From Methanobacteriota archaeon (GTDB lineage Archaea > Thermoplasmatota > Poseidoniia > MGIII > CG-Epi1): a stretch of 51,589 bases of DNA. Shown here piece after piece: positions 1-51,589 of this stretch (position 1 is its first letter; each line of letters begins with the position of its first letter). Made by a program: the position numbers and the translations under genes. The stretch lies in NCBI GenBank assembly GCA_002718915.1, contig PBGF01000026.1, positions 10,024 to 61,612 of the forward strand, written 5' to 3'. A model generated the notes under the pieces. The model ran no database searches and was not told the origin of the DNA. It saw only the letters and a list, made by a program, of their open reading frames with translations.

Positions 1-55
1 ATCTAGTGGACCACATATTAATATATCTTTTAATCACAAAAGACTTTTGAATACA

Positions 56-64
56 TTTTATATA
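56..64 (+). promoter_or_regulatory. TATA-like promoter box
   Basis: The run TTTTATATA is centred about 25 bases before the GTG at 86. That is the spacing expected for an archaeal TATA box driving a transcript that starts at or next to the start codon. The assignment is by position and composition only. Confidence 0.55.
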
Positions 65-85
65 CTAAACTAAGATGATAAGATT

Positions 86-1765
86 GTGGATTTAAGAGAT
101 CAATTATTGCCCAGTGAAAAATTGATAAAAGAATATAAAAATTTACTAGTAGAAAATAAGAAAGGAACTATTTTTCTTACTAATCTTCGAATATTTTTAT
201 CTACTAAAAAGGATTTTTGGAATTTCAATACAGAAGATATAATTTATATGGGTAGGATGAATAATCCACGTTTTTCATGGATGTGGCAAGTTCTAATATC
301 AATTATTATTTTGTTTAGTATAACTTCTGGAAAAACCCTACTTTTTCTCATTTGCATAATTCTGTCTGCAGCTAGACAGTATCTCAAAATAGATTGCTTG
401 GAAATTGGATTAGAAAATAAAAAATGGATTATATCTGATGATAACGAACAACTTGATGAATTGATGCTTCAGATTCAAACTAATCAGGTAACTGGAACAC
501 AAAGAGGTGAAGGTAAGCCCGTAGTTGATGCGGAAGAAGAATTTAATAAAAAAATAGAAATTAATATTGTGGGAGAAAATGAATCTGGACCTTTAAGATC
601 GGCATGGATTTCACTATCTTTTGCATTTATTTTTTATTATCTTAATTCTTTTAGAGATTCTGGAAATATATGGCTCTTTGTATTTCTAATTTCTGCGTTA
701 TGTTCATATATTATTTACAAAGATAGAAGAAATACCAATCTAATGAGGCGTGTTGAACCCGAAGATGGTTTGATAAGAAAAGGATGGTATTTTATACTAA
801 GAAAACTTAAAATTAAAATAATTAAAGCTAATTATACTTTAAACATAAATAATACCAATGTAAATATACGAAATTTGGGCTATGTTATAAGTTCAATTAT
901 TCTACTCCTGGCATTTACCTCTACTCACATTAATTCTAATCTTATTCCTATGTTATTCGGAATATCATTAGCTATTTCAGTCTACATGGCCGGAAGATGC
1001 TTAGCTGGTATACCTAGGCCAAGAAATAGAATGATTGCCAGAAGCTTTGTATGTACTCTTGTAGCCGTATGCGTAATAATTCCATGTCTTAATATCGTTC
1101 CATTATGTGAACCTGCAAATGCACTACTCCCAGCAACTTTTCTAGATAATGAAAGTGGAAATGGCTGGAAGAAATCTTACTCACAAGTAGACGAGTATGG
1201 ACTTGGATTAGCTTCAACAAGCATTTATCTCTATACTGATGATGCAGAAGATGAAGAAGGAAATGAGGATGGTTACCCTGCAATTTTATTTGTTATTGTT
1301 CTAAAAATGCCTTTTGAGATTGACGAAACTGTACCTTTAGATATATTAAATGATCAATTTCAAAAAATGGCTATTGAGCAAGATATTGAACTAGATTCTG
1401 AACTTGAAAGTGGAAAACGAAAAACTAACCAAGGGTATGAAACTGAATATGTAATCTATAATGGAACTACAAAAACTGAAAAAATAGGTACTGATGAAGT
1501 TAATTATAAAGTAACTAAAGGTTCTGAATCAAAATATATTGGAGAGGTATGGAAAGCTCCAGAATACAATCTACTGGTAGTATCAATGGGCATTGGAATT
1601 ATATCTTCTGAAACTATTAATGAAGATACTGGAATTGAGCCTATTGATGATTTAGTTGATAATTTAATTCCAAATCCATCTGACACCACGGATGAGAAAA
1701 ATTGGAACGAAATGCTAGACCTAATTCCTGAAATCTATTGTTATCAAGAAGATTGGAATAATTAA
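86..1765 (+). CDS. Multi-pass membrane protein with N-terminal PH-like domain, unknown function
   Basis: I do not recognise a named family. The first ~65 residues (LLPSEKLIKEYKN, then GTIFLTNLRIFLST) read like the bacterial-type PH domains that sit before membrane helices. Hydrophobic segments follow at about 68-95, 172-212 and 265-345. The last ~210 residues are polar and acidic and probably lie outside the membrane; they include a DDAEDEEGNEDG stretch. The GTG start is supported by a TATA-like box about 25 bases upstream. The gene converges on the Trm5-D1-like gene, and the two stop codons overlap by four bases. The PH-like call is a visual match and needs a profile search. Confidence 0.75.
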   Translation: MDLRDQLLPSEKLIKEYKNLLVENKKGTIFLTNLRIFLSTKKDFWNFNTEDIIYMGRMNNPRFSWMWQVLISIIILFSITSGKTLLFLICIILSAARQYLKIDCLEIGLENKKWIISDDNEQLDELMLQIQTNQVTGTQRGEGKPVVDAEEEFNKKIEINIVGENESGPLRSAWISLSFAFIFYYLNSFRDSGNIWLFVFLISALCSYIIYKDRRNTNLMRRVEPEDGLIRKGWYFILRKLKIKIIKANYTLNINNTNVNIRNLGYVISSIILLLAFTSTHINSNLIPMLFGISLAISVYMAGRCLAGIPRPRNRMIARSFVCTLVAVCVIIPCLNIVPLCEPANALLPATFLDNESGNGWKKSYSQVDEYGLGLASTSIYLYTDDAEDEEGNEDGYPAILFVIVLKMPFEIDETVPLDILNDQFQKMAIEQDIELDSELESGKRKTNQGYETEYVIYNGTTKTEKIGTDEVNYKVTKGSESKYIGEVWKAPEYNLLVVSMGIGIISSETINEDTGIEPIDDLVDNLIPNPSDTTDEKNWNEMLDLIPEIYCYQEDWNN

Positions 1766-1929
1766 TTTTTACCTATCATCAAGCCTTCTTTTAAGGGGAA
1801 TGAAACAAAATCTCCTTCCCATTTAACATCAGATTCCTCATCAAGTAAACCTGCAGAAACTAGTTTATTCATCATCATTTCTGCATCTTCTTTCGGTACT
1901 TTCAAATATTGTTTTTCATTTTCACTCAT
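1762..1929 (-). CDS. Free-standing Trm5 D1-like small protein
   Basis: The 55-residue protein begins at an ATG one base after the ALDH stop codon; a longer reading from TTG at 1944 would overlap ALDH. The stretch LKVPKEDAEMMMNKLVSAGL, then a KWEGDFVSFPLKEG strand, closely resembles the small N-terminal D1 domain of archaeal/eukaryotic Trm5, the enzyme that makes m1G37 in tRNA. In Trm5, D1 contacts the outer corner of the tRNA and helps it sense tRNA shape. No catalytic methyltransferase domain follows: the frame stops and the opposite-strand gene begins. It may act in trans with a D1-less methyltransferase elsewhere, or be a remnant. Co-transcription with ALDH is likely from the spacing. Confidence 0.7.
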   Translation of the reverse strand: MSENEKQYLKVPKEDAEMMMNKLVSAGLLDEESDVKWEGDFVSFPLKEGLMIGKN

Positions 1930-1930
1930 T

Positions 1931-3442
1931 TTAGCCAAACTCAATTCCTTGTGCTAAAGGTAAATCATCTGACCAATTAAGCGTATTGGTCTGTCTACGC
2001 ATGTATGCTTTCCACGAATCTGATCCCGCTTCTCTTCCGCCTCCAGTGTCTTTTTCACCACCAAAAGCCCCTCCTATTTCTGCCCCACTTGTACCTATAT
2101 TTACGTTCGCGATACCGCAATCGCTCCCTGAATGACTTAGAAACTTTTCAATAGACTGCATATCATTAGTAAATATTGAAGAGGAGAGGCCCTGATCTAC
2201 TGAGTTGTGATTTTCAATAGCTTCTTCTAAATCTTCAAACTCAAACAAATATAGTATAGGTGCAAATGTTTCTTCTCTCACTATTTCCATACTCATATTT
2301 GCTTTTACTAAAGTAGGTTCAACATAGAAACCATCCGTTTTAATAACATTTCCACCATAAAGAATTTCTCCCTTTTCCTTCTTAATTATTTCTAAAGCAT
2401 TACTATAATCATTTACTGCTTTGTCATCAACTAAAGGGCCTACTAATGTTGCTGAATCCAGAGGATTTCCTATTTTTATTTGGGAGTAAGAAGTTACCAA
2501 TTTCTCAACTATTGAAGAATATATCGACTTGTGTAAAAATAATCTACGTGTAGAGGTACATCTCTGACCTGAAGTACCAACCGCTCCAAACAATACTGCC
2601 CTGAGTACTAGTTCAGGATCTGAATCAGGCATTACTATTATTGCATTATTTCCACCTAATTCTAAAAGTGTTCTACCTAATCTTTTAGAAACTGCTTCTC
2701 CAATCTTACGTCCCATATGGCATGAACCTGTAGCAGACACTAGTGGAATTCTTCTATCGTGCACAAGTAATTCACCAACATCTCTACTAGATCCAACAAG
2801 TAATGACATTACTCCATCCCACCCTAATGGTGTCATCACTTCATTGACAATCTTCTGAATAGCAATTGCTGTAAGTGGGGTTTTAGAAGATGGTTTCCAA
2901 ACCATTACATCACCACAAACTGCTGCAATCATTGCATTCCATGCCCAAACAGCCCCAGGAAAATTAAATGCAGTAACAATACCTATAGTTCCTAGAGGGT
3001 GCCATTGCTCATACATTCTGTGATTTGGTCTTTCTGAGTGCATTGTTTTTCCATATAACTGACGACTTAATCCAACTGCATAATCTGCAATATCAATCAT
3101 TTCTTGAACTTCACCTTCACCCTCTGCTTGTATTTTCCCCATTTCCCAAGAAATCAGTTTTCCAAGTGCAGTTTTATGCTCACGAAATGCATTGGCTAAA
3201 TGTCTGACTACTTCGCCTCTCTTTGGAGCAGGTTCCATTCTCCATTTTTTGAAAATTTCAGAAGACTTCTGCATTATAGTCTCATAATCTCCTGAATTAC
3301 ACTGCTTAACTTTTGCAATTAATGTCCCATTTACTGGCGTTATACAATCTAAATCACTTCCAGAGCCCAACCAATTTTCTGAATAACCGCCTAAATTTAC
3401 CTCTTCAATTCCTAACTCACCTAAGAAATCAAGTTTTGTCAT
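1931..3442 (-). CDS. Aldehyde dehydrogenase, ALDH7 (antiquitin/alpha-aminoadipic semialdehyde dehydrogenase) type
   Basis: This is a full-length 503-residue NAD(P)-dependent aldehyde dehydrogenase. The catalytic cysteine is C295 in GTSGQRCTSTRR and the general base is E261 in LELGGNN. The C-terminal stretch NVNIGTSGAEIGGAFGGEKD, followed by SDSWKAYMRRQTNTLN and LPLAQGIEF, is the signature of ALDH7. That family oxidises alpha-aminoadipic semialdehyde/piperideine-6-carboxylate in lysine degradation and also acts on other aldehydes. No other lysine-catabolic gene is nearby, so the substrate here is inferred only from the family. It is divergent from the IPP isomerase gene across 74 bases. Confidence 0.93.
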   Translation of the reverse strand: MTKLDFLGELGIEEVNLGGYSENWLGSGSDLDCITPVNGTLIAKVKQCNSGDYETIMQKSSEIFKKWRMEPAPKRGEVVRHLANAFREHKTALGKLISWEMGKIQAEGEGEVQEMIDIADYAVGLSRQLYGKTMHSERPNHRMYEQWHPLGTIGIVTAFNFPGAVWAWNAMIAAVCGDVMVWKPSSKTPLTAIAIQKIVNEVMTPLGWDGVMSLLVGSSRDVGELLVHDRRIPLVSATGSCHMGRKIGEAVSKRLGRTLLELGGNNAIIVMPDSDPELVLRAVLFGAVGTSGQRCTSTRRLFLHKSIYSSIVEKLVTSYSQIKIGNPLDSATLVGPLVDDKAVNDYSNALEIIKKEKGEILYGGNVIKTDGFYVEPTLVKANMSMEIVREETFAPILYLFEFEDLEEAIENHNSVDQGLSSSIFTNDMQSIEKFLSHSGSDCGIANVNIGTSGAEIGGAFGGEKDTGGGREAGSDSWKAYMRRQTNTLNWSDDLPLAQGIEFG

Positions 3443-3516
3443 ACAGCTCCATAAAGAGCTACAATAAAGTACTTAATTGTACTAGTTATTTTTAATTGCC
3501 CATCTCTTACAACATT

Positions 3517-4197
3517 ATGGCAGTTGAAGATTCTGAGCTTCAAGGATATGACGAAGCTCAAAAAGAAATGATGGAAGAAAACTGCATTGTTGTTGACGAT
3601 AATGATCAAATTATTGGACAAGAGTCAAAAGTAAATTGTCACCTTAATGAGGGGAAATTACATAGAGCATTCAGCGTATTGCTTTTTGATTCAAACAACA
3701 AATTATTGATACAACAGCGTGCAGATGAGAAAATAACATTCCCCTCTATTTGGGCCAATAGTTGCTGTAGTCATCCTCTATATCAGAATGGCGAGCAGAA
3801 TGGGATTGAAGGTGCGAGGAGCGCTGCAATCAGGAAACTAACTCAAGAACTTGGAATTAAAATGGGAGTAATTGAATCGGAAGACTTGAATTTTATTACA
3901 AAAATGCATTATAAATCCAGAGCTGATGAAAAATGGGTTGAACATGAAATTGATTACATTTTCGTGGTTAAAATGGATGTTCAAATAAATCCTAATACTA
4001 ATGAAATACAAAGAACTAAATATGTTGATAAAAAAGAATTAGATAATTTATTCGATATGTCAAATAAAGGCGACGTTAAAATAGGACCTTGGTTCAGATT
4101 AATAAGAAACCATTTTCTTGATAAAATTTGGGAAAATATGGAATCTTTAAAGAATCTTGAAGATCAAAAAGTTCATCATATGGGAGAAGTAAATTGA
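3517..4197 (+). CDS. idi: Isopentenyl-diphosphate delta-isomerase, type I (Nudix fold)
   Basis: The enzyme interconverts isopentenyl and dimethylallyl diphosphate, supplying the primer for isoprenoid chains. The type I signature is clear: the active-site cysteine region WANSCCSHPL near residue 83 and the metal-binding acidic stretch WVEHEIDYIF, in a Nudix scaffold. Many archaea use the unrelated flavin type II enzyme, so the type I form is notable. I prefer the ATG at 3517 over the TTG at 3496, because an AT-rich box lies about 25 bases before it and the extra residues do not resemble the family. Its stop overlaps the TTG start of the prenyl synthase, so the two are translationally coupled. 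Confidence 0.95.
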   Translation: MAVEDSELQGYDEAQKEMMEENCIVVDDNDQIIGQESKVNCHLNEGKLHRAFSVLLFDSNNKLLIQQRADEKITFPSIWANSCCSHPLYQNGEQNGIEGARSAAIRKLTQELGIKMGVIESEDLNFITKMHYKSRADEKWVEHEIDYIFVVKMDVQINPNTNEIQRTKYVDKKELDNLFDMSNKGDVKIGPWFRLIRNHFLDKIWENMESLKNLEDQKVHHMGEVN

Positions 4198-5177
4198 GTA
4201 TAAAAATTAAATTAGCTGAAAAAGCAAAAGATGTTGAAAAAGCCTTGAATGATTATTTAGTAATTCGTGAACCTAAAAAATTGTACGAAGCTATGGCACA
4301 CATACCTCTTGCAGGAGGGAAAAGGCTTAGGCCAGTAATGGCCCAACTCACATGTGAAATGGTTGGTGGCGAAAGCAAAAAGGCTATACCTTTCGCTGCT
4401 TCACTAGAAGTTATTCACAACTTTACATTGGTTCATGACGATGTGATGGATGATGATGATCTAAGACATGGCGTAGCTGCTTGCCATACTGTTTTTGGAC
4501 TTCCAACTGCAATTTTAGCTGGGGATTCTCTTTTTGCATATGCTTTTGAAATGATTGCTGAGAGCAATGTTGATGATAAAATTAAATCTGAATTAGTTAG
4601 ACATACTGCATATACTGTCAGAAGAATTGCTGAAGGACAGCAGATGGACATCAACTTTGAGGAAGAAGAAACTGTAGATCCTGAGCTTTACCTTGAAATG
4701 ATTAGACTAAAAACTTCCATTCTTTTTGGTTCTGCAGCATATGGAGGTGCACTAATTGGTGGAAAAGGGATTGAAGAAGCAAATGAATTAAGACAAATGG
4801 CAATCTGGGTTGGATTAGGATTCCAGATATGGGATGATTACTTGGATGCGACAGCTACTGCTGAAGTCCTCGGAAAACCTTCAGGATCTGATATTAGACA
4901 AGGAAAACGTACACTACTAGTGATTGAGGCTTTGGACAGAACTAACAACAAAGAAAGAAAGGAATTAATTAACATTCTAGATGACACTAACAATACCGAT
5001 AATGATGTCAAGAGGGCTGTTGAAATTATGTCCAATTGTGGAGCACTTGAAAATTGCCGTGAACAAGCTTTAGAGTATCTAAATGGTGCTAAGAAAACTA
5101 TAGAAAAATATCCTGAGAATGGTGCAAGAGAATTATTAGAAGAACTACTAGAATACATGGTTACAAGAGGGCATTAA
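4194..5177 (+). CDS. Polyprenyl synthetase, probable geranylgeranyl diphosphate synthase
   Basis: The enzyme condenses IPP onto allylic diphosphates to make the C15/C20 precursors of archaeal ether lipids. It is an all-helical trans-prenyltransferase with GGKRLRP at 41-47, the first aspartate-rich motif DDVMD at 82-86 (followed by DDDLRHG), KTSILF near 173-178 and the second motif DDYLD at 214-218. Its length of 327 residues is normal for the family. The TTG start is nested in the TGA of idi (TTGA), which makes a two-gene isoprenoid operon. Product length (C15, C20 or longer) cannot be read with certainty; C20 is favoured because the cell also encodes two geranylgeranyl reductases. Confidence 0.92.
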   Translation: MSIKIKLAEKAKDVEKALNDYLVIREPKKLYEAMAHIPLAGGKRLRPVMAQLTCEMVGGESKKAIPFAASLEVIHNFTLVHDDVMDDDDLRHGVAACHTVFGLPTAILAGDSLFAYAFEMIAESNVDDKIKSELVRHTAYTVRRIAEGQQMDINFEEEETVDPELYLEMIRLKTSILFGSAAYGGALIGGKGIEEANELRQMAIWVGLGFQIWDDYLDATATAEVLGKPSGSDIRQGKRTLLVIEALDRTNNKERKELINILDDTNNTDNDVKRAVEIMSNCGALENCREQALEYLNGAKKTIEKYPENGARELLEELLEYMVTRGH

Positions 5178-5219
5178 TCCCACCTAATCACCTAAATACA
5201 GGTTACAAATGAGATATTA

Positions 5220-6635
5220 ATGAGTGACTCAGAATCTTGGACCTCTGGGCTGATTAATGAGCAGCTAAGAAAAAGATTTGAAAATCATGACACTGCTAAA
5301 GTTACAAATTTAGCAAACCAAACTTGTATTGCAACTAATATGCCTCCAAAAACAAATATTGTATTTGAAGGTAAAGCTGGAGATAATTTTGGAGGATTAA
5401 ATCAAGGAAGTAAGATTGTCTTAAATGGTGATGCTGGAAGATTTGTAGGGAACGCAATGAAAAATGGGGAAATTATCATCAATGGAAATTGTGATGATGG
5501 GGCTGGACATTCAATGTCTGGTGGCAAAATAGTAGTACAAGGTTCTGTTGATGGAGATGCAGGAGCCTCAATGCATGGTGGCGACTTACTGATATCTGGT
5601 AGTGTTAGAGGGAATTTAGCTACCTGCATGAACCAAGGAACTATTATTGTTTGTGGAGATGTTTTGGGCGATATTGGTAGAATGATGGATAATGGTAAAA
5701 TTTTCATTGCAGGAGATTTTGATATTAATGAGAATATAGACACAAAAAATATTTCCCCTAGTGATTGGAAAAAAATAAAAATTGTGCTTAAAGATAATGG
5801 TATTGATTCAAAAGATTTAGATTTCAAAGCTATACATTCTAAAAAATTAATTAAAAAACAAAGTAATTACAAGCCTGAATATAATAGCCTTAATGAAGAA
5901 ATTATTTTAGTCCCTGCAAGCCTTACTAGAAGGCCTAGGACTCTAGGATTAGATGAACTAAATTTATCTTTGACTGTTGGAGCTAAAAAAGAGGAGCCTC
6001 TAAATCTTACTATTCCTTTACTATGGCAAGGAAATAATGCACCATCTTATTTTATTTGGAAAATTAATGAAAAGATAAATGATGAAATTAATAATGCAAA
6101 TGTAGGAATTATTGATCTTACTGCAACAAATATTAATCGTCGATTAGATATGAAAAAACCTACTGATTTGACACTTGTAGTTGATTTACTAAGTCAAAGC
6201 TCAGCAAATCGATTACCGATTTTGGTTAGAATGTATGCTGGTGATGTTGATAATGATTTAGGCGTCATTGCAAAGTCAGGAGCTGATGGAGTTATTTTAG
6301 TGGGTGATAAAATACCGATAGAAGCTGCATTAGTCTCATCAAGGAATTATAAAGAGGAAATGATTATATTTGCTGAAACTGAAAATTTAGATTGTAATAA
6401 TTCTGTAAAACTATTAGCATTAGGTGCTTCTGGAATATTCTTACAAAACAAATGCAGTGGCAGTGAACTAAAAGAATTTGGAAGTAATTTATCAAGAACT
6501 GTTGGATCATTGGGTGTAGGAAATGCCTCTGATTTGAGTTTAGAACATCTGCAAACTACAAGCCAAGAAGTTGCTTCGATGACTGGTATTTCTATAGCTG
6601 GATATAATTCTGTTTTACCTATGTGGAGACATTAA
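5220..6635 (+). CDS. GXGXG-domain protein with a degenerate glutamate-synthase-like barrel
   Basis: Residues about 30-165 form a GXGXG beta-helix: repeated NGE, GGK, MHGG and MNQG turns, each followed by a short strand and GD/GN. This is the fold of the C-terminal domain of glutamate synthase and of the formylmethanofuran dehydrogenase C subunit. Residues about 215-471 look like a worn TIM barrel related to the FMN domain of glutamate synthase, with strand-end motifs such as SGADGVILVGD and LGASGIFLQNK. The iron-sulfur cysteine cluster of GltB is not evident. The domain order is the reverse of GltB. A TATA-like AAATA lies about 26 bases before the ATG. The reaction is unknown, and catalytic competence is doubtful. 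Confidence 0.75.
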   Translation: MSDSESWTSGLINEQLRKRFENHDTAKVTNLANQTCIATNMPPKTNIVFEGKAGDNFGGLNQGSKIVLNGDAGRFVGNAMKNGEIIINGNCDDGAGHSMSGGKIVVQGSVDGDAGASMHGGDLLISGSVRGNLATCMNQGTIIVCGDVLGDIGRMMDNGKIFIAGDFDINENIDTKNISPSDWKKIKIVLKDNGIDSKDLDFKAIHSKKLIKKQSNYKPEYNSLNEEIILVPASLTRRPRTLGLDELNLSLTVGAKKEEPLNLTIPLLWQGNNAPSYFIWKINEKINDEINNANVGIIDLTATNINRRLDMKKPTDLTLVVDLLSQSSANRLPILVRMYAGDVDNDLGVIAKSGADGVILVGDKIPIEAALVSSRNYKEEMIIFAETENLDCNNSVKLLALGASGIFLQNKCSGSELKEFGSNLSRTVGSLGVGNASDLSLEHLQTTSQEVASMTGISIAGYNSVLPMWRH

Positions 6636-6636
6636 A

Positions 6637-7179
6637 TTAAGCTTTCATTTCTGAGGACCTAATATAAGACCAAGTAGAAACTGCAGTTAAAATTGCTGAA
6701 ATTATCATTTCTCTTTGATGATCCTCCCAACTAATTGCTATAATAACTAATGAAGCCAAACCAATTATTCCTGCATAAAATTTGGCTTTATCTGGGTCTT
6801 CCGTAAAGAATGAATGATTTTTTCCTGACATAAAGAACCATATTGTTACATAGACCATGGCTGAAATTAAAATTGCTGTAGAAAGCGCTCCTGAAGGATC
6901 TGTAACTTCTGAATCTGAACTCAATATAGGAATGTTCATGCCTTGCTGAATAACTAAAACTAAGTATACTACAAGTGTTCCATAACCTGCTCCTGCCACA
7001 AGATATAGCCAACCTCTAAGTGACTCTTCTCTTTCTGCTTCACTAATTGAATCTGGAAATAGTGAACTAGAAGACTTTGTAGAAGAAGAGGTATCTGTTT
7101 CTCTTCTTATTACTTCATCATCACCAACTTCTTCTATTTCTTGGCCAGGTAATGTTTCATCAATATCTAAATCGTTCAC
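6637..7179 (-). CDS. Four-helix membrane protein, unknown function
   Basis: The 180-residue protein has an acidic, serine-rich cytosolic N-terminus (about residues 1-55), then four predicted membrane helices: GWLYLVAGAGYGTLVVYLVL, a helix around AILISAMVYVTIWFF, AGIIGLASLVIIAI and MIISAILTAVSTWSYI. No family is recognised. The GTG start shares a base with the stop of the ArsR-like regulator upstream, so the two are almost certainly co-transcribed and may form a regulator/membrane-sensor pair. It converges on the GXGXG gene with one base between the stop codons. Confidence 0.7.
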   Translation of the reverse strand: MNDLDIDETLPGQEIEEVGDDEVIRRETDTSSSTKSSSSLFPDSISEAEREESLRGWLYLVAGAGYGTLVVYLVLVIQQGMNIPILSSDSEVTDPSGALSTAILISAMVYVTIWFFMSGKNHSFFTEDPDKAKFYAGIIGLASLVIIAISWEDHQREMIISAILTAVSTWSYIRSSEMKA

Positions 7180-7685
7180 TATTCTTCCTCTTTCAATGGC
7201 ACTATATTATGCCCCTTAAAATCAAATTTTACAGAACGACGGACTAAACCTTTCAATGTAAGTGAAGTTACTCCAATATCTCTTCCAACATCATTTGCAA
7301 AAGTTCCTTCGTCTCCTATCAAATCAACAATTTTAGATTCATATTTAAAAAATTCTTTATCTGGCATTAAAACTACTGTGAGAAGTTCTTGTGTTTCATC
7401 AAATGTTAAAGATGTAGAAATTTGAAAAGCATTATAGAATGTTCGATAACTTTTCTCAGGCCTTCCTGTTTCCTTATTAACTTCCCATCTTGATTCAATT
7501 AGTTTAAATTTTTCATAATATACTATAATATCATTAGCTTCATCACCAAACTTATCAGTTAAGTCACTAATCATTGTCCAGTCTTCTGCTAGAGTACTCA
7601 ACACATTTCTTCTAATTTCTGAATCTACAGCTCTAAAAAGTGCCACTAATTCGGCTGGGTCGTTAATTAACTTTACGCGCTTCAT
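7179..7685 (-). CDS. ArsR-like winged-helix transcriptional regulator
   Basis: The N-terminal ~85 residues have a winged-helix layout: FRAVDSEIRRNVLSTLAEDW, then MISDLTDKFGDEANDIIVYY as the recognition region, then a wing with SYRTFYNAFQIS. This resembles archaeal ArsR/HTH_20-type regulators. The C-terminal half (about 95-168) could be a second winged helix or a dimerisation domain (GTFANDVGRDIGVTSLTLKG). No metal-binding cysteine motif is present, so metal sensing is not supported. A good TATA box lies at 7714-7724. It is coupled to the downstream membrane protein, whose expression or activity it may be linked to. Confidence 0.75.
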   Translation of the reverse strand: MKRVKLINDPAELVALFRAVDSEIRRNVLSTLAEDWTMISDLTDKFGDEANDIIVYYEKFKLIESRWEVNKETGRPEKSYRTFYNAFQISTSLTFDETQELLTVVLMPDKEFFKYESKIVDLIGDEGTFANDVGRDIGVTSLTLKGLVRRSVKFDFKGHNIVPLKEEE

Positions 7686-7713
7686 CTCTACATGTCTACC
7701 ATTACAAGAACCC

Positions 7714-7724
7714 TATAAAATATA
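7714..7724 (-). promoter_or_regulatory. TATA box of the ArsR-like regulator
   Basis: On the minus strand this reads TATATTTTATA, centred about 33 bases before the ATG at 7685. It lies in the 52-base gap after the WD/PKD gene start region, which gives the regulator its own promoter. Confidence 0.5.
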
Positions 7725-7737
7725 ACTAGACACTATT

Positions 7738-10335
7738 CTAAATGTCAATTTCTCCTTCCAATCCACAATCTGGGCACTTAAGTTGCTGTGAACCCGAAAT
7801 TTTTGGAATATCAATTTGGGAAGAACATTGTGGACATTCAACTGTCATCATTTCGGGAACCTCTTTACTAACAACACGTTTCCTCATAACCTTTCTTTTC
7901 GTTGGCTTCCTAACTTCTTCTTCTGAAGGCTTTGAATTAGAAAATGAACTGTCTGATGTAGATTTAGAAGGTTTAGAAATTTCTGGTGATGAATAGGTAT
8001 CAAAATTATCTCTTTTAAAATAAAATACTAAGCCACTAATTCCGATTAATAATACAGCAATTCCAAGTAAACTGCCTGTGGTTGTCAGTTTAGAAGTTAA
8101 GCTGTCATTATTACTAGATGAAGTATCAGATACAGAATTTTCTTTTACAACCGGAATTCTACAATAATTTGTAGCTGTTAAATCGTCATTATCTGTAACT
8201 TTGATAACTACAAGATAACCTTCTTCATCTTCTGATGTTGAATTATAAGAATGCGTCGCAAAATTAAAACCTACGAAATCAACTGAATCCGGTGAAACTT
8301 TACTTGGACTATCAAAATCCCACTCATACTTAACAATTGAGCCTTGAGGTTTGAAAGCAGATGCTGTGAAAAAAGCCTCCTCATTGATTCTTATCTCTGG
8401 ATCACAGATTAATTCGACTGAGGGTTGAGAAATTATTGAAATTGTTAGGTTTATTGTGTTACTTAATGCACCTTTAGAATCTTTTGCATAAACTGAAACA
8501 ATATGTTCTCCTTGATCTGTAGATGATGAGGAAAACAAGGCTTTATTATCATCATTAAAAAGAGTTACACTTTCAGTAGACCAAAAATATGATAACGTAT
8601 CATTATCTGCGTCTGAACCTATAACTGTTATTTGAGCTTCCTCCCCAGCAATCACTGGATTAGGGCTTATAGAATCAAGCTCAATAATAGGAACTCCATT
8701 AACAACTATTTCAATACTTATATTGGCAGACCAAAAACCAACACTATTCTTTGCCCTGAATGTAAGAGTATGGACTCCTAAACTAAGTTCTGAAGAGGTT
8801 AAATTCAAATTATTTGAAAGTATCCCATCCAAATTAGAAATCCATTCAAAAGTTTCCATAGTAATATCATCGGATGTCGTTGAAGATGCGGAAGCTGAGA
8901 TAGATAAAGTATCTCCTAAACTTATCATACAATTAGCTAAATCCGAACAATTAGAAACTGATAATATAGAAACTTCTGGAAAATCTCCCACACCAATCTC
9001 CATAGTTGCAGGTCGGCTCCAAAGCCCTTCATTATCTTGTACCGTCAACGATATGGTGTGTAAGCCCATTGTCAAATTAGATAGGGTAAAATTATCTAAA
9101 AAAGAGAGATTACCATCAATAGAAGAAGACCAATGGTAATTTGAAACAAAGCCATCAATGTCTATACCGGACCCTGTAAATGTTATCTCCTCTCCAGGCA
9201 GTGCAATGCTTGGATTAATGATATCGATACTAGCTGTTGGAGGTTGATTATCTAGTAATTGTTCATAGTATATAGATATACCTGATTCAGTACCTACAAG
9301 AATATTCTCACCTTTATAAGATAAAGATACTGCAGTTACTGCATCTACTGCATTTGCTGTCCAGACTTCATCTCCTGTACTTGCATTAGCTAAAACTAAT
9401 TTTTTATTATCTGAACCTGCAAAAACATAAGTTCCTTTACCATTAAATGTGCAATCTGTTACAATTCCTCCAATATTTTTCTGCCAAATATCTGAGCCTA
9501 CAATGCCATCAAAAACTGTAAGCATGCCTTCTTCTGTTCCATATGTATAATATTTTGAGGTTAAATCTGCTGAAACACATGTTACCTCATTTGGTTGAAA
9601 CATAGTTATTGGATTATCACTTCCTGAAGAGGGATAAACGTGAACACGGCCCGAATCAGTTCCAATAACAAGATGTGAGCTATTTCCTGAGAAATCAATA
9701 TCTGTTATTTTACCATCTAACACATCCGAATGCTGCCAAACATCATCTTCATCTGAAGTTAAGAAAACATATACATTCCCACTAAATGTTCCTGCTGCAA
9801 TGTATTTTCCATCAGGTGAAATACTGACTGTAGACATTTCTTGTTCGGGAAAATTCACATTCCAAATTTCAACATTGCTATCTTTGTTAAAAAAATATAC
9901 ATTGCGACGATCTACTGCCGTTATATTTGACCCATCATCCGAGATATCAATACCATATAATCCTGCAAGAAAGCCTCCCTTATCCCATTCTTTTGTACCT
10001 TCTGACCATAATGTTAGTTTATTTGTCTCCTCGCCAGTCAGGACATACTTCCCATCTAAAGACATTTCCATGTAACTAATACCTTGAGAAAGTGTTCTTG
10101 TATTATAAGGATTGTATGGTGGGTCTGTATTATTTTTCCAAAGTGAAACTGATTGGCCATAAATAGCGGAAATATTTCTTGAATCTGAAGAAATTGATAC
10201 GTCTGTAATTGAACTACTAGATGACCATGACCAAACCGGTTCCTTTGATGCTTCAGCCTGATTAAAAGAATAAATTAGTATTAGAAAAAATGCAAATGCT
10301 ACCAAATTTCTTACCAAATTCAATATATTCCTCAA
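7738..10335 (-). CDS. Surface receptor-like protein: beta-propeller, PKD-like domains, one membrane helix, cytosolic zinc ribbon
   Basis: The protein has 865 residues. A signal peptide (about 1-29) leads into WD40/PQQ-like propeller repeats to about residue 355, with recurrent YIAAGTFSGNVYVF- and HLVIGTDSGRVHVY-type blades. PKD/Ig-like domains follow to about 745, for example GSGIDIDGFVSNYHWSSSID and GSDADNDTLSYFWST. A membrane helix (LLGIAVLLIGISGLVFYF) comes next, then a basic linker and a C-terminal zinc ribbon with CPQC and CPDC. Such outside-in layouts suggest ligand binding or adhesion outside with a docking or signalling module inside. The start is TTG at 10335, with an AT-rich box about 21 bases upstream. 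It follows Bud32 by 33 bases, so it may be part of the same transcript. Confidence 0.85.
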   Translation of the reverse strand: MRNILNLVRNLVAFAFFLILIYSFNQAEASKEPVWSWSSSSSITDVSISSDSRNISAIYGQSVSLWKNNTDPPYNPYNTRTLSQGISYMEMSLDGKYVLTGEETNKLTLWSEGTKEWDKGGFLAGLYGIDISDDGSNITAVDRRNVYFFNKDSNVEIWNVNFPEQEMSTVSISPDGKYIAAGTFSGNVYVFLTSDEDDVWQHSDVLDGKITDIDFSGNSSHLVIGTDSGRVHVYPSSGSDNPITMFQPNEVTCVSADLTSKYYTYGTEEGMLTVFDGIVGSDIWQKNIGGIVTDCTFNGKGTYVFAGSDNKKLVLANASTGDEVWTANAVDAVTAVSLSYKGENILVGTESGISIYYEQLLDNQPPTASIDIINPSIALPGEEITFTGSGIDIDGFVSNYHWSSSIDGNLSFLDNFTLSNLTMGLHTISLTVQDNEGLWSRPATMEIGVGDFPEVSILSVSNCSDLANCMISLGDTLSISASASSTTSDDITMETFEWISNLDGILSNNLNLTSSELSLGVHTLTFRAKNSVGFWSANISIEIVVNGVPIIELDSISPNPVIAGEEAQITVIGSDADNDTLSYFWSTESVTLFNDDNKALFSSSSTDQGEHIVSVYAKDSKGALSNTINLTISIISQPSVELICDPEIRINEEAFFTASAFKPQGSIVKYEWDFDSPSKVSPDSVDFVGFNFATHSYNSTSEDEEGYLVVIKVTDNDDLTATNYCRIPVVKENSVSDTSSSNNDSLTSKLTTTGSLLGIAVLLIGISGLVFYFKRDNFDTYSSPEISKPSKSTSDSSFSNSKPSEEEVRKPTKRKVMRKRVVSKEVPEMMTVECPQCSSQIDIPKISGSQQLKCPDCGLEGEIDI

Positions 10336-10368
10336 ATGTAAATAGTAAGGGGATTTATTACAGTGAGC

Positions 10369-10977
10369 CTAACCCCTCATTAAATTATATCTGCCTCGTA
10401 ACTCTAATACTTCTAGTGCCTCAAGAACTTCTTTGGATGAATTCCATACTGAATAAGCCTCAAGAAATATCTCTCTTCCTAATATTTCTGAATGATGTGC
10501 TTCTAAAGATTCCAAAAATACTCGAAGATCAGAGGCTCTTGATTCAGCATCATCATTAAACGTAGACAAACCAAAATCAATTGCATATAAATCATCAGAT
10601 ATCACAAAGTTACTGGTCGTTGGATCACCATGAACTATGCCCAAAGAATGAATTTGTGACAAAAGTTTTGCAGTAGAAACAAGATATTTTTTATATTCGC
10701 CAGTTCGAAGTCCTTTTTCAAGAGTAATACCCTCTAAAAACTCCATTATAATTTGAGATTTCTCAACATTGACTTCATATAACGCTGGAACTAAAACACC
10801 TCCAGATAAAAGACGCTCAATTACACGCGACTCACTTCTTAGCCTTTCAGTTACTAATCTTTTTTCTAAATCTGGATGTCTGTACGATCGTTTGTTTCTA
10901 ACCTTAGAAATTGCTGAAGAACCTTGCCATTCAATTTTTTCAACAACTGCCTCAGCGCCTCTGAATATCACCTCCAT
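10369..10977 (-). CDS. bud32: Bud32/PRPK, KEOPS-associated atypical protein kinase
   Basis: This is a compact 202-residue kinase/ATPase of the KEOPS complex. It supports Kae1 in making N6-threonylcarbamoyladenosine (t6A37) on ANN-decoding tRNAs. The catalytic HGD is at 116-118 in IVHGDPTTSNF and the metal-binding DFG at 134-136 in AIDFGLS; the activation segment is short, as usual for the family. The start lies inside the end of kae1 (10-base overlap), an arrangement that in several archaea is a full fusion. The C-terminus ends in LRGRYNLMRG, matching the basic RGR-type tail typical of Bud32. Confidence 0.96.
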   Translation of the reverse strand: MEVIFRGAEAVVEKIEWQGSSAISKVRNKRSYRHPDLEKRLVTERLRSESRVIERLLSGGVLVPALYEVNVEKSQIIMEFLEGITLEKGLRTGEYKKYLVSTAKLLSQIHSLGIVHGDPTTSNFVISDDLYAIDFGLSTFNDDAESRASDLRVFLESLEAHHSEILGREIFLEAYSVWNSSKEVLEALEVLELRGRYNLMRG

Positions 10978-11948
10978 GTAACCTCTACCATATCTGTTCT
11001 ATATTTTTGATGAACTCTGTTATCTTCTTCAGTAATTTGATAAGATCCATTAACCATTTGGTATCCTAGCCAACCAATCATAACTCCATTATCCACACAC
11101 AGATCCTTTGATGGAATAAAACACTTAACACCTCGTTCCTCAGCCATTATAGTGGCCATTTCCCTCAACCTTTCATTACAAGCAACACCTCCTCCAAGAA
11201 CTAACTCTGTTTTTCCTGTATGAGCAAGTGCTCTTTCAGCCACTTCACAAGACATGGCAAAAGCATTTTCTTGTAATGAATATGTTACAGTTTCAATCGA
11301 ATGTCCAGAATCTAGCTTAGATTTTGCAGCTGTCATCAGACCTGAAAATGCCATATCCATACCTTTTACAGAATAGGGTAAATCCAGCAAATCAGGCCCT
11401 TGAGCTAACTTTTCAATTTTAGGACCACCTGGAAATCCCATTCCAGCTTCTCTAGCAAATTTATCTAAACCATTACCTATCCCTATGTCTATTGTTTCAC
11501 CAAAAACCCTGTATTTTTCGGAAGCATATGCTATAACCTGTGTATTAGCACCTGACAAATAAAGAAGTACGGGATCTGTTGCTCCCTCAAGTAAACCTAT
11601 CTCTAAATGAGCTACGCAATGATTAACACCAATGAGTGGAATATTATTTGTATAAGCAAATGCTCTTGCTGCTGTAGCTCCAGTTCTTAGACAAGGCCCT
11701 AGACCGGGACCTCTAGCATATGATACTAAATTAATATCTGAAGGTGTTAAATTTGCATCTTCAAAGGCATTTTCAAAAAGTATAGGAAATTTATCTGAAT
11801 GGTGTCTTGCAGCTTCACGAGGATGAATGCCTCCTTCTTTAGGAATATACATCGATCTTTGATTAGATAATATTTTCCCTTCGGAAGTTATTATTCCAAC
11901 ACCTGCAGTATGGGCTGTTGACTCAATACCTATAACTATCTCTGACAC
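10968..11948 (-). CDS. kae1: Kae1/TsaD, tRNA threonylcarbamoyltransferase subunit
   Basis: This is the catalytic subunit of KEOPS. It transfers the threonylcarbamoyl group from TC-AMP to A37 of tRNA. The 326-residue protein carries the ASKHA fold: GIESTAHTAGVGI at the start, the metal-binding histidines H110 and H114 in NHCVAHLE, SGANTQV, and LGGGVACNERLR in the nucleotide region. Its length matches archaeal Kae1 without a fused kinase. It overlaps bud32 downstream and starts two bases after the stop of the 460-residue surface protein, so that surface gene heads the operon. Confidence 0.97.
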   Translation of the reverse strand: MSEIVIGIESTAHTAGVGIITSEGKILSNQRSMYIPKEGGIHPREAARHHSDKFPILFENAFEDANLTPSDINLVSYARGPGLGPCLRTGATAARAFAYTNNIPLIGVNHCVAHLEIGLLEGATDPVLLYLSGANTQVIAYASEKYRVFGETIDIGIGNGLDKFAREAGMGFPGGPKIEKLAQGPDLLDLPYSVKGMDMAFSGLMTAAKSKLDSGHSIETVTYSLQENAFAMSCEVAERALAHTGKTELVLGGGVACNERLREMATIMAEERGVKCFIPSKDLCVDNGVMIGWLGYQMVNGSYQITEEDNRVHQKYRTDMVEVTWR

Positions 11949-11950
11949 TT

Positions 11951-13333
11951 TTACTCTTCTTCATCTGAATTATCATCTTTAGAATCTCTATTTTCTGAAG
12001 CCAAACTTATATCTTCCTCAGACAGTTCATCTGCATCTTCAGCTCCTGAATAAATAATATACGAACATAATGTTAATATCATTAATATAACAAATAATGC
12101 AAACATATTTCCTGATTCTTTATCATCTGCACTTTTACTACCTACTTCTACAAACTTAGATAAGGACAGAGTTGAATTATCGGCCAATAAAGCAATCTCT
12201 AAATTAGTAGTAATTCTTAAGGATAATGGACCTTCTATCGAAGCTTGCCAGGAAATATTACCAACCGTTTCCTCATTTGGTGGTAGAACTATGCTGTCCC
12301 TAGCAAAACCTTGATTATTGTTTATATCCATATTTAAAAATAAATTAGAAAAATTATAATCTGTAGGATTATTAATTGTTACAAGAACATTGATATGTGA
12401 CCATTTTGGAACTACTTGTCCAGGCTCCCAAAGCTTTCCTGATGCATAAACCTCTGCAGATTTATATTCTATAGCTGAGACATTAAGATTAAAATAACGA
12501 ATAATTGCAGTATTGTCTGTGATAACTTGCGACCATGCATCATCTACATGTGCAATCCCGAAATTTGCAAATGCTGTGAAATTAGCAATATGATTTATAC
12601 GTTGGCCCAATGAATTAATCTCATATTCCTTAGCCCAATTCCAACTACCCAACATAGTTCCATCATTATCCCATTGTCTAATCTGAAAACCATCAACTGG
12701 TAAATTCGTCGAAGTATCCATTGCTGTAAAATTAATCCACCATTCCTGAGTCATCCAAGAGGTACAATTAGAGAAAATAACTTGATTCTGAACTGGAATC
12801 GTGCCTATAGAACGAAGACCAAGTGTGTAATTAGATATAGATATATTATCCATATTTAGAATAGTATCTTCCGAGAATATACCATAATTAACAATACTCT
12901 GGCCATCTAATAAAGTATCTTCAATAGTTGCTTCACCCGATACAAGCCAAATCATAGAATAATCTATACTTGAATTTGAAATAATTAACGAGCCGGCATC
13001 TGAAACTATTGTATACATGCTATAAGAAAGTGTATCATTACCTATCGTACTAATTGTTGAATTAGAAATGCGTAATTCTCCTGTTGAATTTATTCTAATC
13101 TCAGAGACAGTTAAATCAATGGATCTATTCACATTTATATGAGAATTCTCTATTGATAAATTTCCATCTACAAGAATATCGCCATCAAGCCATACTTCTG
13201 AATTTGAGATAGTGAAATCTTCTCCATAACCTATCTTTAACTCTTCATACTCTAATGTTTCAGAAGACACACTACTGATTACAAAGATTAATGAAAAAAA
13301 GAAAATTCCACTAATGTGATGACATAAATTCAT
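11951..13333 (-). CDS. Secreted, membrane-anchored beta-helix-like protein
   Basis: A signal peptide (FFFSLIFVISSVSS) precedes a region (about 40-190) of short repeated strands rich in Asn, Ser and Ile. It includes VDGNLSIENSHINVNRSIDL and ISNSTISTIGNDT, which look like rungs of a right-handed beta-helix. A CARDB-like beta-sandwich follows at about 290-395 (HINVLVTINNPTDYNFSNLF). A membrane helix (MFALFVILMILTLCSYIIYS) and an acidic cytosolic tail end the protein. No enzyme motif is seen. The function is probably at the cell surface. It shares a palindromic TATA region with the divergent gene at 13378 and runs directly into kae1. Confidence 0.8.
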   Translation of the reverse strand: MNLCHHISGIFFFSLIFVISSVSSETLEYEELKIGYGEDFTISNSEVWLDGDILVDGNLSIENSHINVNRSIDLTVSEIRINSTGELRISNSTISTIGNDTLSYSMYTIVSDAGSLIISNSSIDYSMIWLVSGEATIEDTLLDGQSIVNYGIFSEDTILNMDNISISNYTLGLRSIGTIPVQNQVIFSNCTSWMTQEWWINFTAMDTSTNLPVDGFQIRQWDNDGTMLGSWNWAKEYEINSLGQRINHIANFTAFANFGIAHVDDAWSQVITDNTAIIRYFNLNVSAIEYKSAEVYASGKLWEPGQVVPKWSHINVLVTINNPTDYNFSNLFLNMDINNNQGFARDSIVLPPNEETVGNISWQASIEGPLSLRITTNLEIALLADNSTLSLSKFVEVGSKSADDKESGNMFALFVILMILTLCSYIIYSGAEDADELSEEDISLASENRDSKDDNSDEEE

Positions 13334-13353
13334 AATATTGCAAAGCCTATCCC

Positions 13354-13359
13354 TTATAA
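13354..13359. promoter_or_regulatory. Palindromic TATA shared by divergent genes
   Basis: TTATAA sits in the middle of a 44-base divergent gap. It is about 24 bases from the ATG at 13333 and about 22 bases from the GTG at 13378, so a single symmetric box could place TBP for both directions. The call rests on geometry. Confidence 0.45.
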
Positions 13360-13377
13360 ATTCTATCTATCTAAGGT

Positions 13378-14226
13378 GTGAAACTCGTTTTAAAGGGAGC
13401 TTTATCTGACATACTAATGAGAAAGGTCCTAGGCATAATCATAATCATTATGTTGTTGCCTATTGCACAATCTGAGATTGATGAATATACTAGTCATCCT
13501 GGCAATATACCTAATTTCCACAATTTTGAAACACCGCAATTAGAGCCTGGAGAGAATGATATTTTTTCTCTTGAAATACAAAATAGGTACATTAATAACA
13601 TTACAAACGTTAGCATAAAGGCTGAAATATACCACAGAGCAGACATAGATGAATCTGAGAAATTAGATGAAATCAATAGTAAAAAAAGACCAACTATTAC
13701 TGAAAATTGTTGGAATTATAAAGGTGATAAAGAAAACTGCTTAGAAAGTTCTAATCCTAGTGTTGCTAATTTCAATATAGGATCAATTTTGATTAACCAA
13801 AGTGTACAATTAAAATTTGATATAAATACAAATGAGGACACAAAGGAAGGCACCTATTTTGTTAGATTTTCTATGAATTATGAATTGAATGAAACTGAAA
13901 GAATACTCCAATCAAGAGGATTCTGGAATATGGAACAATGGACTGAAGCTACTACTAACCTTTCAGAAGATTATCCTGGAAATATTAATCTTGATTCACT
14001 AAATATTGATGGAATAATCCCAGATTCTTCATTTGGAATAAAAAAACCAATCCCAAAATGGCCCTTATATCTTTTAATTACGCTTACAATTGTATTTGCT
14101 GGATTATCTATAATATTTTACCTTGAAGAAGAAGAAACCTATCCTGAATTAAATAAATGGCTTCAAAAGATGAGGGGCAAATTTAATCAATTTTGGTTGC
14201 GTTTTAAGTACCGAAAAAGCAGCTAA
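13378..14226 (+). CDS. Secreted protein with C-terminal membrane anchor, unknown function
   Basis: The protein has 282 residues. A hydrophobic leader (VLGIIIIIMLLPIAQS) follows an ATG at codon 14 (13417), so the start is either GTG 13378, favoured by the TATA spacing, or that ATG, favoured by a compact signal peptide. The exported part carries a beta-sandwich with a DIFSLEIQNRYINNITNVSI stretch, like the additional domains of archaeal surface proteins. A membrane helix (WPLYLLITLTIVFAGLSIIF) and a basic tail end it. The last 78 bases overlap the 3' end of the convergent geranylgeranyl reductase gene, which is unusually long for a 3'-3' overlap. Confidence 0.75.
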   Translation: MKLVLKGALSDILMRKVLGIIIIIMLLPIAQSEIDEYTSHPGNIPNFHNFETPQLEPGENDIFSLEIQNRYINNITNVSIKAEIYHRADIDESEKLDEINSKKRPTITENCWNYKGDKENCLESSNPSVANFNIGSILINQSVQLKFDINTNEDTKEGTYFVRFSMNYELNETERILQSRGFWNMEQWTEATTNLSEDYPGNINLDSLNIDGIIPDSSFGIKKPIPKWPLYLLITLTIVFAGLSIIFYLEEEETYPELNKWLQKMRGKFNQFWLRFKYRKSS

Positions 14227-15327
14227 TGAAGCATAATCTAAATCGCCAGTCCTTTCAATAGCTTTCTTTACCTTTGCTTCACCTAGAATTGAAATTATTT
14301 CAGCTAACTGATTATCATTTAAACTTAAAAAAGCTTTTCTAAGGTAACTTCCCTTTCTCAATTCTCCTCCAATTCTATTTGAAATCAATTCTTGATATTC
14401 ACTCAAATTATCTGCACATAAATCTCCCAAATCTAAAGCCCTTGAGGCCACTTCAAACGCCGCATCTGCAGAAATCAAACCTGAATATATCCCTCCACCG
14501 GAGGTAGGTTTAGCCATTCCTGCTGCATCTCCAGTAAGTATCACATTATCCGTATAACTAGGATTAGCTATTCCAAAAGGAATAAGTCCACTTATCAAAT
14601 TAATAATTTTAGCACCTCCAAGCAATTTTGATGGAGCTCCTTTCAAAAAATAGTCTCTGAAGAAAGGCATTGGCTTATGAGGTAAAGTTGTAGCTACACC
14701 AATACGCCCTTCATTTGGCCCAGTAGGTATTCCCCAACCAAAAAAACGAGGGGCTAATTCAGAACCTACAAAGAGGTCTACATGAGTATCTTTTCCCTTA
14801 TATCCTTTAACATCGGCACCAAATGCAGTTAATATTTCTCTTTTAGCACTAATTCCTGAATTCTTAGCTACTCTTGATAAAGGCCCATCTGCACCAACCA
14901 ACAATTTAGTTTCAATATGGAATTTCTTATCTTTATTCCTTATTTTGGCTTTGATGCCCCCTTTTATTTTTTCATGCCCTAAATATGTATGGCCATTCAA
15001 TAATTCAGCTCCTGCCTCAGAAGCCTTATCTGCAATAGATCTATCCAAATCTGGCCTATCAATAACTAAGGCTTTAGTTTCTGAAGCTTGGAAGTCCAAG
15101 AAGGAGTCTTTAGGTCCCCATAATCTAGCACCATCCATCTCTTTCAATATTGGCCTTTCATATCCAAGATAATCAAATGTTCTGGGTGTTATCAAGCCAG
15201 CACATTGACATGGCTCACCAATTACTTCAGCCCTATCAATTAGGACTACTTTGTAGCCTTCCTTAGCAAAATTCCATGCTGCTCTAGAACCACTTGGCCC
15301 TGCACCTACGACTAAAACGTCAAGCAT
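14149..15327 (-). CDS. Geranylgeranyl reductase family FAD protein (paralogue 1)
   Basis: These flavoproteins saturate the double bonds of geranylgeranyl chains in archaeal lipids. The Rossmann FAD motif VVGAGPSGSRAAWNFAKEG is at 5-23. The family motif GEPCQCAGLIT has its active-site cysteines near residue 40. The second FAD motif ILTGDAAGMAKPTSGGGIYS lies near residue 270. The length of 392 residues is normal. It follows the 1780-residue surface gene by 10 bases on the same strand and converges on the small surface protein gene with a 78-base overlap. A second member lies at 47027-48286. Which one acts on membrane lipid and which on another prenyl substrate cannot be decided here. Confidence 0.92.
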   Translation of the reverse strand: MLDVLVVGAGPSGSRAAWNFAKEGYKVVLIDRAEVIGEPCQCAGLITPRTFDYLGYERPILKEMDGARLWGPKDSFLDFQASETKALVIDRPDLDRSIADKASEAGAELLNGHTYLGHEKIKGGIKAKIRNKDKKFHIETKLLVGADGPLSRVAKNSGISAKREILTAFGADVKGYKGKDTHVDLFVGSELAPRFFGWGIPTGPNEGRIGVATTLPHKPMPFFRDYFLKGAPSKLLGGAKIINLISGLIPFGIANPSYTDNVILTGDAAGMAKPTSGGGIYSGLISADAAFEVASRALDLGDLCADNLSEYQELISNRIGGELRKGSYLRKAFLSLNDNQLAEIISILGEAKVKKAIERTGDLDYASLAAFSVLKTQPKLIKFAPHLLKPFI

Positions 15328-15337
15328 TGCTTGAATT

Positions 15338-18300
15338 TTACTCTAGTGGTACTAAGTCTACCTGACATTTATCAGTTAGACCGGCATCTGCAAGTGTTAG
15401 ATTATTGTCTACTGCAACTCCATTCAACATAACTGCAAAGTTTGCGTGAGGTAATGGGAATTTACCTACACAATTCTGCAATAATTTGTTAACTGGCATG
15501 TTAGATGGAACTTTAACATTTGCTGTTTTACCATCTATTGTCGAAACTATAGCTACACTTATCTTTGCTGGAGGTGCTGCTGCAGGCTCCTCACCTGTGC
15601 TTTCCTCATCTCCTGAATCATCAGAATCGTCATCAGATTCTGAGGAAGAACTGCCTTTCCTTCTACGAAGCATTACAACAGGTATAGCTAAGGCAAAAAG
15701 ACCTACTACCAATAATACTGGAATCAATAAAGGAACGCCTGTTACTAATTCTCTTTCGGATAAGGTATTAATAAATTCAATCTCACCAAGAACTGCAGGT
15801 AATGTAAGCTCAAAGTCTTCAACTACGAACTCATCATTATCAGTTCCATCTCCATTGTTAGTGGTATCACAATTATTACACTGCTGTATCTCGAAGTTTC
15901 CTGTACCTGCATCAATGGTCCATGTTAAAGTCAAGAAATCTTTGTTGTCTTTATCTGGAACTGTCCATGTGAAACTTACTTCTGTAGTATCATCCTTGTT
16001 TATTGATTCACTAATTTGCTGTGAAACTTCAGTTCCTGTACTATCTTCAAACTTCACTTGTAATGGCTTAGATGAAATTTGCCAATCTGCATTACCTATG
16101 TTCTGTACAGTTACTGTAATATCAACTTTTTCTCCTACTTGTGGACTAGTTGGATCCATAACTACTTTCTTAATCTTGAAATCTGGCAAGACGGAGAATT
16201 CAACTGGTATTTCACTCTGTTCAAACACTCCTGTTCTTGGCCATACGTTATCTGAATATCGTCCTAATTCATCAAACATGCGACCAGTCTCTGTAGAGAA
16301 ACCATCTCCCTCAGATTCACAAGTAAAATCTGCAATATCAACATCATCACATACTGGATTAACCTCTGCAATGAATGCAGTCCATTCTTCTAATTGTGCT
16401 TTCCATCTGAAACGTACTTCTTGAGTTTCACCAGCATCTAAATCGAATAATACATATTCTTGATTTGTACGGTCTTTTAATCTTACATTCTCACTGCTTG
16501 TATCTGCAGTAATGTAAAGACGACTGTTATCAACGTCTGCAGCCCCTGCGTTAGTAACTGTAACTGTAAAAGTTACTGTATCATCTACATTTGGAGTACC
16601 TGCGTTAGAACCTGCATACTTACTGTCTACACGCATTGCAGTAATCTGTAAATCAGGTTTTACTCTAAGTAATTCAGAATATCTTGCATCATTATTATTT
16701 TCATTTTCCTCTAATATTTCACCATTATCATTGTTCTTATCATAATCTGCTCTAGCTTCCACATACCATTCACCACCTTTGATAAGCCAGTCATCAGAAA
16801 CTAATTCTTTGGAATTACCTTCCTTAATGTTTGTAGATCTTCCAGAACTACCATATAATTGATAGATGTAAGTATTTTTGGAATCATCAAATTCAAAACC
16901 TGCAATCAGTAATTCATCTATTTCTTGTTGCGTTGTTGGTGCTTTTTTAGGATAATAATACATCTCTACATTAACATCATCTGCGTCTGCTGAACCTGTA
17001 TTTTCAACATCTACATAGATTACAACTGTATCTCCATCTTTAACTTGTGAGGCGTTACCAAAAACACCATCAATTTCTATTCTGATATTACTTTGCTTGA
17101 TAACTATCTCAGGCCTTTCAATTACTACAATTAAATCAATTTCTTGACGTGCATTAGGATCATCTTCCTCATTTCTAACTGAAATCTTAACTGTTTCATT
17201 TCCGACTTCAGCTTCATCATTTACTGATATGAAAACCCAAAGATCATCAAGTTCACCTTCTTCAATAGTCACTCCAGCGTTTGGCCAACTTTGTGTTTTT
17301 GAACTATCTTGGAAGAAAGTAACTGTCCAACCATCCTCAAGTGTAGATTCAACTTCAGGAATAAAAATATCATCATTTGAGCCAGTATTATCCAATTTAA
17401 CCTTGAATTTTACACTGTTCTGTGTAGTAGACCCTTCATATTCTGGATAAATTTCCTTCATACTATCAATTGCTGTAGCTGATAGTTCTCTTCTTGGAGA
17501 TGCAACTTCAAGATTAACTGAAACTTGAACTGCTGGATCAATTCCATTATTAGGTGAAAACTCAGTAAGTACACTGTAATTTCCTATATCTGAATCTTGA
17601 TCTGGTTCAACACATAAGTAAAGATACTTGGACTGACCTGCTCCAATTGATCCGGTAAAACTACTTGAACAAGAAGGATTTTGGAATATTTCTACAGTCC
17701 ATTCATCTGGATAAGTAGTTGCAATTGTTTCTACGTTTACTGAATCTTGACCATTACCTGTATTTGTAAGCTTGAAAGTAAATTTCTCAGTTCTTTCCTC
17801 AGCATCGGTCTCAGTGGAAGGATAAGAAGTTATTGATTCAGAACCTACAATTTCTACTTTAGCTCCATAAATCTGGCCAATATCAACTTGTAATGAGGCC
17901 GTATCACTTTGAGATAAATCTCCTCCTGATTTGACCTTGACAGTTATACTATAACTATTTTCCTGAAGCGCAGTCCTTTCTTGGTTTGTCAAATTCTCAA
18001 GAACGTAGGCTGGCAAGGTTACATTAACTGTAACAGAAGCTGTTTGCTCTTTTTCTAATGTAAGAGAAGTAATATTAGAAGTAGCCCAGCCCAAATCATC
18101 ATCTAGGATTGAAACAATTAAATTATCAGCTCCGTCTCCTGTATTCTTAACATCTATTGCAAATGATGCGGTAGAACCTGGTAACTTCTCAATTTCTGTT
18201 ACATCAGTACTTATTTCCACACCTCTGCTCAAATCTACTTCTACTGTTAAATTGACTACATCAACTGATTTATCTCCAGTTGCACAATCTTCACAATCTG

Positions 18301-20680
18301 AGACTCCTCTAATCGACAAAGCATAATCTCCCTTAGCTGTACTCTCAGGAACTGTTATTGACAAGGTAACTTCCTCTGTACCACTTTCTGCAACGTTAAC
18401 AAATGATTTACTAAAATCTAGACCTGTCCAACCATCTGGCTTATCTACAATACTCATTGCAATAATATCATCACCAGTTCCCAAATTTTCGATATCTATT
18501 GTAACTGAAACTGGAACTCCGACAGTCGCCTCAACTGTTCTATCGCTATCTGCAACAGATAAATCAATCCAATATTCTTGATTGACAATAGTGATTATGC
18601 TTACAGTCTTATTCGCATATTTAGGTGGATTCTCTTTTTGAGCTTCATCTGAGGAAGCTGTCAAATTAATACTAAATGCCTTATTATCCTCACCAGATCT
18701 TATTGAAACATTCAACTTAACTATCTTTTCTCCACCGGCTGGAATTTCTTCAACCTGGAAAGAAACTGGATCTACAGACCAACCTGCTGGATAATCATCA
18801 ATATTTACCGTAAATGTATCATTACCCGTTCCTTCATTCTGTATACGTACATCATATTGTATTGTTGAACCAGGATCTCCACTCTTGGATGAGACAACTA
18901 CATCAACCTTAAACTGTTTATTGACTGATACTTTAACTGTTCCTGTATCGTATGCTGATGGGTTATCTTCTGATGTGCCATTTACAATAATATCATTATC
19001 TCCGACTGTTGCATCATCATCTATATTTACTGTTAAGTTAACTGTTTTTGTTTCACCACGAGTTAATTCAACTTCATCTACTATTGAAGCCCAAGATGAC
19101 TTATCACCTTCAAGAGCTAAGGATACTGTATCTTCACCATTACCCTTATTTTTGATAGTCATTTCGAATGTTAACTCATCTCCAGGATCTCCTTTCTTAG
19201 AACTATCGCCAGAAACTTGAACTGAAACCTCATAAATTTGAAGCACGTTCACAAAAATATTTCTAGTTGTTGTTGTTGAATCATCCTCAGATGTTGCTTT
19301 GACAATTATAGTATAACCATTCTTTGCTTCTGTATCCTTTGGTGGAGTTACTCTAAGTGTTGTAGTATCATTTGCACCGGCTGCAAGGGTAAATGCTGAA
19401 TCTCCAAGTTGACCCCAGCTAGCATTTCCCCCAACTAAGGATAGAGAAATATCATCTTCACCATTACCATCATTCGTAATTTTAATAGTGAAATTAACTT
19501 GTTCTTCAGGCTTAGCTGATTGTGTATCTTCTCCATCTATTGCTAATTTAGGCTCATAATTTTGCAATACTGTTGTTCGCGAAGTATATGTAGAATTAAT
19601 AGATGAATTAAAGTCTGAAGATATAGTAACAATTATCTGTGTCTCAACATCTGCTGCCGCATCATCTGGTGCTTTAACTACTAACACATCTGTTAGTGTA
19701 ATGTTATCATCAACTCCAAGGTTACTGATTTTATCTTGATCCAATGATGCATCCCAGCCTTCTGGTAGATTTGAGGTATCTACTTCCAAATTAAATGTAT
19801 CCACAGCATTACCCTTGTTGGTAACTTCAAAGGAATAATAAACACGCTTACCTGCTTCAACATCACTTGAACTTGAACCTACTTTATCAACCTGAAGTGC
19901 TGGAAGTTGATTAACTTTAACTGTAACTGATGTGGATGAAACTGTTTGTCCATCCTCTGAAGTAGAAATAATAGTAATACTCTTCAAACCTGCAATTGCT
20001 TCGATGTCTGGAGTTACTGAAAGATTGAAGAATCCTTCTTCGTCAATATCAAGAGTTATCGTCGAAGGTTGAGGTGTAATATCCCATGAATCTACACCAT
20101 TAGCAGTAAAAGAAATTGTTACACTATCTTCTGTATTACCGCCAGTGTTATTGACACTAACGAGGAATTTTACATTTTCATTTGGATCTACAGTCTTTTC
20201 ACCAATTGATGGAGTCAGTGTAGTTCCATAAACGTTGTTAACTGTTAAAGATGCTGTTTGAGTCTTAGTTTTACCTCCACTATCACTATTTTGTGATTTA
20301 GACTTGAAACTAACTTGTGCCGTATCTCCTCCTTCAGCCGTATCTGTTGTCCTATCTGCTATTTTAATAAAAAGTGTAGCCGTTCCAGATTCATCCTCTT
20401 CAACAGATAAAGTAGATGGTAAAATAAAGGCTGTATAACCTGTAGGAATAGTAGAATTAGTGACACTCATATCATAAGTATCATCGTTATCTCCCGTATT
20501 TTCAATTGTTATTGTATACTGCAGTTGCTCTTCTGGATCTCCAGATTGAGAACTTGGGCTTACAGTCATCTTGTGATCATAAGCATCAGCTGAAGCGACT
20601 CCTGTAATTAGGAGAAATCCAAAGCATATTAGCGCAAGCGCCAATGTGTTAGCAAACCAATTTTTTAGGTTAAGGCTCAT
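15338..20680 (-). CDS. Giant surface protein with NEW3/CARDB-like repeats and a cytosolic ubiquitin-like tail
   Basis: The protein has 1780 residues. A signal peptide (about 1-31) is followed by about ten beta-sandwich repeats of ~110 residues. Each has an N-[TKDE]-G-x-x-x-D core such as NTGDNDDTYDMSV, NKGNGEDTVSLAL or NTGNGQDSVNV, typical of NEW3/NPCBM-associated domains. Three CARDB-like repeats follow (NTGSADADDVNVEMYY, NAGAADVDN, NIGNADWQ). A membrane helix (VPLLIPVLLVVGLFALAIPV) near 1645-1670 leads to RRRKG, then a Ser/Asp/Glu linker. The last ~75 residues look like a ubiquitin-type beta-grasp domain. It is probably a major cell-envelope stalk or adhesin anchored in the membrane. A TATA box lies at 20711-20717. 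Confidence 0.9.
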   Translation of the reverse strand: MSLNLKNWFANTLALALICFGFLLITGVASADAYDHKMTVSPSSQSGDPEEQLQYTITIENTGDNDDTYDMSVTNSTIPTGYTAFILPSTLSVEEDESGTATLFIKIADRTTDTAEGGDTAQVSFKSKSQNSDSGGKTKTQTASLTVNNVYGTTLTPSIGEKTVDPNENVKFLVSVNNTGGNTEDSVTISFTANGVDSWDITPQPSTITLDIDEEGFFNLSVTPDIEAIAGLKSITIISTSEDGQTVSSTSVTVKVNQLPALQVDKVGSSSSDVEAGKRVYYSFEVTNKGNAVDTFNLEVDTSNLPEGWDASLDQDKISNLGVDDNITLTDVLVVKAPDDAAADVETQIIVTISSDFNSSINSTYTSRTTVLQNYEPKLAIDGEDTQSAKPEEQVNFTIKITNDGNGEDDISLSLVGGNASWGQLGDSAFTLAAGANDTTTLRVTPPKDTEAKNGYTIIVKATSEDDSTTTTRNIFVNVLQIYEVSVQVSGDSSKKGDPGDELTFEMTIKNKGNGEDTVSLALEGDKSSWASIVDEVELTRGETKTVNLTVNIDDDATVGDNDIIVNGTSEDNPSAYDTGTVKVSVNKQFKVDVVVSSKSGDPGSTIQYDVRIQNEGTGNDTFTVNIDDYPAGWSVDPVSFQVEEIPAGGEKIVKLNVSIRSGEDNKAFSINLTASSDEAQKENPPKYANKTVSIITIVNQEYWIDLSVADSDRTVEATVGVPVSVTIDIENLGTGDDIIAMSIVDKPDGWTGLDFSKSFVNVAESGTEEVTLSITVPESTAKGDYALSIRGVSDCEDCATGDKSVDVVNLTVEVDLSRGVEISTDVTEIEKLPGSTASFAIDVKNTGDGADNLIVSILDDDLGWATSNITSLTLEKEQTASVTVNVTLPAYVLENLTNQERTALQENSYSITVKVKSGGDLSQSDTASLQVDIGQIYGAKVEIVGSESITSYPSTETDAEERTEKFTFKLTNTGNGQDSVNVETIATTYPDEWTVEIFQNPSCSSSFTGSIGAGQSKYLYLCVEPDQDSDIGNYSVLTEFSPNNGIDPAVQVSVNLEVASPRRELSATAIDSMKEIYPEYEGSTTQNSVKFKVKLDNTGSNDDIFIPEVESTLEDGWTVTFFQDSSKTQSWPNAGVTIEEGELDDLWVFISVNDEAEVGNETVKISVRNEEDDPNARQEIDLIVVIERPEIVIKQSNIRIEIDGVFGNASQVKDGDTVVIYVDVENTGSADADDVNVEMYYYPKKAPTTQQEIDELLIAGFEFDDSKNTYIYQLYGSSGRSTNIKEGNSKELVSDDWLIKGGEWYVEARADYDKNNDNGEILEENENNNDARYSELLRVKPDLQITAMRVDSKYAGSNAGTPNVDDTVTFTVTVTNAGAADVDNSRLYITADTSSENVRLKDRTNQEYVLFDLDAGETQEVRFRWKAQLEEWTAFIAEVNPVCDDVDIADFTCESEGDGFSTETGRMFDELGRYSDNVWPRTGVFEQSEIPVEFSVLPDFKIKKVVMDPTSPQVGEKVDITVTVQNIGNADWQISSKPLQVKFEDSTGTEVSQQISESINKDDTTEVSFTWTVPDKDNKDFLTLTWTIDAGTGNFEIQQCNNCDTTNNGDGTDNDEFVVEDFELTLPAVLGEIEFINTLSERELVTGVPLLIPVLLVVGLFALAIPVVMLRRRKGSSSSESDDDSDDSGDEESTGEEPAAAPPAKISVAIVSTIDGKTANVKVPSNMPVNKLLQNCVGKFPLPHANFAVMLNGVAVDNNLTLADAGLTDKCQVDLVPLE

Positions 20681-20710
20681 AGCGTATCAATGTTTTCACC
20701 AGAAAGTAGC

Positions 20711-20717
20711 ATATAAA
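20711..20717 (-). promoter_or_regulatory. TATA box of the giant surface protein
   Basis: ATATAAA on the plus strand (TTTATAT on the minus strand) is centred 34 bases before the ATG at 20680. That would give a very short 5' untranslated region of roughly 8 bases. Confidence 0.5.
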
Positions 20718-20730
20718 GCTTAGTGATTAA

Positions 20731-20757
20731 TTATTAATAATAGTTGATAATAGTTAT
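20731..20757 (+). promoter_or_regulatory. Promoter/operator of the RHH regulator: TATA-like box plus direct repeats
   Basis: TTATTAATAA at 20731-20740 lies about 25 bases before the ATG at 20761. Overlapping it, TAATAGTT occurs twice, at 20738-20745 and 20748-20755. That is an exact repeat with a 10-base period, one helical turn. Ribbon-helix-helix proteins commonly bind such spaced half-sites and repress their own gene, so autoregulation is an inference. Confidence 0.45.
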
Positions 20758-20760
20758 TAT

Positions 20761-21051
20761 ATGAGTAACTCATATTCCCTACCTCCAATACTAGTCATGC
20801 AGATTGAAGCTCTCGTCGATTCAGGGCACTTTAGTAGTAGATCTGATGTAGTAAAAGAATCGCTTAGATTTATGATAGAAAAGAAGAATCACCTAAGGTA
20901 TGCCTCTGCAGTTGAAATATATAAGAAAGGAAAGGCCACACTAACCAAAGGTGCTGAAATTGCTGGCGTTTCTCCAGATAATTTTAGAGGAATTTTGAAT
21001 GATCAAGGAATTGTGACTCCTGATACTGTAGAATGGGAATCAATAGAGTAA
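20761..21051 (+). CDS. RHH (CopG-like) DNA-binding domain fused to a UPF0175-like domain
   Basis: Residues 1-45 form a ribbon-helix-helix domain: a strand around YSLPPILVMQIEALV, then SSRSDVVKESLRFMI. Residues 48-85 (ASAVEIYKKGKATLTKGAEI, then AGVSPDNFRGILNDQGI) match the small helical UPF0175 family, which includes antitoxin-like DNA-binding proteins. The order resembles antitoxins, but no toxin-like partner lies beside it. The downstream gene is FolC, which starts on the last base of its stop codon (TAATG). It may be a housekeeping regulator of this operon or an orphan antitoxin-derived regulator. Repeats at the promoter suggest self-control. Confidence 0.85.
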   Translation: MSNSYSLPPILVMQIEALVDSGHFSSRSDVVKESLRFMIEKKNHLRYASAVEIYKKGKATLTKGAEIAGVSPDNFRGILNDQGIVTPDTVEWESIE

Positions 21052-22151
21052 TGCAAAACACTAACAATTACAAAAAAGCTGTAAAGTGGCTTGATGGATT
21101 AAACCAGAATAAAATTGTACCTGGATTGGAACGTATTAGCAAATTGATGAAGATATTCAATGACCCTCAGAATAAGCTAAGAATAATCACAATTGGAGGT
21201 ACAAACGCAAAAGGCAGTACTAGCTATAATCTTAGTAACACATTAATGCAAACTGGAAAGAAAATTGGATGTTATACCTCACCACACTTACACAGTGTAA
21301 GAGAAAGAATCAAAATAAATAATAAATACATTGATAAAAAGAAATTCAGTGAGAAATTATTCAATTTGAAAAATGAAGCTACTAAAAACAAGATTAAAAT
21401 AACATATTTTGAAGCCCTAACTGCGTTAGCTTATCTGTATTTTAGTGAAGAAAAAGTAGATTATGCTGTAATGGAAATTGGTCTTGGTGGTGAATGGGAC
21501 GCAGTTAATGTTGCTGATGCTGAAATCGCAATATTAACAACATTAGGTTTAGATCATACTGAGTATCTGGGCAATGATCTACACGAAATTGCAACTACAA
21601 AAGCCAAAATTGTTCGAAAGGAGAGTATAGTTATCACAGGTTGGGATAAAGAATATCACAAATACATACCAAAATCAAAAGAACTCCATGAGGGAAAATC
21701 TGTAAAAGAATGGATTCAAATTTGCATTAAATGCTTAAAATTATCAATTCAGCCAATTATTAGCAAAATTCCTGGAAGACAAGAAAATTATTTGAATTTT
21801 ACATTAGATACAGCCCATAATGAACAAGCTATAGAACATATATTAAGTCTAAATAATAATTACACCAAAATAATCGTTGGAATGCTTCAAGACAAAGACA
21901 TTGAATCTTTTGTTTCTAAATTGCCTCTAAATTCCACAATATTAGCATGTAATCTTAATAGTGAAAGAAGTGCCTCTTCTGAATATATTTACAATATATG
22001 TAAAAAAAATAATATACGGTGTAAGCAATTTGTAAACGTAAAGGAAGCGATTTTATCCATAAAAGCTGAAAAAACCTTGATTACTGGATCTTTCTATACA
22101 GTCTCAGAAGCAAGAACATATTTTAAACTAGAAGGATATAGTGAACTATAA
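21051..22151 (+). CDS. folC: Folylpolyglutamate/dihydrofolate synthase (FolC) family ligase
   Basis: The enzyme is a Mur-ligase-type, ATP-dependent amide ligase that adds glutamate to folates. It shows TIGGTNAKGSTS as the P-loop (the usual GTNGKGS has Ala in place of the second Gly), the omega-loop region CYTSPHLHSVRERI, EIGLGGEWDAVNV, LGLDHTEYLG, and LDTAHN in the C-terminal domain. At 366 residues from the ATG at 21051 it is shorter than the usual ~420, and the loss is in the linker and C-terminal domain. The ATG overlaps the stop of the RHH gene by one base; a longer in-frame ATG at 21033 lies inside that gene and is less likely. Confidence 0.87.
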   Translation: MQNTNNYKKAVKWLDGLNQNKIVPGLERISKLMKIFNDPQNKLRIITIGGTNAKGSTSYNLSNTLMQTGKKIGCYTSPHLHSVRERIKINNKYIDKKKFSEKLFNLKNEATKNKIKITYFEALTALAYLYFSEEKVDYAVMEIGLGGEWDAVNVADAEIAILTTLGLDHTEYLGNDLHEIATTKAKIVRKESIVITGWDKEYHKYIPKSKELHEGKSVKEWIQICIKCLKLSIQPIISKIPGRQENYLNFTLDTAHNEQAIEHILSLNNNYTKIIVGMLQDKDIESFVSKLPLNSTILACNLNSERSASSEYIYNICKKNNIRCKQFVNVKEAILSIKAEKTLITGSFYTVSEARTYFKLEGYSEL

Positions 22152-22176
22152 TTATATGTCCTTTACTCATAATATA

Positions 22177-23121
22177 ATGAAACAAGCTTTGAGTACCATT
22201 ACTATTTTGATTTTATTAATCACTACTATGAGTAGCGGATGCCTCGACAATGGTCTTTTTGGTAATGAAAATGATAAACTCTCATTGTACTCACCAGAAT
22301 GGGAAAAAGGAGATTTCTGGGAATATGCCATCACCATTGATGGAAAGCAATTCTCAACAACAATGGTTATTTCTGTAGATGACGATGATTCAGATTACTA
22401 CATTGGTGCAGGAAACCTAGATGATGCAAAGAGACATTCCGTTTTAAATTATAATCCTGCACTTGGAAGAGTTCAAATGTCTGACTTCTCAATTTATGAG
22501 AACAATATACCTCAGAAAATCATTGATTTTCCTCTAAACCAAGACAAGAGTTGGGAATTTGGATTATATGATGAAAATTTCAAAGCGAGCGTAATAGATA
22601 TAACTGAGTCAGAAGCGGAAATAAGTGCAAATGCAGAAAGTGGAGCTTTCATCAAATATATTTTCAATAAAGATGCGAGATGGATTAACAGTTTTGAATA
22701 TACAAATTCTAATGGTGAAATAATATTGCTTATGACTCTCGGAAATTATGGAAGTGGATATACAGGTAATTCATATTTTTGCAGAGGTGGAGACCTCTTT
22801 GATGAAGAATTTATTGGACCTGATTTTGGAGTTTATGATACGCGATTTGCAAATGAAGGACATGAAAGATATGGGCCTTGGAATTACATTGTATATTATT
22901 TAGAAGCTGACATAGGAAGTTCTGGAAGTGGTGAATTAGTATTACGTGATCATGAAGGAACTGAAGTTCTAGTTGAAACATTCAGCCCCGGAACAAACCA
23001 ACACATAATGGGAACTGTGGCTGGCAGCAGTGGAAACTGGACTTTGGAAATTTCCTTATCTGGTAATGCAGATGTTAGAGCTAGAATTGCTGGTGCAATA
23101 CAATACACCTATTCAGTTTAA
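22177..23121 (+). CDS. Exported lipoprotein, unknown function
   Basis: From the ATG at 22177 the protein starts with a basic residue and a hydrophobic run ending in the lipobox MSSGC, so the mature protein probably begins at that cysteine and is lipid-anchored outside the cell. Longer in-frame starts exist upstream (GTG at 22141). The exported part is about 290 residues of mixed beta structure. Its C-terminal ~95 residues (YLEADIGSSGSGELVLRD, then SSGNWTLEISLSGNADVRAR) look like a PPC or similar beta-sandwich used in secreted proteins. No catalytic motif is evident. It abuts the convergent DUF655 gene with no bases between stops. Confidence 0.8.
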   Translation: MKQALSTITILILLITTMSSGCLDNGLFGNENDKLSLYSPEWEKGDFWEYAITIDGKQFSTTMVISVDDDDSDYYIGAGNLDDAKRHSVLNYNPALGRVQMSDFSIYENNIPQKIIDFPLNQDKSWEFGLYDENFKASVIDITESEAEISANAESGAFIKYIFNKDARWINSFEYTNSNGEIILLMTLGNYGSGYTGNSYFCRGGDLFDEEFIGPDFGVYDTRFANEGHERYGPWNYIVYYLEADIGSSGSGELVLRDHEGTEVLVETFSPGTNQHIMGTVAGSSGNWTLEISLSGNADVRARIAGAIQYTYSV

Positions 23122-23661
23122 TTACTTTACAAACAATCTGTATTTTTGATCAGTTTCACGAATTTCATTCTCTATTCTTTGTGATAAATACTTTTCTGGA
23201 TTTCTAAAACTAGAAATTTTCTCTTCCATTTCTTTGAAAGTTTGGTATGGCCTATTACTAACTATAAGATTCATAGTTTTTTTACCTAGCCCCGGAATTA
23301 ATTCTAAGGAATGATATCTACGTGATATCGGTCCTGCATGATTGTAAAATTGTATAAATTTCTCTTCATTATCTTTTACAATTTCATCTAATACAAAACT
23401 TAACTCACTTTGTGCAGTATGCGTCAAATCAGAATAATTGACTCTTGCGCGTACATGATCTATTTGTTTTCGATCTTCTGTCTCTTTGCCAATGTAACAC
23501 TTATCGCCAATATTTATTGCTGCACCTGCAATTGGTTGCATATCAAAAATTTTAAACTCTTCAATTCCTAATCCGTAAACTAAAGGCTCTCTTCTAAATC
23601 TTCTTTTACTATCGGGCCTTCCTTCTGGCAATACATCAAGAACGTAGGCATAATCTTCCAT
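23122..23661 (-). CDS. DUF655 protein (OB-like plus helix-hairpin-helix, probable RNA binding)
   Basis: The 179-residue archaeal protein opens with MEDYAYVLDVLPEGRPDS, the family hallmark, followed by an OB-like beta region (about 30-90). A helix-hairpin-helix follows with LELIPGLGKKTMNLIVSNRP near residue 118-137. DUF655 proteins are found next to rpoF and ksgA in many archaea and are thought to act in RNA or ribosome-related processes; the exact role is not established. Here it is last in a minus-strand run after Pus10, L21e and Rpb4, three bases after the rpoF stop. The ksgA gene that often follows is absent here and lies 10 kb away. Confidence 0.93.
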   Translation of the reverse strand: MEDYAYVLDVLPEGRPDSKRRFRREPLVYGLGIEEFKIFDMQPIAGAAINIGDKCYIGKETEDRKQIDHVRARVNYSDLTHTAQSELSFVLDEIVKDNEEKFIQFYNHAGPISRRYHSLELIPGLGKKTMNLIVSNRPYQTFKEMEEKISSFRNPEKYLSQRIENEIRETDQKYRLFVK

Positions 23662-23664
23662 AAA

Positions 23665-24156
23665 TCATACCCCCATGGTCTCCCTAACTACTGATATTAT
23701 AGTATCTATCTCATCATGTCCAAGCGAGAAACGTTCTCTAGCAAATATTGATCTAACATCATCTGCATGCATGGGTAAAACATCTGCAATCTTAGCAGCA
23801 TAATAATCATTAACATGTTCTAATTCTATTACTTTTTCAATTATTTGATTTGCTTGCTCAGGAGAAGCCTGCGTAATTAAACGAACATGATCTAAAGCTA
23901 ATTTGTGTTCATATTGTATCTGTTCAATTAAAATTAATCTTTGTGATTCGCATTTTTCACAAATAGGTCCAGTATATTCTTCTGACTCTTCTTCATCATC
24001 TGATTTTTCTACTTCAGGTTCAACATCTGGAACTGCTTGAAAATGACCACAATCTACACATCTCAAACGATTCTCTCGAACGCTTAACTCTTTTTCAAGT
24101 AATTCTTTTGCTACACCTAAAGGTACTGGTTCTGGTTGTTTATCTACGTCCATCAT
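23665..24156 (-). CDS. rpoF: RNA polymerase subunit Rpb4/RpoF with an inserted zinc-ribbon-like segment
   Basis: Rpb4 pairs with Rpb7 to form the stalk of archaeal RNA polymerase. The family core is split. EPVPLGVAKELLEKEL (about 9-24) corresponds to the N-terminal strand and helix. QYEHKLALDHVRLI through KIADVLPMHADDVRSIFARE, then ISVVRETMGV, forms the HRDC-like helical part. Between them (about 30-75) lies an insertion with C33/C36 and C66/C69 in CVDCGH and CEKC, separated by a very acidic loop, which should bind zinc. The protein is 163 residues against roughly 105-120 usually. The start is the first of two adjacent ATGs, seven bases after L21e. Confidence 0.9.
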   Translation of the reverse strand: MMDVDKQPEPVPLGVAKELLEKELSVRENRLRCVDCGHFQAVPDVEPEVEKSDDEEESEEYTGPICEKCESQRLILIEQIQYEHKLALDHVRLITQASPEQANQIIEKVIELEHVNDYYAAKIADVLPMHADDVRSIFARERFSLGHDEIDTIISVVRETMGV

Positions 24157-24163
24157 ATAACTC

Positions 24164-24457
24164 CTATTTGGCTTTCCTAAGGTGCTCAGGCTTAACTATC
24201 AAGTCCTTGAGCATATTACCGACACGCGTTGATACCACATAAGCCTTACCTTGATTTCCAGTTACTTTACCAGTTAATCCATGAAATCTGTGATGTGGTT
24301 GACCTTTTTGATGTGAGGGGTCAATTACTACATTTACTGTGTCTCCTACATTAAATGTTTGTAGCGAGCGTGTAATTGGAGATAGCCCGCGCTCCTTGAA
24401 AGAGCGTGAAAGCTTGTGGCGTGAACCACTTCTCAATCCTTGTGATCTTTTGGTCAT
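24164..24457 (-). CDS. rpl21e: Ribosomal protein L21e (eL21)
   Basis: The 97-residue large-subunit protein has the family start MTKRSQGLRSGSRHKLSR, the SH3-like barrel core VGDTVNVVIDPSHQKGQPHH followed by RFHGLTGKV, and GKAYVV. The ATG overlaps the end of pus10 by four bases. The order Pus10, L21e, RpoF, DUF655 is a conserved archaeal translation/transcription cluster, which supports the identity of the neighbours. Confidence 0.98.
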   Translation of the reverse strand: MTKRSQGLRSGSRHKLSRSFKERGLSPITRSLQTFNVGDTVNVVIDPSHQKGQPHHRFHGLTGKVTGNQGKAYVVSTRVGNMLKDLIVKPEHLRKAK

Positions 24458-25695
24458 TTTATTTCCTCTTCATTTTCAAGGTGAAGATTAAGGACATCCA
24501 AAACCTCTACCTTACATGCTCCATCAACCAGTGAGGAAAAACTAGGAACCGTACGTCCCATATCTCCACTAACAAGTTCACGTATGTAAGTACCGTGCTG
24601 AGCTCTGATTTCCAATTCGACCATTCCTTGTTTAAAGGATAAGATATTTACCGATTGCACAAAGCGTGGGCGTATCAAATCAGCTCTACGATGCGCTACA
24701 CGTGTCGGTGTCCGCTGCTTGACAAGCTGCTCCTTCAACCTCTGCGCCCCGTTCTTAAGGCTTTCTATAGTTAAATTCTCTGGAATAGATACATCTACTC
24801 GATATGATTTTTCACAAACTGTATTCTTAAGTTCAGCAACTCTAGATCTTGGAACAAATTTTAAATCATTTACTTGAATACGATTTTCATTATTTAAATT
24901 AATTTTATTTTGTACCTCTTTTAAATTAATTTCTCGATTTTTAGGCATACGTAATTCTAAAACAAAGGGCCTACCAAATCCTAGCATCGCAGCATCGATA
25001 TCTTCACGGCCCATTCCATGAAACAAATTCTCCTTAGAATCTGTAATTTTCATAAATGGCTCAGCCACTAGAGACTGTACTGAATCTGGATAAAGTTGTC
25101 CTGAATCATTACAACTCTTACAACCTCTTCCTTTGCATTTTCTACATGGCCAATATGTTTGAGGTATGGTTCTATCAAATTTATTATATTTACCTTCAAT
25201 AAATAGAGACTTTATTTCTAAATTTACGGTATCGTATCTAGTATCTATAATTATTGTAGAATCTGGTTTATCAAGTCTTGTAGATAAATTAAGTTTCTGA
25301 AATACTCCTATCCCTATTTCTCTATTCAATTGTGACTTTATACTCTCAGATATATTTACTCCAAAAAGAGCGGAGAATTCAGCTTCAAGTTCAATAATTT
25401 CCTTATCTACTATTGTCCCTATCTTGAAAGTATCTAATGAATAATCTGAAATAGACTCACAAGATAAGGAAACAAAATCATCAATTTCTCCAATTAATCC
25501 ATCACAAATTTCACAATCTTCTGAATAACATATCAATTCTTTTTCTATATTTGAATTATTTGATAAATCTATAATGTTAATCATCTCAAGACCTCTTTCC
25601 CGATTATCTAGACCAAAGCCAACTAATCCTACTGAACGGCCTAAACAGGATATACAAAATGGTGCATATTTCTTAATTTCTTCTAAATCAAACAT
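24454..25695 (-). CDS. pus10: tRNA pseudouridine synthase Pus10
   Basis: The enzyme makes pseudouridine 54 and 55 in the T-loop of archaeal tRNA. The N-terminal part carries a THUMP-like, zinc-binding region (PFCISC at 12-17, CEIC at 61-64). A second cysteine group, CRKCKGRGCKSC, lies at 184-195. The catalytic region GREDIDAAMLGFGRPF at 229-244 includes the conserved aspartates. The C-terminus (KQRTPTRVAHRRADLIRPR and then YIRELVSGDMGRTVPS) matches the family. The start overlaps the end of the phosphodiesterase gene by eight bases, so this five-gene set is likely one operon. Confidence 0.97.
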   Translation of the reverse strand: MFDLEEIKKYAPFCISCLGRSVGLVGFGLDNRERGLEMINIIDLSNNSNIEKELICYSEDCEICDGLIGEIDDFVSLSCESISDYSLDTFKIGTIVDKEIIELEAEFSALFGVNISESIKSQLNREIGIGVFQKLNLSTRLDKPDSTIIIDTRYDTVNLEIKSLFIEGKYNKFDRTIPQTYWPCRKCKGRGCKSCNDSGQLYPDSVQSLVAEPFMKITDSKENLFHGMGREDIDAAMLGFGRPFVLELRMPKNREINLKEVQNKINLNNENRIQVNDLKFVPRSRVAELKNTVCEKSYRVDVSIPENLTIESLKNGAQRLKEQLVKQRTPTRVAHRRADLIRPRFVQSVNILSFKQGMVELEIRAQHGTYIRELVSGDMGRTVPSFSSLVDGACKVEVLDVLNLHLENEEEIK

Positions 25696-26395
25696 TTTTT
25701 GAATTCAGATTTGTCTGAAAAAGTTTTTCAGGAACATCTGTGACTATGGACTGAATATCACTATTTATTAAATCTTTCAAAAAAACTAGATCATTCACAG
25801 TCCAAAGTTGTATAGGTATTCCTAAATTCTCAAATCTTTTCATTAGCCCTATTTCATATATTTTGTAGAATGGAGATATAAAATCTGCTCTAGAATAATA
25901 AAATTCTGACATAAAAATTGATTCTTTTATTATCTTGTAAAATATCTTGAAATTAATTCCATCGCCTACTAATAAGCCTGTAGTAATTCTGGAATCTAAA
26001 TCTTTTATTTTCCTAAGTACTAATGAAGAAAATGATGTGACAAATATATTATCATAACTAAAATTTGCAGTCAACTTTCCAACTACTTTATCTTCAAATC
26101 CTTCTTCTTTAATTTCTAGATTTACTCCCACTCTATCCTTACAAACTGCAATAACTTCATCTAATTTACATATTGACTTTTTAACTTCTTTTAGATAACT
26201 AAAATTTAAGTCTGAAACTTTTTTAGTATTTACTGTTGAATCATGATGACAGACCAAAACGCCATCTTTTGTACTCCTAACATCAAATTCGATCATATCT
26301 ACTCCCAATTCAATCGCCTCTTGAATTCCTGTTAAAACATTCTCAGGGCTTCCCGAATTAATCTTTCCTCTGTGCGAAATAATTAAGGGAGACAT
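25688..26395 (-). CDS. Glycerophosphodiester phosphodiesterase family protein
   Basis: The enzyme hydrolyses glycerophosphodiesters to an alcohol and glycerol phosphate. The 235-residue GDPD barrel has ISHRGKINSGSPENVLTGI (catalytic His at about residue 8, with ENT/ENV metal ligand), GVDMIEFDVRSTKDGVLVCH with the second metal ligands and catalytic His, and VNLEIKEEG. No signal peptide is present, so it acts in the cytosol. In archaea the natural substrate could be lipid-derived glycerophospho-compounds. It heads the Pus10 operon and is divergent from the HEAT-repeat gene, with an AT-rich palindrome-like promoter region between them. Confidence 0.92.
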   Translation of the reverse strand: MSPLIISHRGKINSGSPENVLTGIQEAIELGVDMIEFDVRSTKDGVLVCHHDSTVNTKKVSDLNFSYLKEVKKSICKLDEVIAVCKDRVGVNLEIKEEGFEDKVVGKLTANFSYDNIFVTSFSSLVLRKIKDLDSRITTGLLVGDGINFKIFYKIIKESIFMSEFYYSRADFISPFYKIYEIGLMKRFENLGIPIQLWTVNDLVFLKDLINSDIQSIVTDVPEKLFQTNLNSKNV

Positions 26396-26410
26396 ATCTT
26401 GACATACAGA

Positions 26411-26426
26411 TGTTTAAATATTAAAT
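26411..26426. promoter_or_regulatory. AT-rich near-palindromic promoter region between divergent genes
   Basis: TTTAAATATTAAA lies in the gap between the GDPD start at 26395 and the HEAT gene ATG at 26455. Its left half is about 23 bases from the first and its right half about 31 from the second, so it could supply TATA boxes in both directions. Confidence 0.35.
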
Positions 26427-26454
26427 ACTGTAAGTGGATATAGGTTTGATTAAA

Positions 26455-27426
26455 ATGGAAAGTGATTCTAATTTTAGCGGTGGTTCATCAAGCAGAATTC
26501 AAAATCTGGTAGAAGATTTAGGTGATGAAAATTTCGAAACCCGTAATGAAGCTTTAATGACATTGAAGGCAATGCTACCTACAAGTGAGGTTTCTATTTC
26601 AAACGCTCTTGTTGAAATAGTAAGTGATCATGGAGATAATGAAGCTGGAAGTAAGACCTCTTTCGTCAATAAAGGTGCTATTGAATTATTTCAAAATATG
26701 TCTGAATTGGGACTTGAACCTCTTGTTAATGATTTATTGAAAGATGGCGATGTTTACTCTAAAAGGGTAGCTACTGATGCCATAGGTCGAACCGGAAGAA
26801 TGGCCGTTCTACCTTATCTCATCAAATGCATGAATGATGATGATATGTATGTTCGTTGGCAAGCTGCTAAAGGATTAGGAAGATTTGCTGGATCTAGTGA
26901 TGCCCGTGATGCACTTGTTAGTAAAATGGATGATTCCGAACCGTATGTTAGGAAAAGAGTAGCTAGATCATTAGAAGCATTTGGTGGTACTGGGCCTGTA
27001 GATGAAAAAATTGAAGGACCTATGGAAGAAGATGGTAAAGGAGACATTGATGGAGATGGGACGCCGGACTCTAAAGACAAGGAACCTCGAAAAGCTAGCA
27101 AAAAGAAAGACAAAAAACCACAAAAAACTAGCAAAAAGAAAGGTAAAAATAAGAAAGATGATTTGTCCAGAATTGCAGAAAAAAAAGAGAATATTGATTT
27201 TAAAACACTGGGAACTGCTAGCGCAGAAGATAGCGACGATCTAAAGAATATAAAAGGAATTGGGCCTTTCTTGGAACAAAAACTTAATGCATTAGGAATA
27301 TACAAATACGAACAAATCTCAAAAATGACACCGGAACTTGAGGATCAGGTTAATGAAGCAATAGAATTTTTCCCAGGTCGAATTAAGCGAGATAATTGGG
27401 TTAAACAAGCAAAAAAGCTGAAATAA
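26455..27426 (+). CDS. HEAT-repeat protein with lysine-rich linker and C-terminal HhH domain
   Basis: The start is taken as the ATG at 26455 (MESDSNFSGG); a GTG seven codons earlier is possible. Residues about 15-185 form HEAT/armadillo-like helices, such as VYSKRVATDAIGRTGRMAVL and YVRWQAAKGLGRFAGSSDA. A DIDGDGTPDSKDKEP loop, like a calcium-binding DxDxDG motif, leads to two lysine-rich repeats (KASKKKDKK, KTSKKKGKN). The last ~65 residues (LKNIKGIGPFLEQKLNALGI, then FPGRIKRDNWVKQAKKL) are a helix-hairpin-helix domain often attached to other proteins. It may be a nucleic-acid-associated scaffold; no enzyme activity is seen. It converges on asnS with two bases between stops. Confidence 0.8.
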   Translation: MESDSNFSGGSSSRIQNLVEDLGDENFETRNEALMTLKAMLPTSEVSISNALVEIVSDHGDNEAGSKTSFVNKGAIELFQNMSELGLEPLVNDLLKDGDVYSKRVATDAIGRTGRMAVLPYLIKCMNDDDMYVRWQAAKGLGRFAGSSDARDALVSKMDDSEPYVRKRVARSLEAFGGTGPVDEKIEGPMEEDGKGDIDGDGTPDSKDKEPRKASKKKDKKPQKTSKKKGKNKKDDLSRIAEKKENIDFKTLGTASAEDSDDLKNIKGIGPFLEQKLNALGIYKYEQISKMTPELEDQVNEAIEFFPGRIKRDNWVKQAKKLK

Positions 27427-27428
27427 AA

Positions 27429-28793
27429 TTAAGGCGTTGTTCTACGCATGGTACGTGGGAAAGGTATTACATGCTTAATATGATCTGCACCACATATCCA
27501 ACTTACGGTTCTATCTATGCCAAGGCCAAAACCTGAATGAGGTACACTGCCAAATTTTCGAATATCTAAATACCAACCATATGATTCTGGTTCCAAACCC
27601 TCTTCTCTAATCCTTTCAGTTAATTCATCGGGGGACCAAACTCTTTCACCACCTCCTATGATTTCTCCATATCCTTCTGGAGCTAAAAGATCATGGCAAA
27701 CCAATGACTTAGGATCGTTTGGATCTGGTCTATGATAAAATCCTTTTTCACGAGGAAAATTTGTAATATACATTGGAGATTTCAAATCCTGAGTAAGCGC
27801 TTTTTCCTCCTTATATCCAAAATCATCTCCCCATGATAAGTCAAATCCCATTGAATTTAACTTCTCAAGAATTTCCTCATATGTAAATCTTGCAAATGGA
27901 GCTTTAATATTCTCTAATATTGAAATATCTCTACCAAGTATTTCTAACTCTTTTCTATTTGAAGATAATACTGAATCTAGAATATGCAGAATCATGCCTT
28001 CTTCTAATTCCATCATTTGGTGATTATGCATCCATGCAGATTCTACTTCTGCGTGCCAAAATTCCGTTAAATGACGGCGAGTTCTAGATTTCTCAGCCCT
28101 AAATGAAGGCGCTAATGTAAATATATTTTCTAAACCAAACATTGTAGCCTCTGCATACAATTGCCAAGATTGGCTTAAATGTGCATAAAATTTTTGACCT
28201 GTCTTTTCCTTATCATCATCATATGATACATTGAATAATGTAGAGCCACCTTCACATGCTGAAGTGGTGAAACTTGGAGATTGAATTTCTGTAAATTCAT
28301 GATTAGTCCAATAGTCTCTGAATGCCTTAAAAACAGTAGACCTAATCTTAAGAGATGCAACCATGTTTTGACTCCGTAACCACAAATGTCTATTGTTTAA
28401 CAAATGCTCATCACTTTGATCTTTAGTTATCGGAAATGTTTCTGCAAAGTGTATTACTTGGAAATCAGTCGCTCTTATTTCCCATCCACCTGGCGCTCTT
28501 TCATCTTTCGCTGGAACTCCTCTGACAATAACTGATGATTCTATCAAGGCTTTACGTGCATCGTTAAATGAAGCTTCACTAACGTTCTTCTTAGATACTG
28601 TGCTCTGAATGCTGCCTGTTGAATCTCTTAATACAATAAATGCCAATTTTCCTGATGAGCGTGTACGATAAATCCAACCTCTTACAGAAATTTCGTCCTC
28701 ACATTTACCTTCAAGAATCTTACTTATTTGCGTAAAATCGTCATGATCTGGAAATTCCGGATAGTTCATTAATTCATCATTAGATATGGCCAA
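27429..28793 (-). CDS. asnS: Asparaginyl-tRNA synthetase
   Basis: The class IIb synthetase charges tRNA-Asn. An N-terminal OB-fold anticodon domain (EISVRGWIYRTRSSGKLAFI) is followed by the class II core. Motif 2 is FTLAPSFRAEKSRTRRHLTE with FWHAEVE, and motif 3 is GFGLGIDRTVSWICGADHIK, followed by a PFPRTMRRTTP tail. The specificity pocket and tail favour AsnRS over AspRS. The TTG start at 28793 is placed by the shared TATA region at 28813-28820; an in-frame ATG lies eight codons later. Confidence 0.96.
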   Translation of the reverse strand: MAISNDELMNYPEFPDHDDFTQISKILEGKCEDEISVRGWIYRTRSSGKLAFIVLRDSTGSIQSTVSKKNVSEASFNDARKALIESSVIVRGVPAKDERAPGGWEIRATDFQVIHFAETFPITKDQSDEHLLNNRHLWLRSQNMVASLKIRSTVFKAFRDYWTNHEFTEIQSPSFTTSACEGGSTLFNVSYDDDKEKTGQKFYAHLSQSWQLYAEATMFGLENIFTLAPSFRAEKSRTRRHLTEFWHAEVESAWMHNHQMMELEEGMILHILDSVLSSNRKELEILGRDISILENIKAPFARFTYEEILEKLNSMGFDLSWGDDFGYKEEKALTQDLKSPMYITNFPREKGFYHRPDPNDPKSLVCHDLLAPEGYGEIIGGGERVWSPDELTERIREEGLEPESYGWYLDIRKFGSVPHSGFGLGIDRTVSWICGADHIKHVIPFPRTMRRTTP

Positions 28794-28812
28794 ATAATAC
28801 TTCCCACAAGAT

Positions 28813-28820
28813 TTAATTAA
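28813..28820. promoter_or_regulatory. Palindromic TATA-like box between asnS and the zinc-ribbon gene
   Basis: TTAATTAA is centred about 24 bases from the asnS start and about 28 from the start of the zinc-ribbon gene, in a 51-base divergent gap. One symmetric box may serve both leaderless genes. Confidence 0.45.
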
Positions 28821-28844
28821 TATGAAGCTTCTATAATTTACAAT

Positions 28845-29057
28845 ATGTTTGGAATTATCTGTTGTCCAAAATGCAGATTTGTAAGTGGAATAGATTTACA
28901 ATTTAAAACAAAAAAATGTATCAAATGTAACTTTACAATTAATCTTAAAAAAGTTCGGATAATTTTCAAAACTGAAGATGACAATGAACTAGGCAACCTA
29001 ATTAAAGATGCAAAAAGAAGAGTAGAAAGTGGAAATTTATTTATTGATACCCACTAG
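28845..29057 (+). CDS. Small zinc-ribbon protein, DUF1922-like
   Basis: The 70-residue protein has two cysteine knuckles, CPKC at 7-10 and CIKC at 25-28, which together form a zinc ribbon. A beta strand (KKVRIIFKTEDDNELGNLI) and a helix follow. The pattern, with a GNLIKDAKRR helix after a short strand, resembles the small archaeal DUF1922 family, whose function is unknown. The stop codon lies at the edge of the inverted repeat that surrounds the next promoter. It may act in RNA or protein binding, but nothing in the context decides this. Confidence 0.72.
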   Translation: MFGIICCPKCRFVSGIDLQFKTKKCIKCNFTINLKKVRIIFKTEDDNELGNLIKDAKRRVESGNLFIDTH

Positions 29058-29090
29058 GTCGCATTTTAAATACAGTGGGCGAGTGCGACC
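29057..29090 (+). promoter_or_regulatory. TATA box of L41e flanked by a perfect 7-base inverted repeat
   Basis: GGTCGCA at 29057-29063 and TGCGACC at 29084-29090 are exact reverse complements with a 20-base spacer. The spacer holds a TATA-like TTTAAATA at 29066-29073, about 32 bases before the L41e ATG. It could be an operator over the promoter, or a hairpin that ends the upstream transcript. Confidence 0.5.
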
Positions 29091-29101
29091 ATCCTAATAA
29101 T

Positions 29102-29206
29102 ATGAAGAGAAGTTCTCGAGTCTGGAAAAAAGCCGGAAAGCAACGTTGGAAATGGCGTAAAAAGAAAATGCGCCGTCGTAAACGTGAAAGAAGGCGTAAC
29201 AAGTAG
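29102..29206 (+). CDS. rpl41e: Ribosomal protein L41e (eL41), 34 residues
   Basis: This very short reading frame starts MKRSSRVWKKAGKQRWKW and continues RKKKMRRRKRERRRNK to a TAG stop. The last ~22 residues align with eukaryotic/archaeal L41 (KWRKKRMRRLKRKRRK in animals), a tiny, almost wholly basic peptide at the subunit interface of the ribosome. The first ~13 residues are an extension relative to eukaryotic L41. It has its own TATA-like box and sits just before pheT, in a translation-gene neighbourhood. The composition (more than half Lys/Arg) and the aligned core make chance unlikely. Confidence 0.85.
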   Translation: MKRSSRVWKKAGKQRWKWRKKKMRRRKRERRRNK

Positions 29207-29232
29207 TTTTGAAGAAGTTTTAGACACATTTC

Positions 29233-29240
29233 CTTATAAT
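29233..29240 (+). promoter_or_regulatory. TATA box of pheT
   Basis: CTTATAAT is centred 26 bases before the ATG of pheT at 29263, the spacing for a leaderless transcript. Confidence 0.55.
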
Positions 29241-29262
29241 ACCTTCACAATGGGAATCTAGG

Positions 29263-30876
29263 ATGCCAGTCATCAATATAGTACTTGAGGATTTAAATCG
29301 GATGCTTAAAGATAAAATATCATCTACCGATTTTGCCAATATTATACCAAAAATAGGTGCCGATCCTGATGAAATAAGTAATGAAGAAGCTGTTGTAGAG
29401 TTTTTTCCAGATAGGCCTGATTTACTTTCAACTGAAGGTGTTGCAAGAGCTTTGAGAGCATTTACTGAGCAGCAGTTGGGTTTAGTTGAATATGAAGTAA
29501 ATCCACAAACTACACAAATTTTTGTTTCACCAGAAGTTATGGAAATCCGGCCCTCTATCTCTGGAGGAATAGTTAGAGGTGTTACACTTGATGATGTATC
29601 CATTAAATGTCTAATGGAACTTCAAGAGAAATTACATGTAACTCTTGGTAGAAAGAGAAAAAAAGTTTCCATCGGAATTCATGACTTATCAAAACTTGAA
29701 GGGCCTTTTAGTTATGATATTTGCTCGCCTCACGAACCTGCATTTGTTCCATTGCAAAAAGACTATGAAATGACTCCCCAAGAGATATTAGAGGAACATC
29801 CAAAAGGGATTGAATATGCTCATCTTTTGTCTGAATTTAACAAATATCCTATTATCAAGGATTCAAATGATGAAGTAGCATCATTGCCTCCTATAATTAA
29901 TGGGGCGCTGACGACCATCACTGAGGACACAACTGATGTACTAATTGATGTTACTGGACTTGATGACAATGCAGTTGAAGCATGTCTTAACATTGTGGCT
30001 GCAGCTTTAGTCGAAAGAGGTGGCGTGATAGAGCAAATAGAAGTAAAGTTTCCTTCTGAAAATAAAATAGTTCCTTCAATGAAACCTAAAGTACATGAAA
30101 TAGACAATGATTATCTTCTAAAATTATTAGGATTTGATCCAGGGCAATTTGTGATTTTTAAGGCATTTAGAAAATGTGGAATGGAACCTGAACTAAATGG
30201 AAATATTTGGTCTGTAAAAGTTCCTGCATATAGGGCCGATATTTTACATCCCATTGATTTACTTGAAGAAGTCTCTATAGGAATTGGCTATGATGAATTT
30301 CCTGAATCTTTACCAAATGAAACTCTTTTTGGTAAGTCTCTAAAATCAAGAAAACGTGAGGAAAATTGTAGAGAAATTATGTTAGGATTAGGTTTCCAAG
30401 AAGTAGTCACACTTACGCTAACTTCTAAGAAAATGCTTCATGATTATACACAAAGAGATAATGATAATGAAACTGAAGTAGCCAACCCAGTTACTGAAGA
30501 TTATCACTTACTTAGATCAAGTATATTGCCTAATTTATTAGAATTATTAAAAAATAATAAACATCGTGAATTGCCACAACGTGTTTTTGAAATTGGACAA
30601 ATTGTGAAAATGCACACTAATTTACAATCACTTGCATGGATGCAAATCGCAAGTAAGAACACATTTTCAGAAGCTAGAACTATCTCTGATAGTATTGCTC
30701 TAAGGCTTAGAATTACAGGAGAAAGTAAAGAATGTGATGATCCTATTTTTATTCCTGGGAGAAGTATAGAGGTTAACAATGGAAATATTTTGTTAAAATA
30801 CGGAGAAATACATCCTTTTACACTGGAAAAATTTGAGTTAGGTTATCCTGTGATTTGTGGAGAAATTCATTGGTAA
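29263..30876 (+). CDS. pheT: Phenylalanyl-tRNA synthetase beta subunit, archaeal type
   Basis: PheT pairs with PheS in an alpha2-beta2 enzyme that charges tRNA-Phe. The 537-residue length and the order B1 (MPVINIVLEDLNRML), B3/B4 editing region (GRKRKKVSIGIHDLSK, EYAHLL), B5 and B6/B7 (VKVPAYRADILHPIDLLEEV, GLGFQEVVTLTLTS) match the archaeal/eukaryotic form, which lacks the bacterial tRNA-binding and FDX domains. The alpha subunit is not adjacent: it lies at 37231-38691 on the other strand. The unknown 134-residue gene begins within its last codons. Confidence 0.96.
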   Translation: MPVINIVLEDLNRMLKDKISSTDFANIIPKIGADPDEISNEEAVVEFFPDRPDLLSTEGVARALRAFTEQQLGLVEYEVNPQTTQIFVSPEVMEIRPSISGGIVRGVTLDDVSIKCLMELQEKLHVTLGRKRKKVSIGIHDLSKLEGPFSYDICSPHEPAFVPLQKDYEMTPQEILEEHPKGIEYAHLLSEFNKYPIIKDSNDEVASLPPIINGALTTITEDTTDVLIDVTGLDDNAVEACLNIVAAALVERGGVIEQIEVKFPSENKIVPSMKPKVHEIDNDYLLKLLGFDPGQFVIFKAFRKCGMEPELNGNIWSVKVPAYRADILHPIDLLEEVSIGIGYDEFPESLPNETLFGKSLKSRKREENCREIMLGLGFQEVVTLTLTSKKMLHDYTQRDNDNETEVANPVTEDYHLLRSSILPNLLELLKNNKHRELPQRVFEIGQIVKMHTNLQSLAWMQIASKNTFSEARTISDSIALRLRITGESKECDDPIFIPGRSIEVNNGNILLKYGEIHPFTLEKFELGYPVICGEIHW

Positions 30877-31274
30877 AATTACCAGTATGCTTTGAATCAA
30901 GAACCACTGCAGCCTCTTTTAGAAAACTTTTGGATAAAAAAGAATATAGCTATAAAAGAACTACAGATAGTAGAACTTACACCAAAGTCTCTTTTGTGAT
31001 TGCTCATGAAAAAACGGCCATGGTTTATAGGTATATTATCGATGATTCAAAATTAAAGGCAGATATTTGGGAAGAAAACCCTAGTTCCGGGAATGTAACC
31101 TACATTGAAATCGAAAGTGATGATGAGGAAGCAAAAAAAAGACTATTGAAAGAATTTGCACTTTTCTTGCCTAGAAAACCTTGGGAATATACATTCACTC
31201 AAAGAATAAGGAATGGATGGTTTAGCCAAGGTATCTTTCGGGCTAAATCTAAATGGAAGAATTATGTAAAATGA
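30870..31274 (+). CDS. Conserved-looking small protein between pheT and priS, unknown function
   Basis: I do not recognise this protein. From a TTG at 30870, overlapping the pheT stop (TTGGTAA), it has ~134 residues; an upstream TTG at 30855 would add five. It is a mix of strands and helices: VKLPVCFESRTTAASFRKLL, YTKVSFVIAHEKTAMVYRYI, DIWEENPSSGNVTYIEIES. The basic C-terminus (FTQRIRNGWFSQGIFRAKSK) contains aromatic and Arg residues suitable for nucleic-acid contact. It overlaps both pheT and priS, so it is translated as part of that operon, which points to a housekeeping role in replication or translation. That is inference from position only. Confidence 0.75.
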   Translation: MVKLPVCFESRTTAASFRKLLDKKEYSYKRTTDSRTYTKVSFVIAHEKTAMVYRYIIDDSKLKADIWEENPSSGNVTYIEIESDDEEAKKRLLKEFALFLPRKPWEYTFTQRIRNGWFSQGIFRAKSKWKNYVK

Positions 31275-32464
31275 GCTTGTTAAAAGAAATAGAGCCCATA
31301 AAAACAAAAGATTTTTTACAAGAAAAATTTAGGGAATATTATAAATCTGCAAAGATTACAGTTCCTCCCAGATTTACATCAAGGGAATGGGGCTTTTTGA
31401 ATTGGGGTGGTGGCGTCATGAACAGACATGTTAGATTTGGCACAATGAAAGAAGTGAAAAATTATCTGAAAAAAATAGCTCCTGCTCATTCATATCATTC
31501 TGTTGCCTATTACAAAGAGCCTGGAAGTAAAACAATGGCTGATAAAGAGTGGCAAGGTGCGGATTTAATCTTTGATTTGGACGCCGACCATTTGCCTGAA
31601 ATGGAAGAAGTCAAAAAAGGAAAAATAACTTTTTCTAAATTAATGGAATATATACGTGAACAAACCTTTAGATTAGTACATGATATACTTCTTGGTGATT
31701 TTGGCTTAGATGAAAAAGATTTGCTCATTACATTTAGTGGTGGCAGAGGATATCATGTACATGTTAGGACGCCAGAAGTACTATCTTTACCCTCGGGAGC
31801 TCGAAGAGAACTTTCAGATTATATGACTGGAAAAGGATTGAATTTAGAAAATGTTTTAATCGATGCAGGACATACAAAAGAATTTATTGTTAGAGGAAAA
31901 GGCCCTGTAAGAAAAAACCTAGGTGAAAAAAAGTTACCTCAAACAGATGCAAAAGGGTGGAGCGGAATTTTATCACGGAAAATTAACCAAATATTTGATG
32001 AACTAAGATTAAATAAAGGAAAAGAATTAAAGGAAAAATTGAAAGAGATAAGATTAGAAAAATCAAATATTAATCTTAAGAAAAAAAATGATGAAATTTT
32101 TAATTCTTTATCCAAAAGATATCAGAAAAACTTAGTCAGAATTGCAATTAAAGAAGCTGCCATTTTCCCGGATGAGCCTGTTACTGGAGATGTGCATCGA
32201 CTCATTCGCTTACCTGGATCTCTGCACGGAGGATCTGGATTAAGAGTAACAACTATTAAGTCAAAAGAATTAGAAAATTTTGACCCCATGGTAAGTGCAA
32301 TAGCTTTCGGGGAAGAACCTGTTAAAATAAGATCTGTCGTTGAACACCCTGTATCTATGGGAAATATTGCAAAACTCATGCCGAAAACTGTAGTCGAAGT
32401 TCCTGAAAAAGCAGCCATTTATTTCATGGCTAGAAAATGGGCTAATTTGGTACTTGAAACATGA
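31271..32464 (+). CDS. priS: DNA primase small (catalytic) subunit PriS
   Basis: PriS is the archaeal/eukaryotic-type primase that makes RNA primers with PriL. The catalytic aspartates are D102 and D104 in LIFDLDADHL. FTFRLVHD-like helices and the SGGRGYHVHVR motif (about 155-165) complete the active site, and RLPGSLHGGSGL near residue 315 is the conserved third motif. At 397 residues it is full length. The ATG at 31271 overlaps the previous stop (ATGA); the upstream in-frame ATG at 31253 lies inside the neighbour. The rnhB start overlaps its stop the same way. PriL is not in the window. Confidence 0.95.
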   Translation: MSLLKEIEPIKTKDFLQEKFREYYKSAKITVPPRFTSREWGFLNWGGGVMNRHVRFGTMKEVKNYLKKIAPAHSYHSVAYYKEPGSKTMADKEWQGADLIFDLDADHLPEMEEVKKGKITFSKLMEYIREQTFRLVHDILLGDFGLDEKDLLITFSGGRGYHVHVRTPEVLSLPSGARRELSDYMTGKGLNLENVLIDAGHTKEFIVRGKGPVRKNLGEKKLPQTDAKGWSGILSRKINQIFDELRLNKGKELKEKLKEIRLEKSNINLKKKNDEIFNSLSKRYQKNLVRIAIKEAAIFPDEPVTGDVHRLIRLPGSLHGGSGLRVTTIKSKELENFDPMVSAIAFGEEPVKIRSVVEHPVSMGNIAKLMPKTVVEVPEKAAIYFMARKWANLVLET

Positions 32465-33102
32465 TATGTGGTGTTGATGAAGCTGGAAAAGGACCTGTTA
32501 TTGGACCTATGGTTGTTGCTGCAGTATCTGTAAAAAATGCTAAAATGATTGAAGAGCAAGGTTTTAAGGATTCCAAGCTTCTGACCCCAAAAAAAAGAAA
32601 AGAATTATTTAAATTTATTAAAAAAAACTACGAATATGCAATAGAAATAATTGAACCTGAAGAAATTGATAAATATAGAAGAAAAAACAAACTTAACCTG
32701 CTAAATAGGAAAGCTTTTGAAAAAGTTATTAGTAAACTAAATCCAAATATTGCATACGTCGATGCTGCAGACGTAAATGAGGAACGATTCGGAAGAGAAA
32801 TTAAAAGTAACCTGACAAATGAAAATGATACTGATGTCATTTCTATGCACAAAGCTGATACTAAGATTCCTGTTGTAGCTGCAGCTTCTATAATTGCTAA
32901 GCAAACAAGAGAATTAGAAATTGAAAAACTAAAAGAAGAAATTGGCGACTTTGGAAGCGGATATCCCTCAGATACTAGAACAATTAAGTTTTTGAAGAGC
33001 TACTTTCATGATAATATGAAGTGGCCTTCAGGTACTAGAAAAAGTTGGAAAACTGTTGAACGAATTAGACCTGTAAAGAAACTTAGTGATTTCAGTGATT
33101 AA
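32461..33102 (+). CDS. rnhB: Ribonuclease HII
   Basis: The enzyme nicks the RNA strand of RNA-DNA hybrids and removes misincorporated ribonucleotides and primers. The active-site residues are D5 and E6 in CGVDEAGKGPVIGPM. YVDAADVNEERF carries the third acidic residue, and SMHKADTKIPVVAAASIIAK the fourth. The 213-residue length fits archaeal RNase HII. It is coupled to priS (ATGA overlap), placing primer synthesis and primer removal genes together, and it is followed without a gap by the SCP2 gene. Confidence 0.97.
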   Translation: MICGVDEAGKGPVIGPMVVAAVSVKNAKMIEEQGFKDSKLLTPKKRKELFKFIKKNYEYAIEIIEPEEIDKYRRKNKLNLLNRKAFEKVISKLNPNIAYVDAADVNEERFGREIKSNLTNENDTDVISMHKADTKIPVVAAASIIAKQTRELEIEKLKEEIGDFGSGYPSDTRTIKFLKSYFHDNMKWPSGTRKSWKTVERIRPVKKLSDFSD

Positions 33103-33441
33103 ATGAGTGATATCAAACAAATATTGGAAGAAAAAGTGTCTGAATTCAACACTAGAATAAAAGATGAACCTAAATTTTCAGGAGTAATTGAAGGTAAGGA
33201 GAGAAGTATATGTATTTCTGTCACGGATGGATTAAATTATACTACGAATCTAAAAGATATGAAATTAGATCCATTTACCGAATCTGATGATACAAATAAG
33301 GATTTAGTAGTTACAGCTACATCTAATGTCCTTTTGGCCTTAATTAATAAAGAAATGTCCCCAATAAAAGCATACATGACAGGAGAATTGAAAGTTAAAG
33401 CCAGCCTAACTGATATGCTTTTATTGAAAAAATTATTCTAA
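33103..33441 (+). CDS. SCP-2-like sterol/lipid-binding domain protein
   Basis: The protein is 112 residues, a single SCP2 domain. An N-terminal helix is followed by strands with a helix pair, ATSNVLLALINKEMSPIKAY, then MTGELKVKASLTDMLLLKKL, the most conserved part of the family. SCP2 domains bind hydrophobic ligands such as sterols, fatty acids or isoprenoids in the cytosol. In this cell the ligand could be a prenyl lipid, which is inference. The start codon directly follows the rnhB stop, and the 3' end overlaps the convergent ksgA gene by nine bases. Confidence 0.85.
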   Translation: MSDIKQILEEKVSEFNTRIKDEPKFSGVIEGKERSICISVTDGLNYTTNLKDMKLDPFTESDDTNKDLVVTATSNVLLALINKEMSPIKAYMTGELKVKASLTDMLLLKKLF

Positions 33442-34164
33442 CTTAAGTGCAAAAATTGAATTTGATAATTCTGCAATCTCAGAAGGTTGAAGAATCTCAG
33501 CACGTAAATCCATATAGTTTAGTTTTTGAACATCAATATCTGGAAATGATAGCTTTATGCAATTACGAATTTTTTTTCTTCTATGGGTAAATATTGACCT
33601 TACTACTTTTTCAAAAGTATTAAAATCATCCAAAACATAATCTGGTTCTCTACGTACTAACTTTACTACTTGTGAATGAATTTTAGGTTGTGGTTGAAAA
33701 GCTGTTTTCGAAACCTTAAATAATTTCTTTGTATCTACATAATGATTTGCCATTACTGATAAGCGTCCATATATTTTCGAACCTGGTTTTGCAACTAAAC
33801 GATTTGCAAATTCTTCTTGGAACATTAAAATTGCTCGATTCCAATCATAGTTAAACAGTCTAAACAAAATTGGTGATGAAATGGAATATGGAAGGTTTGC
33901 AACAATTACGTCAACAGGTGGAACTTCCCAAGTTAAAATATCACCTTCAATTATTTCAGCATTATCCTTAAATTTTTGCTTCAAAACTACTGAAAGCCAT
34001 TTGTCTTTTTCTATAGCCTGTAAATTACCTTTTGAAACTAATAATTCTGTAAGTGCACCTCTCCCTGGACCTATTTCTAATATTTTCTCTCCCTTTTGGA
34101 TCTCTGCAAGGCTAACTATCTTTTTTGAAATATTAGAATCTATCAAAAAATTTTGGCCTAACAT
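33433..34164 (-). CDS. ksgA: 16S rRNA (adenine-N6) dimethyltransferase KsgA/Dim1
   Basis: The enzyme dimethylates two adenines in the 3' helix of 16S rRNA and checks small-subunit assembly. MLGQNFLIDSNISKKIVSLA and ILEIGPGRGALTELLVSKG form the SAM site. NLPYSISSPILFRLF is the NxPY catalytic motif, with FQPQPKIHSQVVKL after it. The frame is open upstream to 34239, but that part is the antisense of tRNA-Val, so the true start is the ATG at 34164 or very near it. The tRNA 3' end is 19 bases upstream on the same strand, so the two may be co-transcribed. Confidence 0.95.
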   Translation of the reverse strand: MLGQNFLIDSNISKKIVSLAEIQKGEKILEIGPGRGALTELLVSKGNLQAIEKDKWLSVVLKQKFKDNAEIIEGDILTWEVPPVDVIVANLPYSISSPILFRLFNYDWNRAILMFQEEFANRLVAKPGSKIYGRLSVMANHYVDTKKLFKVSKTAFQPQPKIHSQVVKLVRREPDYVLDDFNTFEKVVRSIFTHRRKKIRNCIKLSFPDIDVQKLNYMDLRAEILQPSEIAELSNSIFALKLE

Positions 34165-34183
34165 TTTCTGCTTACGACGAGAA

Positions 34184-34259
34184 TGGTGGGCCGGGGCGGA
34201 ATCGAACCGCCGATCTTCGCCTTGTAAGGGCGACGTCATAACCCCTAGACCACCGGCCC
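34184..34259 (-). tRNA. tRNA-Val (UAC), CCA encoded
   Basis: On the minus strand the sequence folds as a full cloverleaf. The acceptor GGGCCGG pairs with CCGGCCC, a D arm runs GTC...GAC, and the anticodon stem TCGCC/GGCGA carries loop CTTACAA (anticodon TAC, valine). The T stem GGCGG/CCGCC has loop TTCGATT. Discriminator A is followed by encoded CCA. There is no intron. Confidence 0.96.
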
Positions 34260-34411
34260 AGATGAGGTCTCTTTTACACGAGGTTTAACGTTACAAACCA
34301 TTATTTCTACTGATAGCCATTAGAAAGGCCCAAATAAGACTTGAAGTCAAATTTTCTATTAAAAATAATGTATCTTTATAGACATTTTGAACATACCTGA
34401 ACCTCACTCAA

Positions 34412-34420
34412 TTATAAATA
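34412..34420 (+). promoter_or_regulatory. TATA box of pckA
   Basis: TTATAAATA is centred 26 bases before the ATG at 34442, supporting that ATG, rather than the GTG at 34430, as the leaderless start. Confidence 0.6.
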
Positions 34421-34441
34421 CAATATCGTGTGCGAAGTACT

Positions 34442-36004
34442 ATGCTTCACCAGTTAGAATTGATGGGAATAAATCCCTCATCAGTTAAAGCAAACCTTTC
34501 ACAAGATGAATGGCGAAATGAAGAATTAAATCGAAAAGAAGGGAGACTTTCCTCTAATGGAACTGTTATAATAAACACTGGAATATACACAGGTAGATCG
34601 CCAAACGATCGCTTTATTGTCAAAAATAAAGAAACTGAGAAATTGATTGATTGGGGAGATGTTAATCGTCCCTTGAGTGAAGATTCATTTGAAATTTTAG
34701 AAAATGAAGTAAAAAAAGAAATGGAAGGAAAAGATTTATTCGTTTTTGATGGATATGCAGGGGCTGATAAGAGATATAGATTACCATTGAGGGTTATTAC
34801 AATGATGGCATGGCAAGGACATTTCTCCCATAATATGTTTATCAGACCTACAGATAAAGAATTAGAGGGTTTTGAACCTGAATTTACCATACTTAATGCT
34901 TCATCTACTAATATTAAAAATTGGAAAGAACTAGGACTAAATTCAAAAGTATTTATTGTGTTAAATTTAAAAAAGAAAATGGCTATTATTGGAGGAACTG
35001 AATATGGGGGAGAGATTAAAAAATCTATATTTTCAGCATTAAATTTCTATTTGCCATTAGAAGGCGTAATGCCAATGCATTGTTCAGCTAATATTGGAAA
35101 AGAAGAAGATTCTGCACTATTCTTTGGACTAAGTGGAACTGGAAAGACAACTCTTTCAACTGATCCTAATCGAAGACTAATAGGTGATGATGAGCACGGG
35201 TGGTCTGATAAAGGGATTTTTAACTTTGAAGGTGGATGCTATGCAAAAACAATCAAATTAGACCCTTCTAAAGAGCCAGATATATTCAATGCAATAAAAC
35301 CTGGAGCTTTACTTGAAAATGTTATAACTGATGACAATGGGGTTGTTGATTATGATGATGGATCAATAACTGAAAATACTCGCGTATCATATCCTATTAA
35401 TCATATTGAAAATATAGAACCTACTGAACAAGGAGGGCACCCGCGGAACGTAATTTTTCTAACATGTGACGCATTTGGAGTTTTACCACCGATATCTAAA
35501 TTGACTCCTGAAATGGCAATGTATCATTTCTTAAGCGGTTATACTGCTAAAGTGGCTGGAACTGAAAGAGGAATTACTGAACCAGTTGCTACTTTTTCAA
35601 CATGTTTTGGAGCTCCCTTTATGCCGCAATATCCTACAGCGTATGCTGAACTTTTAGGTGAAAAACTGAAGAAGCACAATGCTCAGGCATGGCTAGTAAA
35701 CACAGGATGGAGTGGTGGTGCATATGGTACTGGTGAAAGAATTGATTTGCCTGTAACTAGAAGAATGTTAACTGCTATTCTGGATGGTGAATTGGAAAAT
35801 TCTACATTTGTTTCTGATCCAAATTTTAAGATTCTAATTCCTGAAAAGGTTCCAGGTGTTAATTCGCAAATACTTAATCCAAGAAACACATGGAATGATA
35901 AAGATGCTTATGATGCTAAGGCTAAAGAGCTAATTGCTCTTTTCAAAAATAACTTTATCAAATATGAAAGCTTTGGAAATTATTCTAATGCTGGACCTAA
36001 CTAA
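34442..36004 (+). CDS. pckA: Phosphoenolpyruvate carboxykinase, ATP type
   Basis: The enzyme converts oxaloacetate and ATP to PEP, CO2 and ADP, the entry step of gluconeogenesis. About 520 residues is the length of the ATP family; GTP-type enzymes are about 600. The protein shows [14 protein letters not shown], the P-loop [11 protein letters not shown], the metal/substrate region [40 protein letters not shown], and [15 protein letters not shown] near the C-terminus. ATP-type PckA is commoner in bacteria than in archaea. The start is set by the TATA box. It converges on mdh with a four-base stop overlap, and the pair joins malate and PEP metabolism. Confidence 0.97.
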
Positions 36005-36975
36005 AGATATTCTGATACTAAGTCTCTCTCAGAAACCAATTCATCGTTTGTTTTGGCCAGTGCTTCTTTGGCAAAATCATCATGTTTATAATTATCAACC
36101 ACTTCATATGTACCTGGCGATATTGTACGGACTGGCATACCTGCCCAAACTCCATCCGCGAAACCATACTGACCTTGACTACAAACTACTATTGAGTGAA
36201 TTTCATCACTTACTGTGTACAAACTTTGTACATGATTAATTAGTGCATTTGCTGCAGAAGCTGCACTAGAAAGTCCTCTAGCTTTGATAATTGCAGCCCC
36301 TCTCTTTCCTACTGCAGGTATATATTCATTTTTCAGCCAACTGTCATCTGCAATTACGTCCGTTGCTGATTTACCTGATATCGATGCATTAGAATAGTCT
36401 GGAAACATCGTTGGACTGTGATTTCCGAATATAGCAAGACCTTCCACTTCCTCGATAACTACACTGCCTTTTTTGGCTAACATAGATACAGCTCTGTTTT
36501 GATCTAAACGAGTCATGGCTGTAAATCTACTATTGTCAAAGCGATCAGATTGTGATGCTGCAATCATACAATTTGTATTACATGGATTACCAACGACTAC
36601 AATTCTACAATCATCTGCAGCATTATCTGCAATGGCCTTCCCCTGACCCACAAAAATCTTGCCATTATCCTTCAATAAATCTGAGCGTTCCATTCCAGGA
36701 CCTCTTGGTTTACTACCAACTAAAAGGCATAGATTAGCATCTTTGAAAGCTTCATTTACATCAGAAGTTACAATTATTTCTTCAAGTAAAGGAAAAGCGC
36801 AATCATCAAGTTCCATAGCTACTCCCTTTAAGGCTTCTAATGCCGGAGGTATCTCAAGAAGTTGTAAAGTAATCTTTGAATTAGGGCCAAACATTTCACC
36901 TGCTGCAATTCTAGGAAGTAAACTGTATCCTATTTGTCCTGCTGCCCCAGTAACTGCAATGCGTATTATACTCAT
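36001..36975 (-). CDS. mdh: Malate dehydrogenase, cytosolic/NAD(P) type
   Basis: The enzyme interconverts malate and oxaloacetate with NAD(P)H. The Rossmann motif [20 protein letters not shown] is at 8-27. The substrate loop [14 protein letters not shown] has the arginines of malate-specific enzymes, and [20 protein letters not shown] and [10 protein letters not shown] (catalytic His) follow. It belongs to the cytosolic eukaryotic/bacterial MDH branch rather than the LDH-like branch common in archaea. A promoter box lies at 37000-37008. It is opposite pckA, with which it shares the oxaloacetate pool. Confidence 0.96.
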
Positions 36976-36999
36976 GTACCTCAGTAGTAAATGGGGATG

Positions 37000-37008
37000 A
37001 TAAAATTA
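37000..37008 (-). promoter_or_regulatory. TATA-like box of mdh
   Basis: On the minus strand TAATTTTAT lies about 28 bases before the ATG at 36975. Confidence 0.4.
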
Positions 37009-37066
37009 ACACCTTTGTAGCCTAAATGTCCAAAACCCTTTTAGAGCGGTTACTTACTGGAAAAAT

Positions 37067-37234
37067 ATGAGTATGCCGATAACTGATGTAAAGAAATATG
37101 ACATTAACAGGAGAATATATTTACCTAAATGGGTGGAAGAAGATTTAGGCCTTGTTCCTGGTGAATGTTATGTAACATTTATTCAGAGAGGAGAAAATAT
37201 AGTGATAAAGAAAGTTAGTATCAGTATTGATTAA
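37067..37234 (+). CDS. AbrB/SpoVT-like swapped-hairpin protein
   Basis: The 55-residue protein, from an ATG at 37067, reads MSMPITDVKKYDINRRIYLP, then KWVEEDLGLVPGECYVTFIQ and RGENIVIKKVSISID. The order strand, IYLP, helix EEDLGL, PGE turn, strand and final IVIKK strand is that of the AbrB-type DNA-binding swapped-hairpin barrel, which includes many antitoxins and archaeal regulators. No toxin gene is adjacent. It lies between divergent mdh and convergent pheS, and its TAA overlaps the pheS stop by four bases. A target near its own promoter or that of mdh is possible but unsupported. Confidence 0.8.
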   Translation: MSMPITDVKKYDINRRIYLPKWVEEDLGLVPGECYVTFIQRGENIVIKKVSISID

Positions 37235-38691
37235 ATTGTTTCTTTAAGCCATTTCAAATCACTTTGATAAAGCATTCTTATATCCTTAATATCTAAATGT
37301 AGCATTGCAAGTCTTTCTAGTCCTAAGCCCCAAGCAAGAACTGGGCAATCTATACCAAAAGGAGCTGTAACTTCAGGTCTGAAAATTCCTGCACCTCCTA
37401 ATTCAAGCCATTTATCTCCAAACTTAACCTCTACCTCCAGAGAAGGCTCTGTGTAAGGGAAGTATGCAGGTCGAACTCTAACATCATTAAAACCCATTCT
37501 TCTATAAAATTCTTTCAAAACTCCAATCAGCATTCCAAAATTTGCATCTGGCTCTACAATAATTCCTTCAACTTGAGTAAATTCAGGCAAATGAGTAGAA
37601 TCTAAAGCCTCTCTTCTAAATACTCTACCAACACTAAAAACTCTAGCTGGAGGCGTTGGATTGTTTGATAAATATCGAATTGTACCTACTGTAGTATGCG
37701 TTCTAAGAAGTGCCTGCTGTGCTGTTTCTTTACTCCAACTAGCACCCCATCCTTTAGAACCAGTATTCCCTCCATCTTCATGAATTTCCTTTACTGCATC
37801 TACTATCTCTTTTTCATTAATCACAAATGAGGCAGGTTCAGACAAATAAAACGTGTCTTGTAATTCACGTGCAGGATGATCCTGAGGAATAAACAAGGCA
37901 TCCATATTCCAAAAAGCTGATTCAACATAATCTCCCTCTATCTCTGTGAAGCCCATTTGCAAAAAAATACTACGGATTTCTTCTGTGAATCTAGTTAATG
38001 GATGAAGTGTAGAAAAATCACTAACCTCAACCTTAGTTTCTACACCATATTTTTGAAATGATTTATCTTTCCATTCTCCAGATTGAATTAACTCTGGTGT
38101 TAAATCTCCAATCAAATTTTCATCCAGACTTTCTAAATCAAAATCATTCCCTTCCTCTGTTAAAGTAAAAGTTCTTTCAACATCTTCCTTGACACCTAAG
38201 AGTTGTCTGCCCTTGAGTAACTGTAGTGCTTCATTATCTATCTCTTTTTCAGATAATGATGATTTACTAAGTTTCACAAGTAATGGTTCATCTGAAGTTT
38301 CATCTAAATTACCTGTTGGAATTAACTTTAAACCTTCATCTGTTTTTTCTAAATCTGCAAATTTCTTTCTTTTTAGCCAACCAATAACTACTTTACTTTC
38401 ATCATCATCTAAAGGAAGTTCTGATAATAATGAATCTCCTACTTGATTGAGCCATTCTACAGCGCGTCTTTCAGGTAACCCTTGCTCTGCATATCTCTTA
38501 CCTTCCTCATTAGTAAAATAAAATTTAGTTGAAATCTCTGATATCTCTACTAAGCCCTTACTTCTTAACCATGAAGCTGCAGACATAGTCTCTTTTTCTC
38601 CAAGATTAGATTCCATCGAAGCGGCGTCTGGTGAAAGTGCTCCATTCTTAAGAACCTTCAGTAATTTTACTTCATTTATAGATAAGTCCAC
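37231..38691 (-). CDS. pheS: Phenylalanyl-tRNA synthetase alpha subunit, archaeal type
   Basis: This is the catalytic subunit of PheRS. At 486 residues with a long N-terminal set of winged-helix modules (about 1-215), it is the archaeal/eukaryotic form. The class II core carries motif 1, HPLTRFTEEIRSIFLQMGF with EIEGDYVESAFWNMDALFIP, then DHPARELQDTFYL. Motif 2 is RVFSVGRVFRREALDSTHLPEF and motif 3 GIDCPVLAWGLGLERLAML. The GTG start is at 38691. The following gene on the strand is the AbrB-like one in convergent orientation. Its partner pheT is 6 kb away on the other strand, so the two subunits are not co-transcribed. Confidence 0.96.
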   Translation of the reverse strand: MDLSINEVKLLKVLKNGALSPDAASMESNLGEKETMSAASWLRSKGLVEISEISTKFYFTNEEGKRYAEQGLPERRAVEWLNQVGDSLLSELPLDDDESKVVIGWLKRKKFADLEKTDEGLKLIPTGNLDETSDEPLLVKLSKSSLSEKEIDNEALQLLKGRQLLGVKEDVERTFTLTEEGNDFDLESLDENLIGDLTPELIQSGEWKDKSFQKYGVETKVEVSDFSTLHPLTRFTEEIRSIFLQMGFTEIEGDYVESAFWNMDALFIPQDHPARELQDTFYLSEPASFVINEKEIVDAVKEIHEDGGNTGSKGWGASWSKETAQQALLRTHTTVGTIRYLSNNPTPPARVFSVGRVFRREALDSTHLPEFTQVEGIIVEPDANFGMLIGVLKEFYRRMGFNDVRVRPAYFPYTEPSLEVEVKFGDKWLELGGAGIFRPEVTAPFGIDCPVLAWGLGLERLAMLHLDIKDIRMLYQSDLKWLKETI

Positions 38692-38715
38692 AATTAGAGA
38701 TAGATAGGGTGTTTA

Positions 38716-39480
38716 TTAATTTGTTCTAAACCCAAAGTTTTCCAATTCACTTACTACTTCCTTAAAAACGGAATCAGCTTCTTTATTTGTAGTGTTAATT
38801 ACTATATCATATCCACTTAAATTCCCATAGTCAAAGCCATACAAGGACGAATACCTATCTCTATCATCTTCATCCCGACTTTGATTATCTATAAATTTTT
38901 GTATAACTTCATTGCTATCTGGTAATTCTAAATTATAAATTTCATCTTGCAAAGATTTAAGAGTTCTATAATTTACATCTGGAACCTTTGCTAAGCCTTT
39001 TTGATAGGCTACTTCCCCTATTTCCCTTCGAAGAAAGCGAAGAGCTTGTTCTCTTATTGAACATTGAAAATATATTCTAACTAAATTCCTCTTGCCTAAT
39101 TCTTGCATAAAACTTCCCATATACGCAGGCTGCCTTCCCTCTATAACTCCAATATTAGTATCTATCTTTTTTCCAGAAATCATTTCGCATGTTTTGTAAT
39201 CTATCTCTACATCAATGCCTCTTTCTGTTAATAGCAACTTAGCTTGTTCTGCAACTGTTATTCCTCTTTTAGCTGCAACTTCTCGGAATAAATTTCCCAC
39301 TGAATAAAAAGTACCACTATAATATTCTGCCAAGTTTTTAGCTTGAGTCGATTTTCCAGTTAACTGATCACCTGCAATCAGAATCATCGGTTTATCGGTT
39401 ATATTTTCTCTAAGTTTATTTATGGAATCTGAGCCAATATGCTCTTTGAAGGCTTTTTCTATACCAACTACATATTCCAC
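38716..39480 (-). CDS. Cytidylate-kinase-like P-loop kinase
   Basis: The 254-residue P-loop protein has GDQLTGKSTQAKNLAEYY (Walker A at about 37-45), FYSVGNLFREVAAKRGITVA as the nucleoside-monophosphate site, GVIEGRQPAYM, and SRDEDDRDRYSSLYGFDYGN, then DIVINTT, which is the lid and C-terminal pattern of archaeal CMP kinase. It should phosphorylate CMP/dCMP or a related monophosphate. It is longer than usual (about 175-190 residues) because of an N-terminal ~30-residue extension and an inserted segment near 160-195 around VPDVNYRTLKSLQDEIYNLE. The GTG start is at 39480. Confidence 0.8.
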   Translation of the reverse strand: MEYVVGIEKAFKEHIGSDSINKLRENITDKPMILIAGDQLTGKSTQAKNLAEYYSGTFYSVGNLFREVAAKRGITVAEQAKLLLTERGIDVEIDYKTCEMISGKKIDTNIGVIEGRQPAYMGSFMQELGKRNLVRIYFQCSIREQALRFLRREIGEVAYQKGLAKVPDVNYRTLKSLQDEIYNLELPDSNEVIQKFIDNQSRDEDDRDRYSSLYGFDYGNLSGYDIVINTTNKEADSVFKEVVSELENFGFRTN

Positions 39481-39517
39481 AAACTTAGTCTTTACTAGTA
39501 CTATTTACCTGTTTTGA

Positions 39518-40609
39518 TTAACATTCAAACGTAGATTCTAAATGTCCTGTCAATGGATCTCCAAAATCCATAACTCTACCATCCCAATCTTCTTCTGCAA
39601 TCAGAGCGATTAAACTATTAGGTGCTTCATCAATAACTTTCCAACCTAATTCTGATGCTAATGCATTTGAAAAATTTAAAATCTCATCATAACTTAACAT
39701 ATTCTCTTTACTCAAACGCTTACGTGCTGGCCCTAAATGCATATATGATTTAACTTCAATCATTACTCTTTCTCCAGCCATTCTAATCAGCTTGGCGTAA
39801 CCTGCAACATCAAAATCATTCCAACCTTTGACAACGGTCATTCGAAGAACTTTACGCGTCTGTAAGCCATCCATTAATTTCAAAGTTCCTTTTATTTTAT
39901 CCCAGAAATTAGGTACTAATGGAACATCTATTCTTTTCCAAGTTCTTTCATCTGGTGCATCTAAAGACATATACAATTGAGTAGGTAATGAATCTTCATC
40001 TCTGAGTCTTTCAACCATTTCGGGATGTAAGCCATTAGTTACTAAAAACGAAGAAATTTTACGCTCCCTCAATTCTCGAAGCATCTCTGGAAGGCGATTG
40101 TAAAGAGTAGGTTCTCCCGTTAAAGAAATAGCAAAATGACGAACTGTTTTAGACTCTAGAACTTTCTGTTGATCAACGTTTGGATTTCCGCCAAAACCTG
40201 AAAGTTTCCTTAGGTGTCCCTCAATTGAACCCTGAACAATGTCTGCTGGTTCATCTTTTGCATATTCCATCAAATCTTGTTTTCCTGAAAACATTTCATT
40301 CACTCGCCAGCAATATACACATTTTTGATCGCAAGCCACTGCTGCAGGAGTCATTTGTGTACATTGATGAGATCTTATGCCGTAAAACTTTTGCTTATAA
40401 CATCCACCTTCAGAACCTTTAATAGATTTTTTAGTCCATCCACATATTTCAACTGCAGAATGATTACCAACTATCTCGTATGATGCTTTTTCCAAGGCTT
40501 CCTTATATTCATCTGTAAAAAGAAGATTACTTTCTTCACCATCTGGTTCCCTTAAATTTTCCCTAGGTCCTTGATCTTTAATTTTATCTTTTACATTAGT
40601 ATCCATCAT
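39518..40609 (-). CDS. taw1: tRNA 4-demethylwyosine synthase Taw1 (TYW1)
   Basis: The radical SAM enzyme condenses pyruvate carbons with m1G37 of tRNA-Phe to build the tricyclic imidazopurine of wyosine. The cluster motif CDQKCVYCW is at 93-101, preceded by KQKFYGIRSHQCTQMTP, typical of TYW1. AISLTGEPTLYNRLPEML and YMSLDAPDERTWKRIDVPL complete the core. The archaeal form lacks the flavodoxin domain of yeast Tyw1. Its start overlaps the stop of the Gly-rich membrane protein (ATGA). The m1G37 substrate is made by Trm5, of which only a D1-like fragment is present in the window. Confidence 0.96.
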   Translation of the reverse strand: MMDTNVKDKIKDQGPRENLREPDGEESNLLFTDEYKEALEKASYEIVGNHSAVEICGWTKKSIKGSEGGCYKQKFYGIRSHQCTQMTPAAVACDQKCVYCWRVNEMFSGKQDLMEYAKDEPADIVQGSIEGHLRKLSGFGGNPNVDQQKVLESKTVRHFAISLTGEPTLYNRLPEMLRELRERKISSFLVTNGLHPEMVERLRDEDSLPTQLYMSLDAPDERTWKRIDVPLVPNFWDKIKGTLKLMDGLQTRKVLRMTVVKGWNDFDVAGYAKLIRMAGERVMIEVKSYMHLGPARKRLSKENMLSYDEILNFSNALASELGWKVIDEAPNSLIALIAEEDWDGRVMDFGDPLTGHLESTFEC

Positions 40610-41325
40610 ACTTCTACAATCTCCCTTATATTGTCAAATTCCCAAGTATAATATGTTAAAGAAATAGTATAAGTTATAGATTCAGAAGTAAGTAGAGCGC
40701 CAATACTTTCTGAAGTGTAAGTAAATTTACCTCCCATCCACTCACCTGGGGTTTCATATGATTGTACAAAATCTTCTGCGCTATCTGCAGTATCTGTTAC
40801 AGTTTCAGGTAATTGATTAACTGCCTGAGTGATAACAATTGTTCCGCCTCCTCCACCGCTATTCTGAGATTGTCCTGCAGTATCATTTTCTGTTGAGACA
40901 TCAAATGTGACCTGACGGCCGCCGCCACCTCCTCCATTTGCATCCCAAATTACTTGAACATCTATATGCGATATGCGGAATTCTGAAAGATAATCCCAAT
41001 TAACATCATCAATTATATAGCCAAATTCAACAAATTCTCCTTCATTACTTAATGTTCCTTCCAATGTAGGTCCTGTTGTTTCTGTTAATACTACATCTGC
41101 TGTAAATGCTTTTGTACCTCCTAATTCAGAAACCATAATTGAATTTGCTGCCGATGAAAACGTAATCATTAACATGAGTATTATTACTATAAAACCTACA
41201 ACTCCAGACACTAGCCTTCCAGTTACTGTAAAGCCCATACTGCTGGAACCGATATGGTACAACTCTTTATTGTTGTATTTCTCGAAACGAGACAAGTTAT
41301 CGGACAAAGTATCTGCTATACTCAC
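40606..41325 (-). CDS. Membrane-anchored glycine-rich beta protein, unknown function
   Basis: The 239-residue protein has a cytosolic N-terminus of about 30 residues. One membrane helix follows (LVSGVVGFIVIILMLMITFS), then an exported domain of beta strands with two glycine tracts, near ANGGGGGGRQV and NSGGGGGTIVI. The tracts could be flexible linkers. A beta-sandwich around MGGKFTYTSESIGALLTSES ends it. The GTG start at 41325 follows an AT-rich box at about 41344-41353. It overlaps taw1 by the ATGA of that gene, so the two are probably co-transcribed. A function with tRNA modification is not implied. Confidence 0.75.
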   Translation of the reverse strand: MSIADTLSDNLSRFEKYNNKELYHIGSSSMGFTVTGRLVSGVVGFIVIILMLMITFSSAANSIMVSELGGTKAFTADVVLTETTGPTLEGTLSNEGEFVEFGYIIDDVNWDYLSEFRISHIDVQVIWDANGGGGGGRQVTFDVSTENDTAGQSQNSGGGGGTIVITQAVNQLPETVTDTADSAEDFVQSYETPGEWMGGKFTYTSESIGALLTSESITYTISLTYYTWEFDNIREIVEV

Positions 41326-41367
41326 TAGTGTGCTAATGTGTTGCCTTTATTTAGCTTTCAGTACGAA

Positions 41368-44300
41368 TTAGGAACAGCCAGTTGTGGAACCACAACTTAC
41401 ACATTTCAAGCAGCTACCATTTGAAACTAGAGTAAATTGTCCACATTCTGGGCAAGGATCTCCCTCGAAACCAAACTTTTCAGCTTCTTTAACAATTGTG
41501 CTATCTCCAGATAACAAAGGTGCATCTGAAGTCGATAAGTCTGTTACAGATGACTGAAACGATGAAGTATCTGCACTAGAAACATCCATATCATCTAATG
41601 TTAACTGAATTTCATGACCATCAGTAGCTTCACCTGCAGGTGTTAATCCTGAGTTAAGATTCTGTTCTGTTTCAGCTTCTCCTTCACTTCGAACTATATC
41701 TGGCTTCAAATCTTCAGGCTTGACATGAGCAAGATCATTCCTAGCCAAATAGTTAACAGCTAAATCTCTGAAGATATAATCTAAAATACTTGTTGACATT
41801 TTAATTCTTTCATTTCCAACTACAGGACCATTTGGTTCAAATCTAGTGAAAACAAACGCGTCTACGAATTCCTTAAGTGGAACGCCATGCTGTAAACCAA
41901 GACTTACTGCAATAGCAAAAGCATTCGTTAAAGCCTTGAAAGCTGCACCCTCTTTGTGCATATCAATGAAAACTTCTCCTAAAGTACCATCCTCATACTC
42001 TCCAGTATGCAAGTAAACATTATGGCCTCCAATTTTTGCTTTTTGAATATATCCTTTTCTCTTATTAGGTAATTTTCTTCTTTGAGCAATATACCTAGTA
42101 ACTATTTTACGTGCAAGTGGAACTGCATCTGGTGTTGGAAGTGCCTGAGCCATAGTCTCTACAGCTTGTTCAGTACTAACCAAATTATCTGAAATCATTT
42201 CTTCTTCATCAATATCAACTTTCAATACAGTTCCTGACATTAACGGTTGACTTAATTTCGAACCATCTCTATACAAGGCATTAGCCTTAATCATAGCTCT
42301 CCAAGAATCCATGTAAACATCTTTGATATCCTCTATTGTTGATTCATGAGGCATATTGATTGTTTTTGATATTGCTCCAGAAATAAAAGGTTGAGCTGCG
42401 GCCATCATATTGATGTGTGCGCTCCAGCCAATAAACCGCGTCCCATATTGTCCACATTTGTTTGCACAATCAAAAACTGCCAAATCACTGTCCTTCATAT
42501 GAGGGGCGCCTTCTATTGTTAATCTACCAAATATAACGTCGTTAGCTTCTGTAATTTGCTCCGTAGTATATCCTAAATGAGCAAGTAAATCAAAGTTCCA
42601 ATCATCCAAAAATTCTTCTTTAACTCGCAATTTTTTAGTACAGAACTCTGTACCTACCATTGATGGAGTAATAAGTAGACTCAAGGAAGTAAAGCTACTT
42701 ATTTGAGATTCTAAAGAATCAATTATATCGTTAGTTAAACCTTTTCGAATCAACGATTCTCTATTAATTCCTGGTGATTTCTCAAATGTTCCAGTCCCAA
42801 TTACATAATCTACTATCTCTTTAGATTGCGTAGAATCATAGCCTAAACGATTCAATGCAACTGGAACAGATTGGTTGATTATCCTGAGCATACCGCCGCC
42901 AGCTAGAGTCTTGAATTTCACCAAAGCAAAATCAGGTTCAATACCTGTAGTATCACAATCCATTACAATTCCAATTGTACCTGTTGGTGCAATTACAGTC
43001 GCCTGAGCATTTCTAAATCCAAACTTTTCACCATCATCAACAACTTGATCCCAACAATTTTGCGCTGCAGAAAGCAGATATTCTGGACAATAATTAGGAT
43101 CTATTCCTCTAGGTGTTACAGTCAAACCTTCATATTCCTCTGAAGGCGCATTGTAGGCTGCCCTTCTATGATTTCTCATAACTCTTAGCATGTTATCCTT
43201 GTTATTTTCATATCTTGGAAACGGCCCCTGCACAGATGACATTTCTGCACTTGTTGCATATGAAACTCCACCTAATATTGATGTTAAAGCTCCACAAATA
43301 GAAGTAGCTCTATTATCATCGTAAGGAATGCCCATGCGCATTAACAATGAACCAATATTGGCATATCCCAACCCTAATGTTCTATAATCATAACTTCTTC
43401 GAGCTATGGCTTCTGAAGGGAATTGTGCCATCAATACTGAAATTTCTAATGCTACAGTCCAAAGTCTTATGGCATGACTATATTTTTCAGTATCAAATTT
43501 AGTAGATTCTTCGTCGTAAAATTTAACCAAATTCAGACTAGCCAAATTACATGCCGTATCATCTAAAAACATATACTCTGAACATGGATTACTGCCGTTT
43601 ATAGGGCCATCATCAGAACAGGTATGCCATTCATTTATTGTTGTATCATACTGCAAACCTGGATCTGCACAAGACCAAGCGGCTTTAGATATCTTATTCC
43701 AAAGATCATTAGCTGGAATTGATTTACAAGGGTTTGGATCTCGATCTTCCTCTTTTGCATCATCTAATTCAGTTCTCCAAAATAAATCCCAATCTCCTTC
43801 ATCAAGAACTGCCTGCATGAAATCATTACTAACTCTTACCGAATTGTTACTATTCTGACCTGAAACTGTGGAATATGCATCTCCTTCCCATGATGTATCA
43901 TATGTTTCAATATCCATATGCGTATAGCCTTGCTCGCCCAATTCCAATACTCTTGCAATTATATTTTCAGGCACATAGGCCTGCATTGCAACGCTTATTG
44001 CTTTGGCCAATGGCCGATTCTTACCTTGATCAAACTTTGAATCATCATCTGGATGTGCTTGTATTGCAGCTAATATTTCATTAGCATGATTTTGAAGATG
44101 CTGAGAACCAGAAACTAATGCAGCTACTTTTTCCTCTTCAGTTAATTTCCAATCAATAAAAGCCTCAATATCTGGGTGATCCATATCTAAGCTTACCATT
44201 TTTGCAGCTCTCCTAGTTGTACCTCCTGACTTTATTGCACCAGCTGCCCTATCTCCTATACGTAGGAAAGACATAAGGCCTGATGACATTCCACCGCCAG

Positions 44301-45057
44301 AAAGCGGTTCACCATCTCCTCTAATTTTGGAAAAATTACTTCCTGTACCTGAACCAAATTTGAACAACCGAGCTTCGCGAGTCCATAAGTCCATAATTCC
44401 GCCTTCATTCACTAAATCATCAGATACTGACTGAATAAAGCAAGCATGAGGCTGTGGATGCTCGTACGCATTTACGGAACGCTCTAATTCCTCAGTCTTA
44501 GGATTTACAAAATAATGACCTTGGGCTGGCCCTTCAATTCCATAAGCCCAATTCAAACCTGTGTTAAACCACTGAGGGGAATTTGGAGAAACCATTTGAA
44601 ATGCAAGCATAAAGCACATCTCATCAAAATAGGATTTTGCATCCTCTTCACTTGCAAAATAACCGTGTTTCCATCCCCAATATGTCCAAGTTCCTGCTAA
44701 ACGTCTAAATGTCTGTTTACCATCAACTTCTTCACCAAATTTCTCAGATTCTGGTAAATCTTCCATAGCTTTGATATCTGGAACACTTTTCTGAAGCCAA
44801 GTGGGAACTGCTTTTTCTTTAACTTTTCTAAGTTTCTTAGGAATACCTGCTTTTCTAAGATATTTTTGTGCAAGAACGTTAGAAGCAACCTGACTATAAT
44901 TGTCAGGAAGTGTAACATCTTTCATAGAAAAGGCGACTGTTCCATCAAAATTTCTTATTTCAACATCTTTCTTTGACCAAGACAATTTGTCAAAAGGATC
45001 TTTTCCACTTTCTGTGAAATGTCTAGATATTTTTAATGCATTAGCTTTGGCAGGCAA
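41368..45057 (-). CDS. nrdJ: Adenosylcobalamin-dependent (class II) ribonucleoside-diphosphate reductase
   Basis: The enzyme makes deoxyribonucleotides using a B12-derived thiyl radical. The 1229-residue protein has [18 protein letters not shown] (first active-site Cys), [20 protein letters not shown] with [34 protein letters not shown] (radical Cys and Glu), [20 protein letters not shown], and a C-terminal zinc-ribbon tail with CPECG and [11 protein letters not shown] that re-reduces the active site. No intein is seen. The start is TTG at 45057, preceded by GGGGGTGG as a Shine-Dalgarno-like element inside a hairpin. Immediately upstream and in the same frame lies a 20-codon leader ORF ending in TAG. 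Confidence 0.96.
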
Positions 45058-45120
45058 CTAGGCCACCCCCCAAGGTGGCAAAAATGACTCATCATTTACA
45101 AAAATTTGATTTAATTTCAT
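45058..45120 (-). CDS. In-frame 20-codon leader ORF ending TAG directly before the RNR start
   Basis: On the minus strand an ATG at 45120 opens MKLNQIFVNDESFLPPWGVA, and TAG at 45058-45060 is followed at once by the TTG start of RNR in the same frame. The TATA box at 45142-45150 is centred 26 bases before this ATG, the spacing seen at other leaderless starts here, so the mRNA should begin at this ATG. It may be a leader peptide that couples or regulates RNR translation. Alternatively it is the true RNR N-terminus, interrupted by a UAG that is read through or is a sequence error. No homology to the RNR family is evident in the 20 residues. Confidence 0.5.
   Translation of the reverse strand: MKLNQIFVNDESFLPPWGVA
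45062..45079 (-). promoter_or_regulatory. Hairpin covering the RNR ribosome-binding sequence
   Basis: GCCACC and GGTGGC pair across a six-base loop. The right arm on the minus strand contains the GGGGGTGG that lies about five bases before the TTG start. Translation of the leader ORF would open this stem, which suggests a translational switch. Confidence 0.45.
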
Positions 45121-45141
45121 GATTTTCTACCATTAAGCAAG

Positions 45142-45150
45142 CATATAATA
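45142..45150 (-). promoter_or_regulatory. TATA box of the RNR transcript
   Basis: TATTATATG on the minus strand is centred 26 bases before the leader ATG at 45120 and about 89 bases before the annotated TTG start of RNR. Confidence 0.55.
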
Positions 45151-45186
45151 AGTATTTCATACGTTTAGAAAAAATGCAAAAACTTC

Positions 45187-45217
45187 CATTTTTCGTAGTA
45201 CGTCTACTGCAAAAATG
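45187..45217. promoter_or_regulatory. Dyad-symmetric element upstream of the RNR promoter
   Basis: CATTTTT (45187-45193) mirrors AAAAATG (45211-45217), and inside it GTAG mirrors CTAC around a centre near 45201. The element is 40-70 bases upstream of the RNR TATA box and downstream of the nadE terminator-like hairpin. It is a candidate binding site for a regulator of nucleotide reduction. It does not match the bacterial NrdR box. Confidence 0.35.
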
Positions 45218-45218
45218 A

Positions 45219-45251
45219 ACAAAAAAGAGTAGAACCTGTCAAAAAACAGGT
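45219..45251 (-). terminator. Terminator-like hairpin plus U-run after nadE
   Basis: On the minus strand ACCTGT, a six-base TTTTTG loop and ACAGGT form a stem, followed after a few bases by a run of six T. It lies about 80 bases beyond the nadE stop and before the RNR promoter elements, as expected for ending the nadE transcript. Confidence 0.5.
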
Positions 45252-45330
45252 GTTGGTTCCACAAATTTAATAGTAAAAGCACTCAAAAAGAAGTGTACGT
45301 TAAATGCCGTAATAATTAAATTATAAAAAA

Positions 45331-46134
45331 TCACTTAGTACCTATTGTTTCGCGCCAATCTAAACCGACTGTTCTGAGCCCTATCTTGCAAACTGGAGGA
45401 AAGACTCTTTTGTGTATTGATAATCTAATTAAACCTTGAATTTTGGCTATTTTTTTGATAGAAATTCCGATTTTATTTGATATTTTATCAACTGCAGAAA
45501 ATCTCTCTAACTCATAAAGAACTTTGTCAAGTTCCAAATAAGTAAAACCAAGATCTGCTTCATCTGTTTGTTCTGGCCACAATTCTGCTGTAGGTTTGCG
45601 CGTCAATATTTCAGAAGGTATCCCTAAGGATTCGCCTAAATTAAAAATTTGTGATTTGTATAAATCTCCTATTGGAAGAAAATCAGTCCCTCCATCACCC
45701 CATTTAGTATAGTATCCAATCAAAAGTTCTGATTTATTAGAAGTTCCAACCACTAATCTATTGGATGAGAAACCATACCCATACAATAATGACATCCGGA
45801 TTCTTGAATGTAAATTTCCTTCTGATAATTTTTCAGAGTATAAATCCGATGATTTTTTGTATGATGAGACAATATCATTGATATTAATGGTTACAGTATT
45901 CACTCCCAATGATTTAGCATGATTATTTGCCAAATCTACAGATTCAGTGACATGAAAAGGCATAATCAAGCCAGTTACTTTTTCTGAACCTAATGCTGAA
46001 ACTGCTAGAGACAAAGTCGCTGCTGAATCAAGACCTCCAGATAAACCTAATACAACTCCTTCTGATTCGGCATCTGCAACTCTCGATTTGATGAAATTAG
46101 TAATTATCTCAACCGTATCTGGAAATATCTTCAC
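45331..46134 (-). CDS. nadE: NAD synthetase, short (ammonia-type) form
   Basis: The enzyme amidates nicotinic acid adenine dinucleotide to NAD. The 267-residue protein is the synthetase domain only. It has the PP-loop LSGGLDSAA at 31-39, VVGTSNKSELLIGYYTKWGDG and FLPIGDLYKSQIFNLGESL, and RKPTAELWPEQTDEADLGFTY. There is no fused glutaminase domain. The GTG start at 46134 is divergent from a nitrilase-family gene 68 bases away, which could supply ammonia in trans. A hairpin terminator follows downstream. Confidence 0.96.
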   Translation of the reverse strand: MKIFPDTVEIITNFIKSRVADAESEGVVLGLSGGLDSAATLSLAVSALGSEKVTGLIMPFHVTESVDLANNHAKSLGVNTVTININDIVSSYKKSSDLYSEKLSEGNLHSRIRMSLLYGYGFSSNRLVVGTSNKSELLIGYYTKWGDGGTDFLPIGDLYKSQIFNLGESLGIPSEILTRKPTAELWPEQTDEADLGFTYLELDKVLYELERFSAVDKISNKIGISIKKIAKIQGLIRLSIHKRVFPPVCKIGLRTVGLDWRETIGTK

Positions 46135-46173
46135 TATTATGCGAAAAGGAGGGTGTAATTTAAATTTAACAAT

Positions 46174-46182
46174 ATTATATTA
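46174..46182 (+). promoter_or_regulatory. TATA-like box of the nitrilase gene
   Basis: ATTATATTA lies about 25 bases before the ATG at 46203. A second AT-rich block (TTAAATTTAA at 46160-46169) is placed for the divergent nadE start. Confidence 0.45.
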
Positions 46183-46202
46183 TTACGGCCCTATCAGAGA
46201 CT

Positions 46203-46997
46203 ATGCATTTGGCGTTAGGGCAAGTTCCTGTAATTCTTGGAAATGTAAATCAAAATCTAAAAATAATGGAAGATTCCATTTTGGAAGCAAAAACCAAAAG
46301 TAAAGAAGATATAGACTTAATTGCATTCCCTGAATTATTTATTACTGGATATAATTTAAAAGATAATTATAACTTAGTTTCTGAAGAAATACCTTGTAAT
46401 GGTCCTGCACAAGAAGGAATGCTTGTCTTAGCTAAAAAACATAACATAACTATACTTACTGGAATTGTAGAAAGAGCTAAAAAATCACTATTTAATTCTG
46501 CAGTAATGATTGGACCTGAAGGATATATTGGACATTGTAGAAAACAATACTTACCAAATTTTGGTCCTTTTGAAGAAAAAACTTTTTTCGGTGAAGGAAA
46601 TGAAACTCATGTTTTTGAAACCAATTTCGGAAATATAGGTGTTCAAATATGTTATGACCTATTTTTTCCTGATGTATCAATGAAAATGGCCCAAAAAGGT
46701 GCCGATATTATTCTAAATTTAGCTGCAAGTCCAACTACTTCTCGTCCTCTTTTCCATAGAGTATTACCTGCAAGAGCAATTGAAACTACATGCTATTATG
46801 GATACATAAATAATATTGGTACGCAGGGCAATCTGGTGTTTGCAGGTGAATCATGCATTTTAGATCCTAGAGGTAAAGTAATGATGGAAATAGAAAAATT
46901 TGAAGAAGGCACTATTGTTTGTGAAATCCCTCTTGAAAATATTCAGAAATATAGAGATTCAAGGCCTGTTCTTAGAGACTCTATGAACAAAGATTAG
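46203..46997 (+). CDS. Nitrilase-superfamily carbon-nitrogen hydrolase
   Basis: The 264-residue amidase has the full catalytic set: E44 in IAFPELFITGY, K114 in HCRKQYLPNFGPFEE, and the nucleophile C150 in VQICYDLFFPD. Members hydrolyse amides such as omega-amides or N-carbamoyl compounds; the glutaminase domain of long NAD synthetases is a relative. Gene position, divergent from a synthetase-only nadE, suggests it may be that missing ammonia source, but the shared motifs are common to the whole superfamily. It could equally be an omega-amidase-like or biodegradative enzyme. The second geranylgeranyl reductase follows on the same strand. Confidence 0.9.
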   Translation: MHLALGQVPVILGNVNQNLKIMEDSILEAKTKSKEDIDLIAFPELFITGYNLKDNYNLVSEEIPCNGPAQEGMLVLAKKHNITILTGIVERAKKSLFNSAVMIGPEGYIGHCRKQYLPNFGPFEEKTFFGEGNETHVFETNFGNIGVQICYDLFFPDVSMKMAQKGADIILNLAASPTTSRPLFHRVLPARAIETTCYYGYINNIGTQGNLVFAGESCILDPRGKVMMEIEKFEEGTIVCEIPLENIQKYRDSRPVLRDSMNKD

Positions 46998-47026
46998 TTT
47001 TTTATTCAGCCCCAATGGACTGTACT

Positions 47027-48286
47027 ATGTACGATGTAGCTGTTGTAGGACAAGGGCCTGCTGGAGGAATGGCTGCATTAAGGCTATCTGAGGCCGGCCA
47101 TTCTGTTGTTTCTTTTGATCGTAAAAAGCGTGTTGGAGATCCAGTACATTGTGGAGAAGGTTTGGGTAAAATTGCTCTAAAACACACTGGATATCCTGTC
47201 GGAGATTGGGCAATAAGAGAAGTTGAAGGTAATCGAATTAGAATGCCAAATGGGAAATCTGTTGGATTAATGTCTCCAGGCTATTCAGTTCACAGGTGGG
47301 GACTTGACCAGAGTATTTCTGATGACGCTGTAGAGGCTGGAACTACTAGGCATGAAGGTATCAGAGTTACCAAGGTTAATCGAGATAAAGATGGATGGAT
47401 TCTATCATCGAAAGATGGTGAACTGGCAAAGGCTAAGCAATTAGTTGTTGCTGAAGGACGAGTTCCAAATATAGTAACACAAATTGGTCTTAAAGGAAAT
47501 GAAAAGTTAAGATTGTTGCCAGGATTACAATATAAATTTAAGAAAGATGATGTGGATTTTCCAGATACAGACTATTTCGATTTTTATATTGATCCTAGAT
47601 ATGCTGATGGATACATTTGGGTTTTTCCAAGAAATGATATTTTTAATGTTGGAATAGTTGCCACAAATGGTGCAAAGGCAGGCTTAGATTATTTCTGTAA
47701 AGAACATATGAGTGTAGATCCTGACAAAAGAATTGAGAGTGAAATAGGTCATCGCCAAAACGGAGGATTAATTCCAAGAGATGGACCAATTCCTTTTTTC
47801 TCTACAAAGGACGCATACGTTGTAGGAGATGCTGCAGGATTGACTAATCCTATAACTAAAGGAGGCGTGCATGTTGGAATGCTCTCTGGGCAATATGCTG
47901 CAATTGCAATACAAAATGAACTAGGAACTGGGGAATTAGTACCTCCTTCTCACTCAGTTAATTGTCATGAACTACGTGGCCAATATTGGGAAAAGTGTGA
48001 AAAGGCATTGCATCCTGACTTAGAGTCACATGTATGGTATGATCGAATAATGAAGAGACAACCATGGACGCAGCAAAAATTTGTTGATCAATCTAAATTA
48101 ATCTATTCATTAGATAAAAGAATATTAAATTTAATAGGTGAGATATATGATGGAAATAATTATTCTAAATTACCTTGGTTAAAAATGCTAGGCGTTTTAA
48201 TCAAGAATCCCGATCTTTTACCAATGGCCGGAAAACTTCTCAAGATTAAATCAAGCTTAAAAGTTACAGAAACCTACGGCTGGTAA
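47027..48286 (+). CDS. Geranylgeranyl reductase family FAD protein (paralogue 2)
   Basis: The flavoprotein begins MYDVAVVGQGPAGGMAALRL, with the FAD-binding glycines in the first 15 residues. VGDPVHCGEGLGK is the active-site cysteine region and YVVGDAAGLTNPITKGGVHV the second FAD motif. I take the ATG at 47027, four codons inside the longer ATG at 47015, because a T-rich promoter box lies about 26 bases before it. It differs from paralogue 1 in the active-site motif (one Cys rather than a CxC), so the two probably reduce different prenyl substrates. It converges on the methyltransferase gene with a 13-base overlap. Confidence 0.9.
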   Translation: MYDVAVVGQGPAGGMAALRLSEAGHSVVSFDRKKRVGDPVHCGEGLGKIALKHTGYPVGDWAIREVEGNRIRMPNGKSVGLMSPGYSVHRWGLDQSISDDAVEAGTTRHEGIRVTKVNRDKDGWILSSKDGELAKAKQLVVAEGRVPNIVTQIGLKGNEKLRLLPGLQYKFKKDDVDFPDTDYFDFYIDPRYADGYIWVFPRNDIFNVGIVATNGAKAGLDYFCKEHMSVDPDKRIESEIGHRQNGGLIPRDGPIPFFSTKDAYVVGDAAGLTNPITKGGVHVGMLSGQYAAIAIQNELGTGELVPPSHSVNCHELRGQYWEKCEKALHPDLESHVWYDRIMKRQPWTQQKFVDQSKLIYSLDKRILNLIGEIYDGNNYSKLPWLKMLGVLIKNPDLLPMAGKLLKIKSSLKVTETYGW

Positions 48287-48924
48287 GTAAACATTACAGA
48301 AGTTTGTTTAGGTTCATACTTATGTTTCCCAAATAATTCCTCTTCGATGACTTCATCAAAAATTATTCCATTCATTGTCTTATATTTATCATAAAAATCT
48401 GTAGGTACAGGATATGTCTGGAATTTATAATCTAGATTATCATACAAATTAGCTCCAATCCACAACATTCCCTCAGGATTCAATGATTCTAAGATTTTAT
48501 CAATAATCGACTTCTGTTGTTTCAAATTAAAACAACCTATAACTCCATATAATATAACCAAATCAAATTTATTATCTAATTTATTCAAATAATCAATTAT
48601 GTCTCCACGATAAAACTCACCCGAAGGAACATGTTTCTTTGCTTGAAGTATATTTAATTTGATTAAATCTACTCCAAATGCTTGTGAATTAAAATTATCA
48701 ACTACAAATTTAAGCATTGTTCCTGTACCGCATCCCAAGTCAAGAACATTCTTATTGCTTAAATCTAAATTTTTGTACTCAACTACCTTAGAAACTATGT
48801 TCTCTAAATCCGAACCTGTAAGTTTCAACCAAACTGCGCCAGGTTTATTAGTAAAATAATTTCTTAATGAATATAAATTCATAACTATTTTAATGTGGAA
48901 AAGATTTTTCAGAGATTGAAACAT
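48274..48924 (-). CDS. Class I SAM-dependent methyltransferase, unknown substrate
   Basis: The 216-residue protein has the SAM motif VLDLGCGTGTMLKFVVDN near residue 60, FGVDLIKLNILQAKKHVPSG (motif II region), and YRGDIIDYLNKLDNKFDLVI as the third. The remainder is compatible with a small-molecule methyltransferase, but the substrate is not visible. Its start shares a base with the stop of the PqqB-like gene (TAATG), so it is the last gene of a three-gene cassette with a C26 amidotransferase and a metallo-beta-lactamase-fold protein. Confidence 0.85.
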   Translation of the reverse strand: MFQSLKNLFHIKIVMNLYSLRNYFTNKPGAVWLKLTGSDLENIVSKVVEYKNLDLSNKNVLDLGCGTGTMLKFVVDNFNSQAFGVDLIKLNILQAKKHVPSGEFYRGDIIDYLNKLDNKFDLVILYGVIGCFNLKQQKSIIDKILESLNPEGMLWIGANLYDNLDYKFQTYPVPTDFYDKYKTMNGIIFDEVIEEELFGKHKYEPKQTSVMFTYQP

Positions 48925-49751
48925 TAGAGATTAAACTCCATACCTTCTTCTCCAACTTCCCAACCCATAGATTGAACTTTTTGATATTCTTTTGAATCGG
49001 GATAATGTAATGGATTAGTATGGTTTAAATGAATAAATATAATTCTAGGATCTCCAGTTTGTTTTTTGCCCAATATCTCTAATGTATCTACAATTGGAGG
49101 GTGAGGAACTTCTGCTTGAACTCTTCCTTTCAGTTCATCCAATGTCCAAAATGTACCGTCTAAAAGTACTATATCTGCACCTATTGAAGAAAACCATTCT
49201 CTGGGATTTTTATGACCGACAAAATCCAAAGTTTTATTCCAATTATCATGATCTGGAAGGAACAATAAATTATTCGCATTCCCCTTAAAAAGAATAGAAT
49301 GAGTATCAAAATCTTGTGATCTGTGAGGAACTTCTATAGGTTGTATATTGTCTGAATTAAATTTATCCAAAATTAAGTTACCTCTATCAAACAATTTTTG
49401 CCATATTGGATGAGATTTCACATAATCTGCTACAGAATTAGAACATCTTAATTTTACACCCTTAGAATTTAATGACTCTCTACCAAATTGCCCCAAACCT
49501 TCTATGTGGCCTAAATGTGCATGTGTTAGCCATATCTCAGATATTTCAGAGACATTAATGGAAGACAATTGTGCCTCTATGCATCTAGTTACTTCTACAA
49601 GACCTACTTCCTCTCCATGCAATCCTAATGAAACTGGCATTCTCGAAAGTTTTTTGTCTTCTTTAGCATCAATACAACATTTTTCATTACAACCTAGTTG
49701 AGGACGACCTGCATCCTGAGCATTTCCAAGTAAAGTTATTCTATTGTACAT
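48924..49751 (-). CDS. Metallo-beta-lactamase-fold protein, PqqB-like
   Basis: The 275-residue protein opens with LLGNAQDAGRPQLGCNEKCC, a cysteine-containing start typical of PqqB-like proteins. THAHLGHIEGL has H77, H79 and H82, but Gly at position 81 in place of the usual Asp of HxHxDH. LFLPDHDNW and IFIHLNHTNPL supply further Asp and His ligands. It is probably a hydrolase or oxidase with an altered metal site. True PQQ synthesis is unlikely, since no pqqA, C, D or E gene is in the window. It overlaps the C26 amidotransferase gene by 11 bases and couples to the methyltransferase. Confidence 0.85.
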   Translation of the reverse strand: MYNRITLLGNAQDAGRPQLGCNEKCCIDAKEDKKLSRMPVSLGLHGEEVGLVEVTRCIEAQLSSINVSEISEIWLTHAHLGHIEGLGQFGRESLNSKGVKLRCSNSVADYVKSHPIWQKLFDRGNLILDKFNSDNIQPIEVPHRSQDFDTHSILFKGNANNLLFLPDHDNWNKTLDFVGHKNPREWFSSIGADIVLLDGTFWTLDELKGRVQAEVPHPPIVDTLEILGKKQTGDPRIIFIHLNHTNPLHYPDSKEYQKVQSMGWEVGEEGMEFNL

Positions 49752-50394
49752 TTTGAAGTTCTTTTCTTAACCATTCTCGTGGTAATGCTCTACCAAGTCC
49801 TTCTGGTGTTCTTTCTGGGTGCCATTGTACTGCAAACCAAGGTAATGATTCATGCTTTACAGCTTCAATCATTCCGTCCGATGATTTCGACATTACTTGG
49901 AGACCCTTACCTAATTTCCTTACTCCCTGGTGATGATGGCTCGTAACTTCAAATTCTTTTCCTTCCATTTCAGTCCAATGTGGAATATCTCCAATAGGCG
50001 GTTCACCACCTTCTCCATCTCTATGAATTGCTCCATCAAATCCACCCTGACCAATATCTGACCATAATGTTCCTTCAAGAAATACATTCATCACCTGTAG
50101 GCCTCTGCAAATTCCCAAAACGGGCATGTTTCTCTCTTTAGCCTTTGCAAGTAATGATAATTCTAATTCATCTCTCTCATCTTTAACACCGCCAATAGGT
50201 AAATTTTCTGTTTGGGAACCGTAAGCTCCACTCTTAATTCCCATATCTCCACCGCCCGATAACACTAATACATCATATTTGTCCAAATTATCTGGCGATT
50301 GAATTCTTTCTGGATTTCCTTCAGCTTCCTTAATAAATTTCGCATATCTTGGAAAATAGCGTTCATCACCTAAAGTTAAAGCAGTCAATTTCAT
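49741..50394 (-). CDS. Class I glutamine-amidotransferase-like hydrolase (peptidase C26, gamma-glutamyl-GABA hydrolase type)
   Basis: The 217-residue enzyme has the nucleophile C96 in VLGICRGLQVMNVFLEG and the His/Glu pair in FAVQWHPERTPEG (H192, E194). VTSHHHQGV is the conserved substrate-side loop of the PuuD-type family, which cleaves gamma-glutamyl amide bonds. It is not fused to an acceptor domain, so it acts as a free hydrolase. It heads the cassette with the PqqB-like and methyltransferase genes. A common small-molecule pathway is inferred, not shown. Confidence 0.92.
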   Translation of the reverse strand: MKLTALTLGDERYFPRYAKFIKEAEGNPERIQSPDNLDKYDVLVLSGGGDMGIKSGAYGSQTENLPIGGVKDERDELELSLLAKAKERNMPVLGICRGLQVMNVFLEGTLWSDIGQGGFDGAIHRDGEGGEPPIGDIPHWTEMEGKEFEVTSHHHQGVRKLGKGLQVMSKSSDGMIEAVKHESLPWFAVQWHPERTPEGLGRALPREWLRKELQNVQ

Positions 50395-50426
50395 TAAATT
50401 CCAAACACACAGTCCTAAATATTATT

Positions 50427-51032
50427 TTAGAAAGCCTCTAGAAACATTGAATATGATAAAATAAACATTACTATAGCAATTATAACATCTAAAATCTGCC
50501 ATGCCTTCTTAGAACTCATTAATGGTGAAATTACTCTAGCTCCAAATGCCAACGAAAAAAAGAAAATGATGCTGGCCATACAAGCACCTAAACCAAATTG
50601 AATTGTATCTTCAAATTGAATAGAAACTGTACCAATAAGTATCAAAGTATCAATGTAGACATGAGGGTTGAACCAAGTTAAGATCGCACAATTTATTAAA
50701 ACTAGTTTCAAATCAGATTCTCCCTCTTTAGTAGCTTCAAGGAAACTATCTGCTACATAAGCTCCTTTCAGTCTAAGAATGCCGTATCCTGATAACCATA
50801 GTCCTCCAATTACGAACATATAGTGTGAGAATGAATCAAAATTAGAGATTATTGATCCAAATCCAAAAACACCCAACAATATCAGAATAATATCAGATAG
50901 TGCACAAAAAAAAGCTATAGGAAAAACATGTTGCTTCAATAACCCTTGTCGCAGAACAAATGCATTTTGTGGACCTATTGCTAAAATTAGAGAAAAACTA
51001 AGTAAAAAACCTGAAATAAAGGCTGAATTCAA
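50427..51032 (-). CDS. LysE/ArgO-family amino acid exporter
   Basis: The 201-residue inner-membrane exporter has about six hydrophobic segments. The family start is SLILAIGPQNAFVLRQGLLK, and NCAILTWFNPHVYIDTLIL is the conserved central helix. Members export lysine or arginine. The TTG start overlaps the TGA stop of the small upstream ORF (TTGA), so it is translated by coupling. It may excrete excess basic amino acids. The gene upstream on the same strand beyond the small ORF is the truncated methylthiotransferase. Confidence 0.94.
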   Translation of the reverse strand: MNSAFISGFLLSFSLILAIGPQNAFVLRQGLLKQHVFPIAFFCALSDIILILLGVFGFGSIISNFDSFSHYMFVIGGLWLSGYGILRLKGAYVADSFLEATKEGESDLKLVLINCAILTWFNPHVYIDTLILIGTVSIQFEDTIQFGLGACMASIIFFFSLAFGARVISPLMSSKKAWQILDVIIAIVMFILSYSMFLEAF

Positions 51033-51133
51033 GATTCACTGTCTATTGGAACCCACTTTTCTTGACCTGTCTTAGGATCTATTATTTTCTTGACAGGTTG
51101 TCCTTTAATGAAAGCCTTAAACTCTTTTGGCAT
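51029..51133 (-). CDS. Small 34-residue protein coupled to the exporter
   Basis: The reading frame is MPKEFKAFIKGQPVKKIIDP then KTGQEKWVPIDSES, with a stop that overlaps the TTG start of the LysE gene. A TATA-like box lies about 28 bases before its ATG. No homologue is recognised. It may be a real small protein or a leader that sets LysE translation; the coupling and promoter argue that it is translated. Its Lys-rich composition in front of a basic amino acid exporter is suggestive but could be chance. Confidence 0.5.
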   Translation of the reverse strand: MPKEFKAFIKGQPVKKIIDPKTGQEKWVPIDSES

Positions 51134-51154
51134 AATTTTACAGAAAAAGAAGTG

Positions 51155-51168
51155 TATTTGTATTTTAC
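51155..51168 (-). promoter_or_regulatory. TATA-like box of the small ORF / LysE operon
   Basis: GTAAAATACAAATA on the minus strand lies about 28 bases upstream of the small ORF ATG at 51133. Confidence 0.4.
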
Positions 51169-51180
51169 TCTATTAAAAAT

Positions 51181-51589
51181 TCAAACTAAAATCGCAGTCA
51201 TAAAACCGTACTCTGAATCAATGATTTTAACATCGTAAAATTCACCCAATGGCAATTCTTGTTTCAATATAATTGGACGGTAATTATCATCTCTACAGAG
51301 TGTACTGCCTTTTCTTTTATTTTCCACAGTCAAAACGGAAGTTTCTTTTCCTACAAATCTCTTAAAACTTTTAGCGCCCAACTCCTTCCTAAGGTTTGTT
51401 AATTCACGTGAACGTTTTTTGACTATTCTACCGTTTATTCTTTTGTATCTAGAAGCTGGTGTTCCCTTTCTAGGGGAAAAACGTGTTACATTAACTAGAT
51501 CTGGAGATAATTGATTGAGTAAATCCACTGTTTCTTGATGATCCTCATCTGTCTCTCCTGGAAAACCTGTTATGATGTCTGTAATAATC
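51181..51589 (-). CDS. Partial MiaB/Cdkal1-family tRNA methylthiotransferase (5' end beyond window)
   Basis: The frame runs off the right edge; the visible ~135 residues are the C-terminal part. The radical SAM barrel segment DIITGFPGETDEDHQETVDL identifies the MiaB/e-MtaB family. A Thr/Arg-rich hinge (SPRKGTPASRYKRINGRIVK) follows, then a TRAM-like RNA-binding domain around RFVGKETSVLTVENKRK, with a short C-terminal strand ending MTAILV. Archaeal members convert t6A37 to ms2t6A37, which would continue the Kae1/Bud32 pathway. The N-terminal cysteine clusters lie outside the window, so this is truncated by the window and not a pseudogene. Confidence 0.93.
   Translation of the reverse strand, partial: IITDIITGFPGETDEDHQETVDLLNQLSPDLVNVTRFSPRKGTPASRYKRINGRIVKKRSRELTNLRKELGAKSFKRFVGKETSVLTVENKRKGSTLCRDDNYRPIILKQELPLGEFYDVKIIDSEYGFMTAILV

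Follow-up and report, generated by a model that had tools for sequence, protein, structure and literature searches.

Why should the gene for a ribonucleotide reductase (RNR) be preceded, with no intervening base, by the stop codon of a 20-codon reading frame, and why should its ribosome-binding sequence lie inside that frame, within a predicted hairpin? The question arises in the window (the whole stretch of 51,589 nucleotides analysed here), which is part of a 55% complete genome from a genus that, by the named relatives of the RNR, includes the Marine Group III euryarchaeote CG-Epi1. The amount of RNR in a cell sets a limit on DNA synthesis, and the known control of these enzymes in prokaryotes is mostly transcriptional (NrdR) or allosteric. 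The protein in the window exceeds the cut-offs of PF08471, PF02867 and NF005736, so that the N-terminal and barrel domains of a class II enzyme are present, and the match to the best of the RNR family profiles starts at residue 8 when the protein is read from the TTG. The elements of the locus are as follows.

45143..45152, minus strand: TATA-like box CTTATTATAT; in 18/18 loci the leader start codon lies 32-33 nt downstream of its first base
45058..45120, minus strand: leader ORF (MKLNQIFVNDESFLPPWGVA, then stop), ATG at 45120, 20 codons plus TAG, intact in 17/18 loci
45062..45079, minus strand: hairpin GCCACCTTGGGGGGTGGC covering the Shine-Dalgarno sequence (SD), within the last codons of the leader ORF
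45063..45070, minus strand: SD GGGGGUGG for the RNR start, inside the 3′ arm of the hairpin
45058..45060, minus strand: leader stop TAG, abutting the RNR TTG at 45057 (distance 0); TAA or TGA in relatives
41368..45057, minus strand: class II (adenosylcobalamin-dependent) ribonucleotide reductase, TTG start, 1229 aa

The TATA box, the ATG at 45120, the 20-codon ORF, the TAG, the TTG and the hairpin had been reported in the first-pass annotation, and all are present in the minus-strand sequence, with their coordinates right. Leader and RNR share one frame in the window, with a single stop between them. The hairpin GCCACCTTGGGGGGTGGC has 7 bp, counting a G-U pair, and a computed energy of -11.0 kcal/mol; among the loci compared below, the 15 with the main form have predicted values of -11 to -13 kcal/mol and the other three of -3.5 to -11.3 kcal/mol. 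The SD that it covers sits inside the leader ORF and is strong and well spaced from the RNR start, and the 16S 3′ end, intact as GGATCACCTCCT in four relatives, can pair with GGGGGUGG in a duplex computed at -12.0 kcal/mol. SD-led starts are also found elsewhere in the genome.

Upstream of RNR, in the same direction, lies the NAD synthase gene (nadE), and the pair is kept in nine named loci of the genus that were checked, in three loci checked of the sister genus and in CG-Bathy1. Between nadE and the RNR promoter there is also a dyad, GTGGAACC-N18-GGTTCYAC (45229-45262, minus strand; 172-205 nt before the RNR start), whose 18-nt spacing is fixed in most loci of the genus; in L009, L010 and L012 one of the two half-sites is degraded. 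In the sister genus the dyad is present and is followed, about 28 nt beyond it, by a third half-site, and exact matches within the genus occur before RNR only. The dyad could be the operator of a transcription factor, or a nadE 3′ hairpin with a T-run.

The start region of RNR was compared in 18 loci with readable upstream DNA, 13 from the genus (the genome of the window included) and five from the sister genus. All 18 share one layout: a TATA-like box, a leader start codon, an ORF of 17-20 codons, and a stop that touches or overlaps the start of class II RNR. The spacing of box and start is the same in the two loci where the leader begins with GTG. Within the genus the leader has 20 codons in 12 of the 13 loci, and its stop, which is TAG in four, TAA in five and TGA in four, touches the TTG. 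In the sister genus the leader is 17-18 codons long and its TGA or TAA overlaps the ATG of RNR by 1 nt (TGATG or TAATG) in all five loci. The junction TGATTG of the genus thus differs from the TGATG of the sister genus by one inserted T, a change that puts leader and RNR in a different relative frame while stop and start stay in contact. The three stop codons interchange yet stay stops, and a sense codon stands at this position in no relative. For the first-pass annotation, conservation of frame, stop and hairpin among relatives was what would speak for a leader, and the three are conserved across the genus and into the sister genus.

The exception is L013 (UBA136), where a 1-nt indel, confined to the UBA136 genome (L013, L041), leaves a leader that is read from a GTG in a different frame and runs 15 nt into RNR; it may be an error in one MAG sequence or a real variant, and in the latter case it would test the coupling model set out below. 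Farther away the layout is lost: in Marine Group II relatives the RNR start differs and the arrangement of leader and hairpin is absent, and in CG-Bathy1 the hairpin layout is absent before RNR. That last genome (L021, about 2150-2070, minus strand) carries a 16-codon ORF with an SD-like sequence of its own, which starts 34 nt before the RNR start, ends inside RNR and contains GGAGG; this ORF, seen in a single genome, could be either a divergent form of the leader or unrelated to it.

Is such an open frame to be expected by chance among related sequences? In the 17 intact loci the leader frame has no stop in 327 codons, whereas the other two frames of the same DNA, a control that preserves relatedness, have 48 in 310 and 17 in 310. 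In neutral simulations along the tree of the genus, whose branches sum to 1.77 substitutions per site as fitted to the leader block, the open frame, the start and the stop were all retained in 0 of 6000 runs, and each alone was retained in 1.7% (open frame), 0.8% (start codon) and 3.6% (stop codon). The rarity of such leaders in the genome was judged through the hairpin pattern and through the window. In 13/13 genus genomes with an assembled RNR the palindrome is present a single time, in front of that gene, except that one of them has one additional, shorter match elsewhere; reversed-pattern controls gave no matches, and viral contigs contained no copies of the leader and hairpin element.

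Three other leader-like candidates were seen in the window. The one at the gene 15338-20680 was rejected, its candidate ATG being part of the TATA box that serves a leaderless main gene, and unconserved among 14 genomes, and the one at 23665-24156 proved to be the end of the upstream reading frame (14 genomes); the third lies before 23122-23661. The gene at 15338-20680 (minus strand) encodes a protein of 1780 aa in which Ig-like domains (CARDB, NEW3, DUF11) are repeated, likely a surface protein, and has a TATA box 37-38 nt before its ATG at a position that is conserved in the genus.

What, then, has selection kept? The stem is invariant in the 13 loci of the genus and in two of the sister genus. 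In the three other sister-genus loci the sequence has changed and the 5′ arm of the hairpin is shifted by one codon, the SD being still covered (pairing by inspection); in L017 the hairpin is weak, with one mismatch and -3.5 kcal/mol. Over the 15 loci of the main form, codon 14 is TTG, CTG, CAG or TCG, and so encodes Leu, Gln or Ser, but its third base is a G throughout, paired with the final C of the stem; Pro15 is encoded by CCA in every locus, the A of this codon pairing with U; and Pro16 is CCT or CCC, both of which pair with G, and never CCA or CCG. The middle and upstream codons of the leader are under weak amino-acid constraint (pN 0.12, pS 0.19, pN/pS about 0.64), and a conserved functional peptide was rejected on these grounds. 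Because the third bases of codons 14-16 follow the pairing and the middle is weakly constrained, it is the hairpin and the SD that are conserved rather than the leader peptide. Column by column, no covariation can be claimed, since the stem pairs of the genus never vary.

The explanation that we find best, and regard as probable from sequence comparison, is that the leader ORF is leaderless and that RNR is translationally coupled to it through opening of the hairpin followed by termination and reinitiation. Spacing of 32-33 nt from box to start is what is expected if archaeal transcription begins at the start codon, and ribosome loading without an SD is common in archaea. Because the TATA-like box stands at this fixed distance from the leader start in every locus, as the promoter element of a leaderless mRNA would, the RNR message is probably leaderless, transcription beginning at the ATG or within a few bases of it, the transcript start being placed here by the TATA spacing. 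The features by which coupled genes are recognised are likewise present: stop and start are in contact, the SD lies inside the upstream ORF and finds an intact anti-SD, and a structure is predicted over the downstream ribosome-binding site.

From this anatomy and its conservation we infer that the leader is translated, that the hairpin is opened and that RNR depends on the leader, in the following way. The 5′ end of the RNR mRNA would lie at or beside the AUG of the 17-20-codon leader, on which ribosomes would load without an SD. As long as the hairpin is folded it would hide the SD of RNR and hold down independent starts at this internal site. A ribosome that translates the leader would traverse the hairpin while reading the final six to seven codons and terminate at the stop that touches or overlaps the RNR start; with the SD now exposed, the same terminating ribosome, or another, could start RNR. 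Most of the enzyme would then come from messages that keep an intact 5′ end under translation.

Several observations stand against this coupling. The leader of L013 is out of its usual frame, the hairpin of L017 is weak, and the invariance of the genus stem pairs leaves true covariation absent. CG-Bathy1 and the Marine Group II relatives do without the hairpin layout, and for Sulfolobus no coupling in vitro was found at an adjacent UGAGUG pair that has an SD (cited in PMC6728339). In Haloferax and E. coli, genes must overlap or lie very close together to be coupled by termination and reinitiation (PMC10666635), and stop and start distances such as those at RNR do couple genes in both organisms (PMC6728339, PMC10666635); for E. 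coli, the last 15 nt of an upstream gene can suffice. Two models of coupling have been proposed, unfolding of RNA and reinitiation (PMC12548453).

Does the arrangement also respond to a signal? A leader whose translation or stalling, for instance at Pro-Pro or through the efficiency of leaderless starts under stress, tracks a cellular signal and thereby sets RNR output is an explanation that we consider possible though doubtful. RNR is the sole PF02867 gene found per genus genome, and the NrdR zinc-ribbon gave no match in 14 genus genomes (G000-G013, several of them incomplete), while the same family matches in 9 control bacteria; for these two reasons regulation at this locus is worth testing. 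A Pro-Pro pair stands just before the SD in 16/18 loci and Ser12 is kept in the intact leaders of the genus, and in Mycobacterium a uORF is essential for the downstream gene under a B12 riboswitch (PMC11260477). Against a sensing leader, L017 and L019 have lost the Pro-Pro pair, and conservation of the peptide is weak. Neither a run of regulatory codons, or of any single amino acid, nor a consistent alternative fold of terminator and antiterminator, as a leader-peptide attenuator would have, was present, and an Rfam scan of 44000-46500 gave two sub-threshold chance matches only. Leader and hairpin may thus be a constitutive coupling device. As for the translational switch proposed in the first-pass annotation, the hand-over of ribosomes from leader to RNR stands as the best explanation of the anatomy and the comparison, and the response to a signal found no riboswitch, codon run or alternative fold to go with it. 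We put forward, tentatively and as a speculation, that where NrdR is not apparent the leaderless mini-ORF relays the rate at which leaderless messages are translated to the single RNR, by way of the hairpin gate; if so, deoxynucleotide supply would be set at translation, a form of RNR control for which the literature searched gave no precedent.

RNR could instead be an ordinary SD-led gene, translated from its TTG with its own SD after a short 5′ UTR, the ORF and the hairpin being by-products. The strength and spacing of the SD, and the SD-led starts elsewhere in the genome, are what such a gene would show. We think it unlikely, as an ORF that is a by-product should have lost its frame, start or stop over the divergence sampled, and the arm of the hairpin that is not the SD, GCCACC, should vary, yet it is invariant. 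It is quite improbable, too, that a repressor uses the palindrome GCCACC-N6-GGTGGC as its operator in the DNA, the leader ORF being incidental. The perfect 6+6 inverted repeat is invariant in the genus and lies in transcribed DNA just below the promoter, but an operator leaves the conserved frame, start, stop and stop/start contact unexplained, and one arm is exactly a well-placed SD. The single occurrence per genome and the one-codon shift of register in three loci also count against it, as does the seventh pair, U-G or C-G, which is tolerable in RNA and asymmetric in DNA. Finally, the proposal, also raised in the first-pass annotation, that the leader is the N-terminus of RNR with its TAG recoded or a one-base sequencing mistake is scarcely credible and was rejected, for although the two share a frame in the window and two sister-genus loci have an ATG further upstream that is open into RNR, the stop, of variable type and never replaced by a sense codon, is found in 13/13 genus sequences from independent assemblies, leader and RNR occupy different frames in the sister genus, which leaves no way to make a fused protein from that leader, and the family profile already starts at residue 8.

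A conserved translational gate before the RNR of widespread uncultured marine archaea would be a layer of control different from those known, and the pair of leader and RNR would be a compact, testable natural case linking a leaderless start to an SD-led start in archaea. The parts are of known kinds; neither a leader ORF before an archaeal RNR nor this combination was found in the literature searched, where subscription journals were mostly absent.

One likeness is to the coupling of gene pairs, known in archaea (2019, PMC6728339; 2023, PMC10666635), which share with our locus the contact of stop and start, the SD inside the upstream ORF and the expectation of coupling; those pairs are ordinary operon genes, whereas here the upstream partner is a leader of 17-20 codons, probably leaderless and poorly conserved in its middle. 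In the RNA-unfolding model, too, a structure over the downstream ribosome-binding site is opened by upstream translation; the accessible part of PMC12548453 describes no archaeal RNR, and at our locus opening and termination would both fall within seven codons. Bacterial leader genes (Korolev et al., 2016, PMC4833913) are likewise short ORFs that end close to where a structural gene begins, a hairpin overlapping the SD in some of them, and leader ORFs that raise expression by reinitiation have been proposed among them; the preferred distances there are about 10-16 bp, in contrast to 0 or -1 in our archaeon. The ppe2 uORF of Mycobacterium tuberculosis (PMC11260477) resembles the leader as proposed here in that the downstream gene requires translation of the uORF, by way of termination and reinitiation, but it is part of a B12 riboswitch, and here a riboswitch was not found. 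Archaeal uORFs detected by dRNA-seq and Ribo-seq (Haloferax, PMC4983044; Methanosarcina, PMC11456600) are also short ORFs in 5′ regions; they are findings of surveys, those of Haloferax lying in 5′ UTRs of 150-250 nt, whereas before the RNR of these marine archaea it is conservation that supports a specific layout.
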